NCBI GenBank assembly: GCA_002733645.1 | Contig: NVWL01000005.1 | Location: 62,001 to 126,000 of the forward strand | DNA from: Oceanobacter sp. | GTDB lineage: Bacteria > Pseudomonadota > Gammaproteobacteria > Pseudomonadales > Oceanobacteraceae | Length of the DNA stretch: 64,000 bases | Direction: 5' to 3' | Part shown: positions 1 through 64,000 of the stretch, piece by piece | How the letters are laid out: every line of letters begins with the position of its first letter | Numbering within the stretch: the first letter of the stretch is position 1 | The notes under the pieces: generated by a model | What the model was told of the DNA's origin: nothing | The model's database searches: none | Seen by the model: only the letters and a program-made list of their open reading frames with translations | Position numbers and translations under genes: made by a program

Positions 1-351
1 ACCGCCGTTACCGACTACCGCTTGCTTAATAGATCGCGGCGCGTATTCATGAATGGGTAAGCTCTGCAATTGCGCGGCAACAATAGAGACGCCTCGCGCC
101 TGCCCTAGCTTTAATGCTGAGTCTGCATTTTTACCCATAAACACTTGTTCAATAGCAAATTCTTGCGGGCAATATTGCTCGATCAATTGGGTGATGCTTT
201 CAAAAATGCACTGTAAGCGCTCAGGCAGCTCACCTTTACCGGTACGAATACACCCGCTAGTGATGTATTCCATTTTATTACCCGCCAAGGTGTTAATCAC
301 ACCAAAGCCTGTGATTCGAGAGCCCGGGTCAATGCCTAAGATAATGGCCAT
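1..351 (-). CDS. ruvC: Crossover junction endodeoxyribonuclease RuvC (partial, C-terminus outside window)
   Basis: Holliday-junction resolvase that cleaves four-way junctions together with RuvAB. The reverse strand reads [19 protein letters not shown] from 351, with the first catalytic Asp in GIDPG, and further on [20 protein letters not shown], which holds the second acidic residue and the usual RuvC helix. About 117 residues of a normal ~170 are in the window; the gene runs off the left edge. Its ATG overlaps the stop of the preceding lipoprotein gene (TAATG), so the two are probably translationally coupled. The family assignment is secure. Confidence 0.93.
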
Positions 352-731
352 TATGGGCGATCGAACACCCAACTTTGACCCGATTCTTTATTCATCACAC
401 TCAAGCGCTCCCAATCGTCTGGTAGGGTGACATACAGACACGGCGTAGTGATCATTTGAGGGAGGATCACACCAGCACGTGGCGACGAGACATCGTAGGT
501 CAACTTAATATGTCCATCATCGTCTATTTGCTCTTCAAGCTGAACGTTATAGCCCGGTGTGGGCTTTGATCCCGCGCCAATAGTGAGGGTGGAATCCATC
601 AGGCTAACACCGGCGTTTGCCTTACATTGAGGGTTTGCTGACGTTGATAAATCAAGCGCCGCAGGCTTGCCTGCACAGGCTGCGATAGCCAAAGTACCTG
701 TCACCACACCTACTATTTTCGTCAGACGCAT
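351..731 (-). CDS. Small predicted outer-membrane or periplasmic lipoprotein
   Basis: Unrecognised 126-residue protein. It starts with a short basic N-region and hydrophobic stretch followed by a lipobox, ...AIAACAG, giving Cys19 as the lipidation site. Residue 20 is Ala, with no Asp at +2, so by the usual sorting rule it would go to the outer membrane. The mature part is polar, with no transmembrane segment. It lies directly upstream of ruvC and shares a TAATG junction with it. This neighbour is unusual, since ruvC is more often preceded by a yebC-type gene. No function can be assigned. Confidence 0.75.
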
Positions 732-777
732 CCTATTCTCCGTTCATTAAACTGTGGGCTATTTTTATATCGAGCAC

Positions 778-809
778 AAAAAAGCCAGTATCCATGATGA
801 ATACTGGCG
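778..809 (-). terminator. Rho-independent terminator of clpB
   Basis: A perfect 8-bp stem (785-792 with 802-809, GCCAGTAT/ATACTGGC) with a 9-nt loop is followed on the minus strand by seven T residues (778-784). It lies about 60 bp past the clpB stop and before the lipoprotein-ruvC pair. Confidence 0.85.
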
Positions 810-871
810 AGTATACAGGTCGCTGATTTGAGTGTCAGTGACTAGCTATCTCAATGAGGATGGCCAGTCAC

Positions 872-3478
872 TCAGGCGTCGCGAGGTGTGAAGACAAACT
901 CATCACCTTCAACCTTGGCAACAATCGTACTGCCCGGTATAAAGCGCCCTGACAGAATATCTTGCGCTAATGGATTTTCGATCCAACGCTGAATAGCACG
1001 CTTCAATGGTCGTGCGCCATAGATGGGGTCATAACCCACATCCACCAGCTTAGTCGCCGCCTCGTCACTGAGCTCCAGCTGCAAATCACGCTCTTGCAAA
1101 CGCTCGCGCAACATATCCAGCTGAATATCAGCAATGCCTCGCAACTGATCTTTTGCGAGCGGATGGAAGACCACTGCTTCATCAATCCGGTTGATAAACT
1201 CTGGGCGAAAATGTCCACCAACAACCTCCATGACAGCGTCGCGCATTTCTTCATAGGTGCCATCACCAATGCCATTCTCACCTGCTAGGGTTTGAATCAC
1301 ATCCGACCCTAAGTTCGAGGTCATCACTAAGACGGTATTTTTGAAATCTACACGACGACCCTGGCCGTCGGTAAGCTGCCCATCATCGAGCACTTGCAAC
1401 AGAATATTAAAAACATCCGGGTGTGCTTTTTCAACCTCGTCTAGCAAGATCACAGAATACGGCTTACGACGCACAGCTTCTGTTAAGTAGCCGCCCTCTT
1501 CGTAACCCACATACCCCGGCGGAGCGCCAATAAGTCGAGCCACTGAGTGCTTCTCCATGTACTCAGACATATCAATGCGGATCATGGCGTCACGACTGTC
1601 AAACAAGAAATTCGCCAGCGCCTTACACAGTTCCGTTTTACCCACACCAGTTGGGCCTAGAAATAGGAAAGAACCGTTCGGGCGATTCGGGTCAGACAAC
1701 CCCGCACGAGAGCGACGAACGGCATTGGAGACCGCCGCAATGGCTTGCTCTTGGCCAATCACAGAGTCATGCAACACGGATTCCATACGCAATAATTTTT
1801 CACGCTCTCCTTCGAGCATTTTACTGACGGGAACCCCCGTCCATTTAGAAACGATTTCAGCGATTTCGTCTTCTGTTACCTTATTGCGCAGTAAGGTAAA
1901 TTCTTGCGCGCCGGTCGATTCAGCTTCGGCCTCTGAGGCCAGCAGCTTCTCCAACTCAGGAATTCGACCATACTGAAGCTCTGACATTTTTTGCAGGTCA
2001 CCACTTCGGCGCGCGGCTTCTAATTCAATACGTGCTTGTTCTAATAACTCTTTTGCTTTGCTTGCCCCCTCAAGTACGGACTTTTCTTGCTTCCATACAT
2101 CTTCAAGCTCGACGTAAGCCGCACCGGCTTTATTAATCTCTTCATTAAGATCACTTAGGCGTTTACGCGCCGCATCGTCTTTTTCCTTGCGAAGTGCTTC
2201 GCGTTCAATTTTCAACTGAATTAAGCGGCGTTCAAGACGATCCATTTCTTGCGGCTTGGAATCAATCTCCATACGAATCAATGAAGCTGCCTCATCCACC
2301 AAATCAATTGCTTTATCAGGCAAGCGTCGGTCGGCGATATAACGCTGAGAAAGTTTTGCTGCCGCAATAATCGCACTGTCGGTAATCTGCACACCGTGGT
2401 GTACTTCATAGCGCTCTTTTAAACCACGTAAAATAGCGATGGAGTCTTCGACGGTCGGCTCATCAACAATCACTTTTTGAAAACGACGCTCCAGGGCGGC
2501 ATCTTTTTCAACAAACTGGCGATATTCATCCAGAGTCGTCGCGCCAACACAGTGTAATTCACCACGCGCAAGTGCAGGCTTCAGCATATTACCGGCGTCC
2601 ATTGCGCCATCGCTTTTACCAGCACCGACCATAGTGTGCATTTCATCAATAAAAAGGACGATTCGGCCTTCTTCCTTGGCGACGTCTTTAAGCACGGACT
2701 TCAGGCGCTCTTCAAACTCGCCACGGTATTTCGCCCCAGCCAAGAGAGAACCCATATCCAAAGAGAGGATACGTTTACCTTTTAGATTCTCTGGCACCTC
2801 ACCATTAACGATACGCTGGGCTAGGCCTTCTACTACGGCGGTTTTACCCACCCCTGGCGGGCCGATTAATACGGGATTGTTTTTGGTACGGCGCTGAAGC
2901 ACTTGGATGGTGCGGCGGATTTCTTCATCACGACCAATCACGGGGTCTAACTTACCCGCCTCAGCACGCTCAGTGAGATCAATACAGTACTTACTCAATG
3001 ACTGTCGATTATCTTCCGCGTTGGCATCGCTCACTGATTCCCCTCCTCGCATGTCCGTAATGGCTTGGTTTAATAACTCCGGTGTCGCACCGGATTCTTT
3101 CAACGCCTTACCTACTTCACCCTTATCACCAAGGACGACAAAGACAAATAGTTCGCTTGAGACAAATTGATCACCGCGCTTTTGCGCTTCTTTATCCGCT
3201 AGGTTTAATAAACGCCCTAACTCGGGGGCCATTTGCACGTTGCCATCTGGCGTACTGACCGTCGGCTGATTCGCAAGAATATCTCGCAGACGTTTTTCCA
3301 ACTCCGTTACTTTGACATTAGAACGACGCAAGACGTCTTTGGCGGAACTGTCGGTTTGCTCAAACAATGCCAACAACACATGAACACTGTCTATTTGGTT
3401 GTGGTCATGGCCTAACGCAATACTCTGACTTTCGGCCAGTGCATTTTGTAAACTTGTGGTGAGTCGATCCATACGCAT
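872..3478 (-). CDS. clpB: ATP-dependent disaggregase chaperone ClpB
   Basis: Hsp104-type hexameric AAA+ chaperone that pulls polypeptides out of aggregates together with DnaK. The length of 868 aa is close to the E. coli protein (857). Order seen: N-terminal Clp repeat domain ([20 protein letters not shown]), first AAA+ module with Walker A GPPGVGKT (about residue 206), a coiled-coil middle domain rich in Glu, Lys and Arg (about 400-520), then the second AAA+ module with Walker A GPTGVGKT (about 607) and a ClpB-type C-terminus. The start at 3478 has AGGAG seven bases upstream. A second in-frame ATG two codons in is possible. It appears monocistronic, with a candidate heat-shock promoter upstream and a terminator downstream. 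Confidence 0.98.
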
Positions 3479-3514
3479 GTGCTTTCTCCTGCGCTAACTA
3501 TCTGATGTTTCTTT

Positions 3515-3542
3515 ATGTGCGGCCGCTTTAGAAAATTTCAAC
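3515..3542 (-). promoter_or_regulatory. Candidate sigma-32 (heat-shock) promoter of clpB
   Basis: On the minus strand, GTTGAA (3542-3537) resembles the sigma-32 -35 box CTTGAA (5 of 6). CCGCACAT (3522-3515) resembles the -10 box CCCCATNT, with a 14-bp spacer. Transcription would begin about 30 nt before the clpB start codon. The match is partial, but the position fits the known heat-shock control of clpB. Confidence 0.42.
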
Positions 3543-3824
3543 CTACACCACCAAAAGATTAATATATTTCATGTCTTTGAGATTTGATCTATCTCAGGGT
3601 TCATTCTGTTCCCGAGCACTGATGATTTCATGTTAATCACGGTATCGCTCTAACCCGCCGAGGCTGCAATGCGTATAATGCTTCACTTTTGCCCATCCTA
3701 TTGCCTTTCCTACTCCCTATGGAGCTGCCGCCTCATTTGGCTGTGTGTTCTCGGCTTTAAATATGGTGCTTATTCAATTGGTCTCAACCCCTATTTATAG
3801 TTGGTTGCCCTAGGAATCCGGTTT
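3543..3824. other. Divergent intergenic region clpB / EamA transporter, nothing firm seen
   Basis: About 280 bp between the two divergent genes. It is AT-rich near 3555-3600 and holds no convincing ORF, hairpin with T-run, or repeat. The plus-strand promoter for the transporter should lie here, but no clear -35/-10 pair stands out. Confidence 0.5.
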
Positions 3825-4676
3825 ATGCAGTCCAACATCCGCCAAGGCGCACTATTTCTTCTTCTTGGCGAAGCACTTCTGGCTGTCATGGGTGGCCTAA
3901 TCAAGTTTTTATCTGAAACGCTATCGACCGAGCAGATTGTCTTTTTTCGCAACGCCGCCGGTCTTTTGATTCTGTTGCCTTTGATTGTGAGTCAGGGTTC
4001 GAAATTATTAAAAACCAAAGCGTGGCACTGGCACCTCATGCGTGGCGTGGTGGGTGTTAGCGCGATGTATTGTTACTTTTGGGCTTTAGGTCATATGCCG
4101 CTTACCGAAGCTTTTTTGGTTAAATTATCAAGTCCCTTTTTTATGCCCTTAATCGGTCTACTTTGGTTAGGTGAACGAGCTGGCAAGTTTAGCATTGCAG
4201 CGGTTTTTGTTGGCTTTACTGGCGTTGCCTGCATCTTACGCCCGGATGACTCAACGTTTACCTTTATTGCCATGATCGCTTTGTTAGGAGCCTTTCTTGC
4301 GGCACTCGCGAAGGTGACTATTCGTCGCATGTCTGGAACAGAGTCTAGCCAAACCATCGTATTTTACTTTGCCATGATTGCAGCACTTATTAGTGCTCCG
4401 GGCGCCGCCTTACACTGGCAGCCTGTCGCCGCGCCTCTTTGGGGTTGGATTTTACTGCTCGGCTTGGTGGCGACACTTGGGCAGCTGGCCTTAACCCATG
4501 CTTACCGCATTGCTCCTACAGGCAAGGTCGGGGTTTATGCTTATAGCGCGGTATTGTATGGCGCATTAATGGGATGGCTTATCTGGGATGAGATCCCCTT
4601 ATGGACCACCTGGCTCGGTGCTGCTTTAATTGTCGCTGCTGGGTTATTGAACCTCTACAAACCGGCCAAACGCTGA
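3825..4676 (+). CDS. EamA/DMT-family transporter
   Basis: Inner-membrane permease of the drug/metabolite transporter superfamily, probably with ten helices in two EamA halves (first half about residues 1-140, second about 145-283). The sequence is strongly hydrophobic, with typical DMT phrases such as FFRNAAGLLILLPL and PLTEAFLVKLSSPFFMPL. An upstream in-frame TTG at 3801 would add eight residues. The ATG at 3825 is preferred because AGGA lies nine bases upstream and the first helix then starts near the N-terminus. Such permeases export small metabolites, but the substrate cannot be read from the sequence. It is a single gene, and a LysR regulator follows on the same strand after 200 bp. Confidence 0.88.
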   Translation: MQSNIRQGALFLLLGEALLAVMGGLIKFLSETLSTEQIVFFRNAAGLLILLPLIVSQGSKLLKTKAWHWHLMRGVVGVSAMYCYFWALGHMPLTEAFLVKLSSPFFMPLIGLLWLGERAGKFSIAAVFVGFTGVACILRPDDSTFTFIAMIALLGAFLAALAKVTIRRMSGTESSQTIVFYFAMIAALISAPGAALHWQPVAAPLWGWILLLGLVATLGQLALTHAYRIAPTGKVGVYAYSAVLYGALMGWLIWDEIPLWTTWLGAALIVAAGLLNLYKPAKR

Positions 4677-4875
4677 AGGCTCAGTGTTCATGGGCCTCAG
4701 GCGTGTAAATTCCCTCTTGATTGTTTCTATCAGGCCTTTTTTAACCCCCCGCATGAGTGAGACTCACTCCCTGTACCAGACTATTCCATTACCTAGCGTT
4801 TATTATTTCCTTTTTTTCATCTATTCTGACCTCAAGTGCAATAAACATCTATTTTAAGTAGTTAGAGTCACTATT

Positions 4876-5775
4876 ATGTCCCGAATAGATCCATTACAGA
4901 CGTTTGTCTCTGTCGTTAGAGCGCGTAATTTCTCTACTGCCGCTGAATCGTTAGGCGTAACGCCTTCTGCCGTTAGTAAGCAGATTAGCGGCTTAGAAGA
5001 GCGCCTAGGTGTTCGTTTACTTAATCGCACAACACGTTCCGTTAGCCCCACTGAAGCTGGGCAAATGTTCTATCAACATTGCGAGAATATTCTTGATTCG
5101 ATATCTGAGGCCGAAAAACTGGTCACTGATTTTGATGATACCCCGCGCGGACGACTCCGCATTACGGCAATGTCTAACTTTGGACGCAAAGAATTAGCAC
5201 GAATGTTCAGCGATTTCTCGGACGAGTACCCAGACATCAGCTTTGATCTGCACATTTCGGATCGCCCATTAGATATTGTGAAAGAAGGTTACGATTTCGC
5301 TCTACGAATTGGCTCGCTAGAAGATTCTCGTTTGATCGCCAAGCCGGTTGCAGAACAACGCATCGTTATCTGTGCATCACCAAAGTATTTAAAAGAATGG
5401 GGAACACCTCAAACTCTCGAAGAAATGCTCACGCACCGTATTTTAATCGTGGCAAACGCTGAATATGCAAGATTGAACTGGCTGCGCCAATTTGAGAAAG
5501 AACACCGCTTTAGCCTCGCGAACATTGAGCGCAAGCTCACCGTCAATGACATTGATTTGATCTACGAAGCCTGCATCGCGGGCATGGGCATCACTGCCCT
5601 GCCTACCTACATTGCTGAAAAGCATCTTAAAAACGGTGAATTAGTGCGTTTATTCAGCGATATGGACATTCCTGTGAGAACCATCAAGGTGGTATTCCCA
5701 CAGAATCGTTATTTAGCCAACAAGAGCCGTGCTTTTTTAGATTTCATCACGGCGTATTTTAATAATACCCATTAG
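4876..5775 (+). CDS. LysR-family transcriptional regulator
   Basis: 299-aa LysR-type regulator. The N-terminal winged helix-turn-helix (about residues 1-62) contains the typical NFSTAAESLGVTPSAVSKQI and GVRLLNRTTRSVSPTEAG. The remainder (about 90-295) is a two-lobed substrate-binding domain. The RLLNRTTR form and the overall look place it in the large AaeR/DmlR-like subgroup. It lies downstream of the EamA permease on the same strand with a 200-bp gap, so it may or may not control it. The effector is unknown. No strong ribosome-binding site precedes the ATG. Confidence 0.92.
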   Translation: MSRIDPLQTFVSVVRARNFSTAAESLGVTPSAVSKQISGLEERLGVRLLNRTTRSVSPTEAGQMFYQHCENILDSISEAEKLVTDFDDTPRGRLRITAMSNFGRKELARMFSDFSDEYPDISFDLHISDRPLDIVKEGYDFALRIGSLEDSRLIAKPVAEQRIVICASPKYLKEWGTPQTLEEMLTHRILIVANAEYARLNWLRQFEKEHRFSLANIERKLTVNDIDLIYEACIAGMGITALPTYIAEKHLKNGELVRLFSDMDIPVRTIKVVFPQNRYLANKSRAFLDFITAYFNNTH

Positions 5776-5800
5776 CACGTTAGCAACTAGACTGTAAGAG

Positions 5801-6247
5801 TCAGTCGGTGACGGGCGCCTGATTTGGGGCGCAACGTTCAAAAAATACGGGGGGCACATGTGAAACTCGGCGTTCATCGTAATCAAAAAAGACGATGCCG
5901 GTTTTTGCTTTTGCGACCACTTTGTCTTGGCTTTCGTTGACAATAAGGTAAACAAAATCACACCCGTATTTATTAAAGTCAGCCACACCGACTTTAAAGG
6001 TTAGCCGGTCAGCGACAAACGATTCGGCAACAAAGCTCACGACGATATCAGTGACCATGAGGCCAACACCGCCAATATTAAACTCGCTGAAGTCATGACT
6101 GTGCAAATACCGCAGACGAGCTTCATGCAGTAAAGACACCATACGATCGTTACCTAGGTGATTACCGTAATTGATGTCTGAGACACGTATCGTTAAATGA
6201 GTGGAAAAGGTGAATACATCGGGCAGATCTAGCTGAACTCGCGCCAC
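5801..6247 (-). CDS. Hot-dog fold thioesterase (4HBT/acyl-CoA thioesterase family)
   Basis: 148-aa single-domain hot-dog protein that would hydrolyse an acyl-CoA or acyl-ACP thioester. The region IRVSDINYGNHLGNDRMVSL (about residues 21-40) corresponds to the D-x-x-G-H-x-x-N motif of 4-hydroxybenzoyl-CoA thioesterase relatives, with the expected Asp and His/Asn. The strand FVAESFVADRLTFKVGV and the C-terminal IVFFDYDERRVSHVP complete the fold. The gene is convergent with the LysR gene (25-bp gap) and divergent from prc. Substrate unknown. Confidence 0.8.
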   Translation of the reverse strand: MARVQLDLPDVFTFSTHLTIRVSDINYGNHLGNDRMVSLLHEARLRYLHSHDFSEFNIGGVGLMVTDIVVSFVAESFVADRLTFKVGVADFNKYGCDFVYLIVNESQDKVVAKAKTGIVFFDYDERRVSHVPPVFFERCAPNQAPVTD

Positions 6248-6388
6248 AATAGGCTCCTGTTGCTACATTAACTGCCTGAAACCGACGCTTCTTCACAAAA
6301 AGCAGAGGAATTTACATTGGTATCGGGCTTCCAATACGTTCTACTATTAGTCATGGCCGATTCAATGATGCCCCTCACTTTAAGACCA

Positions 6389-6481
6389 GCTGTAGTCATC
6401 CTACAGCGGACCCTGTAGTGAACTTGCATAAGTCCTGTTAGTAGCCCTGTAGCTACGATAGATTCGATCATATCGCTACAG
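6389..6481. repeat. Cluster of CTGTAG/CTACAG inverted repeats upstream of prc
   Basis: Within the 333-bp gap between the thioesterase gene and prc, the hexamer CTGTAG or its complement occurs five times (6390-6395, 6401-6406, 6413-6418, 6447-6452, 6476-6481). Two hairpins form. GCTGTAG/CTACAGC (6389-6395 with 6401-6407) has a 5-nt loop. CTGTAG plus CGATA pairs with TATCG plus CTACAG (6447-6460 with 6471-6481) with a 3-nt bulge. Neither is followed by a T-run. They could be regulator sites, or structures in the prc leader RNA. The rest of the gap shows no convincing gene. Confidence 0.55.
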
Positions 6482-6580
6482 CGAAACTAAGAAAGGTAAG
6501 TCGTCTGCGTTCAGGCGGCGGCATGATAACGACGCAGAACAAGCAATACAAACGGAATACATAAAGGATCTGGTAAAACT

Positions 6581-8758
6581 ATGAGAATTCTCGGACTGAG
6601 CCTTACGCGCTCACTCTTCATTGGTTTGATAACATTCGCCACCATCGCGGTGAATGCAAGCATTCCGGAGATTAAACCCGGTACTCCGTTTACCCCGCTG
6701 GAACCCACTCGGGAAGAATCCATTACGACACAACAGGTGATGAGTAATCTGTTACGTGGTCATTATGAGCGTAAACGCTTGAATGACGATCTTTCATCAC
6801 AGGTGCTCGACACTCTTCTTGACGATATAGATAGCACTCACAGCTATTTGCTTCAGTCAGACGTCAAAGATTTTGAGCAGTTTCGTAAAACACTGGATGA
6901 AGCCTTAAGTCGTGGCAACATGAAGCCTGCGTTTTACATCTATAACCGTTTTCAACAACGCGTTAATGAGCGTTTATCCTTTTTACTGTCCGAACTAAAA
7001 GAAAACGCCGGAAAGTACACGTTCGACTCAGACGAAACACTTAACCTCGACCGAGAAGAGCAGCCATGGGCGACCAGTCCTCGTGAATTAAACGATCTAT
7101 GGCGCAAACGTTTAAAAAATTCGATTCTTAATCTGCGCCTAGCCGGCAAAGAAGATGATGCCATCATAGAACTACTGACCAAGCGTTATCAGAATCAATT
7201 GAATCGCGTACATCAATCCAAACCTGTGGACGCGTATCAAACCTTTATGAACGCGGTGACTCGCTCTTTTGACCCGCACACTCAGTACTTTTCGCCACGT
7301 AATTCTGAAAATTTCAACATCAACATGAGCCTTAAACTTCAAGGCATTGGTGCCGTTTTACAGACAGAAGACGAGCATACTAAAGTGGTGCGCCTTGTAC
7401 CTGGTGGCCCAGCCGCCAAAGCCGACAACCTAGAGCCTGAAGATAAAATTGTGGGCGTTGGCCAAGATAAAGACGGTGAGATTATTGATGTCGTTGGCTG
7501 GCGCTTAGACGAGGTCGTTGATTTAATTCGTGGCCCTAAAAACTCAACCGTGCGCCTAGAAATTATTCAAGGCAATGACAGCACCAGTGGTGACAGCAAA
7601 ATCATTGCTATTACTCGTGATGAAGTAAAGCTGGAAGAGCAGTCGGCCCAAAAAGAAGTTATTGAAGTCATTGATAACGGCGAAACGCGCCGTATCGGTG
7701 TAATTGATATTCCGACCTTCTACATTGATTTCCAAGGTCGCATGGAGAATCGTCCAGACTACCGCAGCACCACCCGTGATGTACGTCGGCTAATTACCGA
7801 GCTGCAAGAAGAAAATATTGACGGTTTAATGATTGATCTTCGTAGTAATGGCGGCGGCTCGCTAGAGGAAGCAATTAATCTAACAGGTTTGTTTATTCCG
7901 ACTGGCCCTGTCGTACAAGTACGCGGCGCCCGAGGCAACGTTGAAGTGTTGCAAGACCTTGACCCTGAAGTGCTTTACAGCGGCCCTATGACAGTGGTGG
8001 TAAATCGATTGAGCGCGTCTGCTTCGGAGATCTTTGCCGGTGCAATTCAAGACTATGGCCGTGGCTTAGTGATTGGCGGACAAACGTTCGGTAAGGGCAC
8101 AGTGCAGTCACTGCGTCCACTGACCGAAGGTCAACTGAAAATCACCCAAGCCAAGTTCTATCGCGTATCTGGTGAAAGTACCCAGCACCAAGGCGTGATT
8201 CCAGACATTATGTTCCCCTCATTATTTGATAAAGAAAAGATTGGTGAAAGCGCACTGACCTTAGCCCTACCGTGGGACACCATTAAGCCAGCACGCGATA
8301 TGAAAAATAACCCGATCACGAGCAAAATTCCGCAACTGCGCGACCTCCACAACGTTCGTATTGAGGACAACCCTGACTTCATATTTATGCGCGAGCAAAA
8401 GGATTTAGTCACTGAGATGCGTGGTAAGACAGAGGTCTCTTTAAATGAAAAAGTGCGTCGTTCTGAACGTGAAGTCAATGATGAACGCCGCTTGGCACTT
8501 GAGAATAAACGCCGTTTAGCCAAAGGCATGCCGGTACTCGATTCCATTGATGACGATACTGACAAGACAGAAGACAAGCAGAATTCAAGCAAAAAAAGTG
8601 AGTCTTCAGACGATGAGATTGAAGGCGTTGCGGATGCAGATACTAAGAACGCTGACGATGAAAAAGAGCCTGACGCGATGCTTCAGGAGGCAGGCCATAT
8701 CTTGCTCGATTATATGAAGTTGTCATCCCCTGCTCCGGGAATGACAGCATTGCGCTAA
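6581..8758 (+). CDS. prc: Carboxy-terminal processing periplasmic protease Prc/Tsp (S41A)
   Basis: Periplasmic tail-specific protease that trims or degrades proteins with exposed nonpolar C-termini and, in relatives, controls peptidoglycan hydrolases and PBP3 processing. 725 aa against 682 in E. coli. It has an N-terminal signal sequence (about 1-26), an N-terminal helical region, a PDZ domain (about 245-330), and the S41 core. The catalytic pair is Ser480 (in SASASEIFAG) and Lys505 (in TFGKGTVQS), with the usual 25-residue spacing. The C-terminal ~100 residues are Lys/Glu/Asp-rich, longer and more acidic than usual. An AAAGGA box lies upstream of the ATG. It is monocistronic, with a hairpin after the stop. 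Confidence 0.96.
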   Translation: MRILGLSLTRSLFIGLITFATIAVNASIPEIKPGTPFTPLEPTREESITTQQVMSNLLRGHYERKRLNDDLSSQVLDTLLDDIDSTHSYLLQSDVKDFEQFRKTLDEALSRGNMKPAFYIYNRFQQRVNERLSFLLSELKENAGKYTFDSDETLNLDREEQPWATSPRELNDLWRKRLKNSILNLRLAGKEDDAIIELLTKRYQNQLNRVHQSKPVDAYQTFMNAVTRSFDPHTQYFSPRNSENFNINMSLKLQGIGAVLQTEDEHTKVVRLVPGGPAAKADNLEPEDKIVGVGQDKDGEIIDVVGWRLDEVVDLIRGPKNSTVRLEIIQGNDSTSGDSKIIAITRDEVKLEEQSAQKEVIEVIDNGETRRIGVIDIPTFYIDFQGRMENRPDYRSTTRDVRRLITELQEENIDGLMIDLRSNGGGSLEEAINLTGLFIPTGPVVQVRGARGNVEVLQDLDPEVLYSGPMTVVVNRLSASASEIFAGAIQDYGRGLVIGGQTFGKGTVQSLRPLTEGQLKITQAKFYRVSGESTQHQGVIPDIMFPSLFDKEKIGESALTLALPWDTIKPARDMKNNPITSKIPQLRDLHNVRIEDNPDFIFMREQKDLVTEMRGKTEVSLNEKVRRSEREVNDERRLALENKRRLAKGMPVLDSIDDDTDKTEDKQNSSKKSESSDDEIEGVADADTKNADDEKEPDAMLQEAGHILLDYMKLSSPAPGMTALR

Positions 8759-8767
8759 ATTGTCACA

Positions 8768-8803
8768 TCACAGGTAAGCGGTCGACCGACCTCTTATCTG
8801 TGA
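8768..8803. terminator. Hairpin between convergent prc and hda
   Basis: An 11-bp stem (8768-8778 with 8793-8803; TCACAGGTAAG with CTTATCTGTGA, one G-U pair) encloses a GC-rich loop that is itself partly self-complementary (GGTCGACC). It lies between two convergent genes and could end transcription from either side, although no strong T-run follows. Confidence 0.55.
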
Positions 8804-8841
8804 TATTAAATTAACGACCAATTACCGAACCACTGAACTCG

Positions 8842-9540
8842 CTACCAACCCATCTCAGCTTTAACGAACGGAATGGTTAATTTACGCTTTGCCGTCAGTG
8901 ACGCTTGATCTAGGCGATCCAACACGCCACTCAGGCCGGCCATATCACGCGGCCCTCTGGTTAAGATAAAGCTAGCAACCTCATCCAACAGATCAAAGCC
9001 ACGCTGACGCGCTCTAAGAATAAGCGCTTCTATTTTTTCATCGTCACTTAAGTGGGACAGTTGAAAGACCACCCCCCAGGTTAATCGTGATTCCAGATCA
9101 TTCAGGTCAACACCTAACTGCTTTGGGCTGTCGTTTGCTCCAAGCAGAAGATGCCCTTGACGATCACGAACTCGATTAAACAGGTGGAATAAGGCTATTT
9201 CCCAAGCATCATCCCCGACCACTGCATCGACACCATCAATGGCAACCAGCGGGAGCTTTTCAACCCCCTCCAGAACGTCTGGACCATAGTCTTTTAGTTC
9301 GTTCAACGGCAGATAAATACTTTGGTGCCCTAAGCCTTCAGCGTAGTGACAGGCCGCTTGCAATAAGTGGCTCGTCCCAACACCCCGGGTACCGCAAAGA
9401 TAAATGTACGGCTCGCCTTTGACAGTCCACTGACCTTGCAGGGCATCGATCACTTGCTGATTAGGGCCAGCGTAATAGTTGGCAAAACGTGCGTCGTCCC
9501 GGATGGATACCGGCAGCGTCATTTGAAGAGGTGTATTCAT
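8842..9540 (-). CDS. hda: DnaA regulatory inactivator Hda
   Basis: AAA+ protein that binds the DNA-loaded beta clamp and stimulates ATP hydrolysis by DnaA, limiting re-initiation. About 232 aa from the ATG at 9540, whose MNTPLQMTLPVSI corresponds to the clamp-binding N-terminus of E. coli Hda (MNTPAQLSLP). The P-loop region is GTRGVGTSHLLQA, with the altered lysine-less Walker A usual in Hda, and the Walker B is PLVAIDGVDAV. A GTG at 9552 would add four residues but lies in a tandem repeat. Upstream are the 14-bp repeat array and the DUF2066 gene, the same order as in Pseudomonas. Confidence 0.93.
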   Translation of the reverse strand: MNTPLQMTLPVSIRDDARFANYYAGPNQQVIDALQGQWTVKGEPYIYLCGTRGVGTSHLLQAACHYAEGLGHQSIYLPLNELKDYGPDVLEGVEKLPLVAIDGVDAVVGDDAWEIALFHLFNRVRDRQGHLLLGANDSPKQLGVDLNDLESRLTWGVVFQLSHLSDDEKIEALILRARQRGFDLLDEVASFILTRGPRDMAGLSGVLDRLDQASLTAKRKLTIPFVKAEMGW

Positions 9541-9542
9541 AT

Positions 9543-9637
9543 CTATCGCCACTATTCTATCGCCACTATTCTATCGCCACTATTCTATCGCCACTATTCT
9601 ATCGCCACTTTCTGTAGCCACTTTCTGTAGCCACTAT
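9543..9637. repeat. 14-bp tandem repeat in the hda leader
   Basis: Four perfect copies of CTATCGCCACTATT (9543-9598) are followed by three shorter, degenerate 13-nt units (9599-9637) in which ATCG is replaced by GTAG. The array fills the whole space between the DUF2066 stop codon and the hda start. Read on the coding strand, each perfect unit offers a GTG and a GTGG stretch eight bases before the next start, so the array holds whatever ribosome-binding site hda has. Fourteen is not a multiple of three, so a copy-number change would shift frame relative to upstream starts. Confidence 0.95.
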
Positions 9638-10641
9638 GGCTGCCAGGCGTAAAGGCCTGGGGTGTCCGATCGGATAAGCTTTTGATCAAGTGCAAGCACA
9701 TCCCACACCTGTTGCCAGCTCCCAGTCAGCTCTAGAGCAAGTGTCAGTGTATCGCCTTCAGCTTTAACCAAACGAGCTTCACGTACTCCCACATGAGCAC
9801 TAAGGTAGTCCATCAGTGCTCTGTAAGATGAAAACCCCTGTACACCACTAACGCGCAATACATAGCCGCTATCAACACCCTTTAGCGCCACTACGGCATA
9901 CCGATCAGACAAACTCTCTGCGATACTTCCAGCAATCTGATTAGCAAGTAAAGGAATTGAGGCGGCCGAAACATCGATAATTTCTCGGCTCTTGCTGTAA
10001 GTTAAGTAGCCACTGAAGTTGAATTCGTTCCCTATTTGAATAATACGACCAGCGGCGTATCCATCACTGGCGTAACGATCTACCGCACGCTCAATATCCT
10101 GTTCGAACAATCCCCACAAGCTGGCCACTGGAAGTGCCATTTCGTCTTCGAGGTCCCACGTTGGAAAAATGACAGGAAGGCCTCTGGCATCCATTGCCAT
10201 TTGCAACTCGTGATACCAGAGCTTGTTATCAACACCGACAACCGCTCTCTCTTCGCCCGTGTTCTCGGCAATCCATAGTTGAGTCAAAGGCCGTGACGCT
10301 CCCCAGATAGGCGCGTCAGCACTTTCAAGCAGCACTTGTAGCGGAGCTGACATAAAGGTCACGCTTAACTGCAGCTGGTTAGTGGCATCACGTTCGTAAC
10401 GTAAACTGCTAATGTAGCTTTTTGCCTTAGCTTGTTCGCCCATAAGAACTGCGTTATCCAGAACATCTCTTGTGCCTGATACCTTGATCAAGACTTGTTG
10501 AAATGCGCCTCCGATAGCATCTGTACGGCTGGCTTCAGATTGATCCAACACAGGCACACGAACATTATGAAGATCACGAACCGTGGCCGCTGACGTAAAA
10601 ACAGAACAACAAAATAGCGTGAATAATAGTAAAAGACGCAC
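9634..10641 (-). CDS. DUF2066 family exported protein
   Basis: 335-aa protein with a cleavable signal peptide (MRLLLLFTLFCCSVFTSAA, cut after about residue 19). The mature N-terminus VRDLHNVRVPVLDQSEASR and the following GGAFQQVLIKVSGTRDVLDN match the DUF2066 family, found beside hda and purM in many gammaproteobacteria. Molecular role unknown. The stop codon at 9634 lies inside the last unit of the tandem repeat in front of hda. The gene is divergent from purM. Confidence 0.85.
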   Translation of the reverse strand: MRLLLLFTLFCCSVFTSAATVRDLHNVRVPVLDQSEASRTDAIGGAFQQVLIKVSGTRDVLDNAVLMGEQAKAKSYISSLRYERDATNQLQLSVTFMSAPLQVLLESADAPIWGASRPLTQLWIAENTGEERAVVGVDNKLWYHELQMAMDARGLPVIFPTWDLEDEMALPVASLWGLFEQDIERAVDRYASDGYAAGRIIQIGNEFNFSGYLTYSKSREIIDVSAASIPLLANQIAGSIAESLSDRYAVVALKGVDSGYVLRVSGVQGFSSYRALMDYLSAHVGVREARLVKAEGDTLTLALELTGSWQQVWDVLALDQKLIRSDTPGLYAWQP

Positions 10642-10955
10642 CCAATACTTCCTCAGGAACTATGAATCTTTAGATTGCGGCAATCCAGAACGCTTAATTT
10701 AGGTGTTAATTAAGTATCAGCGTTCTAGCAACCCTCTCTTAATTTATAACCGGCAAGGCATTAAGAGGGCGCATTATCTTGGCCGCAACCTGCAATAGTG
10801 ACGATCCGCGTATTGTGCCATGAACGCCAAAGATAACCAGCGAACGGGGGCTTTTATTTATTTGATCGAAGGAGTTTTTATTTGTTTGATGCAGGATGGA
10901 CCACAAATCGTTAGAATACGCGCCTTTCATAAGCCACCAATCTGTGACTGACGGC
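10642..10955. other. Divergent regulatory gap DUF2066 / purM
   Basis: 314 bp without a gene. It holds an 8-bp inverted repeat CTCTTAAT/ATTAAGAG (10736-10743 and 10760-10767, extendable with a 2-nt bulge) and, just upstream, a second CTTAAT...ATTAAG pair. Two copies of TTTATTT(A/G)TTTGAT occur near 10852 and 10877. The purM promoter must lie here, but no PurR-type box is recognisable by eye. Confidence 0.5.
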
Positions 10956-12005
10956 ATGAGCGAACAAAAATCTCTGAGTTATAAAGACGCAGGCGTCGAC
11001 ATCGACGCTGGCAATGCACTTGTAGAGCGAATTAAGGGCGTTGCAAAACGCACTCGCCGCCCAGAGGTCATGGCTGGCCTTGGCGGTTTCGGCGCGCTAT
11101 TTGAACTACCACAAGGCTACCGCCAGCCTGTACTGGTCTCTGGTACTGATGGCGTAGGTACAAAATTGCGTTTAGCAATGGACCTGAACAAACACGACAC
11201 CATTGGTATCGATTTGGTCGCTATGTGCGTCAACGACTTAGTGGTTGCCGGTGCTGAGCCTCTGTTTTTCCTTGATTACTACGCCACTGGCAAGCTAAAC
11301 GTTGACGTTGCTGCGGATGTAGTGACAGGCATCGGCGAAGGCTGCTTACAAGCGGGCGCCTCTCTGGTGGGTGGCGAGACGGCAGAAATGCCTGGCATGT
11401 ACGAAGGCGAAGATTACGATCTTGCTGGCTTCTGTGTCGGCATTGCTGAAAAAGAAGACCTCATCGATGGCACCAAGGTAAAAGCAGGCGACAAGTTGAT
11501 TGCCTTAGCATCAAGCGGCCCGCACTCAAACGGGTACTCTTTGATTCGTAAGATCATTGAAGTGTCTGGCGCTGACTTAGACGCCGACCTTGATGGTCAG
11601 CCAGTCAAAGACGCCTTGATGGCACCGACGAAGATTTACGTTAAATCGGTATTAAAGCTGATCAATGCCTCTGATATTCATGCCTTGTCTCACATTACCG
11701 GCGGTGGCTTCCAAGAGAATATCCCTCGTGTTCTGCCTGAAGGTTGCAAAGCCGTTGTTGATACCAACAGCTGGCAGTGGCCTGACGTGTTCACTTGGCT
11801 GCAAGAAAACGGCAACGTTGAAACCCACGAGATGTTCCGTACCTTCAACTGTGGCGTAGGTATGATCATCGCCCTGCCTGAAGATAAAGCGGACTCGGCG
11901 GTTGCTTTATTGAATGCTGAAGGCGAGCAGTCTTGGATCATTGGTGAAGTTCAAGAACGCAATGGCGATGAAGAAGCCGTTGAATTTTTGGGTAACCGTG
12001 CATGA
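10956..12005 (+). CDS. purM: Phosphoribosylformylglycinamidine cyclo-ligase (AIR synthetase)
   Basis: Fifth step of de novo purine synthesis: ATP-dependent ring closure of FGAM to aminoimidazole ribotide. 349 aa from the ATG at 10956. This start gives [17 protein letters not shown], closely matching the E. coli N-terminus; an earlier in-frame ATG at 10896 adds 20 unlikely residues. Conserved blocks visible are [42 protein letters not shown] and [11 protein letters not shown]. The stop overlaps the purN start by ATGA, as expected for a purMN operon. Confidence 0.97.
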
Positions 12006-12685
12006 ACGATACGCCAGCTCCCTATCCGTTAGAAGATGCTGAGAAATCCCGTGTCGTTATTCTAATCTCGGGAACTGGCAGCAACATGGTGACCATCGCG
12101 GAGTTGATCCGCGATGAGCTTCCTGAAGCGGAAGTATCCGCCGTTATCTGCAATGAACCCGAAGCGGCTGGCATCCAAAAAGCTCGCAGCCTTGGGATTC
12201 ATACAGACATCATTGATCATCGTGGGTTTACCTCGCGTGAAGAGTTTGATGTCGGCTTGATGCGTACTATTGATGCTTACGATCCTGATTTAATTGTTCT
12301 GGCCGGGTTTATGCGCATTCTGACACCGGACTTTGTACGTCGCTACGAAGGCAGGATGCTTAACATCCACCCTTCGCTGCTGCCAAAGTATCAAGGGCTG
12401 CACACCCATAAACGAGCACTGGAAGCTGGTGATAGTGAGCACGGCGTAACAGTGCACTTTGTTACCGAAGTGCTGGACGACGGCCCAAACGTCATTCAAG
12501 CGGTAGTGCCTGTGTTAGACGGCGATGACCCGCAGTCATTACAAAAACGCGTTCAACTGCAAGAACATGTGATTTATCCTATTGCCGTCAAGTGGTTTAT
12601 CGAAGGGCGTCTTTCTATGCAGAAAGGCCAATCTTGCCTAGATAACAAGCCACTCCCCCCCACCGGATTGAAACTCGACACCTGA
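12002..12685 (+). CDS. purN: Phosphoribosylglycinamide formyltransferase (GART)
   Basis: Transfers a formyl group from 10-formyl-THF to GAR in purine synthesis. 227 aa with a slightly extended N-terminus. The fold begins [12 protein letters not shown] (phosphate-binding loop). The catalytic Asn-His-Asp set is visible in [20 protein letters not shown] and in [14 protein letters not shown]. Translationally coupled to purM by a 4-base overlap. Confidence 0.96.
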
Positions 12686-12736
12686 ATTTAGGTCTGATAA
12701 TAAGTTTCAAGGAAGACTCTTAATAAGGAGAGGTTC

Positions 12737-13447
12737 ATGATCAAGCGCACATTGACACTGATATTTACGGTCTGCTTGGCTGTATCTGCTCAAGCTGAAG
12801 AGATTTCGGTAAAAGATGCTCTTACGCCCTTTTCTATCGATTATCGCAGCGAATACAAAGTGGGCTGGTTTAGTTTTGACATCGATGCAACACGCTCCCT
12901 CCGCAAAGTAGACGCTTCGCATTGGCGTATGGCTTTTGATGCCGAAGCCAGTATCGCAACACTCAAAGAATCTTCCGACTTCATTTTAGTTGGCGAGCAA
13001 ATTATTCCCGTCAATTACAAATATCGTTCAACCGGCTTAATTGATGAAGATGACCGCACTCTGCATTTTGTGTCCGATCAAAAGGTTGTAGAAGACAGTG
13101 AGTCAAAGAAAACCATCAGTGATCAATGGCAGGATGGTATTCAAGACAACCTTACCTTTATGTTGCAGGCAAGCATTGAACTAGCAAATGGGAAGACTGA
13201 ATTTGAGTTTCCAGTGTTTGAAAAAAAGAAATCAAAGACATTCAAATTTAAAGTCATCGGTGAAGAAACCGTAAAAACGCCGGCGGGTTCTTTTCTAGCA
13301 ATTAAAGTTCAGCAAGTGCGTAGCAGTAAAAAACGTGAGATTTATGCTTGGTTTGGTAAGTCTGAAGGCTACCCACTGCTCAAACTCCGTGATAAAAAAG
13401 ACGGAAAATTACGCTACCAAATCCAAGCAACTAAAATAAATTTATGA
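12737..13447 (+). CDS. DUF3108 domain exported protein
   Basis: 236-aa protein with a signal peptide (MIKRTLTLIFTVCLAVSAQA, cleavage near residue 20) and an all-beta mature part typical of DUF3108: an N-terminal PFSIDYRSEYKVGWFSFDID and a C-terminal TPAGSFLAIKVQQVR. The family sits downstream of purN in Pseudomonas and relatives, and its role is not established. AAGGAGAGG precedes the ATG. The 51-bp gap to purN allows co-transcription. Confidence 0.87.
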   Translation: MIKRTLTLIFTVCLAVSAQAEEISVKDALTPFSIDYRSEYKVGWFSFDIDATRSLRKVDASHWRMAFDAEASIATLKESSDFILVGEQIIPVNYKYRSTGLIDEDDRTLHFVSDQKVVEDSESKKTISDQWQDGIQDNLTFMLQASIELANGKTEFEFPVFEKKKSKTFKFKVIGEETVKTPAGSFLAIKVQQVRSSKKREIYAWFGKSEGYPLLKLRDKKDGKLRYQIQATKINL

Positions 13448-13489
13448 TCCCTGCCCTAATACGGCAGCATCACTAGCAAAGGCATAAAG

Positions 13490-14071
13490 ATGAGACTCAG
13501 CGACGGAGATATCGAGCAACGACTGGCCGAGGGTGATATTGCTATCTCTCCGCCTCCGGGTGATGACGCCATTGCAGGTATCAGTGTGGATCTCCGCCTT
13601 GATCATCGCTTCCGAGTATTTAACAACAACTCGGTGACTCACTTAGATCTTTCCGGCGATCGCGATCAACTTGAACGCGACATTGATCGGATCATGAGCA
13701 AAGAGATCGAAATCAGCGAAAGTGAAGCTTTATACATCCATCCGGGCGAGCTGGTGTTAGGCGCTACCTATGAGTCGGTAAAGATACCGGATACGTTGGT
13801 TGGCTGGTTAGACGGACGTAGTTCTCTCGCCCGCTTAGGCTTAATGGTACACGTGACCGCAGGCCGTATTGATCCCGGCTGGGAAGGTCAAATCGTTCTG
13901 GAGTTTTACAACAATGGCAAACTCCCTCTGGCACTGCGACCGGGGATGGTGATCTGCGCCCTGTCTTTTGAGACATTAAGCAGCCCAGCCACACGCCCTT
14001 ACAACACACGTGAATCCGCAAAATACCGTGGCCAAACCGGTGCGGCATCTTCGAGAATCTCAAAGGATTAA
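13490..14071 (+). CDS. dcd: dCTP deaminase
   Basis: Deaminates dCTP to dUTP, supplying the dUMP precursor for thymidylate. 193 aa, exactly the E. coli length, and almost collinear with it. Key segments are [30 protein letters not shown] and the catalytic Glu in [18 protein letters not shown]. The C-terminus ASSRISKD is also conserved. AAAGG lies just upstream of the ATG. galE follows after three bases. Confidence 0.97.
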
Positions 14072-14074
14072 AGC

Positions 14075-15133
14075 ATGACCTCAACGATTTTAGTAACTGG
14101 CGGCGCCGGCTACATTGGCTCACATACGTGCGTGGAATTACTCAATGCAGGTTATGACGTGGTGGTTATCGACAACCTCTCGAACAGCTCACCAGAAGCA
14201 CTAAAACGCGTTGAAGCCATTACCAATAAAAATGTGTCCTTCATTGAAGGGGATGTTCGTAATCGAAAACTACTTAAAAAAGTATTCGCAGAGCACAGCA
14301 TCGCTGCTGCGATTCACTTTGCTGGCTTAAAGGCCGTGGGTGAATCTTGCCAAATGCCGCTCGCCTATTACGACAACAACCTAAATAGCACCCTAGCACT
14401 GTGCCAAGAAATGGAAGCAGCCGGTGTTAAAAATCTCGTATTCAGTTCTTCAGCAACTGTATATGGCGACCCAGAAACGCTCCCCCTGACAGAAGACTTA
14501 CCACTTTCAGCGACTAATCCTTACGGACGTTCTAAGTTAATTATTGAAGAGATGCTGCGAGATCTACCGGAAGCAGACACACTTAATAAAGCTGAAAAGC
14601 CATGGGCGGTCATACTACTGCGCTACTTTAATCCAGTCGGGGCGCACGAATCAGGCACTATCGGTGAAGACCCCAAAGACACGCCCAACAACCTAATGCC
14701 TTATATCACACAAGTGGCGGTAGGCCGTCGTGAAAAACTGTCTGTATTTGGCAGCGACTACGACACCGTTGATGGTACTGGCGTACGTGACTACATCCAT
14801 GTAGTTGACCTTGCCAAAGGCCACGTCTGCGCCGTAAACAACCTATTAGGCAACTTGTCAGGTAAAAGCCCAATCACAGGTGTAGAAGCCATTAACCTGG
14901 GAACAGGTAACGGCATCAGCGTACTAGAATTAGTTAACGCCTTTAGCACCATCAATGATGTGCCGGTGCCACATGAACTCGTTGCACGACGCCCTGGCGA
15001 CGTTGCGGCTTGTTACGCCAATGCAGATAAGGCCTCTGAACTCCTCGACTGGTCAACTGAACTGGATGTTGATGCTATGGTCAAAGACTCGTGGCACTGG
15101 CAGAAAACCAACCCAAAAGGTTATGGCCAATAA
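14075..15133 (+). CDS. galE: UDP-glucose 4-epimerase GalE
   Basis: Short-chain dehydrogenase-type epimerase interconverting UDP-Glc and UDP-Gal (some homologues also UDP-GlcNAc and UDP-GalNAc). 352 aa. It has an NAD-binding TGGAGYIGSH near the N-terminus, the catalytic Ser in FSSSATVYG, the Tyr-x3-Lys as YGRSK, and RDYIHVVDLAKGH. Start at 14075, three bases after dcd. It ends 100 bp before the tRNA-Asn that borders the polysaccharide locus, and would supply UDP-Gal, a donor or acceptor sugar needed for the glycan proposed there. Confidence 0.96.
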   Translation: MTSTILVTGGAGYIGSHTCVELLNAGYDVVVIDNLSNSSPEALKRVEAITNKNVSFIEGDVRNRKLLKKVFAEHSIAAAIHFAGLKAVGESCQMPLAYYDNNLNSTLALCQEMEAAGVKNLVFSSSATVYGDPETLPLTEDLPLSATNPYGRSKLIIEEMLRDLPEADTLNKAEKPWAVILLRYFNPVGAHESGTIGEDPKDTPNNLMPYITQVAVGRREKLSVFGSDYDTVDGTGVRDYIHVVDLAKGHVCAVNNLLGNLSGKSPITGVEAINLGTGNGISVLELVNAFSTINDVPVPHELVARRPGDVAACYANADKASELLDWSTELDVDAMVKDSWHWQKTNPKGYGQ

Positions 15134-15188
15134 TTTTTGCTGTGATAAAAATATTCAGCAAAATCAAACACTTTTGAGCAAGTTGGTG

Positions 15189-15216
15189 TTGACAGTAATA
15201 AAACCGCTGGCATAAT
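15189..15216 (+). promoter_or_regulatory. Sigma-70 promoter of tRNA-Asn
   Basis: A consensus -35 TTGACA (15189-15194), a 16-bp spacer and CATAAT (15211-15216) lie 20 bp before the tRNA 5' end, the spacing expected for a stable-RNA promoter. No terminator separates the tRNA from the following gene. Confidence 0.85.
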
Positions 15217-15235
15217 ACGCACCACTTGCTGATGT

Positions 15236-15311
15236 TCCCCGATAGCTCAGTTGGTAGAGCAGTAGACTGTTAATCTATTGGTCGCTGGTTCAAGTCCAGC
15301 TCGGGGAGCCA
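15236..15311 (+). tRNA. tRNA-Asn (GTT), CCA encoded
   Basis: 76 nt. Acceptor arm TCCCCGA/TCGGGGA, D-arm TAGCTCAGTTGGTAGAGCA, anticodon loop TGTTAAT with anticodon GTT, T-arm loop TTCAAGT, discriminator G and genomically encoded CCA. It marks the edge of the polysaccharide locus. tRNA genes often serve as integration sites, but no integrase or repeated tRNA 3' end was seen. Confidence 0.98.
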
Positions 15312-15337
15312 ATTCTTTTTACCAAGGTATGGACGGC

Positions 15338-16624
15338 ATGGTTAAAGGACCTTCGATAGACAGTTCTCTACAACCAGCGTCTATTTCAAAAAAATCTCTT
15401 CTAGTACACAGCTTAACCATGATATTTGGCCTGTCTATAGCTGGCTTAATTATTTATGGATTATCAGTACCTTTCACGAACCTATCGCTCTCAGCACCTC
15501 AATTAAAAAATGTTTTGTATGGTTCACTTATCAGTTATTTACTCTCAAGTATTACGCTGCATAATTTAGGAAGATTTCCGGGTAATCGCCCTTTATCTTA
15601 TTTACTACCCGTAGTAGCTGTATACATGCTCATAATGAGCGCTGTCATCATTTTCACACGATTAGATTATTCTCGGACGGCATTACTTATTTCTTGGATT
15701 GTACTGCCAGTAATCACCTATCTAGAATTTCGTTTAAGGCAAAAATTTCAAAAGGGGCGATATGCAGTAATTCCCCACGGTTTCTACAAACGCTTAATTG
15801 AATGTAACCCAAAGAAATTTATAGCACTGGATTCTCCGTCATTAGAGTATTCAGACATTATTGGTATTATCGTTGATAGCAATGAGCAGCTTCCTGCAGA
15901 ATGGCAACAATTTATTGCAGAGCAGTTATCAAAAGATACTCCAGTAATAGACTCCGTTAGTGCATATGAGTCGATTACAGGAAAAAGCCCTTTAGATCAC
16001 TATGGAGAGCTTGCAGGACACGACCTACTTCCCTCTCAAGCGTACCTTGGTGCTAAGCGTATTTTTGAATCGGCACTAATTATCTCTACAGCGCCACTTA
16101 CCCTTCCCTTCGTCGCATTGGTTGCGGTTAGTGTAAAACTGGAATCAAAAGGGCCTGCTTTTTTTGTACAGCGCCGTGTAGGTAAGGGTGGACAAGAATT
16201 TAGCATGTACAAAATACGAAGCATGCGCACAGACTCGGAAGTTAATGGCGCTCAATTCGCTGGTGAAGATGACCCTCGAATTACTCGAATAGGTAAATTC
16301 ATCCGAAAAATGCGAATCGATGAATTACCACAATTTTTAAATATTCTTAAAGGCGATATGGCGCTGATTGGCCCAAGACCGGAACAAGCGGCTTTTGTAA
16401 AAGAGTTTGAAAAAGCTATACCACTCTATAGTTTCCGTCATATAGTTCGACCTGGAATTACCGGCTGGGCACAGGTAACCCATGGTTATGCTGCAGACGA
16501 AGATGAAACTCGTGAGAAATTAGCTCATGATTTTTATTATGTGAAAAACCTGAGTATTTGGTTAGACTTAGACATCGTCTTTAAAACGATAAAGACGATG
16601 CTGACTGGCTTTGGGGCACGATAA
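15338..16624 (+). CDS. Polyprenyl-phosphate sugar-1-phosphate transferase (WcaJ/WbaP-type initiator)
   Basis: Initiating enzyme that moves a sugar-1-phosphate from a nucleotide sugar to undecaprenyl phosphate. The N-terminal half has several membrane helices (about residues 20-130) and a soluble linker. The C-terminal third is the catalytic bacterial sugar transferase domain: a membrane entry helix (about 250-275), then FFVQRRVGKGGQEFSMYKIR, RITRIGKFIRKMRIDELPQF and GDMALIGPRPEQ. Start uncertain: ATG at 15338 has AAGG ten bases upstream, while ATG 15329 is closer to it. The gene begins only 26 bp after tRNA-Asn and ends four bases before the last gene of the opposing operon. Sugar specificity (Gal, Glc or other hexose) cannot be told. 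Confidence 0.88.
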   Translation: MVKGPSIDSSLQPASISKKSLLVHSLTMIFGLSIAGLIIYGLSVPFTNLSLSAPQLKNVLYGSLISYLLSSITLHNLGRFPGNRPLSYLLPVVAVYMLIMSAVIIFTRLDYSRTALLISWIVLPVITYLEFRLRQKFQKGRYAVIPHGFYKRLIECNPKKFIALDSPSLEYSDIIGIIVDSNEQLPAEWQQFIAEQLSKDTPVIDSVSAYESITGKSPLDHYGELAGHDLLPSQAYLGAKRIFESALIISTAPLTLPFVALVAVSVKLESKGPAFFVQRRVGKGGQEFSMYKIRSMRTDSEVNGAQFAGEDDPRITRIGKFIRKMRIDELPQFLNILKGDMALIGPRPEQAAFVKEFEKAIPLYSFRHIVRPGITGWAQVTHGYAADEDETREKLAHDFYYVKNLSIWLDLDIVFKTIKTMLTGFGAR

Positions 16625-16627
16625 TAA

Positions 16628-17674
16628 TTATTCACCGTAATATAAGTCAATGTATTGATCCCGGTGAACATTAAGATCGAATCTTTGACTAAATAACACC
16701 CGGGATGCTAACGACATATTTTCTATGTTCATTAGTACAAAATCAATAGATCGTGACAACTCCTCTTCGGTATTACCAAACAAAGCACCATTGTCCTGTA
16801 TCAGTTCAGAGCAACCACCAACATTACTTAGAATTAGTGGTAAGCCGGCGCTCATTGCTTCCAAAGCAGACATCGGAAGACCTTCACTGTCAGATGCGAG
16901 AAGAAATACGTCATAGTCTGAATACCTGCAAAATCCTTGTTGCATCCCTTCAAAAATAACGTTATCGAGACCAGATGCCATCCTTTGAAGTTCTCTCATC
17001 TGAGGGCCATCACCAACTATATGCAGTTCGCAATTTTTTCCAGCTACGGCTCTAATGCATAAATCAAACCTCTTTGGAAAATCCAACCGACTAACACATA
17101 ACAATTTGGGAGGCTCACTGAAGCCTGTACTTCTATTTCCTTGTTGTGATATTGGAAAAAGCTTATTTTCAATTAATGTAAGCTTTTTCTCAGGAATTTT
17201 AATAATATTCTGAGCCGCTTTATAATCGCTATTAGAGATGCAGAGAATAACATCTGTAAATAGTGAGAGCACTCTCTCTATAAAAGTGTAAATCAGGCCT
17301 AAGGTTTTACCCCTATATATAGATGACCAACCATGACTGACGTATATTACTTTTATATGAATAAATATTTTTAAAAGCCTAGCATAAACTCCTGCGAATG
17401 CTGAGGACGCCACAATAACTTTAACCTGGTGTTTCTTAGAAAATCTAAGTAACCGATAAAATGTATTGATTGAAAATCCTTTAGAAAAAGCTGGATCACA
17501 AAAAACATCCTGGCAAAAATCTTTAACCTCATCTACCAGCCAGCCAGCACAATCATCAGTTACCAAATATATTGGATCGGTAGTTGATATCGCTAGCATC
17601 TCAATTTGCTCCTTTGCCCATTTCTGAGCTCCACCGACCTCCGATTTAGATATAATAAAAACAACTCCGCTCAC
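16628..17674 (-). CDS. GT4-family glycosyltransferase
   Basis: 348-aa GT-B fold transferase, last gene of the polysaccharide operon. The N-terminal domain opens with a KSEVGGAQKWAKEQIE glycine loop. The C-terminal glycosyltransferase domain carries KLLCVSRLDFPKRFDL, LHIVGDGP and the E-x7-E nucleotide-sugar motif in SEGLPMSALEAMSAGLPLIL. It starts with GTG in a GTGA overlap with the preceding GT2 gene. The DNA is clearly more AT-rich than the housekeeping genes, suggesting acquisition. Donor and linkage unknown. Confidence 0.88.
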   Translation of the reverse strand: MSGVVFIISKSEVGGAQKWAKEQIEMLAISTTDPIYLVTDDCAGWLVDEVKDFCQDVFCDPAFSKGFSINTFYRLLRFSKKHQVKVIVASSAFAGVYARLLKIFIHIKVIYVSHGWSSIYRGKTLGLIYTFIERVLSLFTDVILCISNSDYKAAQNIIKIPEKKLTLIENKLFPISQQGNRSTGFSEPPKLLCVSRLDFPKRFDLCIRAVAGKNCELHIVGDGPQMRELQRMASGLDNVIFEGMQQGFCRYSDYDVFLLASDSEGLPMSALEAMSAGLPLILSNVGGCSELIQDNGALFGNTEEELSRSIDFVLMNIENMSLASRVLFSQRFDLNVHRDQYIDLYYGE

Positions 17675-18402
17675 TTAAACAAACCTTTGATATAGTAGAT
17701 TAGAGCTCCGATAAAGTAGTCCGCCCTCTTCGATAAAAGACTTTCTCGGAGTAAATATCCTGAGACATCAGCATAGGAACTGGAACTTCCTTTAGACTGT
17801 TCATGATGAACCCGATAAAATACTAAATTTTCCTGAATATTGTAGAACTTAAGTTGGGAATTCCTCATTAAACGGAGCCATAGGTCGTAATCTTGTGCAT
17901 ATCGCCCTCCCATGTATCCTGACACGGACATCAAGACCTCTTTACGAATCATAATACTTGGGTGGGCAAGTACAGATCTATAATATATCTTTCTCCGTAT
18001 CGCGGCATCATGCTCAGGGAACACCAAATTTCCACCATAAACTTCACCATATTCATCAATCAATTCAAGATTACTACCAACTACATCATAATCATTCATA
18101 TAAAATAGTTGACGTTCCAACCTAAAGGGCGAACAAATATCATCAGCATCCATACGGGCTATAATGTCTCCCCGACAACGATCTAAAGCAAAATTCAGAT
18201 TATAATTGAGCTGACCTATTTTTGTTTCAAATACTATTAATCTCTCATCGTCATAAGTCTTTAGAATATCCAGCGTACGATCACTTGAGTCATTTACAAC
18301 AACCAAGACCTCTATATCCTGGTATGTTTGCCCTAATACGCTATCAATACACTCAGATATATAACGCTCGGAATTTTTCGAACAAATTATAACTGAAATC
18401 AT
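17671..18402 (-). CDS. GT2-family glycosyltransferase
   Basis: 243-aa GT-A fold inverting transferase. It begins MISVIICSKNSERYISECID, with SVLGQTYQDIEVLVVVNDSS forming the nucleotide-binding half. The metal-binding DxD region is ARMDADDICSPFRLERQ, followed by VVGSNLELID and a C-terminal QDYDLWLRL (catalytic Asp region). Its start overlaps the stop of the DUF1919 gene (TAATG), and its stop overlaps the GT4 start. It probably adds one sugar to the lipid-linked repeat unit. Confidence 0.88.
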   Translation of the reverse strand: MISVIICSKNSERYISECIDSVLGQTYQDIEVLVVVNDSSDRTLDILKTYDDERLIVFETKIGQLNYNLNFALDRCRGDIIARMDADDICSPFRLERQLFYMNDYDVVGSNLELIDEYGEVYGGNLVFPEHDAAIRRKIYYRSVLAHPSIMIRKEVLMSVSGYMGGRYAQDYDLWLRLMRNSQLKFYNIQENLVFYRVHHEQSKGSSSSYADVSGYLLRESLLSKRADYFIGALIYYIKGLFK

Positions 18403-19019
18403 TAACTATCTAACCATTCAACAACATCAAAGTAGTCCGAGTATTCCATAAACAAAGGCAAAACACCTACTTGTGAATCACCCTCATATCTACGGCAAAA
18501 AATCGTGCCTGGTATTTCTTGATAATTGTTTGAAACAAAAGATAACTTTTTGTGGGCTTTTATCTTCGAAAAATTCACAATATTTTCATATGTAGTGAAA
18601 TCCCGATCAGTCATTATTAGATATACACGATCAAAATTCACTTTTAAAGCCCGACGCTCCCACTTACATCGTGCCTCCTCAAATGTATCATAGTGCAAAA
18701 AATGAAGCTCAACATCGTCTATGATGCCTAAGGGATAGGAAGTCTTACCAAGCCATTTACTACACTCCCCCTCCGATACCGGTAGGGAAAGATAATATCT
18801 AAGATTTGAAGCAAATTTGACAAAATCATTACCACATATAAATAGACCGATCGTAGGGGAATTAAAGGGTAAGCCGAAGTCCTTATATATAGAGCCAGCA
18901 ATACAATTGCTGGAAATTATTGTGTAAGTATCCGTCTCTAACTTGCGTCCGTTGTACTTTCTTCTACGAAGGTATAGATTTACTTCGTTTCGAACCTTCC
19001 TAAATATCTTCAATAACAT
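18402..19019 (-). CDS. DUF1919 family protein in polysaccharide locus
   Basis: 205-aa protein of the uncharacterised DUF1919 family, recognised from YTIISSNCIAGSIYKDFGLP, FNSPTIGLFICGNDFVKFAS and NLRYYLS. It has no signal peptide or membrane helix. Members are usually encoded in capsule, O-antigen or exopolysaccharide clusters, and a role in modifying the glycan has been guessed but not shown. Cys at the conserved SSNC site and an HFLHYDTFEEARCKWERR helix are visible. It lies between the fucosyltransferase (2-bp gap) and the GT2 gene (1-base overlap). Confidence 0.75.
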   Translation of the reverse strand: MLLKIFRKVRNEVNLYLRRRKYNGRKLETDTYTIISSNCIAGSIYKDFGLPFNSPTIGLFICGNDFVKFASNLRYYLSLPVSEGECSKWLGKTSYPLGIIDDVELHFLHYDTFEEARCKWERRALKVNFDRVYLIMTDRDFTTYENIVNFSKIKAHKKLSFVSNNYQEIPGTIFCRRYEGDSQVGVLPLFMEYSDYFDVVEWLDS

Positions 19020-19021
19020 AA

Positions 19022-19837
19022 TCAGCCTTCAATAAGAGTCCACTCAGGGAGCACGATCGAATTCTCGATGCCTTTGTAATAATACTTAGGAGCAATGACA
19101 TGCTTACTATTAGACAACAGAGCAGCCCAAATACTAAATGTACTATTAGCAATTATCAACTTTTCACACTTACTCATGAGAATCATATCCATGTGAGAAT
19201 TATCTCCACTATTATGATCAACAAAAATAGAATCCTCAGGAAAAATTCCTATACTCTTTGACCAAGGTATATCATCCGAAAAAATATAAAATCTCCCTTC
19301 ACCCACTAAAGAAATTGCTTTCAGATAATAATCTTCAGTACACTCATAAAAATAACTATTTTCAGGTAAGAGGTAGTCGCCACGTCTTATATGAATCGCT
19401 ACAGATGGAGCTGATGCAATAAGGTCTAGTATCTCACTATTTTTTATATTTTGATTATCTCTTGCCGAAGTTAGCACTCCACTAAGCAAGGAAGCCAGCT
19501 CCGGGTTCTGCCAATAGCCAAGCATATAGCGGCCTGAACACGCCCTGTCATCAGCAATCAACTTCAAGTGGTTATACGTCAATCTTTTTAATAGTTTCGA
19601 TAATAAAATATAAAACAGTGTAAAAAAGCTATTCGTAATCTTAATATCTGAATCAATATAGAAAAAGTTAAGACACGACTCAACAACCCTTTGCTTGAGA
19701 ATATACTTTTGGAACCATTGAGTACTAACAATAGAATCATCTATTACTACAGATTCACCGGTTCTCATAATATCTAATGCTTCTGCTATCTGGAATAGCT
19801 GATTACCAGTACCACCATTTAGAATAATTCGTTTCAT
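19022..19837 (-). CDS. GT11 alpha-1,2-fucosyltransferase
   Basis: 271-aa GT11 enzyme that would move L-fucose from GDP-Fuc to the 2-position of galactose. Landmarks are the N-terminal NGGTGNQLFQIAEAL (about 7-21), LGYWQN (106-111), the GDP-binding HIRRGDY (149-155), FYIFSDD (183-189) and NSTFSIWAALLS (231-242). These are the hallmarks of bacterial and animal alpha-1,2-fucosyltransferases. The donor pathway genes gmd and fcl lie upstream in the same locus. It overlaps the GT6 gene by ATGA, so the two are probably made together. Confidence 0.9.
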   Translation of the reverse strand: MKRIILNGGTGNQLFQIAEALDIMRTGESVVIDDSIVSTQWFQKYILKQRVVESCLNFFYIDSDIKITNSFFTLFYILLSKLLKRLTYNHLKLIADDRACSGRYMLGYWQNPELASLLSGVLTSARDNQNIKNSEILDLIASAPSVAIHIRRGDYLLPENSYFYECTEDYYLKAISLVGEGRFYIFSDDIPWSKSIGIFPEDSIFVDHNSGDNSHMDMILMSKCEKLIIANSTFSIWAALLSNSKHVIAPKYYYKGIENSIVLPEWTLIEG

Positions 19838-20607
19838 CTAGATTCGACTACTATTTTTTTAACGAAAGATTTAACCAAGCCTAAAGCCTTCCCCGAACCT
19901 GCGCTAGCATTCTTTACTCCCGAGTACCACGGGTATTTAGCTTTATCCCTCATACTAATAATGGGGTCCCCTATCCAGCCCTCAGGTAAAGAATAGCACG
20001 AAGGTAACATATTAACTTTTTTTTCTATTAAGTAACGATTTAAGTGTGATTCATCATGAGCACGAGCAATAATATTTGCCCTGAGATCTTGATTAATATT
20101 TCGATTACAACATTCTACCAGGTCCATATACTCATTAGAAAAACCACCATTCAAGCACCCCTGAAAATAGCAATCACCTTCAAACCTACCGACATAAGCG
20201 GTAGAGTTCCTATGTTTCCTCTCATATGGTAAGAAAATCTTACGATACTTCTGATAGCCAGGATGCACGACCCCTGTCAGCGTGTATCCAGGAGGCAAAA
20301 CGTCCTTCATTGAAATGGTTTCACAGAAAAGTGCATTTGCATTAAAGAAGAAAACAGCATCATGACTTCGAAGAGTATCTCTATGACGAAGAAAATACTT
20401 AAATCGAAACATTGTATTCAATGGCCATCCTAGGTCATCAACGCTACTAACGTGTACATTAGTGCCACTTATTGTTGACGGCCGGTCTGTAAATACAAAA
20501 TAGTTTTTTTCACAATCAGGTAAAAAGTTTTTCTCGCAGCTAGAATAGAAGTCAGTCCAGAAGTCCGTATAATCCCCAATTGCCAAGTACAGTATTGCAA
20601 CTCTCAC
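19834..20607 (-). CDS. GT6-family (ABO blood-group type) alpha-1,3-glycosyltransferase
   Basis: 257-aa homologue of the histo-blood-group A/B transferases, alpha-1,3-galactosyltransferase and Forssman synthase. Collinear segments are FVFTDRP (37-43), RFKYFLR (68-74), FFFNANALF (86-94) where vertebrate enzymes have the DVD metal site, VHPGYQKY (114-121), YERKHRNSTAYV (128-139), EGDCYFQGCLNGG (143-155) and the near-invariant HDESHLNRYL (184-193). NAN instead of DxD is the form reported for bacterial GT6 enzymes, some of which work without metal. There is no membrane anchor. It would add Gal or GalNAc in alpha-1,3 to a fucosylated galactose; the residues at the donor-selecting positions (QGC) fit neither human allele. 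It starts with GTG in a GTGA overlap with the flippase gene. Confidence 0.86.
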   Translation of the reverse strand: MRVAILYLAIGDYTDFWTDFYSSCEKNFLPDCEKNYFVFTDRPSTISGTNVHVSSVDDLGWPLNTMFRFKYFLRHRDTLRSHDAVFFFNANALFCETISMKDVLPPGYTLTGVVHPGYQKYRKIFLPYERKHRNSTAYVGRFEGDCYFQGCLNGGFSNEYMDLVECCNRNINQDLRANIIARAHDESHLNRYLIEKKVNMLPSCYSLPEGWIGDPIISMRDKAKYPWYSGVKNASAGSGKALGLVKSFVKKIVVESR

Positions 20608-21788
20608 ACCTTTCTCCAGTAGAAACTCATAATTAAAACAGTAGTCAATTTAGCAAGTGAAAAATAAAGCAAAGCATTATCAAATGGCACATCCCAATAG
20701 AAAAACAACAGTAGAAATGCAAATACCACAGCGGATAAAGTCGCTTGTATTCCGAAGTTGCCTTCTGCATTTAAGAACACACTTATAAAATCTGACAACT
20801 GAAAACATAGATAAAGTAAAGCCAAGAGTAAAATACTAATCTCAAGGCTGACTTCTATACCCATATATACTTTAACAAGCCAGTCGACAAAAAATATCAT
20901 CAAAAATACCCAAAGAAAAATAGCCGATAGCAATAGTGTGAATAAATAGGAAACACCTGCTAGGTCTTGAGTACCTGCCTTGTATTGTGCGTACCTCATC
21001 CAAATCACTGGCGCCACAAAAGCAAAAATCTGAATTGGAAAAAAAAAGAATTTATAATATGTCGAGTATACACCGTATTCTTCGATGCCGAAAAATGATT
21101 CAGCGTATACTGTAAGAAGAATAATTGAAGCAACTGAGAATATTTGAAGTAATATATAGTTTCCGTTACCAGAACCCAGGTTGAAATATTTGTAAAGCCC
21201 CCTAATCCCGAAATTAATCTCTGTTACAGGCAACAGTTTTTTCGAAAAACACTTATAAAGTGCATACACTGTCCTATAGGAAATCATAACGGAAGCAACC
21301 AGCGCGACATGAACTTCAACAATACACATTGTGATCACTAAAGCTGTGATTACTACTTGACAAGCAAACTCCCCCAGTTTATATCTGATACTCTCCATAC
21401 GATAATCAAAGTATGTCGCAATGACCGGTGAAAACAGAGTGAATATCGTTGCCAATACAAAAGCATAATACTCAATATCAAATTGAATATATAACAAACA
21501 CAAAAATGAGAGTAAGACCAGCAGCATAACCCATGCTAAGGTCTGCTGAATAGAAAAGGATATCGTATTAGTTGCATCATCAAATTTACTTAATTTTGAC
21601 AATGAATTTCTCAAAGTCGGAGTAATTCCACACTGAAATATCGATACGTAAACCATCATTGCTGTTAGGTAATTGAATGTACCATAATCAACCAGATCGT
21701 ACTGCCTGGCAACTACCATCGGTAAGAAAAAAGCGACGACTACCGAAAGCAATTTAACCATAGATATACTAAAAATTTCTTTAGTCAT
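20604..21788 (-). CDS. wzx: Lipid-linked oligosaccharide flippase (Wzx-like)
   Basis: 394-aa polytopic membrane protein of the polysaccharide_synt/MATE-like exporter fold, about 12 hydrophobic helices. It begins EIFSISMVKLLSVVVAFFLP and has ARQYDLVDYGTFNYLTAMMV, the typical first-loop pattern of Wzx proteins. It is expected to move the undecaprenyl-linked repeat unit across the inner membrane. The 8-base overlap with the polymerase-like gene upstream and the GTGA overlap with GT6 downstream show tight coupling. Confidence 0.83.
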   Translation of the reverse strand: MTKEIFSISMVKLLSVVVAFFLPMVVARQYDLVDYGTFNYLTAMMVYVSIFQCGITPTLRNSLSKLSKFDDATNTISFSIQQTLAWVMLLVLLSFLCLLYIQFDIEYYAFVLATIFTLFSPVIATYFDYRMESIRYKLGEFACQVVITALVITMCIVEVHVALVASVMISYRTVYALYKCFSKKLLPVTEINFGIRGLYKYFNLGSGNGNYILLQIFSVASIILLTVYAESFFGIEEYGVYSTYYKFFFFPIQIFAFVAPVIWMRYAQYKAGTQDLAGVSYLFTLLLSAIFLWVFLMIFFVDWLVKVYMGIEVSLEISILLLALLYLCFQLSDFISVFLNAEGNFGIQATLSAVVFAFLLLFFYWDVPFDNALLYFSLAKLTTVLIMSFYWRKV

Positions 21789-22941
21789 CTCGTACTTCCC
21801 TGAACATACAAAAAGAAAGAAAGAGCCACATAGGCATATATATAATCAGACCAAGGAAAGATGATGCCAAAAGAAACCCTATGAGTAATGCTCGCTGAAA
21901 CGCCCCTCCATAAAAAAACAAAAGCATTAAAAGTAGTATAAAGCATGCCATAAAAAATAGACCATAACTAGCCGCAACTTCAATGAAAAGATTATGGGCT
22001 CCAAACTGTTGACCATCAACTTCCACCTTCGAGCTTGAGTACCCACTTCCTAATAATGGCGCTTCAGATATCAACTCGACTTGAGATTTCAGAATTTCAA
22101 CACGCTGACTGGTAGATGAACTGAGATTATCGGATCTTGAATCAAGGACTTTTATGACACCTAAAAGACATATAATACAAGCGATTACTAAGAAGAATAG
22201 TTCAAGGGGCTTAACCAGTCTCTTGGCTATTCTATATGTATACAGGTATAGGATCACGCCAAAATAAGCTAAAATAACACCCCGAGACATCGCTAACAGA
22301 AGCACTATTACTCCTGCACCCACTAGTATCAAATCAGTTTTTCTTTTACCAAAAAAAAGATAAGAAAATGTTACTGCGATCAAAAAGGGTAGAAGCGTAT
22401 AACTAAAATAGTTGGGATCACCATTAAGAGGGCTAAATCTAAATTTAGATATATCCCCCCTGAAGGAAATAGAGGAACTATAATTAATACTGAAGAATTC
22501 CTCCTCAAAGACCAATATAGATATAGCCTGCAGAAGTACCAAAATAAAAAAAGTCGTTACCATAATTCGCGAAATAGCGATAAGCCTTGCTTTACTTCCA
22601 AATTCCCTGAAAATTACTGCCATACCAAATACAACAACCATTAAACGAAGGAATTCGCTATCAATAATGCCTGCTGTTGCTTGGGATATGGCAGAAATGA
22701 CAATAAAAATAACCAAGAATGATAGTGATACAAGTACTAATGTATAGCTATACCTCAGCAAGGGAAGGATGAGTAGTAAAGATAAGTTTGCTACTGCTGC
22801 TATTGATAAATATGGAAGAGCATCACTAAACACTGACATTGGAAGCGAATAAACTGCTAATGATACTATATTGAAATAAAATACAAACAGGATAATCCGA
22901 CTTCTAATGCTCTTCACTTCGTTTAATGCATTCACTAACAC
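21781..22941 (-). CDS. wzy: O-antigen polymerase/ligase-like membrane protein (Wzy-type)
   Basis: 386-aa protein with about 10-11 hydrophobic segments. It has a large periplasmic loop around residues 250-320 ending APLLGSGYSS...HNLFIEVAASYG, the signature of the O-antigen ligase/polymerase superfamily (Wzy_C). In this setting it most likely polymerises repeat units; a ligase (WaaL) role cannot be excluded. It is the first gene of the AT-rich run; the 80-bp gap to fcl is the largest inside the minus-strand cluster. Confidence 0.78.
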   Translation of the reverse strand: MLVNALNEVKSIRSRIILFVFYFNIVSLAVYSLPMSVFSDALPYLSIAAVANLSLLLILPLLRYSYTLVLVSLSFLVIFIVISAISQATAGIIDSEFLRLMVVVFGMAVIFREFGSKARLIAISRIMVTTFFILVLLQAISILVFEEEFFSINYSSSISFRGDISKFRFSPLNGDPNYFSYTLLPFLIAVTFSYLFFGKRKTDLILVGAGVIVLLLAMSRGVILAYFGVILYLYTYRIAKRLVKPLELFFLVIACIICLLGVIKVLDSRSDNLSSSTSQRVEILKSQVELISEAPLLGSGYSSSKVEVDGQQFGAHNLFIEVAASYGLFFMACFILLLMLLFFYGGAFQRALLIGFLLASSFLGLIIYMPMWLFLSFCMFREVRDD

Positions 22942-23021
22942 AAGCCTTGGAGAAAATTACGCTCTATTCTAGCGTTAATTAGTTTAACGTAAGACTGCTA
23001 CGCTGAGAAAAGGTCTAATTT

Positions 23022-23981
23022 TCAACTACGGATACATTTTAAGGAAGCCATATACCAGTCATACGTACTTTCCAACCCGTCTTTCAATTCGATGCTGTAG
23101 GCCCAACCCAATTTTTTCAGGGTATCAACATTCATCAATTTACGCGGTGCGCCGTCAGGCTTGGTGGTATCAAACGACACTTGCCCCTTGTACCCTACAA
23201 CCTCTGCCATGGTTAATGCCATTTCTGCAATGGTGCAATCAACCCCAGTGCCCACATTAATATGCGATAACATAGGCTCAGTGCATGACTCGTAGGTTTC
23301 TTGGCTAACATTGGCCACAAAAATAGACGCCGCGGCCATATCATCCACATGCAAAAACTCACGCATAGGCTTGCCAGTTCCCCACACAACGACTTCAGGT
23401 GTGTCATTCAGCTTGGCTTCATGGAAGCGGCGCATTAATGCCGGAATTACATGCGAGTTATCTGGGTGGAAATTATCGTTCTCACCGTACAAGTTGGTCG
23501 GCATCACGCTACGGTAGTTACGGCCATATTGGCGGTTGTAACTTTCGCATAATTTAATGCCCGCTATCTTTGCAACGGCGTATGGCTCATTGGTGCGTTC
23601 TAACGTACCAGTCAACAATGCATTTTCAGCCATTGGCTGTTCAGCTAATTTTGGGTAAATACACGAGGAACCTAAAAAGACTAAATCATTTACATCGGCC
23701 ATATGAGCCGAGTGAATGATGTTGCATTCAATCATTAGGTTTTCGTATATGAAGTCAGCCGGGTAAGTATTGTTTGCCACAATGCCGCCAACTTTAGCTG
23801 CCGCGAGATACACCTGATCGATCTTTTCATTTTCAAAAAACGTCTGAACTTCCGCCTGATTCAACAGGTTGAGTTGTTTTCGATCACGCACAATCAACTC
23901 AACGTCTTTTTGTGCAGCCAGTTGACGAACAATGGCCGAGCCGACCATGCCTTTATGGCCAGCAACGAATACTCTTTTCAT
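23022..23981 (-). CDS. fcl: GDP-L-fucose synthase (GMER)
   Basis: NADPH-dependent epimerase/reductase converting GDP-4-keto-6-deoxy-mannose to GDP-L-fucose. 319 aa. N-terminal [17 protein letters not shown] nucleotide site, [14 protein letters not shown], catalytic Tyr-x3-Lys as [20 protein letters not shown], and [10 protein letters not shown]. It lies 13 bp after gmd, the standard gmd-fcl pair. Its base composition is closer to the housekeeping genes than that of the downstream glycosyltransferases. Confidence 0.96.
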
Positions 23982-23994
23982 TGTTATTCAGGCC

Positions 23995-25119
23995 TCAGCT
24001 TTCAATGGCGACGTTGACGTTAAAACCGTGCTTTTTCAGCAGAGCGTGTTGCTTCGCATTTTGCAAATCGTTTTGTACCATCTCGGCACACATCTCTTCG
24101 ACGGTGATTTCTGGCACCCAACCTAACTTATTCTTCGCATTGGTAGGATCACCCAGTAGAGTTTCTACTTCTGCCGGGCGGAAGTACTTAGGATCAACAC
24201 GAACAATCACATCACCCACCTTCAGTGCATGAGCGTTATCACCTTCAATCGCTTCGACGATGGCAGTTTCTTCAACGCCTTCACCTTCAAAACGCAAAGT
24301 AATACCCAGTTCTTTTGCAGATAAACGTACAAATTCACGTACTGAGATTTGCTTGCCGGTTGCGATCACAAAATCTTCAGCTTGGTCTTGTTGTAACATC
24401 ATCCACTGCATACGTACGTAATCTTTGGCATGACCCCAATCACGTAATGCATCCATATTACCTAGGTACAAACACTTCTCTAGACCTTGTGAGATATTGG
24501 CTAAAGCACGGGTAATTTTACGAGTAACGAAGGTTTCACCACGGCGTGGAGATTCATGGTTAAACAAAATACCGTTACACGCATACATGCCATAGGATTC
24601 ACGGTAGTTTACTGTAATCCAGTAGGCGTACATCTTCGCTACGGCATAAGGCGAACGTGGATAAAACGGCGTGGTTTCTTTTTGCGGAATTTCTTGTACC
24701 AAACCATACAACTCAGAGGTAGACGCTTGGTAGAAACGAGTCTTCTTTTCTAGCCCTAAAAAACGAATCGCCTCAAGCAAACGCAGAGTGCCCATAGCAT
24801 CGACATCGGCTGTGTATTCAGGAGAATCAAATGAAACGGCAACGTGCGACTGAGCACCAAGGTTGTACACCTCATCCGGCTGCACTTCTTTAAGAATACG
24901 AGTCAGGTTAGATGAATCGGTCAAATCACCGTAGTGAAGAAAGAAGCTTACGTTCTCTTCATGTAAATCTTGATAAATATGATCAACACGCTGGGTATTT
25001 AAAGATGATGCACGGCGCTTAATACCGTGAACTTCATACCCTTTTTCAAGCAATAGCTCAGCAAGGTAAGATCCGTCTTGGCCGGTTACGCCGGTAATCA
25101 AGGCTACTTTCTTAGACAT
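23995..25119 (-). CDS. gmd: GDP-mannose 4,6-dehydratase
   Basis: First committed step from GDP-mannose to GDP-L-fucose (also to GDP-rhamnose or perosamine in other organisms). 374 aa. [20 protein letters not shown] is the NADP loop, followed by [20 protein letters not shown], the catalytic SELYG and [25 protein letters not shown] and [10 protein letters not shown]. It begins 27 bp after pyrF with no terminator between, so the polysaccharide genes may be read through from the pyrF operon. No manA/manB/manC genes for GDP-mannose are in the window. Confidence 0.97.
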
Positions 25120-25146
25120 TCGATTCTCTATTTAAATATTCAAATA

Positions 25147-25854
25147 TTAAGCAATTGAAGAAACTATTTGGTTGCATGCGGCATTGGGAAGGCTACTCTG
25201 CGTCACAGGTCGACCGATAACCATATAATCCACCCCAGCCTCTACCGCCTGTTTCGGTGTCATCACACGCTTTTGATCACCAACATCACTGCCTTCAGGT
25301 CTAATACCTGGCGTTACTGTTAAAAAGTCTTTCCCACAAATTTCACGTATCAACGCGACTTCACGAGCGGAGCAGACAACACCATCCAACCCTGATAATT
25401 GCGTTAATTTTGCCAAGCGCTCGACTTGTTCCATTGGCTCGATATCTAGGCCAATACCGGCAAGATCGCTGCGTTCCATAGAGGTCAGAACGGTTACGCC
25501 AATCAGCAATGGCTTATGTGTTTTCTTTTCTAATTCGTTTCTGGCGGCTTCCATCATTTTTTGGCCGCCAGACGCATGAACATTCACCATCCACACACCT
25601 AAATCTGCAGCAACCCCCACGGCTTTTGCACAGGTGTTTGGTATGTCATGAAATTTCAAATCAAGGAAGACGTCGTAGCCACGCTTATGAAGCTGCTCAA
25701 GTATGACCGGGCCTGTTGCTGTGTAGAGTTCTTTACCGACTTTAACTCGACATAGCTTAGGATCTAGCTGGTCGGCCATCGCTAACGCTTGTTCTTGCGT
25801 TGGAAAATCGAGTGCGACAACTATGGGCGACTGGATAGGTGACTGTGTGGTCAT
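25147..25854 (-). CDS. pyrF: Orotidine 5'-phosphate decarboxylase
   Basis: Final step of UMP synthesis. 235 aa TIM barrel. Visible motifs are IVVALDFPT, the catalytic [18 protein letters not shown], and the C-terminal [20 protein letters not shown] with VIGRPVTQS. It lies downstream of lapB (41-bp gap), as in E. coli and Pseudomonas, and upstream of gmd. Confidence 0.97.
25242..25249 (-). promoter_or_regulatory. Possible ops-like core (GGCGGTAG) inside pyrF, ahead of gmd
   Basis: The minus strand carries GGCGGTAGAGG within the pyrF coding region, about 120 nt before the gmd start. GGCGGTAG is the core of the ops element at which RfaH joins RNA polymerase in polysaccharide operons. An 8-base match inside a gene can occur by chance, so only the location makes it worth listing. 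Confidence 0.22.
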
Positions 25855-25895
25855 AAATCAGGCTTCGGCTTGTTCTTCGACGTGTGCGTCGTTAT

Positions 25896-27080
25896 TCATT
25901 TCGAGATTGGTGGCTGTGGAACATATGCTTTAACGGTTGCCCAATCCTTACAGCTTGGACAGCGCCAGTGCGGTTCCTTTGCCTTAAATCCACAGTTAGA
26001 GCATACGAATTTTGGTTCGGCTGCTACGATGCGGCGGAGAATATCATATACCTGTAACAACTGCGACTTATCGAGCGATTGGCGATGGGTAACTACCAGT
26101 TCAGCTAAAGTTAAGAAGCCTTGATTTGAAGGGCTACTTTCAAGCTCTTTCAGCAGGCGCACCGCGGCATCTGAGGAATTTTTTTCTGTCGCGAGCGTCT
26201 CAATAAATGCCGTGAGGGCGGGAATATAATGACTGTCTGACCATTGCTTCTGGAGCTGTGCAAGTAAACCTTCAGCATCATTCAATTTCGTAAATGCATC
26301 AATCATCTTATCGAGCGTACGAACTACGGCTTGCTGATCTGTCTCTGCGGCTTTTAGGTAACAACGTACAGCCTCACGATATTCTTGTTGCCCGTATGCC
26401 AAGTTTCCTGACACGACATGCGCTCGCGCACAACGACCATCAATCTTTAATGACTGCCGACACAGCTTTTGGACTTCAAGATACTCCCCCTTTTTAAGTG
26501 AGCGCTCGGCTAGCTCACAAGCCGCATGAGCAACACGACGACCAAGCTCTACACCACCGGGTAATTTTTTAGAGGTATAAAGCTCTAGAATATCTCGCCA
26601 CTCACCTTCCTCTTCTAATAGCTCGATAAGCAAAGCGGCAACCCGCTCATTATTATGCCCTTTCGCTTCCAGCAGCTCTCGAAGGATACGCTCCGCTCTA
26701 TCTAACAGGCCCGCTGCCGAATAATCATAGGCTAGCTCTAGCTGTATTGAATGAATAACACTTCGATCCAAGTCAGCACGAGCAAACAATCGCTGATGCA
26801 AGTGCATGGCTCGATCAATCTCGCCTTTATCACGAAGACTTTTGCCTAGCTTAAGAAATAAGTCGACGGAGTCATCGTCAATATGATCGACCTTGAGTAG
26901 CTTTTCGAGGGAGGCATCATTACTTTCTGCAAGAATGTAATCAACGCTGGGAATCCAGTCTGGATAGTCGGTTTTTTTGGCTTGGTTAGCGAATCGATAG
27001 CCCAGTGTCCAACCCAACGCTATTGCAGCGAGCAGCAATATGTAGAGAAGCGCCATATCGAACATTTCTGCGGAGGGCAT
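25896..27080 (-). CDS. lapB: Lipopolysaccharide assembly protein LapB
   Basis: Inner-membrane TPR protein that controls LpxC stability and so LPS output. About 394 aa. It has an N-terminal membrane helix (MALLYILLLAAIALGWTLGY), a series of tetratricopeptide repeats (about 70-340), and a C-terminal rubredoxin-type zinc knuckle with CSNCGFKA...CPSCKDW. Start uncertain: ATGs at 27080, 27065 and 27056 are all in frame and none has a strong ribosome-binding site; E. coli LapB begins close to the helix, favouring a later one. The usual small partner gene lapA is absent from the 70-bp gap to ihfB. Confidence 0.92.
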   Translation of the reverse strand: MPSAEMFDMALLYILLLAAIALGWTLGYRFANQAKKTDYPDWIPSVDYILAESNDASLEKLLKVDHIDDDSVDLFLKLGKSLRDKGEIDRAMHLHQRLFARADLDRSVIHSIQLELAYDYSAAGLLDRAERILRELLEAKGHNNERVAALLIELLEEEGEWRDILELYTSKKLPGGVELGRRVAHAACELAERSLKKGEYLEVQKLCRQSLKIDGRCARAHVVSGNLAYGQQEYREAVRCYLKAAETDQQAVVRTLDKMIDAFTKLNDAEGLLAQLQKQWSDSHYIPALTAFIETLATEKNSSDAAVRLLKELESSPSNQGFLTLAELVVTHRQSLDKSQLLQVYDILRRIVAAEPKFVCSNCGFKAKEPHWRCPSCKDWATVKAYVPQPPISK

Positions 27081-27149
27081 AGGTACTATTAGCCGTATAA
27101 GTGAAGGATCAGTGTGTAGTCTTAATTATTATATCGCTATTGTTTCTGA

Positions 27150-27440
27150 CTACGCAGGCATACTTTCGTTCACCTGATCCCTGAGCTCTTTTCCGGGCTT
27201 AAAATGCGGTACAAACTTGCCGAGCAAGTCGACAGTTTCGCCTGTTTTTGGATTTCTACCCGTACGCGGCGCGCGATAATGCAGCGAGAAACTCCCGAAA
27301 CCTCGGATCTCTATACGCTCACCTGACGATAACGTGATCGACATATGATCAAGTAAAGTTTTTACGGCCAATTCGACATCTTTCGCTGATAATTGCGGCT
27401 GTCGACTGACAATTCTCTCGATTAACTCGGATTTGGTCAC
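27150..27440 (-). CDS. ihfB: Integration host factor beta subunit
   Basis: DNA-bending architectural protein, partner of IhfA. The gene is assigned a GTG start at 27440 giving [10 protein letters not shown], which matches the E. coli N-terminus. GGAGG lies eight bases upstream; the longer ATG-initiated frame (27473) would add 11 unlikely residues. 96 aa. The DNA-binding arm contains [20 protein letters not shown] and [15 protein letters not shown]. It lies downstream of rpsA as in most gammaproteobacteria. Confidence 0.96.
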
Positions 27441-27568
27441 GCCTCTTCCCTCCATGAGAACAAAGCTCAGCAATATTTCTAGCTAAATCATGCAGTTAGC
27501 TCAAAGCTTTTGCAAGTGATAGAGGACAAGATTTGAACAATTATCTCCATTGATGAGAATTCAGGCAC

Positions 27569-27595
27569 AAAAAAACCCGCCGAAGCGGGTTTTTT
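27569..27595 (-). terminator. Intrinsic terminator after rpsA
   Basis: Hairpin CCCGC-CGAA-GCGGG (27576-27589), flanked by runs of seven A and six T, lies 15 bp after the rpsA stop. On the minus strand it gives a GC stem with a TTCG loop followed by seven T residues. It probably separates rpsA from ihfB in part; the A/T symmetry would let it work both ways. Confidence 0.9.
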
Positions 27596-27609
27596 AGGCT
27601 CAAGACTAA

Positions 27610-29292
27610 TTAGTCCTTGTTGCCCAGCTGTTCTTTGATTAGGTCACCAATAGTGGTAGGACCAGTAACCTCGGCTTCAGACTTAGCACGCTGTTCTTTA
27701 AGAGCTTCTTTATCAGCAACCTGATCTTTCGCTTTTACAGACAGAGTGATTGTACGGTTCTTACGATCTACAGCAGTGATAGCCGCTTCAACCGTATCGC
27801 CTTCTTTAAGCACGTTACGAGCATCTTCTACTTTATCCTGACTGATGTCAGAAGCACGTAGTGATGCTTCAACGCCTTCAGCAATCTCAATTGTTGCGCC
27901 TTTCGCGTCAACAGCGATTACTTTACCAGTAACCAGAGTGCCTTTGTCGTTTTCAGAAACGTACTCAGAGAATGGATCGCTTTCTAGCTGCTTAACACCT
28001 AGAGAAATGCGCTCACGCTCAGGGTCGATAGACAGGATAACAGTTTCTAGCTCATCGCCTTTCTTGTAGTTACGAACGGCTTCTTCGCCAGTGTCGTTCC
28101 AAGAAATATCAGACAAGTGAACCAAACCGTCGATACCGCCATCAAGACCAATAAAGATACCGAAGTCAGTGATTGACTTGATCTTACCAGAGATCTTATC
28201 GCCTTTATTAGACTGAGTACCGAATGCTTCCCATGGGTTCATGGTGCACTGCTTGATACCTAGAGAAATACGACGACGCTCTTCGTCAATATCAAGGATC
28301 ATTACTTCAACTTCATCACCTACCTGAACAACTTTGCTCGGGTGGATGTTTTTGTTAGTCCAATCCATTTCAGAAACGTGAACTAGACCTTCAACGCCTT
28401 CTTCCAGCTCTGCAAAGCAGCCGTAGTCAGTTAGGTTAGTTACACGAGCCTTGACGCGTGCGTTCTCTGGGTAGCGATCATTGATGCTAACCCACGGATC
28501 ATCACCCAATTGCTTCAGACCCAGTGATACGCGATTACGCTCACGATCAAATTTCAATACTTTAACGTCAATCTCGTCACCAACAGCAACGATTTCGCTT
28601 GGGTGCTTGATACGCTTCCAAGCCATATCAGTAATGTGAAGAAGACCGTCAACACCACCTAGATCTACGAACGCGCCGTAGTCAGTTAGGTTCTTAACGA
28701 TACCTTTAACAGACTGACCTTCTTGCAGGTTAGCCAATAGCTCTTCACGTTCTTGGCTGTTAGCAGCTTCAAGAACAGCACGACGAGAAACAACAACGTT
28801 GTTGCGCTTCGCATCAAGCTTGATAACTTTAAATTCTAATTCTTTGCCTTCCAAGTGCGCGGTATCGCGTACTGGACGAACATCAACCAAAGAACCCGGT
28901 AGGAATGCACGGATATTCTTAAGTTCAACAGTGAAGCCACCTTTCACTTTACCGTTGATAACACCGATAACCATTTCATCAGCATCGAAAGCTTTCTCAA
29001 GCTCTTTCCAGCTTTCAGCGCGCTTAGCTTTCTCACGAGACAGTTTAGTTTCACCGAAGCCATCTTCTACTGCTTCAAGTGATACATAGGTTTCATCGCC
29101 GATTGCAACTTCCAACTCGCCTTTTTCATTTAGGAATTGTACGCGTGGAATAACGGCTTCAGACTTAAGTCCTGAGTTCACTGTTACCCAATCGCTGTCA
29201 ATATCGACAACAGTACCGGTAACAATCGAACCTGGCTTCATGTCCAGTTCTTTTAGGGATTCTTCAAATAACTCAGCAAAGCTTTCGCTCAT
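27610..29292 (-). CDS. rpsA: 30S ribosomal protein S1
   Basis: 560-aa ribosomal mRNA-binding protein with six S1 (OB-fold) repeats. The first two are divergent (about 20-170); the next four carry the regular pattern, e.g. [40 protein letters not shown] and [20 protein letters not shown]. The 157-bp gap upstream is where the S1 autoregulatory leader lies in other gammaproteobacteria. Confidence 0.98.
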
Positions 29293-29449
29293 GGATATAC
29301 ACCTGTCTCGTTAAGCACGACCCGGGGGAATTAATTCGGATCAGCGCGCCCTGTTGGCCAGTCATCAGGGGTTAGTCAAATTAAAGTACTCAACGCTGTC
29401 TCCCGGTAATCATCGGGAGCTGGCTGACGCCAAGCACTTCATTAATATC

Positions 29450-30127
29450 TCAGATCAATCCAGCGTTACGTATAATTGAGAGGATTTCATCACGTACTTC
29501 GTCAATGCTTAACGTCGTACTATCAATCACTTTCGCATCGCTGGCAGGGCGTAAAGGAGCGACAGATCGGTTACTGTCTCGCTCATCTCGTGTCCGGATG
29601 TCTTCAATAAGGGCGGGTAAACTAGCATCAAATCCCTTTTGACGCAACTGTTCATAACGTCTGCGCCCTCTTTCTTCAGCACTAGCGGTTAAGAAAATTT
29701 TAACCGGCGCATCGGTAAACACGACCGTTCCCATATCTCGGCCATCAGCCACGAGACCTGGCGCTTGACGGAAGTCTCGCTGACGCTGTAATAACGCGGC
29801 TCGCACAGCAGGAAGTGCAGCGACTTGTGACGCCAAACTGCCGACCTCTTCGGTTCTGATCGTCGTTGTCACGTCATCCCCTTCGAGTAAAACAGTCACA
29901 CCTTCGTTGCCCGGTTTAAAACGCACATCAAGATTTGCAGCTACGTCCGCAACGCCAGCTTCATCATCCAGATCAATGCCTTTGCGCTCCGACGCTAAGC
30001 CAGTAATACGATATAAAGCCCCACTGTCCAATAAGTGCCATTTAAGAGTGTCCGCTAAAATTGCACAGACGGTGCCTTTTCCAGCACCTGATGGGCCATC
30101 AACCGTAATCACTGTTGCTTCGGTCAT
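29450..30127 (-). CDS. cmk: Cytidylate kinase
   Basis: Phosphorylates CMP and dCMP. 225 aa from the ATG at 30127. The start is chosen because it yields [19 protein letters not shown], matching relatives, with GGTGGAG upstream and a TGATATG junction to the aroA stop; a longer frame from 30169 lies inside aroA. P-loop [22 protein letters not shown] and [15 protein letters not shown] are visible. Confidence 0.96.
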
Positions 30128-30128
30128 A

Positions 30129-32366
30129 TCAAGCATCTCCACCTTCAATGCCAATAGCAGCACCGGCATTTGATGCTAACTCAACAAATCCAGGGAACGA
30201 TGTGGCTACGTTGGCACAATCACGAATAATAATTGGAGCTGAACCACGCAATGATGCCATTGCAAAACTCATGGCAATACGATGATCGTGCTGGCTATCA
30301 ATTTCACCACCACCAAAGCTACCGTTTGCACCAAAACCTTGAATAATCGCACCGTCTTCCGTGCCTTTGGCATCAACCCCAATTGTCACCAAACCATCAA
30401 CCATGGCCTGAATTCGATCACTTTCTTTTACACGTAATTCTTCAGCGCCGGTTAAAACAGTCTCGCCTTCGGCACAAGCTGCAGCTATAAAGATCGATGG
30501 AAATTCATCAATCGCTAACGGCACCTGATCTTCAGGAATATGAATACCTTTGAGTTGAGCACTTCGAATTCGAATATCCGCCACTGGCTCACCGCCCACT
30601 TCGCGCTCATTGAGTACTTCAATATTACCGCCCATGGCCTTCAGAATATTAATTACACCAACTCGTGTAGGGTTAATACCCACGTGCTCAAGAGTAATGT
30701 CAGAACCGGGCATAATGCTCGCTCCTACCATGAAGAAAGCGGCAGAAGAAATATCAGATGGCACGTCAATTTCTGTTGCCGTTAATTTTCCACCTGAGCG
30801 AACAGTCACCGTGCTACCGTTAACATCTACGTCGTAACCAAACCCCTTTAGCATACGCTCGGTATGATCACGTGTTGGCGCCGGTTCGGTAACAGAGGTT
30901 TCACCCTCAGCGTACAAGCCAGCCAAAAGCACACAGCTTTTCACCTGAGCACTGGCCATCGGCAAATCATAATGAATACCTTTTAACTGGCTTCCACCTT
31001 TCACTTTAATCGGTGGACGACCGGCCTCTGCAGTTTCAACACCCGCGCCCATTAACGCTAAAGGATCAGCAACTCGCCCCATTGGGCGCTTAGATAAAGA
31101 TTCATCACCTGTCATTTCAACATCAAAGGCTTGACCCGCCATCAAACCTGCGAGCAAGCGCATTGAAGTGCCAGAATTACCCAGATACAAAGCGTTTGGC
31201 GGCGCTTGCAATCCATGTAAACCGACACCGTGAATGGTGACACGTCCGCGATGTGGACCTTCAATCACCACCCCCATATCACGGAACGCTTGCAGGGTCG
31301 CAAGACTGTCTTCTCCTTCTAAGAAACCACTAACTTCCGTGGTACCTTCGGCCAACGAGCCCAACATAATAGAACGGTGAGAAATAGATTTATCACCCGG
31401 TACACGAAAGCTGCCGCTCAGCGCACGACCAGGGTTTGCAATATAAGAAATAGAAGCTGTTTTCATAGGTTCAACATAAGCCCGACGGGCGAGTATTTTA
31501 GAGAAGTGATCACGCGCGACTTTCGCTCGAGTCAATACACCCATTACTGTGGTGCTATCGCCCTGCTCTATCGCGGTACGTAAAAACGCTAAATCGTGAC
31601 TAAACAAATCCAGCGTTTTGAGAATATGGTCTTTATTGGCGGCAAAAATATCTCGCCACATAATTGGGCTGCTTGCAGCGATTCGTGTGAAATCACGGAA
31701 TCCGCCTGCAGCGTAGTTAAAAATTTCTTTATTTTCGTGATTATTGGCCAAGGTATCAACGAGCGAGTATGCCAATAAATGTGGTAAATGACTCGTAGCA
31801 GCTAAGACTTCATCATGGTGACTCACCGACATATGCTCAACGTCTGCACCTACGGCACACCAAGTATCACGAACTAAGGCGAGCGCATCGTGTGCCGTAT
31901 GCGGCTCGGGGGTAAGTATCACCTTATGATGTACATACAGATGCTCATCTGCAGACAACACTCCACTGCGCTCAGAACCTGCAATCGGATGGCCCAGCAC
32001 AAACCTTGAAAACTCAGCGCCAAATACATGAGCCACATCTTCGGCTACTGAACCTTTGACAGAACCAACATCCGTAATGACTGCGGTGTCAGAGATATGC
32101 GGCGCAATCATTTCAAGCACGGGCCTGACTGCCAAAATCGGAACCGAAAGAATGATTAAATCAGCCCCACGTACAACGTCGCCGATATCTTCATTGTATT
32201 GATCAATAATATTTTCACGAAGCGCAAGTTCCATCGAATCAAGATTACGATCATAACCTGTGATTTTTTCGACGCATCCGCGCACACGCAAGGCTTTGAC
32301 CAACGAACAGCCAATAAGCCCAAGTCCGACGACGGCAATATGCGGAATACGAAATGCGTTACTCAA
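30129..32366 (-). CDS. Fused prephenate dehydrogenase / EPSP synthase (TyrA-AroA)
   Basis: Bifunctional 745-aa protein. Residues 1 to about 300 form a prephenate/arogenate dehydrogenase ([16 protein letters not shown] Rossmann loop, [11 protein letters not shown]). Residues from about 305 form 5-enolpyruvylshikimate-3-phosphate synthase ([33 protein letters not shown], the catalytic [16 protein letters not shown] and [11 protein letters not shown]). The same fusion is normal in Pseudomonas and many related genera. It joins the sixth shikimate-pathway step with tyrosine synthesis in one operon. The start overlaps hisC by eight bases. Confidence 0.97.
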
Positions 32367-33474
32367 AGAGCACAGCCTCTAACGCAGCAACGAACAAGCG
32401 GTTTTCAGCCATCGTACCGATAGAGACACGCAAATATTCAGGCATGCCATAATTTGCAACAGGTCGAACAATCACACCCTTGCCTAGTAAATCAGCGTAC
32501 ACCTTCATTGAATCAGAACCATCCGGCACTTTAAAACTAACAAAGTTACCCACAGAAGAAATATAACCTAAGTTCAAACGATCAAACTCAGATGTTAAAT
32601 ACGCCATGCCTTCATCATTCAGAGCAATACTGGCTTTAACGTACGCCTCATCTTGCAAGGTGGCGTTCGCTGCGGCAAGTGCAAAAGAATCAACATTAAA
32701 AGGAGGACGAACTCGATTCATTAAATCGGCCAATTCAGCACTGGAAATACCATAACCAACTCGTAAAGATGCTAACCCATAGGCCTTCGAGAAAGTGCGA
32801 GTGATTACCAAGTTAGGATAACTATTTAGCAGTTCAATTCCATTGGGATAATCAGCTTCATGCACATATTCAAAATACGCTTCGTCTAGTAACACAATCA
32901 CATGAGTAGGCACTGACTTTAAAAAAGTGATCAGTTCATTTTTTGAATTCCAAGTGCCCGTTGGATTATTTGGATTGGTAACAAACACTATTTTAGTACG
33001 ATCGGTGATGGCGGAGGCCATGGCTTCAAGATCGTGGCCGTAATTTTTTGCAGGAGTAACAATACAGTTAGCCCCAACCATTTTTGCAACTAGACCGTAA
33101 ATAGCAAAGGCATGCTCTGAGAAAACAACGTCATCTCCATCATTCACAAAAACACGAACGATAAAATCAAGTATGTCGCTAGAGCCATTACCTAAGGTTA
33201 ACTGCTCGGGTGAAGTACCTAATTTTTCACATAAGGTTTTCTTCAACTCAAAACCAGCCCCATCAGGGTATCGAGTTAGCTCATCAAATTCTTTGCGAAT
33301 TGCATCAAGTGCTTTAGGACTAGGGCCAAGCGGATTTTCATTACTGGCGAGCTTAACGATGTCTTCTTCATTAAGACCCAACTCACGAGCCAGCTCATCA
33401 ATGGGTTTTCCTGGCTGATAGGGTTTTAAGCTACGAACGCCTTCAACCGCCAATTCTGAATAATTTAAAGACAC
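32359..33474 (-). CDS. hisC: Histidinol-phosphate/aromatic aminotransferase (HisC2 type)
   Basis: PLP-dependent class I/II aminotransferase, 371 aa from the GTG at 33474. GAGG lies six bases upstream, and the N-terminus then lines up with HisC2 proteins; a GTG at 33486 would add four residues but overlaps that Shine-Dalgarno. Visible are VKLASNENPLGPSP, NPNNPTGTWN and the PLP lysine in TRTFSKAYGLASLRVGYG. Lying between pheA and tyrA-aroA, it probably transaminates aromatic keto acids as well as, or instead of, histidinol phosphate. Confidence 0.95.
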   Translation of the reverse strand: MSLNYSELAVEGVRSLKPYQPGKPIDELARELGLNEEDIVKLASNENPLGPSPKALDAIRKEFDELTRYPDGAGFELKKTLCEKLGTSPEQLTLGNGSSDILDFIVRVFVNDGDDVVFSEHAFAIYGLVAKMVGANCIVTPAKNYGHDLEAMASAITDRTKIVFVTNPNNPTGTWNSKNELITFLKSVPTHVIVLLDEAYFEYVHEADYPNGIELLNSYPNLVITRTFSKAYGLASLRVGYGISSAELADLMNRVRPPFNVDSFALAAANATLQDEAYVKASIALNDEGMAYLTSEFDRLNLGYISSVGNFVSFKVPDGSDSMKVYADLLGKGVIVRPVANYGMPEYLRVSIGTMAENRLFVAALEAVLFE

Positions 33475-33541
33475 TGTATACCTCACCTTTTAGCTGAGGA
33501 CGCATGCATAAAAGCATCATCAACCCAGCACACTGACACTA

Positions 33542-34636
33542 TTAAAGTACGGCTCTTGGGTATGAACCTAACAATTTATAATCCACCGCCACATTTCGAA
33601 GCTTTTCCATTAAAGGAGCAATCGCTGCATCTTCACTGTGTCCTTCAAAATCAATAAAGAAAATATAATTCCAAGTACCTGAAGGATCAGGGCGTGTTTC
33701 GATACGAGTAAGACTGACCCCAGCCTCATCAAATGGCGCTAAGACATGATATAGCGCCCCAGGTTGATTCCGGCTCGATACCATAATCGAGGTTTTATCA
33801 TCACCACTTGGGCCCGTTTCTTGACGGCCGATAATGATAAAGCGCGTGGTATTATCTGGACGATCTTCGATGTTCGAATGTCGTATATCCAGATCGTACA
33901 ACTCCGCAGCGGCTTCACTAGCAATAGCAGCAGCGCCTACTTCTTGAGACGCTCGACGCGCAGCTTCCGCGTTCGAACTGACGGCGATACGTTCGATATT
34001 TCCAGCAAAATTTTGATCCAGCCAACGGCGACACTGCCCTAGAGACTGGGCATGTGAATATACTCGCGTAATTTTTTCTTCAATACCAGGCGTTAGAAAA
34101 TGATGATGAATACGTAATGTCACTTCGCCACAAATATGCAGAGTTGAATCATAAAAGCTGTCTAGTGTGTGGGTTACCACACCTTCGGTGGAGTTTTCTA
34201 CCGGCACAACACCGTAGGCCGCCGCCCCACTCGCGACTTCACGAAAGACATCCGCAATAGAAACCTGACCGTTACAGTGCACAGCATGACCAAAGTGCTT
34301 TATCGCAGCTTGCTGGGTGAAAGTTCCCTCAGGACCAAGGTACGCAACCTGCAAAGGTTCCTCCAAGGCCAAACACTGAGACATTATTTCACGGAATAAA
34401 CGTGCCATAGACTCATCAGGTAATGGACCTTTATTACGTTCCATTACTTTGCGTAAGACTTGCGCTTCGCGCTCAGGGCGGTAAAAAACAACCGATTCTC
34501 CGGGCGATGCGTAACGCTGCTTCACCTCGGCAACCTGCTGAGCACAATTTGCACGCTGATTAATTAAGTCCTGTATATTTTGATCAAGACTATCAATCTG
34601 CTGGCGCAGTGACTCCAGCTCTTGTGCTTCGCTCAT
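33542..34636 (-). CDS. pheA: Bifunctional chorismate mutase / prephenate dehydratase
   Basis: P-protein of phenylalanine synthesis, 364 aa. The AroQ chorismate mutase helices (about 1-90: LRQQIDSLDQNIQDLINQRA, FYRPEREAQVL) are followed by a prephenate dehydratase domain (about 95-275: AYLGPEGTFTQQAA, GVVPVENSTEGVV, the catalytic Thr in DNTTRFIIIG). A C-terminal ACT domain (about 285-360: NQPGALYHVLAPF, LTRIETRP) is the phenylalanine feedback site. Confidence 0.97.
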   Translation of the reverse strand: MSEAQELESLRQQIDSLDQNIQDLINQRANCAQQVAEVKQRYASPGESVVFYRPEREAQVLRKVMERNKGPLPDESMARLFREIMSQCLALEEPLQVAYLGPEGTFTQQAAIKHFGHAVHCNGQVSIADVFREVASGAAAYGVVPVENSTEGVVTHTLDSFYDSTLHICGEVTLRIHHHFLTPGIEEKITRVYSHAQSLGQCRRWLDQNFAGNIERIAVSSNAEAARRASQEVGAAAIASEAAAELYDLDIRHSNIEDRPDNTTRFIIIGRQETGPSGDDKTSIMVSSRNQPGALYHVLAPFDEAGVSLTRIETRPDPSGTWNYIFFIDFEGHSEDAAIAPLMEKLRNVAVDYKLLGSYPRAVL

Positions 34637-34669
34637 TATTTATTACCTATTATTCTTTGTAGTTGCAAC

Positions 34670-35755
34670 TTACTGACCATGCTGATTAGCAAAGTTGGCC
34701 ATAAAATCGATCAAGGCATCGACCGCTTCCTCTGGTACGGCGTTATAAATACTCGCGCGCATTCCGCCGACACTACGATGACCCGCAAGATTCAACAACC
34801 CTGCGGCTTCACTTTCTGCCAAGAAGGTTTTATCCAAAGATGCATCCGCCAAGGTAAACGGCACATTCATACGCGAGCGATTTTCAATTGCCACAGGGTT
34901 GGCATAAAAGTCATTCTGATCAATAAATGCATATAATTTTTCAGCTTTTCGGCGATTCAAGTCAGCCATTGCTTTTAGGCCGCCCTGATCTTTAATCCAC
35001 TCAAATACCAAGCCCGCCAAATACCAGCTGTAAGTAGGAGGCGTGTTGTACATAGACGCGTTATCCGCCGCTACCTTGTAATCAAACATGGTAGGCGTTG
35101 AAGGTAGTACATCCCCAAGCAGATCTTCACGCACAATCACAACACACAAACCCGCTGGGCCAATGTTCTTTTGAGCACCCGCATAAATCAATCCAAATTT
35201 ACTGACATCCACAGGTTCAGATAAAATCGAAGATGAATAATCAGCGACGAGGACTTTATCACCCACGTCAGGGATATAATTAAACTCCACACCACCAATG
35301 GTTTCATTCGGGGTGTAATGCACATACGCGGCGTCTGCGCTTAAATTAAGTTGACCCTGACTTGGTGCTGACGTGAAGTTATTTTCTTCCGTACTGGCAA
35401 CCACATTCACATTACAAAAACGCTTAGCTTCGGCAATCGCCTTTTTAGACCACTGTCCGGTATTGATGTAGTCCGCTGATTGACCACCACGCAGTAGGTT
35501 CATTGGGATCATAGTGAACTGACTGCTAGCCCCGCCTTGCATAAATAGGACTTTATAGTTAGCCGGGATATCTAAAAGATCACGTAAATCTTGCTCTGCC
35601 TTCTCTGCTACACCCACAAACTCTTTGCTGCGATGGCTCATTTCCATAATGGAAAGGCCTTTGCCGTGCCAGTCGGCCAGCTCTTTTCTGGCTCGATCCA
35701 TCACAGCGGTTGGTAATGCCGCAGGGCCCGCACAGAAATTAAATACTCGACTCAT
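34670..35755 (-). CDS. serC: Phosphoserine aminotransferase
   Basis: PLP enzyme making 3-phosphoserine (and 4-phosphohydroxythreonine for vitamin B6). 361 aa. N-terminal [24 protein letters not shown], the PLP lysine in [13 protein letters not shown], and the C-terminal [17 protein letters not shown] are all in place. It is 33 bp upstream of pheA and 131 bp downstream of the Wzz-like gene. Confidence 0.97.
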
Positions 35756-35886
35756 GAATCACTCTCTTAAATATTCTGTATAACACAGCTTCATCACACC
35801 ACTCGGAAAATTGCATTATGCAACCGCTAACACACAACTGCATTAGTCTATTGCAATGCATCACAGTCACAGTCGACCCAGTAGCA

Positions 35887-37035
35887 CTACCAGTGACCAG
35901 TTTCTTTGCGATCACGACGCAAATGGCGACTTGATGCGGCGGCTAGCAGAGCGGCCAACAAACCAAACATAAAGCCACCAACGCCACCCAGTGCCACAAT
36001 CAACACCTTTCTTGGCTTAATGGGTTTAAGTGGCAATAAAGCAGGCTGATCAATTAATGCAAAGTTAACCGAGTCCCAATCTACTTTCATATTTTCTAAC
36101 GTCGATATACTGCCTCGAATTGCAGACATCCCCTCAATAAATACATCTTCTGACGCTTTATTCGTGCGCTGCTTTAACTGTTCAGCTTCGCGTTTTAACG
36201 CAAGCTCACCCATCATATAAAGTGGCGGCTCACTGCTTACCACAACGTCATTGGTATTATAAAAAGGCTTCGCCTGGCCAATACTCACAGCCACCGCCGC
36301 TGCTTCATCTAAGAGAGCGATGCGTCTCGCTTTTTCCGATTCATAAGCATCTCGAAAGCTAGACGCCCACGACTGATTTAGTTGCAGCTGCGACTGAACT
36401 TTACGACCTAACTCTTGACGAATTTGGTTTTCATAACGTAACAGAGCGAAATCGACATAATCATTCAATAAATCCCGAGCCAACTCTGCATCTTCTAACT
36501 CAATATTCACTTTTAGATAAATATCTTGATCGGTTTTGCTATTTGAATCAGAAAACGTAAACAGACCTAAAAATCCAGCAAGGTTTTGTTCTTCCGTTAA
36601 TTCATCGTTGTACAAAAGCGCTTTAATTTTGGAATTTTCTGAGTTCAATATTTCTTGATAAAAGGATTTACGCGCCGTCGCAGACCGAACAACCGCTCGC
36701 ACCCCCATAAACGCTGTATTACTATCCAACGCAAAGACAGGCTCTCCACTCAATTCAACCGGACTACCCTTGTCAGTTTGCCCCCTAGCTGACGTTAATT
36801 TTAATGTCGTTCTTAGCGACGGCTGATTAAATGTTAATAAATCTGACTCAGGGGCATCACGCAATATCAATTCAGTACGATATAACGGCGATACTGTGAA
36901 CGCATAAACCGTGGCAAGAATACTACCCACCACCAACCAGCCAACCAGCCAATACCATTTATCACGAATATCATCGACAAGATCGAACAAATCGATCTCA
37001 TCGTCTTGACGGCTTTCAATGACTTTTTCCGTCAT
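35887..37035 (-). CDS. wzz: Wzz-type chain-length determinant (polysaccharide co-polymerase)
   Basis: 382-aa inner-membrane protein with two helices (about 30-50 and 342-365) enclosing a large periplasmic, partly coiled-coil domain. The N-terminal EIDLFDLVDDIRDKWYWLVG and the Pro-rich PLKPIKPRKVLIVALGG before the second helix are characteristic of Wzz. It would set the modal chain length of a Wzy-polymerised glycan. It begins two bases after the gyrA stop, within a housekeeping operon and about 10 kb from the glycan cluster it presumably serves. Confidence 0.87.
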   Translation of the reverse strand: MTEKVIESRQDDEIDLFDLVDDIRDKWYWLVGWLVVGSILATVYAFTVSPLYRTELILRDAPESDLLTFNQPSLRTTLKLTSARGQTDKGSPVELSGEPVFALDSNTAFMGVRAVVRSATARKSFYQEILNSENSKIKALLYNDELTEEQNLAGFLGLFTFSDSNSKTDQDIYLKVNIELEDAELARDLLNDYVDFALLRYENQIRQELGRKVQSQLQLNQSWASSFRDAYESEKARRIALLDEAAAVAVSIGQAKPFYNTNDVVVSSEPPLYMMGELALKREAEQLKQRTNKASEDVFIEGMSAIRGSISTLENMKVDWDSVNFALIDQPALLPLKPIKPRKVLIVALGGVGGFMFGLLAALLAAASSRHLRRDRKETGHW

Positions 37036-37037
37036 GA

Positions 37038-39707
37038 TTATTCCTCATCCCCATTATCATTTTGATTGTCATCTAAGGTACTGTTTTCATCGCTACCGGT
37101 GCTCGTGGATGTATTTGTTGCCGAAGAAGGATCAGACGTTTCACCTTCCAACCCCTCAACTAAAGCAACGGCTTCTTCTGCATCACAAATACGCTCAACA
37201 CCGACCAGTTTTTCTTTGTCAGAGACGCGGATCAAGGTAACGCCTTGAGTATTACGACCAAGGATAGAAACCTCATCAACACGAGTACGTACTAACGTGC
37301 CCTGATCACTGACAAGCATCACTTCGTCACCATCAAACACTTGAACTGCACCAACTAATGCACCATTACGCTCACTGGTCACCATAGCAATCACACCTTG
37401 GGTACCACGACCTTTCGTTGGGAACTCACTCACTAAAGTACGCTTACCGTACCCACGCTGAGAGGCCGTCAGAATAGTGCCGCCCTCTTCGGGCAAAATA
37501 AGTGATATTACTTTTTGATTATCTTGCAGCTTGATACCGCGAACACCACGAGCGGTTCGGCCCATTGCGCGTACGTCTTCTTCTTTAAAGCGAACGGCTT
37601 TACCTGCGTCACTCAGCATCAAGATATCTTGCGTGCCATCAGTAATTGTCACACCAACCAAGTGATCACCCTCATCTAGCTCACAGGCAATCAAACCGCT
37701 TGAACGAGGACGGCTGAATTGATCAAGCGTTGTCTTTTTAACTGTGCCACGAGCAGTAGCCATAAAGACGTACAAATCTTCTTTGTATTCATCTACAGGA
37801 AGAATCGCAGTAATGCGCTCACCCTCAGATGATAAATTCAGAACGTTAACAATCGGACGACCTTTAGCTCCCCGACTGGCTTGTGGAATATCGTAAACCG
37901 TCAGCCAATACACCTTACCGGCGTCAGTGAAACACAACACAGTGTCATGGCTATTAACGACTAAAAGGTGCTCAATAAAGTCTTCGTCCTTCATTGACGT
38001 CGCTGACTTGCCTTTACCACCACGACGCTGCGCCTGATACGTATCCATTGGCTGAGTTTTGGCATACCCAGTATGAGACAAGGTCAACACTAGAGTCTCT
38101 TCTGGAATCAAATCTGCCATGGTCAAATCACGTTTCTGAGCAATAATTTCAGTACGTCGCTCGTCACCGTATTCTTCACGAATGGCTTCTAATTCTTCAC
38201 GGATCACCTGCATCAAGCGCTCTGAGCTACCCAAAATCTCTAGGTACTCGGCAATTTCTTCCAGCTTCACTTGATATTCAGAAATCAGTTTTTCGTGTTC
38301 AAGACCGGTTAACTTCTGCAGACGCAAATCCAAAATCGCTTGCGCTTGAGCAGGTGATAAGTGATACAAGCCATCACGGAAACCAAACTCTTCTGGCAAG
38401 TCATCCGGACGACACGCATCCTCACCCGCTCGCTCGAGCATATCGAGCACATCACCCGGCTCCCACGCGGCTGCGATTAAACTTTCTTTCGCTTCCGCTG
38501 CCGTTGGCGACTTTTTAATCAGTTCAATAACCGGATCAATATTAGCTAACGCTAACGCCAGACCTTCAAGGATATGCCCACGCTCACGCGCTTTACGCAG
38601 ATCATAAATAGTACGACGGGTCACAACTTCACGACGGTGTTTAACAAACGCTTCGAGAAGTTGCTTAAGATTCAAAATTCTTGGTTGCCCATCAACAAGA
38701 GCAACCGTGTTAATACCAAACACGCCCTGCAACTGAGTTTGAGCAAATAGATTATTCAGTACGACTTCTGGCATTTCTCCGCGACGCAGCTCAACCACAA
38801 TACGCATACCGTCTTTATCAGACTCATCACGCAGTTCGGTAATGCCTTCAATTTTTTTATCTTTCACCAGCTCTGCGATCTTTTCGATCAAACGAGCTTT
38901 GTTCACCATGTAAGGGATTTCGGTAAAGATAATGCTAACTTTTCCGTTTTTGTCATCTTCCTCAAAATGATGACGGGCACGTAAATAGATACGACCACGG
39001 CCGGTGCGGTAGGCTTCAACGATACCGTCACGGCCATTAATAAACGCAGCGGTTGGGAAATCTGGGCCCGGAATGTATTCCATCAAATCATCGACGGTTA
39101 AATTCGGATCATCGATGAGAGCCAAACACCCGGTTAACACTTCGGTAAGATTATGTGGCGCTATATTCGTCGCCATACCAACCGCAATACCCGAGGAGCC
39201 GTTAATCAATAAGTTCGGAACACGAGTAGGCAAGACTTCAGGAATTTGCTCAGTACCATCGTAGTTAGGCACCCAGTCGACGGTTTCTTTGTCGATATCA
39301 GCCAGCATGTCATGGCTGATTTTTTCCATACGGATTTCGGTATAACGCATCGCCGCAGCGGAATCACCATCCACCGAACCAAAGTTACCCTGACCATCCA
39401 CCAGCATATAACGCATAGAGAAGTCCTGCGCCATACGAACGATCGTGTCATATACCGCAGAATCACCGTGAGGGTGATATTTACCGATCACATCACCAAC
39501 AACACGAGCCGATTTTTTGTATGGTTTGTTCCAATCGTTACTCAGGACATTCATGGCGTGCAAAACGCGTCGGTGAACCGGTTTCAAACCGTCCCGCACA
39601 TCTGGCAACGCACGCCCAACGATCACACTCATCGCATAATCGAGATACGACTGCTGAAGCTCGTCTTCAATATTGATCGGAAGAACTTCTTTGGCTAACT
39701 CACCCAT
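37038..39707 (-). CDS. gyrA: DNA gyrase subunit A
   Basis: Type IIA topoisomerase breakage-reunion subunit, 889 aa. The quinolone-determining region reads [20 protein letters not shown] with Ser83 and Asp87, i.e. wild-type by E. coli numbering; catalytic Tyr122 is in AAMRYTE. The C-terminal beta-pinwheel (about 520-840) contains the GyrA-box QRRGGKG. The tail (about 850-889) is acidic and rich in Ser, Thr, Asn and Asp. First gene of the long minus-strand series down to pyrF. Confidence 0.98.
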
Positions 39708-39804
39708 AAAACTCTGGCCCGTGTTGTTATCCGCTTAACGCGGTATTCCTTATTATTTAAAAGGCGCCGCCACTAAAAAACGTACAACGCCAATCGAGGC
39801 CCGA

Positions 39805-39813
39805 ATCATACCA
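39805..39813 (-). promoter_or_regulatory. Extended -10 promoter element upstream of gyrA
   Basis: The minus strand carries TGGTATGAT, an extended -10 (TGnTATGAT), about 100 bp before the gyrA start codon. No good -35 hexamer is present at 17 bp, which extended -10 promoters can tolerate. No plus-strand promoter for the divergent deaminase gene was resolved with confidence. Confidence 0.5.
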
Positions 39814-39994
39814 CAAAACAAGCAGATACCTAATGAGACGCCCTGAATGGCCGTATAAGGCGTTTTCGTATTTGAACGGATGTTCCCTATTGGTTAATTA
39901 CTAACCACTCTTGATATGCAATGCCACCATTGCCATTCGACACATCCCAACACACATTCCGGTATACTCCGCCCAGTAAAGATGAGGACAAGAA

Positions 39995-41305
39995 ATGAAA
40001 GCCGACCTAAGAATCGATGCTCGCTGGATACTTCCAATAAGCGATACCAGTGACATTTTGGAAAACCACAGCATATATATAAAAGACGGTGTGATCACTG
40101 CACTCATACCAACCGAAGCCACTTGCCCAGAGGCTGTCGAGCACCTCATACTTGATCAACACGCCATCTTGCCAGGCTACATCAACGCGCACGGCCATGC
40201 TGCTATGTCTTTATTTCGTGGATTGGCCGACGACCTCCCCCTTATGACTTGGCTTGAAGAGCACATCTGGCCAGCCGAAGGCCAATGGGTATCCTCAGAA
40301 TTTGTCTACCAAGGCACACAGCTGGCGATGGCTGAAATGTTGAAATGTGGCACCACTACCTTCGCCGATATGTATTTTTATTCCGGCGACAGCGTGCAAG
40401 CGGCCATTGATGCTGGAATGCGTACCGTGGCCTTCACCCCAGTCCTCGACTTCCCGACCAATTTTGCCCAAAGCGCAGACGAGTACATTCGCAAAGCCAT
40501 GGCCGCTCATGAGCGTTATCGTCATCAGCCACTGGCTCATATAGGTATCGGCCCTCATGCACCATACACCGTGTCGGATGAACCACTGCAAGAAATCGCC
40601 TTGCTGGCTGATCAAGTTGATATGCCAGTGCAAATACATCTACATGAAACCGCTTTCGAAGTTCAACAAAGTATCGAACTTCATGGTGTACGCCCCATCC
40701 AGCGACTGGCAAACATCGGCTTCCTTAATGAGCGAGTGAGCTGTGTTCACATGACACAAATTGATAACAGCGACATCGACGTATTAAAACAAACCGGCGC
40801 GAGCATTGTTCATTGCCCGGAATCAAACCTAAAACTCGCCAGCGGCTTTTGCCCAGTAAACACTCTACAGAAAGCCGGGATTAGAGTAGCGCTCGGCACT
40901 GACGGCGCAGCGAGCAACAACGACCTAAACATCCAAGGTGAAATGAAAACCGCGGCGATGTTAGCCAAAGCTGTCGCTGCAGACGCCGCAGCTCTTCCAG
41001 CTATCTCTGCGCTCAAAATGGCCACTATCGAAGGTGCCAAAGCCCTTGGTATTGACCATATCACCGGCTCACTAGAAGTAGGAAAATCAGCCGATATTCA
41101 AGCTGTGCGCTTAGACAACCTAGCGCAAACTCCAATGTATGATCCCGCTTCTCAATTGGTATACACAGACAGCAGTCGTCACACGGAATATACCTGGGTG
41201 GCTGGTAAGGCACTGCTCGCAAAAGGTAAACTAACGACATTAGATGAAGAGCAACTAAAAACGGCTGCCAGGAAATGGCAAGACAACATCGCTAGCACTT
41301 TATAA
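39995..41305 (+). CDS. mtaD: 5-methylthioadenosine/S-adenosylhomocysteine deaminase (TRZ/ATZ amidohydrolase)
   Basis: 436-aa metal-dependent amidohydrolase. Metal ligands and catalytic sites are visible as NAHGHAAMSLFRG (His-x-His), IHLHET, the catalytic SNLKLASG and LGTDGAASNNDL. The genomic place, beside ubiG and gyrA, is that of the Pseudomonas methylthioadenosine deaminase, so salvage of MTA (and possibly SAH, adenosine) is the best guess. GAGGA precedes the ATG. Confidence 0.9.
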   Translation: MKADLRIDARWILPISDTSDILENHSIYIKDGVITALIPTEATCPEAVEHLILDQHAILPGYINAHGHAAMSLFRGLADDLPLMTWLEEHIWPAEGQWVSSEFVYQGTQLAMAEMLKCGTTTFADMYFYSGDSVQAAIDAGMRTVAFTPVLDFPTNFAQSADEYIRKAMAAHERYRHQPLAHIGIGPHAPYTVSDEPLQEIALLADQVDMPVQIHLHETAFEVQQSIELHGVRPIQRLANIGFLNERVSCVHMTQIDNSDIDVLKQTGASIVHCPESNLKLASGFCPVNTLQKAGIRVALGTDGAASNNDLNIQGEMKTAAMLAKAVAADAAALPAISALKMATIEGAKALGIDHITGSLEVGKSADIQAVRLDNLAQTPMYDPASQLVYTDSSRHTEYTWVAGKALLAKGKLTTLDEEQLKTAARKWQDNIASTL

Positions 41306-41360
41306 CTTTGCCACTCATAACGCCTGACAACGACTTTTAATACACATAAACGGAAGCACC

Positions 41361-42083
41361 ATGACAGACTCCATCCCCAGCCTGAATGTTGATCGCGCCG
41401 AAATCGCCAAATTTGAAGCTTTAGCATCCCGTTGGTGGGACCTGCACAGTGAATTCAAACCACTGCACGACATCAACCCTTTGCGCACGAACTACATCGA
41501 CAGCCACGCGACGTTAGCCGGTAAAAAGGTGCTAGACGTAGGTTGTGGTGGCGGCATTCTCAGTGAAGCCATGGCGCAACGTGGTGCTAATGTCACCGGC
41601 ATAGACATGGGTGAAGCACCACTGAACATCGCGCGGTTACACGCCTTAGAAAGCGGAGTAAGTGTCGATTACAAACAAATCCCCGTTGAACAACTCGCTG
41701 CTCAAATGCCCGGTGAATTCGACGTAGTGACCTGTCTTGAGATGCTGGAACACGTTCCTGACCCGGCCTCTATCATTAAGGCCTGCCACACTCTAGTAAA
41801 ACCCGGCGGCATGGTGTTTTTCTCGACCATCAACCGCAACCCTAAAGCCTATGCCATGGCGATCTTAGGAGCTGAATACTTATTACGTATGTTGCCAGCT
41901 GGCACCCACGACTATGACAAATTTATAAAGCCAAGCGAACTAACACGCTGGTGTCGTGCAGCCGAACTGCAGGTGATCGACATGACCGGAATGGTCTACA
42001 ACCCGCTAACCAAAGATTACCGCCTAAAAGATCAAGACGTTGATGTGAACTACTTAGTCGCCACAGTCAAAGAAGCACTATGA
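41361..42083 (+). CDS. ubiG: Ubiquinone biosynthesis O-methyltransferase UbiG
   Basis: SAM-dependent methyltransferase carrying out both O-methylations of ubiquinone synthesis. 240 aa. [20 protein letters not shown]-terminus, SAM loop [29 protein letters not shown] and [12 protein letters not shown] are typical. The stop overlaps the next start by ATGA. Confidence 0.97.
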
Positions 42084-42757
42084 GTAATAAGATTACCCGC
42101 CCCCAAGCGGTGTTGTTTGATCTCGATGGTACGCTAGTGGATACCGCACCGGATTTTTACGATGTAGTTAACACTCTGCGCGCCGATGAAGGGAAAACGC
42201 CACTTCCGCACGAACGTATTCGCGAGCAAGTCAGCAATGGCGGTGTCGCCTTGGCGTGCATTACGTTTGAAGTAGAACGAGAGCATCCCGAGATACAAAC
42301 ATTTCGCCAGCGCGTGCTTGATCGCTACGAAACAGAGATTGGCAGACAAGCAGAGCTCTTTACTGGTTTCTCAGAGGTACTAGACGCTTTAGAGCAGCTG
42401 AATATTCCTTGGGGGATTGTCACCAACAAGCCCGCCAAATACACCCAACTATTACTGGATCGTATGACCCTCAACTCAGCCTGTGTGGTTTGCCCTGAAG
42501 ACGTCAACGAGTCAAAGCCTGCGCCGGATGGTTTATTGCTCGCGGCGAAACAACTTAATGTCGATCCCAATGAGTGCTGGTATGTCGGAGACCACCGTCG
42601 TGATATTGAAGCCGCACACAACGCGCGTATGTTAAGCATTGCCGCCACCTTTGGTTACATTGAACCCACCGACGACCCGATCCACTGGAATGCACACCAA
42701 GTCATACATCACGCCAGTGAATTGATACCACTACTTAATACAACATTAAGTCGGTAA
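42080..42757 (+). CDS. mupP: HAD phosphatase, N-acetylmuramic acid 6-phosphate phosphatase MupP type
   Basis: 225-aa HAD-family hydrolase: nucleophile motif [15 protein letters not shown], motif II IVTNKP, motif III lysine in [10 protein letters not shown] and motif [14 protein letters not shown]. It resembles phosphoglycolate phosphatase (Gph), but the position directly after ubiG is that of Pseudomonas MupP, which acts in peptidoglycan recycling with AmgK/MurU. Sequence alone does not exclude Gph. Confidence 0.82.
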
Positions 42758-42907
42758 TGCACGAATAACGAACACACAAGAACAACGGCAACCCGGCAAC
42801 TCTTGACTGCCGCCATTGCCACCCTTGCCGCCAACATACGGCAAAGACCCAACAACAGAGCGGCAAACATGCCGGGCGACACAAAGATAACGAGAGAGAT
42901 CGACTCA

Positions 42908-43705
42908 ATGACTGAACAAAACACCAATTCTTTGCAAAATCGCGTCATATTAGTGACAGGTGGCGGATATGGAATTGGTCGCGAAGCCGCACTCACTTAT
43001 GCACGTCAAGGCGCCACCGTGTTGTTACTCGGACGCACAGAGCAAGCTCTCAACGACACCTACGACATGATTGAAGCAGAAGGTTTGCCTCAAGCGGCAG
43101 TTCTGCCCTTCGATCTAGAACGTACCGACGAAGACCTCTACATAGAACTAGCCGAACTGGTGTCTCAGCACTTTGGGCACCTAGACGGCGCGCTGCTTAA
43201 TGCCGGTGTTTTAGGTCAACGTACCATGCTTGAGAACTACCACTGGGACACCTGGCAAAAGGTCATGCAGATCAACGTTAATGCTCAGTTTTTGCTGATG
43301 AAACACCTGCTGCCGCTGCTGAAATCAGCCCCTGCTGACGCTTCTGTAATCCTCACTACCAGCAGCGTTGGTCGAGAAAGCCGAGCATATTGGGGGGCCT
43401 ATTCCGTCTCCAAATTTGCAACAGAAGGCCTAATGCAGTTGCTCGCCGACGAGCTTGAAAACACCAGTGATATTCGTGTGAACTGCATCAACCCCGGAGC
43501 GACTCGCACGAGCATGCGAGCAGCCGCGTACCCTGCTGAAAATCCAATGACCGTCGTGGATGTCGAGGACATCATGCCTCTCTACCTGCATCTTATGAGT
43601 CCGGCTTCCATCGGTACTCACGGGCAGAGCCTAGATGCCCAACCTAAAAGAGATGCCCAACCTAAAAGAGATGCTCAAGTAAAATCAGAAAGCCCATCTA
43701 AATAA
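42908..43705 (+). CDS. yciK: YciK-type short-chain dehydrogenase/reductase
   Basis: About 265-aa SDR: GGGYGIGREAALTYARQGA nucleotide loop, LNAGVLG, catalytic Ser in TTSSVGRES and YSVSKFA (Tyr-x3-Lys). The start at 42908 is chosen because the fold begins soon after; an ATG at 42803 would add a 35-residue unstructured leader. The C-terminal tail carries an imperfect repeat (AQPKRDAQPKRDAQ) from an 18-bp DNA duplication at 43634-43669. Substrate unknown. Confidence 0.88.
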   Translation: MTEQNTNSLQNRVILVTGGGYGIGREAALTYARQGATVLLLGRTEQALNDTYDMIEAEGLPQAAVLPFDLERTDEDLYIELAELVSQHFGHLDGALLNAGVLGQRTMLENYHWDTWQKVMQINVNAQFLLMKHLLPLLKSAPADASVILTTSSVGRESRAYWGAYSVSKFATEGLMQLLADELENTSDIRVNCINPGATRTSMRAAAYPAENPMTVVDVEDIMPLYLHLMSPASIGTHGQSLDAQPKRDAQPKRDAQVKSESPSK

Positions 43706-43714
43706 ACAACCGAC

Positions 43715-43763
43715 TGCCAATTTCCTGTTCCGCTTTAATAAAAATGAAGTCAGGAAATTGGCA
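43715..43763. terminator. Long inverted repeat after yciK
   Basis: A perfect 13-bp inverted repeat (43715-43727 with 43751-43763; TGCCAATTTCCTG and its complement) with a 23-nt AT-rich loop begins nine bases after the yciK stop. An A-rich then T-rich stretch follows. It probably ends the mtaD-ubiG-mupP-yciK transcript. The length and perfection would also suit a protein-binding site. Confidence 0.55.
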
Positions 43764-43816
43764 AGAAAATCTTAATTTTTCCGTCAAACTATTGTTCATT
43801 TTATATTCCCCACAGG

Positions 43817-43857
43817 CCTAAAACTCTCAATCCTTTGTTTTTATTAGAGTTTTTAGG
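43817..43857. promoter_or_regulatory. Inverted repeat upstream of the sigma-54-like promoter
   Basis: CCTAAAACTCT (43817-43827) pairs with AGAGTTTTTAGG (43846-43857), one A unpaired, around an 18-nt loop. It lies 12-50 bp upstream of the -24 element of the diguanylate cyclase promoter. It could be a regulator site or a terminator (TTTTT lies within the right arm). Confidence 0.4.
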
Positions 43858-43868
43858 TATTTAACAGC

Positions 43869-43884
43869 TTGGCACAGAAATCGC
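43869..43884 (+). promoter_or_regulatory. Sigma-54 type -24/-12 promoter of the GGDEF gene
   Basis: TTGGCACAGAAATCGC has the invariant GG (43871-43872) and GC (43883-43884) separated by exactly ten bases. It matches the sigma-54 consensus TTGGCACG-N4-TTGC with two differences. Transcription would start about 30 nt before the ATG at 43926, which has TGAGG six bases upstream. Confidence 0.6.
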
Positions 43885-43925
43885 TTATTCCTAATCAGTG
43901 AATAAACCAACTGATGAGGTAGCTC

Positions 43926-44882
43926 ATGGTCAGCCCGATGAATGGCAGAGCAGAACTGCGAGACGACAAAGTAATTACGCCTTTTGGCGACCTTGCGCCC
44001 CGCCCAGACATACGCCCTGAAGTACTCTTGCGTTTATCCGGAAAACTACAAACAACACTCGAACTGAGCCAGTTGCTTGAAATTTTCTTGGAAGAAATTC
44101 AACAAGCAGTATTAATCGATGGGTTATCTTTCCATCACGAGCCAAGCAATACCAGCATTGCAGTTGGACGTAATAGCTTGCACACCGCAAATTATCGCCT
44201 GCAAACCCAGCAAGACTACATGGGTGATATTGCCTTTCATCGCTCCACGCGTTTTCGCGAGCACGAACTGGCAAATATCGAAGGCTTAATGACCGCCTTG
44301 GTCTACCCGATGCGCAATGCCCTGCGCTACCACGAAGCACTTGCCGCCGCATTCAGAGACCCACTGACAGGGGCAGGCAATCGTGTCGCGTTAGACAAAA
44401 CGTTAAACCGAGAAATCGAACTAGCGAAACGTCATGATCAAGCCCTATCGATACTCATGCTCGACCTTGATCACTTCAAACGCGTGAACGATGAATTTGG
44501 CCACAGCATGGGTGACAAGGTTTTAAAAGAGGCCGTCAATGCAATGGCCGGATGCATTCGTCAAACCGACATGTGCTTTCGCTACGGCGGTGAAGAGTTT
44601 TTAATTATGCTAAGTAGCGCAGATCAAGCTGGCGCATTACGAATCGCAGAACGCGTTCGCATGGGAATTGGGCAAATGCTGTTCAGTAATAGCAAAGGCT
44701 CTCTGCAAGTAACAACCAGTGTAGGCTGTGCGACTTTGCAAATGTCGGACTCACTCGAAGACATTGTGTCTCGCGCAGATGCAGCCTTGTATGTCGCCAA
44801 AGATCAAGGAAGAAACCGAGTAATTTGTGATCTCGACATGCCATTTATCGAGAAAGAAGAAAGCCAGCATACGCAAGAATAA
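43926..44882 (+). CDS. Diguanylate cyclase (GGDEF domain, GAF-like N-terminus)
   Basis: 318-aa soluble protein making c-di-GMP. The N-terminal ~150 residues look like a small sensory (GAF-like) domain. The GGDEF domain starts at DPLTGAGNRVALDKTLNREI, with the metal site LMLDLDHFKRVNDEFGH and the active-site RYGGEEF. RQTD lies five residues before it, forming an inhibitory I-site. It should therefore be active and product-inhibited. A PA3177-like cyclase occupies a similar place in Pseudomonas. Sigma-54-type promoter upstream; the stop lies within a hairpin shared with the convergent rluB. Confidence 0.93.
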   Translation: MVSPMNGRAELRDDKVITPFGDLAPRPDIRPEVLLRLSGKLQTTLELSQLLEIFLEEIQQAVLIDGLSFHHEPSNTSIAVGRNSLHTANYRLQTQQDYMGDIAFHRSTRFREHELANIEGLMTALVYPMRNALRYHEALAAAFRDPLTGAGNRVALDKTLNREIELAKRHDQALSILMLDLDHFKRVNDEFGHSMGDKVLKEAVNAMAGCIRQTDMCFRYGGEEFLIMLSSADQAGALRIAERVRMGIGQMLFSNSKGSLQVTTSVGCATLQMSDSLEDIVSRADAALYVAKDQGRNRVICDLDMPFIEKEESQHTQE

Positions 44883-44899
44883 CTCTTGCGCCGCTGGCT
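44862..44899 (-). terminator. Two-tier hairpin terminator between GGDEF gene and rluB
   Basis: AGCCAGC (44862-44868) pairs with GCTGGCT (44893-44899), and inside it GCAAGA (44873-44878) pairs with TCTTGC (44884-44889). On the minus strand the outer stem is followed by a T-rich stretch, suiting termination of rluB. It covers the last codons of the GGDEF gene and may also stop that transcript. Confidence 0.7.
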
Positions 44900-44951
44900 T
44901 ATGGGATGAGCTGTCTCTCATAGAGGAACGAGCTAAACGCCTGAAATAACC

Positions 44952-45791
44952 TTAAGCCTTCGGGCGGCGACGTCCCACCGTTTGACGGATCTTTTGCTTG
45001 CCCGCCTGACGATCCATCTGTTCTTTTTCTTTACCGATAAAGCGCTTCGCTTGCTTAGGTCGAACACCCACTAAGTCGTAAAGCTCGTTCACGTCTTTTT
45101 GTCCCATCTCAACCCAAGTTCCTACCGGCACATTACCCGGTAAGAAAATACAGCCATAACGAACACGTTTAAGACGGCTCACAGTAATACCTTGGCTCTC
45201 CCAAAGACGACGAACTTCGCGGTTACGTCCTTCCATCACCACCACGTGATACCACTTATTCTGGCCATCACCATCAAAGAAACGTACGTCAGTAAAACGC
45301 GCAATGCCGTCTTCCAACATAACGCCTTCTTTTAAGCGTTTGATCATTTCTTCATCAACGTCACCACGAACACGCACCGCGTATTCACGGTCAATTTCGC
45401 TCGACGGGTGCATCAGCTTATTCGCCATTTCACCGTCCGTGGTGAATAACAACAAACCACTGGTATTGATATCCAGACGACCGACGTTGATCCAACGTTC
45501 ATTTTTTGTTTTTGGTAAGTGATCAAACACCGTTGCGCGACCTTCAGGATCATTACGCGTACATACTTCACCGATCGGTTTGTTGTAGGCGATAACGCGG
45601 CAAGATTTACCGGCATCCGATACATCAATCGAGCGACCATCAACCCTTACCTCATCATGACGACCAGCACGATCACCCAAGGTAGCAATCACACCATTGA
45701 CCGTGACACGGCCATCGGCAATCCAACGCTCCGCTTCACGACGAGACGCCACACCGGCGATGGCTAGTAGTTTTTGAATGCGTTCATTCAT
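44952..45791 (-). CDS. rluB: 23S rRNA pseudouridine synthase RluB
   Basis: Modifies U2605 of 23S rRNA. 279 aa from the ATG at 45791, giving MNERIQKLLAIAGVASRREAE; the longer frame to 45830 lies within scpB. N-terminal S4 RNA-binding domain (about 1-65), catalytic Asp in VGRLDINTSGLLLFT, then RNREVRRLWESQG. The basic C-terminal tail ends QTVGRRRPKA. The start overlaps scpB by eight bases. Confidence 0.95.
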   Translation of the reverse strand: MNERIQKLLAIAGVASRREAERWIADGRVTVNGVIATLGDRAGRHDEVRVDGRSIDVSDAGKSCRVIAYNKPIGEVCTRNDPEGRATVFDHLPKTKNERWINVGRLDINTSGLLLFTTDGEMANKLMHPSSEIDREYAVRVRGDVDEEMIKRLKEGVMLEDGIARFTDVRFFDGDGQNKWYHVVVMEGRNREVRRLWESQGITVSRLKRVRYGCIFLPGNVPVGTWVEMGQKDVNELYDLVGVRPKQAKRFIGKEKEQMDRQAGKQKIRQTVGRRRPKA

Positions 45792-46674
45792 TGTTCTGTT
45801 CTTTATCCATAGTGTCCTCGGGGAGCGCATCTGCGTCCTGAGGATCTGATTGTTCTGCAGCAGCAGATTCCGCCTGCTGTCCGTGTTTTTCTTCCAAGCG
45901 CTCGAGTATCTGACTTAAATCCCGCACTCGTCGGCCTTCGCCTTTATTCTTGCCGTCGGCCGGCTCAAATACGTTATCTTCAACCTGATCAATCAGGGCC
46001 TCCGCATTGGCTATATCGTCGGCGGTGTCGCTCAATACTTCTGCACCACGCTCTTCGCGCTCATCATCACTGACAAAGTCATAACGCTCCGGCGTTGCCT
46101 GACGCGCGTCAGCATCATCGCCCAAAGCTAACCGTCGGTTGGCATCGTCCATCTCACGAATTTCCATCAAGGACGGTAAATCTTCGAGGGAGGCCAACCC
46201 AAAATAATCGAGAAACTCTTTTGTGGTGGCATACATAGCCGGGCGACCAGGGACATCTCGGTAACCGACAACTCGCACCCACTCTCGCTCTAGCAGGGTT
46301 TTCATGGTACTAGAACTGACCACCACACCACGTACATCTTCGATGTCGCCACGGGTAATGGGCTGACGATACGCGATGAGCGACAATGTCTCCAGTAAGG
46401 CACGCGAATAGCGCTGCGGTTTTTCTTCCCACAAGCGTGCCACGTAGGGTGCGGCGTCAGCGCGCACCTGCAAACGAAACCCCGAAGCAACTTCGCTGAC
46501 TTCTACACCACGGCCTAATAAATCCTTGCGCAATTCAACAATCGCATCATATATCGCCGTCGACGAGGGTGCATTGTCTTCGTCAAATAAGGTTTTAATA
46601 CGTTCAACCGATAACGGCGTTCCTGCTGCCATCATGGCAGCTTCAAGAATGTGCTTCAGCGCTGGCTGCGTCAT
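45784..46674 (-). CDS. scpB: Segregation and condensation protein ScpB
   Basis: Winged-helix kleisin-binding subunit of the SMC-ScpAB condensin. 296 aa: two winged-helix domains (about 1-165, with ILEAAMMAAGTPLSVERIK and ALLETLSLIAYRQPITRGDI, RGVVVSSSTMKTLLE) followed by a long acidic, Glu/Asp/Gln-rich tail (about 180-296) of unknown role. It overlaps scpA by 32 bases, suggesting coupled translation. Confidence 0.95.
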   Translation of the reverse strand: MTQPALKHILEAAMMAAGTPLSVERIKTLFDEDNAPSSTAIYDAIVELRKDLLGRGVEVSEVASGFRLQVRADAAPYVARLWEEKPQRYSRALLETLSLIAYRQPITRGDIEDVRGVVVSSSTMKTLLEREWVRVVGYRDVPGRPAMYATTKEFLDYFGLASLEDLPSLMEIREMDDANRRLALGDDADARQATPERYDFVSDDEREERGAEVLSDTADDIANAEALIDQVEDNVFEPADGKNKGEGRRVRDLSQILERLEEKHGQQAESAAAEQSDPQDADALPEDTMDKEQNNE

Positions 46675-47539
46675 CTGCCCCTCTCAATTTTACGTGAATC
46701 GCCTGCAGTGGTTCGTGCTGCACAATATCAATCAATGATTCTTTGATCAGCTCAAGTATCGCCAAGAAGCTCACCACCACACCCAAACGACCCTCCTCTG
46801 GCTCAAACAAGTTGCGGAAAGGCACAAAGTGACCACCTTTCAGTTGTTCCAATATAGCGCTCATTCTTTCTCGCGTTGAGAGCTGCTCGCGGGCGACTTC
46901 GTGATGTTCAAAACGCTCAGTTCGACGCATTACCATCGCCATTGCAATCATCAGCTCTCGCATATCGACATCCGGATGAATACGCTCCTGAATGCGGTCT
47001 GGCGCATCAATTTGTGCAACGTGAATATCTCGTTCTAAACGCGGCAACTCATCAAGTTGCTCCGCCGCATTGCGAAAGCGTTCATATTCTTGCAACCGGC
47101 GGATCAACTCCGCCCGAGGGTCTTCTTCCCCGTCTTCACCTTCTACCGTATTACGCGGCAATAACATGCGACTTTTAATTTCCGCTAACATCGCCGCCAT
47201 GACCATATATTCGGCGGCGAGTTCTAAATGCAGCGCTTGCATCAAATCAATGTATTGAATGTATTGATCAACAATCTCAGAAACATGCACTTCAAGAATA
47301 TCGAGGTTCTGCTTACGAATCAGGTACAGCAATAAATCCAACGGCCCTTCAAATTGCTCAAGTATTACTTCAAGGGCATCGGGTGGAATGTACAAATCAA
47401 GTGGCAGCTGCGTCATTGGCAGCCCTTGCACTAACGCAAACGGCATTTCATTTTGCCGAGCGTGACCTTTTTGGTCACCGCTTTTAGCGTCAGCAGCTTG
47501 ATTGTTTGTAGAGTGCTTATTGCTGGTTTCCACTGCCAT
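46643..47539 (-). CDS. scpA: Segregation and condensation protein ScpA
   Basis: Kleisin subunit linking SMC heads. 298 aa with a ~50-residue polar N-terminal extension. The conserved core begins LEQFEGPLDLLLYLIRKQNL, then AAEYMVMAAMLAEIKSRMLL. The C-terminal winged helix is VVSFLAILELIKESLI. It is encoded with scpB and rluB as in Pseudomonas and many other gammaproteobacteria that use SMC-ScpAB alongside or instead of MukBEF. Confidence 0.95.
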   Translation of the reverse strand: MAVETSNKHSTNNQAADAKSGDQKGHARQNEMPFALVQGLPMTQLPLDLYIPPDALEVILEQFEGPLDLLLYLIRKQNLDILEVHVSEIVDQYIQYIDLMQALHLELAAEYMVMAAMLAEIKSRMLLPRNTVEGEDGEEDPRAELIRRLQEYERFRNAAEQLDELPRLERDIHVAQIDAPDRIQERIHPDVDMRELMIAMAMVMRRTERFEHHEVAREQLSTRERMSAILEQLKGGHFVPFRNLFEPEEGRLGVVVSFLAILELIKESLIDIVQHEPLQAIHVKLRGADDAASAEAHS

Positions 47540-47565
47540 CGTTGCTTCTCAAGTCAAACGTTCAA

Positions 47566-48783
47566 TCAACGATACGCGAGGCCCATGGCATCACGAACTT
47601 CTTCTAATGTTGCTCTCGCCGCGTCACGCGCTTTTTCAGTGCCTTCGGCAACGATGCTATGAACCAAATCTTGATTCTCTTCAAAATGCTTAGCGCGTTC
47701 GCGCACTGGCGCTTGCTCAGTCACAATGCGGTCAACCACACACTGTTTACACTCAATACAGCCCCACCCCGCCGAGCGGCATTTCTCACTTACTGCAACT
47801 TGCTCGTTTTCAGGGGTAAACACGAGATGAAACTGCCACACTGGGCAGTCATCAGGGTTTCCTGGATCAGACAAGCGTACACGTTTTGGATCGGTCGGCA
47901 TGTTGCGTAAACTGCGCGCTACGTCATCCGGCTCAGCTCGCAGCGGAATAATATTGCCATAAGCATTCGACATTTTACGACCATCAAGGCCCGGCATTTT
48001 GGCCGCGCTTGCTGACAACACAGCATGAGGCTCGGGTAAGATGGCCACGCTATCGCCTTCAAGATACCCCAGTAAACGCTCTTTATCCGCAAGGGTTAAA
48101 CTACCTTGTTCTCTGATCAAAGCCTGTGCAGTAGCCAGAGCGTCAGCGTCACCATAACGAGTAAACGCCAATCGTAGTTCACTGTATAACTTGCCGGTTT
48201 TCTTACCTAGCTTACGCACCGCGGCTTCGGCGTTGCTGGCAAAATCTTGCTCGGTGCCGTAAAGATGGTTAAAGCGTCGGGATATTTCACGAGCCAGCTC
48301 AACATGCGGTGCTTGATCGGCTCCGACCGGGACTAAGCCTGCTCGATAAGCCAATACATCGGCGGTTTGCAATAAGGGATAACCAAGCACACCAAAACTC
48401 GCATTATCGCCATCTCGGTGCTGATCAAGATACTCTTTATAGGCCGGTGCGCGTTCAAGCCAGCTCAGTGGCGTGATCATTGAAAGCAGTAAATGTAGTT
48501 CTGCTTGTTCCGGTACTCGGCTTTGAATAAATAAGTTAGCTGAGCCGGGGTTCACCCCAGCAGCCAACCAATCGATGACCAAATCCCACGTCGCAGGAAG
48601 AATTTTATCCGGCGATTGGTATTTGGTCGTCAGTGCATGCCAATCAGCAACAAAGAAGAAGCACTCGTACTCATGCTGCAGCTTTACCCAGTTTTTTAAC
48701 ACACCATGATAGTGCCCTAAATGTACTGGGCCGGTAGGTCTCATTCCTGATACTACCCGCCTCTGCGGATCAACTGTGCTCAA
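47566..48783 (-). CDS. trpS: Tryptophanyl-tRNA synthetase, insertion type with Fe-S-like cysteines
   Basis: 405-aa class I synthetase charging tRNA-Trp. The HIGH-type motif is PTGPVHLGHYHG and the KMSKS-type motif is GRKMSNAYGN. Compared with the 338-aa paralogue next door it carries an extra segment (about 195-255) before KMSNA. Cys313, 335, 342 and 345 are spaced C-x21-C-x6-C-x2-C, with another at 348. This is nearly the C-x22-C-x6-C-x2-C pattern that binds a [4Fe-4S] cluster in Thermotoga TrpRS. This longer form is common in pseudomonads. Confidence 0.92.
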   Translation of the reverse strand: MSTVDPQRRVVSGMRPTGPVHLGHYHGVLKNWVKLQHEYECFFFVADWHALTTKYQSPDKILPATWDLVIDWLAAGVNPGSANLFIQSRVPEQAELHLLLSMITPLSWLERAPAYKEYLDQHRDGDNASFGVLGYPLLQTADVLAYRAGLVPVGADQAPHVELAREISRRFNHLYGTEQDFASNAEAAVRKLGKKTGKLYSELRLAFTRYGDADALATAQALIREQGSLTLADKERLLGYLEGDSVAILPEPHAVLSASAAKMPGLDGRKMSNAYGNIIPLRAEPDDVARSLRNMPTDPKRVRLSDPGNPDDCPVWQFHLVFTPENEQVAVSEKCRSAGWGCIECKQCVVDRIVTEQAPVRERAKHFEENQDLVHSIVAEGTEKARDAARATLEEVRDAMGLAYR

Positions 48784-48859
48784 GCCGACGTCCTCTTCTA
48801 TCGATCATATAAGTCTGTCCATCATACTGGCAGTGTACTCCAGATCACTTAAATGTATA

Positions 48860-49876
48860 TCAGCCAAGGCCGTAAATACCTACCGCCTTTCGCGCCTCAG
48901 CCAGCATTGGTACGCTGACTGCGCGAGCCTTCTCGGCCCCTTGTTGCAAAATGGCTTCAATATCAGCTGGGCGAGACATCAAATCTTCATAGCGCTCACG
49001 TGCTTCAGCGATTTCTTCGTTAACAAGTGCACACAGCTGTTTCTTAGCATCACCCCAGCCAATGCCATCAGCAAAGGCTTGACGCATCTCTGCGGTTTGC
49101 TGTTCGTTAGCAAAAGCTTTCCACAATTGAAATACCGTAGAAGTATCGGGATCTTTCGCTTCACCCGGCTCAAGCAGGTTAGTTTTGATTTTATTTATGT
49201 GTTTTTGCAGTTTTTTCTCAGGCAAAAACAACGGAATGGTATTGCCGTAGCTCTTACTCATTTTACGACCATCAAGCCCCTGTAGTACCGCTACGTTGTC
49301 GTCTACTTGATAGTTTGGCAGCGTCATCAACGGCGTCTTTTTACAGTAAATATGGTTAAAACGCTGCGCCATATCGCGGGCCATTTCAACGTGCTGAATT
49401 TGATCTTTACCCACCGGCACTTGATGTGCACCAAACATTAATATGTCCGCAGCCATCAATACTGGGTAACTGAACAATCCCATGGTGATGGCTTTATCAG
49501 CATCTTCGCCTTCGGCAATGTTCGCATCCACCGCGCCTTTATAGGCATGTGCTCGGTTCATTAAGCCTTTTGAGCAAACACAGCTTAATAGCCAAGTCAG
49601 CTGAGGAATCTCCGGGATATCAGACTGACGATAAAACACGGCGTTGTCGGTATCTAAGCCTAACGCCAGCCAAGTCGCGGCAATCTCAGTGGTCGATTGG
49701 TGAACAGCGGCAGGGTCCTGACATTTAATCAGGGCGTGAAAGTCCGCAAGAAAATAAAAGGATTCGTTGTTCGTATCACGGCTGGCTTCAATCGCTGGAC
49801 GAATAGCCCCCACATAGTTACCAAGATGCGGTGTGCCTGTGGTGGTAATACCGGTTAAAACGCGCTGTTTGCTCAT
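48860..49876 (-). CDS. trpS: Tryptophanyl-tRNA synthetase, canonical short type
   Basis: 338-aa TrpRS of E. coli type (334 aa): [14 protein letters not shown] (HIGH region), [15 protein letters not shown] (KMSKS) and a C-terminal helical anticodon-binding part. The extra segment of the downstream paralogue is missing, and the cysteine cluster with it. It lies 76 bp upstream of that paralogue on the same strand, so both could be co-expressed. One of the two may be inducible or tolerant to an indole-type inhibitor, which is inference only. Confidence 0.95.
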
Positions 49877-49994
49877 CTGCGGACCCGTTACTTCTGTAGA
49901 ATCATAAAAGGCGCAATGATAGCGTTTTAACCGGGCTGTGCCTACGTAGGTTGACGACAGCCTTAATCAGCCGAAGACGAAATTGTTATTGGCT

Positions 49995-50615
49995 TTACAG
50001 AAACGCACTCGCATCACCAACGCCCTGACGAGCAACTTCTGGCACCTCGCCCGTCATATCAATCACGGTGGTGGCTTCAAAGCCGCAAAAACCGCCGTCG
50101 ATAACAAGATCTAACTGATGCTCGAGCGTGGCACGAATGTCGTAAGGATCAGATAGCGGCATATCGTCACCAGGCATAATTAATGAACTGGTCATTAATG
50201 GCTCGCCCATTTCTTCAAGCAAGGCCATCGCGATGGGATTATTCGGCACACGAATGCCAATCGTACGCTTCTTAGGGTGCATAAGTAGACGTGGCACATC
50301 ACGAGTCGCTTCAAGAATAAAAGTAAAGGCTCCCGGAGTGTGCGCTTTCAATAAACGGTATTCCGTATTTGCGACCTTAGCAAATGTCGACAATTCAGAC
50401 AGATCCCGACACAGCAATGTAAAATTATGGCGGTTATCAAGCTGCCGTAAACGCTGCACACGCTCAGTCGCTTTTTTATCCCCTAAACGACACGCCAAGG
50501 CATAGGCACAGTCGGTAGGGATAACCGCTAACCCACCATCACGAAGTATGTCTGCGGCTTGTTTTATCAAGCGGGCTTGAGGGTTATCTGGATGGATCTG
50601 GAAAAACTGACTCAC
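49995..50615 (-). CDS. yciO: YciO family (Sua5/YrdC/YciO fold) protein
   Basis: 206 aa from the GTG at 50615. This start gives VSQFFQIHPDNPQARL, matching E. coli YciO, also 206 aa, with AAGGA upstream; a frame from 50645 adds ten residues. The YrdC-type fold has DGGLAVIPTDCAYALACRLG, HNFTLLCRDLSELS, FTFILEATRDVP and TIGIRVPNNPIA. Related to the TsaC threonylcarbamoyl-AMP synthases, but YciO lacks a settled role in t6A. Confidence 0.93.
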   Translation of the reverse strand: MSQFFQIHPDNPQARLIKQAADILRDGGLAVIPTDCAYALACRLGDKKATERVQRLRQLDNRHNFTLLCRDLSELSTFAKVANTEYRLLKAHTPGAFTFILEATRDVPRLLMHPKKRTIGIRVPNNPIAMALLEEMGEPLMTSSLIMPGDDMPLSDPYDIRATLEHQLDLVIDGGFCGFEATTVIDMTGEVPEVARQGVGDASAFL

Positions 50616-50671
50616 GATACGTCCTTCGGCCAATGGCCATAACAATACGATAAATAACGGATTTGAAAAAA

Positions 50672-51574
50672 TTACGCCTGCGCCGCAGACATCTCAGACC
50701 ATTCTGACCACACCGGAATTAAATCTGTCGGAAATGTCGGCATCACACCTAGATCTAAGCCAAAACGATTCGGCCCATGAAAATCACTGCCACAAGAACC
50801 TAGCAGCTCAAGCTCTTTCGCTAGTGCGGTCATTTGGCCTCGCTGGTTCGCGTCCATCTTGCCGTAAGCGACTTCTAAGCCTTTGCCGCCATAATCAATA
50901 AAATCATGCAAGCAGGCTTTCAGTTTAGTGCGTGTCATTTTATATAAATGTGCGTGGGCCATCACAGCGACACCGCCGGCATCAACAATCCAGCTCACCA
51001 CCTCTTCCATCTCAGGCCAGCTGGCTTTGACATCACCCGGTTTGCCTGCACCTAAGTACTTATTAAAGGCAACAGCCATATTCGGCACCCAGCCTTGATC
51101 AATCATATACTTCGCAAAATGCGGCCGCCCAAGAGCATCTCCATTGGCGTATTCACGCACGGCATCAAGATCGATTGTCTGCTTTAAACGTTTACCCACT
51201 CGCTCAGCAATCAGTTTTGAGCGCTGTGAACGAGCAATCACCTGTCGTTTTTCTGCTTCCTGCATCACTGCACTGTTCACATCCATATTTAACCCCACAA
51301 TATGAATGGTAATCCCCCCCCACACACAAGACAGCTCAATGCCAGATATCAACTCGATTCCCAATTCGTCGGCCCGAATTTTCGCACTACGGAACCCTGC
51401 CAAAGTATCGTGGTCAGTAATAGCCAAGGTTTTGATGCCGCGTTCAGCTGCGCGCTCCACCAACATCTCTGGCGATAAAGTGCCATCAGAGGCAGTGGTG
51501 TGGCAGTGTAAATCAATGGTGGATATCAATTTGAAGACCCCAACGTTGAATACTCCATAATGACGCTCCATCAT
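50672..51574 (-). CDS. rnm: PHP-domain 5'-3' exoribonuclease / nucleotide phosphatase (RNase AM, YciV)
   Basis: About 285-300 aa PHP-family phosphoesterase: DLHCHTTASDGTLSPEML, LAITDHDTLAGF, GIELSCVWGGITIHIVG, AVMAHAHLYK and GSDFHGPNRFGLDL supply the His/Asp metal ligands. E. coli YciV matures rRNA 5' ends and hydrolyses 3',5'-nucleoside bisphosphates. Start uncertain: the ATG at 51574 gives about 15 more residues than relatives, and a TTG near LISTIDLHCH is an alternative. Beside yciO as in E. coli. Confidence 0.9.
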   Translation of the reverse strand: MMERHYGVFNVGVFKLISTIDLHCHTTASDGTLSPEMLVERAAERGIKTLAITDHDTLAGFRSAKIRADELGIELISGIELSCVWGGITIHIVGLNMDVNSAVMQEAEKRQVIARSQRSKLIAERVGKRLKQTIDLDAVREYANGDALGRPHFAKYMIDQGWVPNMAVAFNKYLGAGKPGDVKASWPEMEEVVSWIVDAGGVAVMAHAHLYKMTRTKLKACLHDFIDYGGKGLEVAYGKMDANQRGQMTALAKELELLGSCGSDFHGPNRFGLDLGVMPTFPTDLIPVWSEWSEMSAAQA

Positions 51575-51679
51575 TTAATACAGAAAACTGTGCATACAAG
51601 AACCGTACTGCGATTGGACGGTACCAGTGGCTTAAGACATAATGCCAACCATTGTAAATCTACCGAAGCCCTATAGCGA

Positions 51680-52285
51680 ATGAAGTTACTCCTAGATTAT
51701 CTCCCCATTGCCATCTTTTTTATCGTTTTTAAGATGGCCGCCTCTATTATTGATGGCTTAGCACCCTACCTTAGCAGCGAGCATATCGATCTTTTACGTG
51801 CGACCGAACCATTAATTCTGGCGACAGCAGTGCTTATTCCAGCCACCATTATTCAGATATTGGTCACTCGAATGGTTTGGGGCAAAGTCGAGAAAATGCA
51901 CCTAATTACTTTGGCCATTGTTGTTTTGCTTGGAGGCTTAACGGTTGCTCTCCAAGACAAAACCTTTATCCAGTGGAAACCAAGCATCGTTAACTGGGCC
52001 TTTGCCCTAGGGTTTATCGGCTATCAGATGTTTACTGGCACCACCCTACTTGAGCGCATGATGAGTGCCAACTTAGAGCTGCCTAAAGCGGTTTGGACCA
52101 AGCTCTCCCATGCGTGGGTGTTATTTTTCGTGTTAAGTGGTGTGCTCAATTTATTTGTGGCTTATAACTTCAGTGAAGATTTTTGGGTTAACTTCAAACT
52201 ATTTGGCTTACTGGGTTTAACCATCATTTTCATCATTGCCCAAGGTGTGTATTTATCGCGCTACATCAAAGAGGAACCTAAGTAA
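51680..52285 (+). CDS. yciB: Inner-membrane protein YciB (septation protein A family, IspA/IspZ)
   Basis: 201-aa protein with about five or six membrane helices; [20 protein letters not shown] at the start and [23 protein letters not shown] are typical. It influences cell-envelope integrity and cell length in enterics. One-base overlap (TAATG) with yciI. Confidence 0.93.
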
Positions 52286-52584
52286 TGTGGTACGCCATTA
52301 TCAGTGAAGACATTCAAAACAGCTTGCCATTGCGTAAGGAAGCTCGCCCTGCGCACCTGGAACGCCTAGAACAATTGAAAAATGAAGGCCGTTTATTGAT
52401 AGCAGGCCCTCATCCGGCATTAGATAATGAAGATCCCGGCGAAGCAGGTTTTACCGGGAGCTTAGTCGTTGCAGAGTTCACATCACTTGAAGACGCTCAA
52501 GCTTGGGCTGACGCCGATCCTTATGTTGATGCCGGTGTCTACGCAAAGGTCCTGGTTAAACCATTTAAAAAAGTGCTTCCTTAA
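52285..52584 (+). CDS. yciI: YciI family protein
   Basis: 99-aa ferredoxin-like fold protein: [40 protein letters not shown] and GPHPALD with the conserved Arg/His pair, [20 protein letters not shown] at the C-terminus. No agreed function. Coupled to yciB as in E. coli and Pseudomonas. Confidence 0.95.
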
Positions 52585-52619
52585 TAAGCACGCCCATTAA
52601 TAACAATAAGGAGCTAATA

Positions 52620-53282
52620 GTGAAGTATTTTATAACACTCATGATCGGACTCGTATTGATGTCTGAAGCCGCTCATGCTGTTGAAAAACGCTACGTCAGC
52701 GACCAGCTATTTATCCAACTACGCTCAGGTGCATCGAACGCACACCGTATATTGAAGGTGCTTCAAAGTGGTGAGCACTTGATCTTTCTCGGTGAAGAAG
52801 GCGACTTCACTCACGTAAAAACCAGCAAAGGCATTGAAGGTTGGGTTCGCACTCAATACTTAGTTAATCAGCCAGTAGCCAAAGAAAATCTGATTTTTGC
52901 CAAACGCGAACTTGAGAACCTAAAAGCTGAATTGACCACAACAAAAGAACAACGTGATCAATTACGCTCTGATTTAGAGAACACAAAGTCTGAACGTGCC
53001 GACGCCAGCCGTAGCAATACAGAATTAGAGCGTGAATTAGAACGTATTAAAAACGTCTCTGAAAACGCATTAGCTTTAGACGATAAAGCCCGAAAGTTAA
53101 CGGTTCGTAATCAAGAGTTGGAATTGCAAGTAGAAACTTTGTCCGCTGAAAACCAACAGCTACGAAAAGACAGCACCCAAGCATATCTAATTTATGGTGG
53201 TGGACTCGTTTTTGCCGGTATTTTCGCTGGCCTTGTATTACCAAATTTACGCAGCCGCCGTAGTAACAGTGGCTGGAGCTGA
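52620..53282 (+). CDS. TIGR04211 / YgiM-like SH3-domain membrane protein
   Basis: 220-aa protein starting with GTG after AAGGAG. Signal peptide (about 1-20, ending SEAAHA), bacterial SH3 domain (about 24-85: YVSDQLFIQLRSGASNAHRI, GIEGWVRTQYLVNQP), a long coiled coil (about 90-180) and a C-terminal membrane helix (about 187-207) with a basic tail. This is the architecture of the YgiM/TIGR04211 family. It is probably anchored in the inner membrane with the SH3 part in the periplasm. Exact role unknown. Confidence 0.85.
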   Translation: MKYFITLMIGLVLMSEAAHAVEKRYVSDQLFIQLRSGASNAHRILKVLQSGEHLIFLGEEGDFTHVKTSKGIEGWVRTQYLVNQPVAKENLIFAKRELENLKAELTTTKEQRDQLRSDLENTKSERADASRSNTELERELERIKNVSENALALDDKARKLTVRNQELELQVETLSAENQQLRKDSTQAYLIYGGGLVFAGIFAGLVLPNLRSRRSNSGWS

Positions 53283-53317
53283 TCGACTTTCATCATTAAT
53301 AATAAGGAAACAACACT

Positions 53318-53908
53318 ATGCGTATTATTGCCATTGCACTACTGAGCATGTTCACTGCACTGAGCAGCTCATTAACACACGCTCTCGACGAGACCGTTAA
53401 CATCGGCTTAAACACCAGTGAAGGTTACATTGAATTTGAACTGAACAAGACAAAAGCCCCACTGTCTGTTGAGAACTTTATTGCATACGTTGAAAGCGAC
53501 CACTACGACGGTACGATTTTTCACCGTGTTATTAAAAACTTTATGGTGCAAGGTGGCGGTTTCAATGTTGATATGACTCAACGAGCTACTCAACCAGCGA
53601 TCAAAAATGAAGCTAAAAACGGCCTTAAAAATAAGCGTGGCAGTATTGCAATGGCACGTACGTCATCGGTTGATAGCGCCACTAGCCAGTTTTTTGTTAA
53701 CGTAAAAGACAACAGCTTTCTTGATCATGGCGTACGTGATTACGGTTACGCTGTATTTGGTCGTGTTGTACAAGGCATGGAAATTATTGATCGAATTTCG
53801 CAAGTACCCACTGGTGCCCGTGACATTCCGCGCAACCCAATCACCATTTACGATGCCAAAGTGATTGATAAAGCGGCCCAAGAATCTGGCAACTTACTGC
53901 CAAACTAA
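53318..53908 (+). CDS. ppiA: Periplasmic cyclophilin-type peptidyl-prolyl isomerase
   Basis: 196 aa with a signal peptide (cleaved near ALSSSLTHA) and a cyclophilin domain: [39 protein letters not shown] with the catalytic Arg, [21 protein letters not shown] and [11 protein letters not shown]. Periplasmic protein folding. The last bases overlap the stop of the convergent AEC permease gene. Confidence 0.94.
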
Positions 53909-54786
53909 ATCAGCCAACTAAGTAGTATCGGCAACGAAACAAACGACAGTAACGTCGATACTACAACCAGCCCGGCCACAGCGTCGGGCTGACGATCAAA
54001 TCTCACCGCAAACAAATAATTAAATACCGCCACTGGCATAGAGCTTTGAATTAAGACGACGCTTCGTGCAACCCCCTCAATATCAAGCCACCACACCACC
54101 AACAACCCTGCACTTAAACCGCCAAGTATACGAAATAAACTATAGAGCAACGCCTTCCCCCAGCCTGATACTTTCAAGCTGTACAACGACACCCCCAACG
54201 TAATTAACATCAGCGGAATCGTCATCGCGCCAATTAAAGAGACCGCGTTATTCAAGAAGTCGGGTAATACAGCTCCGCTCATCATCAAGAGCACAGCCAG
54301 TGCAATGGCGTAGAGAATCGGCATTTTTATGATGCCCATCAAGCCACCGGCCTCACGTCCACCCGCCATCAGTATTCCGACGGGAAAATGCGCCACAGAA
54401 AGCACCATGAAAAAAATCAACGCAAGCGCTAACCCCTGTTCGCCAAACGCAAACATGCATACGGGCAGCCCCATATTCCCAACATTTGGAAATACAAATG
54501 ATGGTAAGTAGGTTCGAACGTCATCTCCCAACAACCGAGGAATAACAAAACCTAATAACGCCATGGTGAATGAGACCAGAACGCAAGCGATGGCGATATC
54601 AGCAAATAAGGATGGATCAATAGCCACTTGACTTAAGGTCGATAAAATTAACGCGGGCGCACCGATGTTCAGCACCAGCCGAGAGACAAAGTCGCTATCA
54701 TAACGCTGGCCTGAGCGGGCCCAGAGCGCCCCAAGAAAAGCACACAAAATGACAGGAAAGAGGACGGTAAATATCTGAAAATACAT
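53905..54786 (-). CDS. AEC-family transporter (auxin efflux carrier fold)
   Basis: 293-aa membrane protein with about ten helices in two five-helix repeats. Typical segments are [20 protein letters not shown] (about 100-120) and the matching C-terminal half. Members move small organic acids or unknown solutes. It stands alone on the minus strand, and the substrate is not deducible. Confidence 0.88.
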
Positions 54787-54866
54787 AATCGCGAGTTTAC
54801 GCCCTTCGCTCTAAGCTGTCTTCTTCATTACAATGGGCGCTATTAACTCAACGTCGGATCAACACA

Positions 54867-56984
54867 GTGGCATACAAGTCTTCAGGCTCTTCAAGTCATC
54901 CCCCCAAGCCAGCGCCCTCACGTGATGCATTATCGCCACCCGAGTTACGCTGGAATGAAGACGGCCAGCCAGTTGCTACTGACTTTGACGACCCCTACTT
55001 CTCAGCGAGCCATGGTTTAGAAGAAACTCGCCATGTATTTTTACAAAATAACGGCATTCCAGAGCGCTGGAATACGCACCAAGGGCCGTTTCATATTGTG
55101 GAAACAGGCTTTGGTACGGGGCTTAATTTTCTCGCAACTTGGCAGGCGTTCAAACAATTCAACACCAAGCAACTATCGACAAAGCAGCCATCGACAAAGC
55201 AAAATTCTCTTTGGTTGCACTTCACCAGCATTGAAAAATATCCGCTCAGTAAAGAACAACTCAGCCGTGCATTATCGATATGGCCGGAACTTTCAGACCT
55301 AGCGAAAACATTGGTGAAACGCTACCCGCCCATCACTCCGGGCTTTCATACCTTGTCCTGGCCCGAAGAAAAAGTCACCCTGACCCTGATATTTGCAGAT
55401 ATAAAAGACGCGGCAAAGCAACTCAGCGCGCCGGTACATGCTTGGTATCTTGATGGTTTTGCCCCCTACAAAAATCCAGATATGTGGGCGGATGAATTAT
55501 TTACAGATATACGCCGCGTTAGCCGCGAGTCACACTATCGTGGAGTAACATCCACCTTTGCCACCTATACCGTCGCGGGTGTCGCACGACGCGGTATGAG
55601 GGGGGCAGGATTTAACGTAGAGCGACGCATCGGTTTTGGCAAAAAATACGAGATGCAGGCTGGCCATTACATGGCTTTTTCCGGGCCTGAGATAAACCCT
55701 CTTAACTATCAAACGCCTTGGTCATCCGAAGCGCCAACATTAAAGCCTGCCGCAAAGATTTTGATTGCAGGTGCTGGCCTTGCCGGTTGCACCACCGCCC
55801 GAGCGCTGGCCGAACGAGGTTATCAAATACACGTATTTGACCCCGACGGTATCGCGAATGGAGCCTCAGGAAATGTTCAGGGTGGACTGTACGTTAAGCT
55901 CGCAGCAGGCGACTCTGCAACTCATACGGACTTCTACCGCCAAGCCTATTTACATGCGGTAGAACGCGTTGCTGAAATATTAACCGACGACAGTAAAGGC
56001 AAAAGTTGGGACGATTGTGGCGTGCTGCAAATATCATGGAGCGAGAAAGAAACTCAGCGCCAGCAAAACTTTATGGCTCGCCAACAACCACCAGAATCCT
56101 TGATATACCCAACCACCGTTGAGCAAAACCAAGCGGCCAGTGGTAATGCACTCAGCAATAGCAGCTTATACTTCCCCAAAGCTGGTTGGGTTGCGCCTGC
56201 CGATTTCTGCCATGCATTGCTTGATCACCCAAACATCACTTTTTATACTCAAGCGATTGAACGTTTTGAAGCAGACAACGACGGTGTAACAGCCATTGTA
56301 AACAAAACCAACCTGCACGCGGACGGCCTAATTATAGCGACGGCATTCAAAGCTAAAGAGCTGCTCGGCGAACAAGTACACCTGCCAACAAAGCGCATAC
56401 GTGGGCAAATGAGCTACTTAGATCCATCGAACCTACCTAACGCTCAATCGGTATTATGTGCGCGTAGCTACTTAGCACCGGCCTTAAATGGTCGGCTCTG
56501 CCTAGGTGCTACATACAACCTCAATGATGACAACACCGAACTACGCGATAGCGATCATCAAACGAACATTGACCATCTAGAAGAATTTGGGCCTGAATGG
56601 GCGACTGCCGCAGAGGCCGTTAAAGTTATTGGCGGCCGCGTCAGTTTTCGCTGCACCACCCCTGATTATTTGCCATTAATTGGCCCCGTCGTCGACAGCA
56701 AACTATTCGTCGAGCGGTTTAAACAAATAACACGTAATGCGAAACAAATTCCCTCTACCACCATGCCTTGGCTGCCACGAGTCTGGCTAAATATTGGCCA
56801 TGGTTCACGGGGGCTAGCGTCTTCGCCTTTGTGTGCTGAGATACTGGCGGCACAAATAAGTGGCGACGCGCCACCGGTCAGCAACATTGTAAAAGATGCC
56901 CTGTCACCGTCACGATTTATTATACGCGCGCTCATTAGAAGTAAATTGCCAGAAGAATTACAAGAGCTTGTGGAGAAGACGTAA
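54867..56984 (+). CDS. mnmC: Bifunctional tRNA wobble-uridine enzyme MnmC (MnmD methyltransferase + FAD oxidoreductase)
   Basis: Completes mnm5s2U34. 705 aa against 668 in E. coli. Methyltransferase domain (about 20-270) with VETGFGTGLNFLATW and WYLDGFAPYKNPDMW; FAD-dependent demodification domain (about 295-690) with ILIAGAGLAGCTTARALAER, GASGNVQGGLYVKL and a C-terminal HGSRGLASSPL. A GTG start is used. A short duplicated stretch near residue 105 (STKQ repeated) is an insertion relative to the family core. The ~20-residue Ser/Pro-rich leader is also extra. Confidence 0.96.
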   Translation: MAYKSSGSSSHPPKPAPSRDALSPPELRWNEDGQPVATDFDDPYFSASHGLEETRHVFLQNNGIPERWNTHQGPFHIVETGFGTGLNFLATWQAFKQFNTKQLSTKQPSTKQNSLWLHFTSIEKYPLSKEQLSRALSIWPELSDLAKTLVKRYPPITPGFHTLSWPEEKVTLTLIFADIKDAAKQLSAPVHAWYLDGFAPYKNPDMWADELFTDIRRVSRESHYRGVTSTFATYTVAGVARRGMRGAGFNVERRIGFGKKYEMQAGHYMAFSGPEINPLNYQTPWSSEAPTLKPAAKILIAGAGLAGCTTARALAERGYQIHVFDPDGIANGASGNVQGGLYVKLAAGDSATHTDFYRQAYLHAVERVAEILTDDSKGKSWDDCGVLQISWSEKETQRQQNFMARQQPPESLIYPTTVEQNQAASGNALSNSSLYFPKAGWVAPADFCHALLDHPNITFYTQAIERFEADNDGVTAIVNKTNLHADGLIIATAFKAKELLGEQVHLPTKRIRGQMSYLDPSNLPNAQSVLCARSYLAPALNGRLCLGATYNLNDDNTELRDSDHQTNIDHLEEFGPEWATAAEAVKVIGGRVSFRCTTPDYLPLIGPVVDSKLFVERFKQITRNAKQIPSTTMPWLPRVWLNIGHGSRGLASSPLCAEILAAQISGDAPPVSNIVKDALSPSRFIIRALIRSKLPEELQELVEKT

Positions 56985-57068
56985 CCTCAATAAACATCAA
57001 CGACTAAAAATTAACATTCGCTAGGTTATGCGCTGTGCACTAACCTGACCGAATAAGCCGATTGATGA

Positions 57069-57572
57069 TTAATATCTTATTTTTTGAATTTCTTGTTGTT
57101 GCTTCAGCAGATTAATCTGCTTCGCCACCTTCGCTTCTTCAATACTTAATAGTTTTTTCTGCTCTAAGCTAGAGGCTGGTATCGCCTCACTCAGCATCGT
57201 CTTACGCTCACTTTGCATCTCAATCACATTCGCATAAGCCGCAGTTAACTCTTTTTCAGAAGTTTCAACTTGAGACACTATTTTACGTTTTTCACGCTCA
57301 GGAATATTGGCTGTATCAGTTAATTTCAGAAGATCATTTTTTAGCGTAGCGTTTTCACTACTCAGCTTTTCATTAATAGAAAACAGCTCACTCTCTAATC
57401 GCTCACTGGATTCGCGACCAAATGCCGCGCCCAGTGAATCAATTTGCTCGGGCGACAACATGACAGTCGCGACCGTAATGCATCCGCATACAACAAGTAC
57501 CGAGAATGATCCTTGCCATGTGGTAGGGTATGAGAATTTTTGACCTAGAAGTTCAATCGAATGCTCTGGCAT
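57069..57572 (-). CDS. Unknown small membrane-anchored coiled-coil protein
   Basis: 167 aa, not recognised. One hydrophobic segment (about 20-40: GSFSVLVVCGCITVATVML) is preceded by a short polar N-terminus and followed by a long, Glu/Lys-rich helical region (about 55-165) with heptad-like spacing. It is likely a single-pass inner-membrane protein with its coiled coil in the periplasm. GGAGC lies upstream of the ATG. Neighbours (mnmC, yheU) give no functional hint. The 215-bp gap after it to yheU shows no gene. Confidence 0.62.
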   Translation of the reverse strand: MPEHSIELLGQKFSYPTTWQGSFSVLVVCGCITVATVMLSPEQIDSLGAAFGRESSERLESELFSINEKLSSENATLKNDLLKLTDTANIPEREKRKIVSQVETSEKELTAAYANVIEMQSERKTMLSEAIPASSLEQKKLLSIEEAKVAKQINLLKQQQEIQKIRY

Positions 57573-57787
57573 ATTTCAGCTCCTTAGAAATAACGAGGTC
57601 CGCCGAAAAGACTATCCATAAGCAGCACTCACTAACCTAGCAATAACCGATATACAGCACGGTATCTATTGATTCAACGCAACAGACAAGCCAATCAGCT
57701 GTGGATTTCCATCATCTAAGTTCACTACTGCCGCGAGGAGTAGAAGCGTCTTATTATGTCTAACTAAGATAGGCGGAAATCGAAAAG

Positions 57788-58015
57788 TTATAAACCGCTG
57801 GGAACTTGATCGGCCAAAACCAAATGGCAGGTTTCGGCAAACGGGTCGAATAATACAACGACTTTGCCTTTGCGAATTTGAGCCATGACCTGAGATTTTT
57901 TATCGTCGAAGGAATACTCTTCCATTCCGTAATCAGTACCTTCACGAGACACGAAATCTTCAATAATGCCTTCAAGCGCATCCGCCGACAATCTGTCGTA
58001 TGGCACACGGATCAC
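57788..58015 (-). CDS. yheU: YheU family (UPF0270) small protein
   Basis: 75 aa from a GTG at 58015: VIRVPYDRLSADALEGIIED and FVSREGTDYGMEEYSFDDKK correspond to E. coli YheU ([27 protein letters not shown]). The ORF is open further upstream to 58330, but that part is only the shifted-frame shadow of the preceding gene and does not resemble YheU, so the short form is chosen. No strong ribosome-binding site is seen; it starts 19 bases after the upstream stop and may be coupled. Function unknown. Confidence 0.83.
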   Translation of the reverse strand: MIRVPYDRLSADALEGIIEDFVSREGTDYGMEEYSFDDKKSQVMAQIRKGKVVVLFDPFAETCHLVLADQVPSGL

Positions 58016-58034
58016 CCCTTCTTCAGGGGCGTCT

Positions 58035-58484
58035 TCACATGACAAAAGCCGCTTCCCTTTCCCACTCGCAGGACATACGAAGGTCGGCATCTGAAGGCAT
58101 GTGTGCCTTACCTTCATCGGCTTGCCAATTAAACGTGTGCTTACCTGAAAGCTCGGTTTCAAGATGAACCGTGGCAGATACCCAATACATGCTTTTGAGT
58201 AACGCTTCAAACTGACGCAGCCAGTTCTCCCACTCATACTCAACCGCTCGATACGACCCGGCAAAATGTACGATTTGCGTTTGATAAGCGCCGCTGAACG
58301 CGTCTTCGCCAGATAGAGAGAACATTTCACGCTTCAATAGCGAACATTCATCATCAAAGCCTAATGGTAGGTCCTGTACTGCCGCCCAATTGTTTCGGCG
58401 TTCACGTCGGGCAGACAACTCTTCAGTAGACGGCAAATGACGAATCACGCCGTATACAATAGATTCCTGATCAAACTGCGACAC
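58035..58484 (-). CDS. Hypothetical cytoplasmic protein upstream of yheU
   Basis: 149 aa, not recognised. Soluble, no signal peptide or membrane helix, rich in Trp, Glu and aromatic residues (EYEWENWLRQFEALLKSMYW). Coding is supported by its regular codon use and by the closely spaced yheU gene after it. It is preceded by the 0.7-kb non-coding region. Confidence 0.65.
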   Translation of the reverse strand: MSQFDQESIVYGVIRHLPSTEELSARRERRNNWAAVQDLPLGFDDECSLLKREMFSLSGEDAFSGAYQTQIVHFAGSYRAVEYEWENWLRQFEALLKSMYWVSATVHLETELSGKHTFNWQADEGKAHMPSDADLRMSCEWEREAAFVM

Positions 58485-58718
58485 AACTTATTCCTACTAA
58501 AAACTCGTGTGTTGATCATACCCAAAAGCAATGAAAACAGGAACGTCGAATCCTTGATAAAACCACCTAACGAAGATCACAGACTGATTTTATTTATTGG
58601 TGTCGCTTAATGAAACTAGCGAAGATAAGGCCAGCTCGAAGGTTTGAACACGCCATACAAGAAGGTAACCAATATCCATTGCTGCCCAATAGACTGGAGT
58701 GAAATTTCGTCGATTTTA

Positions 58719-58925
58719 ACTGCTTAATTCATTCAATTGCGCTGCTTTAAGCTCAACTCGCAAACTCAGACCTCAAACTCAACTCCCTTTCGGGGCTCCG
58801 CCCCCGGCCCCATGCAAGGAGAGGTTTCTCCTTACGATCCTCTCTTCTCGGCGCATCCGGCTTCATCCAGCCAACGCATGCCGATTAAAGGAAAGTCCGC
58901 GAAGCCGCATTTCAAATTAAGCAGT
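58719..58925. repeat. 207-bp element bounded by 11-bp inverted repeats, with internal hairpins
   Basis: ACTGCTTAATT at 58719-58729 is exactly repeated in inverse at 58915-58925. Between them lies GC-richer sequence with hairpins GGGGC-TCC-GCCCC (58792-58804) and AAGGAGA-GGTT-TCTCCTT (58816-58833). The latter competes with GAGAGG/CCTCTC (58819-58824 with 58839-58844). No clear target-site duplication and no convincing gene. It may be a small non-autonomous mobile element or the template of a structured RNA. Confidence 0.6.
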
Positions 58926-58959
58926 ACTAGGAATATGAAATAGCAAACTAGGAATATGA
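58926..58959. repeat. 13-bp direct repeat next to the inverted-repeat element
   Basis: ACTAGGAATATGA occurs at 58926-58938 and again at 58947-58959, eight bases apart. It begins exactly where the 207-bp element ends. The second copy runs into TATGAT, a possible -10 box for the RNA proposed downstream. Confidence 0.6.
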
Positions 58960-59002
58960 TCTGAAAAGCGATATAGCAGCGACCATGCATTAGCGACTCT
59001 GG

Positions 59003-59175
59003 GGCCGTCGCATAAACAGAAGATATGTCTGGTTATGCCCACCGGTAAGGGGATAAGTTCCCCTTGTGAGGCATTGGGCCTAGATATTAAAACAACCGTT
59101 CAGTGTCAGCTACAGCGCTGCTTAAAACTGTGGAACAGTAGTTATGAAGCAACGATGGCCAAGTAGCCGTTTTTT
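59003..59175 (+). ncRNA. Candidate structured non-coding RNA
   Basis: No ORF is seen here. Predicted pairings by eye: GGCCGTCG (59003-59010) with CGATGGCC (59153-59160); GCATAA-CAGA with TCTG-TTATGC (59010-59038, one mismatch, 7-nt loop); ATGCC-CAC-AAGGGG with CCCCTT-GTG-GGCAT (59035-59074). The 3' end has a short GC hairpin (59155-59170) followed by T residues to 59175, like an intrinsic terminator. It converges with the OmpA-like gene. It does not match 6S, 4.5S, tmRNA or RNase P as far as can be recalled. Confidence 0.42.
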
Positions 59176-59207
59176 ATTGTCATTGAGTCACTCACGAGAA
59201 AATCACA

Positions 59208-60242
59208 TCAGCGTCCGAAGTACACATCCACACGGTTTTTATCACTTCCTCTCGCCACATCGGCATAGCTCTGTGTCGTCATGACGATTTTGTTCGAGGG
59301 CACGCCACGTTTAATCAAGTAACGCGCTACGGCGTCATTTCTTCGGAATTCGATAGGCTGTTCATCCCGCCTCGCACTCCCCTCACCGATGCCAATTAAG
59401 ACGATACGAACATTCGGGCATTTAAAGAAGCGATCAGCAATTTGATTTAAACGACCTAGGTAGCCCTTAGTTACTAAATAAGAGCCTGAAGAAAATACGA
59501 CTGTTTCTTCCTGTTTGGTGAACTGACACATATTGTTGGCTTCACCTTTAGCGATAGATTTAGCCACCTGAAAAGGCACGTACACAGGTACGTCGTCTTC
59601 CGTGATTCGCCCTCGTCGTTCGCCCCGCCCTTCAGGTGCAAATGGGTACCACATTAAAGATAAGCCAAAAGTAAGGACGTCGCCGGATACGCGATCAATG
59701 GACCCACGCAATTGCAGTTTTGAATCAAAGCCGTAAGTCACACCGGCTCCAACCATGACATTGACGTTATTTTCTAACTCGGTATTCGCAGACCCTGAAA
59801 CAAATAAACGGCTTAAGCCACCAGACAAGTACCAATTAATTTTATTTGGCCAATCATCATCGTAACGGCGGTTGGCATACCATAAATCTGGAAACCAATT
59901 GGCCGTCACTGTGGTGTAGTTATAACCCGTATTTACAAACCCTGAATCACTCGTGGCGAGTAACTCACCCTTATTGGAGTAGTCCCACTCTATGGCGAGT
60001 TGATCGAGTAAATCATAACCAACGCCTACGCCAAATCCCCAATCATGAACATCTTCGGCGGTAAATTCTGATCCTTGAGTCTCAGGCGTAAACCGGGAAA
60101 ATTCTGTTCCCGCGGTTACGTATAAACGCTCTTTAGTTAAGCCATCAAACTCTGCTGCATTGGCTGTTGTTGCCAACGCGATACTTAAGCTGATTGTTGC
60201 AATACAGGTGATGGCCTTCGCCAACCGCCTTGTAAAGGTCAT
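59208..60242 (-). CDS. OmpA-family outer-membrane protein (paralogue 1)
   Basis: 344 aa. Signal peptide (about 1-29, ending TTANA), an eight-stranded beta-barrel like that of OprF/OmpA (about 35-205: RLYVTAGTEFSRF, WGFGVGVGYDLLDQLAIEWD, LTFGLSLMWYPFAPEG), a short linker and a C-terminal OmpA-like domain (about 245-344). In that domain the usual peptidoglycan-binding Asp is replaced (LIGIGEG) and the NxxLSxxRA motif is altered (QPIEFRRND), although VARYLIKRGVPSNKI is kept. It lies four bases after the TSP3-repeat gene and shares a sequence stretch with paralogue 2. Confidence 0.88.
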   Translation of the reverse strand: MTFTRRLAKAITCIATISLSIALATTANAAEFDGLTKERLYVTAGTEFSRFTPETQGSEFTAEDVHDWGFGVGVGYDLLDQLAIEWDYSNKGELLATSDSGFVNTGYNYTTVTANWFPDLWYANRRYDDDWPNKINWYLSGGLSRLFVSGSANTELENNVNVMVGAGVTYGFDSKLQLRGSIDRVSGDVLTFGLSLMWYPFAPEGRGERRGRITEDDVPVYVPFQVAKSIAKGEANNMCQFTKQEETVVFSSGSYLVTKGYLGRLNQIADRFFKCPNVRIVLIGIGEGSARRDEQPIEFRRNDAVARYLIKRGVPSNKIVMTTQSYADVARGSDKNRVDVYFGR

Positions 60243-60246
60243 CGGG

Positions 60247-63159
60247 CTATCCTTTTGTTTTACGTCGATATGATAATAGCATCATCATTCCTAGCACCCA
60301 CACCCAAGTCAATGCACCAATGCCCGTCGATGCCGTCATATGGTCCGACTTGCTATCCCCTGTGAGGTTATCACCAGTGGCTGTGCCCGGTGCTTGATTT
60401 TTATCACTATCGTTATCAATGTAATCTGGAATGCCATCGCCATCTGAATCGGGGCAATCATTCACTGAAGGGCATTCCACGCTGTCGTCGATACCATCAC
60501 CATCACTGTCTGTACTCATGTAATTAGGTGTGCCGTTAAAATCTGAATCTTTACAGAATGGATATCCCGCAGCGCACTCAAATAGATCCGATAGGCCATC
60601 CCCATCACTGTCGCCACCATCCATTCCACCATCGACGCCACTTGCAACATCGGCCTGTGCAGGAATGCCGTCGTTATCTTCGTCTATATTGAAGTCACTG
60701 GCGGATAACGTTTCGTCAAAGTCACTTATGCCATCATTGTCTGAATCCGTGTCACGGTAATCCGCAAAGCCATCACCATCCGTATCAAGCACGACCCAGG
60801 TATCTCGAATACCATCTCCATTGTCATCTGGGCCATTATCAATGATGCCATCGAAGTTGATGTCTGCATCGTAAAAATCATCGTAGCCATCAACGTCGTC
60901 GTCGTTTCCAATAAGACCGGCTTCTTGGCGATCCGATAATCCATCTCGATCAGAATCTAGCTGCGTGTAATCTGGTTGGCCATCTAGGTCGGTGTCGCTG
61001 CAGCACTCAACCACATCCGGGATACCATCCGCATCACTGTCTCCACCACCGAGCGCAATAAAAGGATCGAGCACATCAATAATTCCATCCTTATCTGTAT
61101 CGGCGAGTGCTTCATTCACATCGTCAATGCCGTCGGCATCACTGTCGAAATCTAGTAGGTCTGGCGTTCCATCGCCATCGGTATCACGTAATGCGAAATC
61201 AACAATGCCATCACCATTCATATCGGGAGCGCTAATCATGCTTGCATCAATGGCGTCATCAATTCCGTTACCATTAGTATCTTCACCTAAAAGCGGAACC
61301 GCGAGCTCTTCGTTATCACGCAAGTCATCGCCGTCGCTATCACGCAAGTTAGGGTTGGAGCCAATAATTTGAGACTCGATAAAATTAGTTAGTCCATCTA
61401 AGTCTGAATCGTTAAATTCGTCCTTAACATCTGGAATGCCATCACCGTTGGTGTCGGTTGGCATGCTCGCATCCGTACCGACTTCCCGACCATCGTTAAC
61501 ACCATCCCCATCGCTATCGGCATTGAATGGATCGATACCAATGGCTACTTCATCAATATCACTCACACCGTCGTTATCATCGTCGGTATCGGTGACGTCG
61601 GAAATAGAATCGCCATCGTTATCCAGCGGCGTGTCGCCGCTATCGAGCGGGTCAGACCCTGACGCTACTTCGTCATCATCAGTATAAGTGTCATTATCAT
61701 CATCAGTATCTGCATTATTCCCCGTACCGTCGGAATCGGTGTCTACAGATTCAGTAGGATCATTTGGAAAGGCATCTTCGGTATCAAGGACGCCATCACC
61801 ATCAGTATCGCGCGTTATTGCTAGCGTAAAATAATCGCCATCGTTCAATTGAATATTTTCAATAATACCCGTGCTCGAATCCACTTCCCCTAACGATTCT
61901 GAGCCATCAAAAAAATCAGAATTCGAGTTTTTACGCACTAAATACACCCGAGTATTCGCTGGCAGCGTTGGCAGTTCAAATTTTAACGAGACGGGCTGAT
62001 TAAACGATGTGCTTTGCACCAGCCACTCACGAGATAAGCGTAGCGAGTATGGTGTCTCTAATTCAGTGTCTTGAGTTGCAACAGCCGCAGCATTATCACC
62101 AACGATGAAATATTGTTGATCACCAGAAATTTCGGTAACACGGCTGATACTGCCATTATCGCTGCTAAAATCTGCATCAATAGATAAGATGAGCTCACTT
62201 GAGTCTACCGAGCGCGAGACCTTTTGATGCAAGCCGCTAATGTCATCTCGCGCAAGACCAAATACTGAATGGTTAAATGAGGCGCTTTCAGCAGCCGACC
62301 ACACAACTTGGTCATTGCTGCCGACGTAATCCCCCTCTAACGCGATGCCGTACTTAATGGCTAAGTAGGTATTAGCTTTTCTTAACTGTTCTGGTGTGAG
62401 TGCCTCGGCATACCAAATAACCTCCATGATATCGCCGTTAAATGCTTCGCTCATCAAAACAGCGCCATAACCTACACTCAACACATTTCCTCGTGTAATA
62501 ACGGGATCATCCATTACGTTTAAGGTGTCGACGCCATTAAAACCGAAAGTCACTTGATCGTTATTCACACCACCGATCACAGAGTGGCTTAACAAGTTTT
62601 GAGATAACGGAATTGAATTAGAGTATCGGTATTCCGAGATACCAAAAAAGTCATCTGATTCTAAACTGATTTGTAACTGCCCCGGGTTCTCAGTGTCCAT
62701 TCCCATTAGCGAGATACCTGGCTCTCGTGCGGGGCTGGAACTGCCATAATTGAGGTTATCTAACCCTGTGATTCGAGCCGTCACATCATCAGCCAACACA
62801 GATTCATTACGAGTGACCGTTAATATAGTTAGCGGGGTTGGACTTTTTTCGTCAACAACAAAAGAAGCATCCGGCTCTAAAAAAAGTCGGTTAGAACTAT
62901 ACCCTGTGGTGTAAGGGTGAAAGTTATGATCTGAGTCTGCAGCAGTTAATTCCCAGGGCGCCTCACCAGAATCTGCCACAGCTTCGACGGGGTTGTTGTT
63001 ATCTGAGTGATCTTTCCAAGCGGTACTGATATCTCCCGCGTCATCTGATTTCAGCCACAGGCCCGGGCTAGAAACACCACCAGGAGCGGCAAGCGACGAA
63101 AAAGCAACGAATGATATCGACACTAATACAGCGTGATTAAACTTTGAAGAGATCTTCAT
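60247..63159 (-). CDS. Large exported thrombospondin type 3 repeat protein
   Basis: 970 aa. Signal peptide (about 1-24), an N-terminal beta-rich region (about 25-440) starting GLWLKSDDAGDISTAWKDHS and including LTPEQLRKANTYLAIKYGIA, features of the DUF8202/LamG-like head of many surface proteins. Then about 480 residues of Asp/Gly-rich calcium-binding TSP3 repeats (for example DTDGDGVLDTEDAFPNDP, DSDGDGIPDYIDNDSD). The C-terminus (about 940-970) has a hydrophobic helix WVWVLGMMMLLS followed by YRRKTKG, like a sorting or anchoring tail. A Ca2+-stabilised surface or secreted protein is likely. It shares an operon with the OmpA-like gene downstream. Confidence 0.85.
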   Translation of the reverse strand: MKISSKFNHAVLVSISFVAFSSLAAPGGVSSPGLWLKSDDAGDISTAWKDHSDNNNPVEAVADSGEAPWELTAADSDHNFHPYTTGYSSNRLFLEPDASFVVDEKSPTPLTILTVTRNESVLADDVTARITGLDNLNYGSSSPAREPGISLMGMDTENPGQLQISLESDDFFGISEYRYSNSIPLSQNLLSHSVIGGVNNDQVTFGFNGVDTLNVMDDPVITRGNVLSVGYGAVLMSEAFNGDIMEVIWYAEALTPEQLRKANTYLAIKYGIALEGDYVGSNDQVVWSAAESASFNHSVFGLARDDISGLHQKVSRSVDSSELILSIDADFSSDNGSISRVTEISGDQQYFIVGDNAAAVATQDTELETPYSLRLSREWLVQSTSFNQPVSLKFELPTLPANTRVYLVRKNSNSDFFDGSESLGEVDSSTGIIENIQLNDGDYFTLAITRDTDGDGVLDTEDAFPNDPTESVDTDSDGTGNNADTDDDNDTYTDDDEVASGSDPLDSGDTPLDNDGDSISDVTDTDDDNDGVSDIDEVAIGIDPFNADSDGDGVNDGREVGTDASMPTDTNGDGIPDVKDEFNDSDLDGLTNFIESQIIGSNPNLRDSDGDDLRDNEELAVPLLGEDTNGNGIDDAIDASMISAPDMNGDGIVDFALRDTDGDGTPDLLDFDSDADGIDDVNEALADTDKDGIIDVLDPFIALGGGDSDADGIPDVVECCSDTDLDGQPDYTQLDSDRDGLSDRQEAGLIGNDDDVDGYDDFYDADINFDGIIDNGPDDNGDGIRDTWVVLDTDGDGFADYRDTDSDNDGISDFDETLSASDFNIDEDNDGIPAQADVASGVDGGMDGGDSDGDGLSDLFECAAGYPFCKDSDFNGTPNYMSTDSDGDGIDDSVECPSVNDCPDSDGDGIPDYIDNDSDKNQAPGTATGDNLTGDSKSDHMTASTGIGALTWVWVLGMMMLLSYRRKTKG

Positions 63160-63383
63160 ACCGAGTGCTCCATCCCAAGTCAGGGTTGGCTAACGACCGA
63201 GTAAAGCACAATCCATTGTTCTTATGTTGCCGTAATTATTGTTATTGGCCTCTCAGTAACCGGTTAGGTTACTCAGGAAATACTCATGACAATCCGAGGT
63301 TGTTTCTAATATTAGAGACCAGACGTTAAATTTACAACACGCCTCTGGCTCTCTTACTCCCTACTGACATTATTGTAGGTAAG

Positions 63384-63404
63384 AAAAAACCGGCCTAAGC
63401 CGGT
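63384..63404 (-). terminator. Intrinsic terminator after OmpA paralogue 2
   Basis: ACCGGC-CTAA-GCCGGT (63389-63404) followed on the minus strand by a run of T (63389-63384). It lies about 57 bp past the stop of the right-hand OmpA-like gene. The remaining ~220 bp up to the TSP3-repeat gene start (63160-63383) holds no gene, and the TSP3 operon promoter should be there. Confidence 0.88.
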
Positions 63405-63460
63405 TCATTCTAGTTTTCATGTGTCGAGCAGAGCAGTACTACTCTTCAACGCACTGGCTC

Positions 63461-64000
63461 TCAGTCTTTCTCAGAGTGATCACCGAAGTACAATTCTACA
63501 CGACGTTTTTCAGACTCTTCCAAACCACGTGAATCATCAATACCACGTGAAATCTTCACAATTCTATTGGAAGGTACACCTCGCTCCATCAAATATTGAG
63601 CCACCGAATCTGAGCGACGTAAAGCAAGACGTTCATTATAACGCTGGCTACCACGGCTATCCGTAAAACCGATCAAGGTAATCGTCATGTTCGGACATTT
63701 AAAGAAGTCTTTGGCAGCAAAATCTAAGCTATCAAAAAACTGATCTTGCAAACGGTACGAATCATAACCAAATAGTACGTCGGCACGTGAACGCTCAACC
63801 TGACAGACCTCTGCAACCGGAGGCACAGGCACAATGCTGACTGTTGGTTTCGCTCGCGGAACAACGATATCTACCGGCACATATACTGGTGCAACTGCTT
63901 CCTCAACAACCACTGGCGCTTGATATTTACCACGATTCTCAGGGGCAAATGGATACCACACTAAGCTAAGGCCAAAAGTCAAAACATCACCAGATACGCG
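63461..64000 (-). CDS. OmpA-family outer-membrane protein (paralogue 2, N-terminus outside window)
   Basis: The reading frame stays open to the right edge; about 180 residues are visible. They begin with the end of a beta-barrel (RVSGDVLTFGLSLVWYPFAP, nearly identical to paralogue 1) and continue through a Pro/Val-rich linker (about 25 residues). The complete OmpA-like domain has VLFGYDSYRL, the peptidoglycan-binding LIGFTDSRGSQRYNERLALR, and SVAQYLMERGVPSNRI. Unlike paralogue 1, it keeps the Asp and Arg that bind diaminopimelate. Confidence 0.9.
   Translation of the reverse strand, partial: RVSGDVLTFGLSLVWYPFAPENRGKYQAPVVVEEAVAPVYVPVDIVVPRAKPTVSIVPVPPVAEVCQVERSRADVLFGYDSYRLQDQFFDSLDFAAKDFFKCPNMTITLIGFTDSRGSQRYNERLALRRSDSVAQYLMERGVPSNRIVKISRGIDDSRGLEESEKRRVELYFGDHSEKD

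Follow-up and report, generated by a model that had tools for sequence, protein, structure and literature searches.

An overlapping GT6–GT11 gene pair in an Oceanobacter polysaccharide cluster and its proposed ABO-like product

Which glycan is made by two overlapping glycosyltransferase genes in a gammaproteobacterium, and how closely would it resemble the A and B blood-group determinants? The genes lie on the minus strand of a 64,000 nucleotide stretch of an Oceanobacter sp. genome (contig NVWL01000005.1, positions 62,001 to 126,000), referred to here as the window. A first-pass annotation had assigned them to families GT11 and GT6, placed them in one operon with the GDP-fucose genes gmd and fcl and proposed an A- or B-like trisaccharide as their product. 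The GT11 gene (19022..19837, minus strand) has an ATG start and encodes a 271 amino acid protein with the motif HIRRGDY. The GT6 gene (19834..20607, minus strand) has a GTG start and encodes a 257 amino acid protein with the motifs HDESHLNRYL, YERK and HPGY, and its stop codon overlaps the GT11 start in the sequence ATGA (19834..19837, minus strand). Reading frames, motifs and overlap are exactly as annotated, as judged by ORF coordinates, Pfam and NCBIfam, and the family matches in these databases, together with the presence of gmd and fcl in the cluster, uphold the family assignments, the pairing and the supply of GDP-fucose.

The GT6 protein is assigned to the retaining GT6 glycosyltransferases of the bacterial NXN type by Pfam, NCBIfam, PDB comparison and a structural model. 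It matches Glyco_transf_6 (PF03414) with an E-value of 3.6e-24 and a score of 85.6, against a gathering score of 25, and NCBIfam NF041524 (Gltr_6) at 276.4 bits, against a cut-off of 250. The solved proteins in the PDB nearest to it by sequence are BoGT6a from Bacteroides ovatus (2.1e-43) and then the ABO transferases (~1e-18). Structure prediction had been suggested as a check, and the predicted GT6 structure (pLDDT 92.2, pTM 0.87) superposes on both, with TMq of 0.81–0.83 for the liganded forms of BoGT6a, 0.70 for the apo form 4ayl and 0.71–0.80 for those ABO transferases that appear in the list of 50 matches. As modelled, the protein has the GT-A fold of the ABO and BoGT6a enzymes. Where others have DXD it has Asn89-Ala-Asn91, an NXN motif that in BoGT6a goes with metal independence (PMC3961637). 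Tyr13, Arg68, Asn89, Asn91, Asp185, Glu186 and Lys222 are all present and align with functional residues of BoGT6a; the catalytic Glu186, Lys222 (BoGT6a Lys231) and Arg68 (BoGT6a Arg73) are invariant across the 34 rows of alignment A2.

The loop residue that precedes HDES in the window enzyme is Ala183 (RAHDESHLN). It aligns with Trp189 of BoGT6a, one of the loop residues described as key to binding the substrate and to catalysis (PMC3961637). In a 95-row GT6 alignment, thinned at 70% identity and with motif states taken from aligned columns, this column holds Trp in 78 rows, Tyr in 6, Phe in 5, Val in 3, Ala in 2 and a gap in 1, and the only Ala rows are the window enzyme and its homologue in Shewanella mangrovi YQH10 (NZ_JPEO01000011.1, locus L011). 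Trp before HDES is common in GT6 without defining the family. With Ala in place of this acceptor-loop Trp, the enzyme may use an acceptor other than plain H antigen.

The donor tripeptide, equivalent to ABO codons 266–268, is Gln149-Gly150-Cys151 (QGC). Enzymes of known sugar carry LGG or AGG (A), MGA (B), GGA (Forssman) or HAA (alpha-Gal) (PMC6351642), and since QGC is unlike any of the characterised tripeptides compared, the donor sugar is not readable from the sequence. QGC occurs in 27 of the 95 rows, 9 with NXN and 18 with Asp first in the motif; Asp-first rows number 28 in all, and the 18 with QGC are without exception phage or viral. Cys151 aligns with Gly157 of BoGT6a, a residue that contacts GalNAc (PMC3961637). 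The non-Gly third residue of the tripeptide tips the balance slightly towards Gal over GalNAc as donor, but only weakly so, because GGA takes GalNAc.

The overlapping partner matches Glyco_transf_11 (PF01531) over residues 103–269 with an E-value of 4.2e-21, above the gathering score, and carries HxRRxD together with an N-terminal GGxGNQxFQ. A PDB sequence search with E-values up to 1 returned six matches, all weak (best 0.13) and none of them a fucosyltransferase. The structural check suggested for this protein came out in part: the best PDB matches of the predicted structure (pLDDT 88.5) are the fucosyltransferases NodZ and FUT8, but TMq reaches only 0.54. We regard the protein as a GT11 family fucosyltransferase, putatively alpha-1,2, that would make the acceptor for GT6. 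The first-pass annotation overstated the case in treating alpha-1,2 linkage as general for GT11, as HhFT2 of Helicobacter hepaticus is an alpha-1,3-fucosyltransferase of this family (PMC4202792).

On the minus strand, the window carries in order rpsA, lapB, pyrF, gmd, fcl, a Wzy_C gene, a flippase-like gene, GT6, GT11, a DUF1919 gene, GT2 and GT4, and facing this cluster on the plus strand are galE and a gene for a polyprenyl-phosphate hexose-1-phosphate transferase. NCBIfam identifies gmd (GDP-mannose 4,6-dehydratase, 23995..25119, minus strand) and fcl (GDP-L-fucose synthase, 23022..23981, minus strand), and Pfam the Wzy_C protein, a putative O-unit polymerase (21781..22941, minus strand). 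Beyond the pair, Pfam likewise identifies the DUF1919 protein (18402..19019), a GT2 glycosyltransferase (17671..18402) and a GT4 glycosyltransferase (16628..17674), all on the minus strand. The DUF1919 gene sits between GT11 and GT2, as in S. mangrovi; the only convincing solved relative of its product is 2g6t, an uncharacterised protein, and a scan of viral contigs found no relatives. The hydrophobic 394 amino acid protein encoded at 20604..21788 (minus strand) is by its position a putative Wzx-like flippase. A Pfam search gave no match, and its positional counterpart in S. mangrovi shares 27% identity with it. The hexose-1-phosphate transferase (Bac_transf, 15278..16624, plus strand) is by family match the putative initiating enzyme, and a Wzz-family chain-length determinant (35887..37035, minus strand) lies ~11 kb from fcl–gmd. 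GDP-fucose genes, GT11 and GT6 are thus found together, as in O86-like O-antigen clusters.

The product of galE (14075..15133, plus strand) has a Cys that corresponds to residue 307 of the chain in PDB 1ek5/1ek6, within a shared VAACYAN. We take that chain to be human GALE and its Cys307 to permit UDP-GalNAc formation; because the aligned Cys is present, the window GalE may also make UDP-GalNAc.

Gaps of 13 bp separate gmd from fcl and 80 bp fcl from the Wzy gene, and the six junctions from Wzy to GT4 range from -8 to +2 bp. From this tight spacing we infer that gmd through GT4 form a single operon. The earlier statement that the pair shares an operon with gmd and fcl is therefore sound as regards strand, upstream position and spacing, the operon itself being probable from the spacing. 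GC content is 0.35–0.39 for the genes from Wzy to GT4 and 0.44–0.48 for gmd, fcl, pyrF, lapB and galE.

The 8-mer GGCGGTAG, presumably an ops-like element, has 5 copies in the window against 0.94 expected. One copy (25242–25249, minus strand) is within pyrF, ~120 bp before gmd, and another (14716–14723, plus strand) is within galE, before the initiating-enzyme gene. Promoter-like matches in the window number 36, near the shuffled mean of 31.9. Elsewhere in the window, a 970 amino acid protein (60247–63159), for which Pfam gives a single match, weak and below cut-off, to a bacterial TSP3 repeat, is possibly a large surface or secreted protein.

The same genome has a second gmd, 98% identical to the first, on contig 86 (L184, 47000–66000) within a second polysaccharide cluster, where its neighbours are fcl-like, Nudix-like and manC/manB-like genes (named from sequence starts). 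Since this cluster holds gmd and manC/manB-like genes, the supply of GDP-mannose is likely to be covered. Clusters with close gmd and fcl are also seen in the congeners G395 (L188) and G396 (L189).

How often do GT6 and GT11 occur together? A scan of genome contigs with an alignment-based query found 273 GT6 loci, of which the best 80 were retained; the equivalent scan with the single GT6 sequence as query found no relative. A scan of viral contigs found 301 GT6 loci, again with 80 retained (L091–L170). GT11 is present in the flanks of 66 of the 80 genome loci (best 80 of 273), within 100 bp of GT6 in 37, within 2 kb in 60 and further away in 6, with none in the flanks of 14. Among the 80 viral loci retained of 301, GT11 is present in 75; it is within 100 bp of GT6 in 52, no more than 2 kb away in 74 and more distant in 1, and the flanks of 5 have none. 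The retained genome loci are those most similar to the window GT6, itself GT11-linked, and the query alignment (A1) included two GT11-linked rows, so that 66 of 80 cannot be taken as representative of all 273 loci. Some contigs among the GT11-negative loci (14 of 80 genome, 5 of 80 viral) end nearby, and the count covers flanks only; GT6 may nonetheless function without GT11. Eight further regions (L003–L010) include GT11 in six cases, the two faecal phage records (L009, L010) having none. After thinning at 70% identity, GT11 accompanies GT6 in 50 of 64 bacterial, plasmid and other rows (a set that takes in the window and L009/L010), 29 of them within 100 bp, and in 27 of 30 viral and cyanophage rows, 15 within 100 bp.

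Set against this is a low whole-genome background of GT11, which is found in 18 of 369 genomes of the window's class and in 22 of 198 genomes of the phylum of L013, a Chitinophaga (own genome included in each case). In the window's own genome each of the two families has a single member, and the two genes are neighbours. The GT11 profile was refined iteratively on the ORF set it was then used to search, and gave 152 matches over all sets, the worst with an E-value of 7e-27. Pfam checks of 30 of these (alignment A4) all returned PF01531, and an HxR[RKT]xD-type motif is present in 139 of the 152 and absent in 13, some of them cut by contig ends. In two of the 80 genome loci, single ORFs contain both Pfam domains, in opposite orders: GT11–GT6 in a Gastranaerophilales MAG (L042:3870-5366) and GT6–GT11 in a Hoeflea sp. 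MAG (L060:9650-11593). Both were scored as adjacent in the pairing counts, and both may be assembly errors in which the stop between overlapping genes has been lost. GT6 and GT11 distances are correlated, with r of 0.41 over 67 pairs (a value reached by 0 of 2000 permutations, shared organism ancestry not removed) and 0.26 over 44 pairs of bacterial rows only (1 of 2000 permutations, organism kinship not removed).

In a plasmid collection the window's rpsA DNA matched 29 records; the ten best are from Klebsiella, Proteus and E. coli, at 72.5–72.9% identity, and 13 of the 29 belong to these three genera. Amongst relatives of the source organism the GT6 gene is rare: the window's own genome is the sole carrier among 44 genomes of the family, and again among the 369 sampled from the class. 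The locus was compared in five of the eight listed congeners (G395, G396, G398, G399, G402), and in all five the side from lapB–pyrF to galE holds other genes than in the window. At the lapB–pyrF locus, G395 (L198) and G398 (L190) carry gmd and fcl along with a different GT11 (30% identity) and lack GT6; in G399, G402 and G396 neither GT11 nor close gmd–fcl was found there. Such a picture fits an O-antigen locus at which alleles are swapped.

Drawing on families, motifs, predicted folds, gene order and the recurrence of the pair, we consider it likely that GT6 and GT11 belong to a Wzx/Wzy-dependent surface polysaccharide cluster and build an A/B-like trisaccharide branch in each repeat; the polysaccharide is probably an O-antigen. 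Gmd and Fcl would make GDP-L-fucose, the hexose-1-phosphate transferase would start the lipid-linked unit and GT2 and GT4 would extend it. GT11 would add L-fucose, probably alpha-1,2 onto beta-Gal, and GT6 would add Gal or GalNAc in alpha-1,3 linkage to the same fucosylated residue, completing one branch per repeat. Action of GT11 and then GT6 remains, as first proposed, the likeliest order, because the pairing recurs far above the GT11 background and because fusions exist. The scheme matches E. coli O86 (WbwK, WbnI) and, by gene numbering and LPS chemistry, Helicobacter mustelae. Arguing against an A/B trisaccharide are the GT6 loci with no GT11 nearby, the absence of the acceptor-loop Trp, the donor tripeptide QGC and the known alpha-1,3 GT11. 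The trisaccharide proposal is well supported, though unproven, but its more specific element, transfer of Gal or GalNAc to H antigen, cannot be read from a protein with QGC and the Trp-to-Ala change.

These same observations admit other readings. If GT6 and GT11 acted on different residues, the repeat would contain fucose and an alpha-linked Gal or GalNAc but no A/B trisaccharide. Such an arrangement would fit the 14 of 80 genome loci without GT11 in their flanks, the capacity of GT11 members to form other linkages (PMC4202792) and the acceptor-loop Trp-to-Ala change confined to the window and L011 among the 95 rows. We think it unlikely, however, as side-by-side pairing and two fusions of opposite order are best explained by successive action on one acceptor. 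Decidedly more doubtful is the idea that GT6 uses a donor sugar different from both Gal and GalNAc, in which case the product would be ABO-shaped but chemically different and the QGC enzymes would form a separate specificity class shared with cyanophages. Here the residues involved point both ways: 27 of the 95 rows, and among them 18 of the 28 Asp-first rows, carry QGC at the donor-selecting site, and Cys takes the place of the Gly that contacts GalNAc in BoGT6a, but Arg68, Asn89 and Glu186, which align with other GalNAc-contacting residues of BoGT6a, are conserved (PMC3961637). The NCBIfam name for the family is glucosyltransferase, although a name is no evidence of activity, and galE adjoins the cluster.

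It is very improbable, finally, that the cluster is silent or the pair decaying. The low GC content from Wzy to GT4 (0.35–0.39, against 0.45–0.48 for rpsA, lapB, pyrF and galE) is typical of transferred genes, but the reading frames are intact, both proteins keep the conserved residues that were checked, and S. mangrovi has a homologous cluster whose ORFs are likewise intact.

The claim that GT6 would be new to an apparently marine gammaproteobacterium is not supported, given the homologous cluster of S. mangrovi and published GT6 sequences from 36 bacterial species, two cyanophages and marine metagenomes, with A-type products also in print (PMC3961637). Other GT6 loci in our scans are in records named Tenacibaculum adriaticum, Candidatus Pelagibacter and Hoeflea, as well as in cyanophages. 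Some of these sources are presumably marine. A search of open-licence literature, in such text as was available, found no paper that treats GT6–GT11 pairing as a general rule or deals with the pairs in cyanophages; one cyanophage paper describes an alpha-1,2-fucosyltransferase directly preceding glycosyltransferase ORFs, the available part of its text drawing no link to pairing (PMC9602691). The window pair is a fresh example with an unusual acceptor loop and with relatives in many bacteria and in marine cyanobacterial viruses.

With the window, a second cluster, related to that of S. mangrovi, is now known. GT11 is usually close to GT6 in the sampled loci, and action of GT6 on a fucosylated acceptor therefore becomes a testable rule across bacteria; as viral and cyanophage loci also show GT11 near GT6, the view of bacterial ABO-like enzymes as mainly mimics of vertebrate hosts is weakened. 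The two enzymes that carry the Trp-to-Ala change naturally could be used at once to study that residue's role, and metal-independent GT6 enzymes are of use in glycan synthesis. A broader reading, which we offer only tentatively, is that GT11 and GT6 form an ancient, mobile H-to-A/B-type cassette that varies surface glycans in free-living bacteria and cyanophages independently of vertebrate mimicry. The QGC enzymes, and in particular the two Ala183 enzymes from the window and Shewanella, would then be a specificity class of their own, with another donor or acceptor, making an ABO-like but distinct trisaccharide, and the GT11-without-GT6 and GT11-plus-GT6 alleles at one locus in the window's genus would be a bacterial parallel to the H versus A/B types.

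Amongst known systems, E. coli O86 has a like pair of fucosyltransferase and GT6 in its O-antigen cluster, namely WbwK (alpha-1,2, GT11) and WbnI (GT6), which acts on Fuc-a2-Gal to give blood group B (PMC4202792). There the activity has been demonstrated, whereas for the window pair it is predicted. A search for O86 wbnI in E. coli genomes by DNA similarity gave no match, which is not evidence of absence. BoGT6a (4AYJ, 4CJ8) shares NXN, the catalytic Glu and Lys and the fold with the window GT6 but differs in having the tripeptide AGG, GalNAc as donor and Trp189. In the host-associated H. mustelae, whose LPS carries blood group A, the GT6-like HMU12050 is by gene number next to HMU12060, the only predicted fucosyltransferase (PMC2846917).

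Overlapping GT6 and GT11 genes followed by GT2 are also found, DUF1919 aside, on a Phocaeicola massiliensis plasmid (L007) and in Prevotella sp. oral taxon 299 (L008); unlike the window these are from Bacteroidota, with GT6 proteins 43% and 40% identical to that of the window. In T4-like cyanophages such as Synechococcus phage B23 (L003–L005) GT11 and GT6 are adjacent or overlapping, and in P-SSM2 (L006) they are 1.5 kb apart, but in all four GT11 precedes GT6 and DXD replaces NXN. As in the window, QGC is common among viral GT6 rows. The phage collection has GT6 in 71 records, 60 of them named Synechococcus phages and 4 Prochlorococcus phages. L003–L005 and many of the viral contigs (L091–L170) have GT11 and then GT6, mostly with an Asp-first motif, making up an ABO-like cassette in viruses of cyanobacteria.

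The nearest system is that of S. mangrovi, on whose polysaccharide the matches listed in a literature search (best 5 of many) held nothing. Its gene order is hexose-1-phosphate transferase, GT4, Wzy, flippase-like, GT6, GT11, DUF1919, GT2, gmd, fcl. The run from Wzy to GT2 and the presence of gmd–fcl in the cluster are shared with the window, but in S. mangrovi GT4 and the initiating enzyme are upstream, and gmd–fcl are downstream of GT2 and followed by manC/manB-like genes (named from sequence starts). Local identities are 47% for GT6, 39% for GT11, 46% for DUF1919, 41% for GT2, 38% for GT4, 39% for Wzy, 27% for the flippase-like protein, 85% for gmd and 69% for fcl. Both GT6 proteins combine the Trp-to-Ala change with QGC and form one clade with support of 100/99 (the bootstrap of the tree not having settled completely), and the two clusters probably build very similar repeat units.
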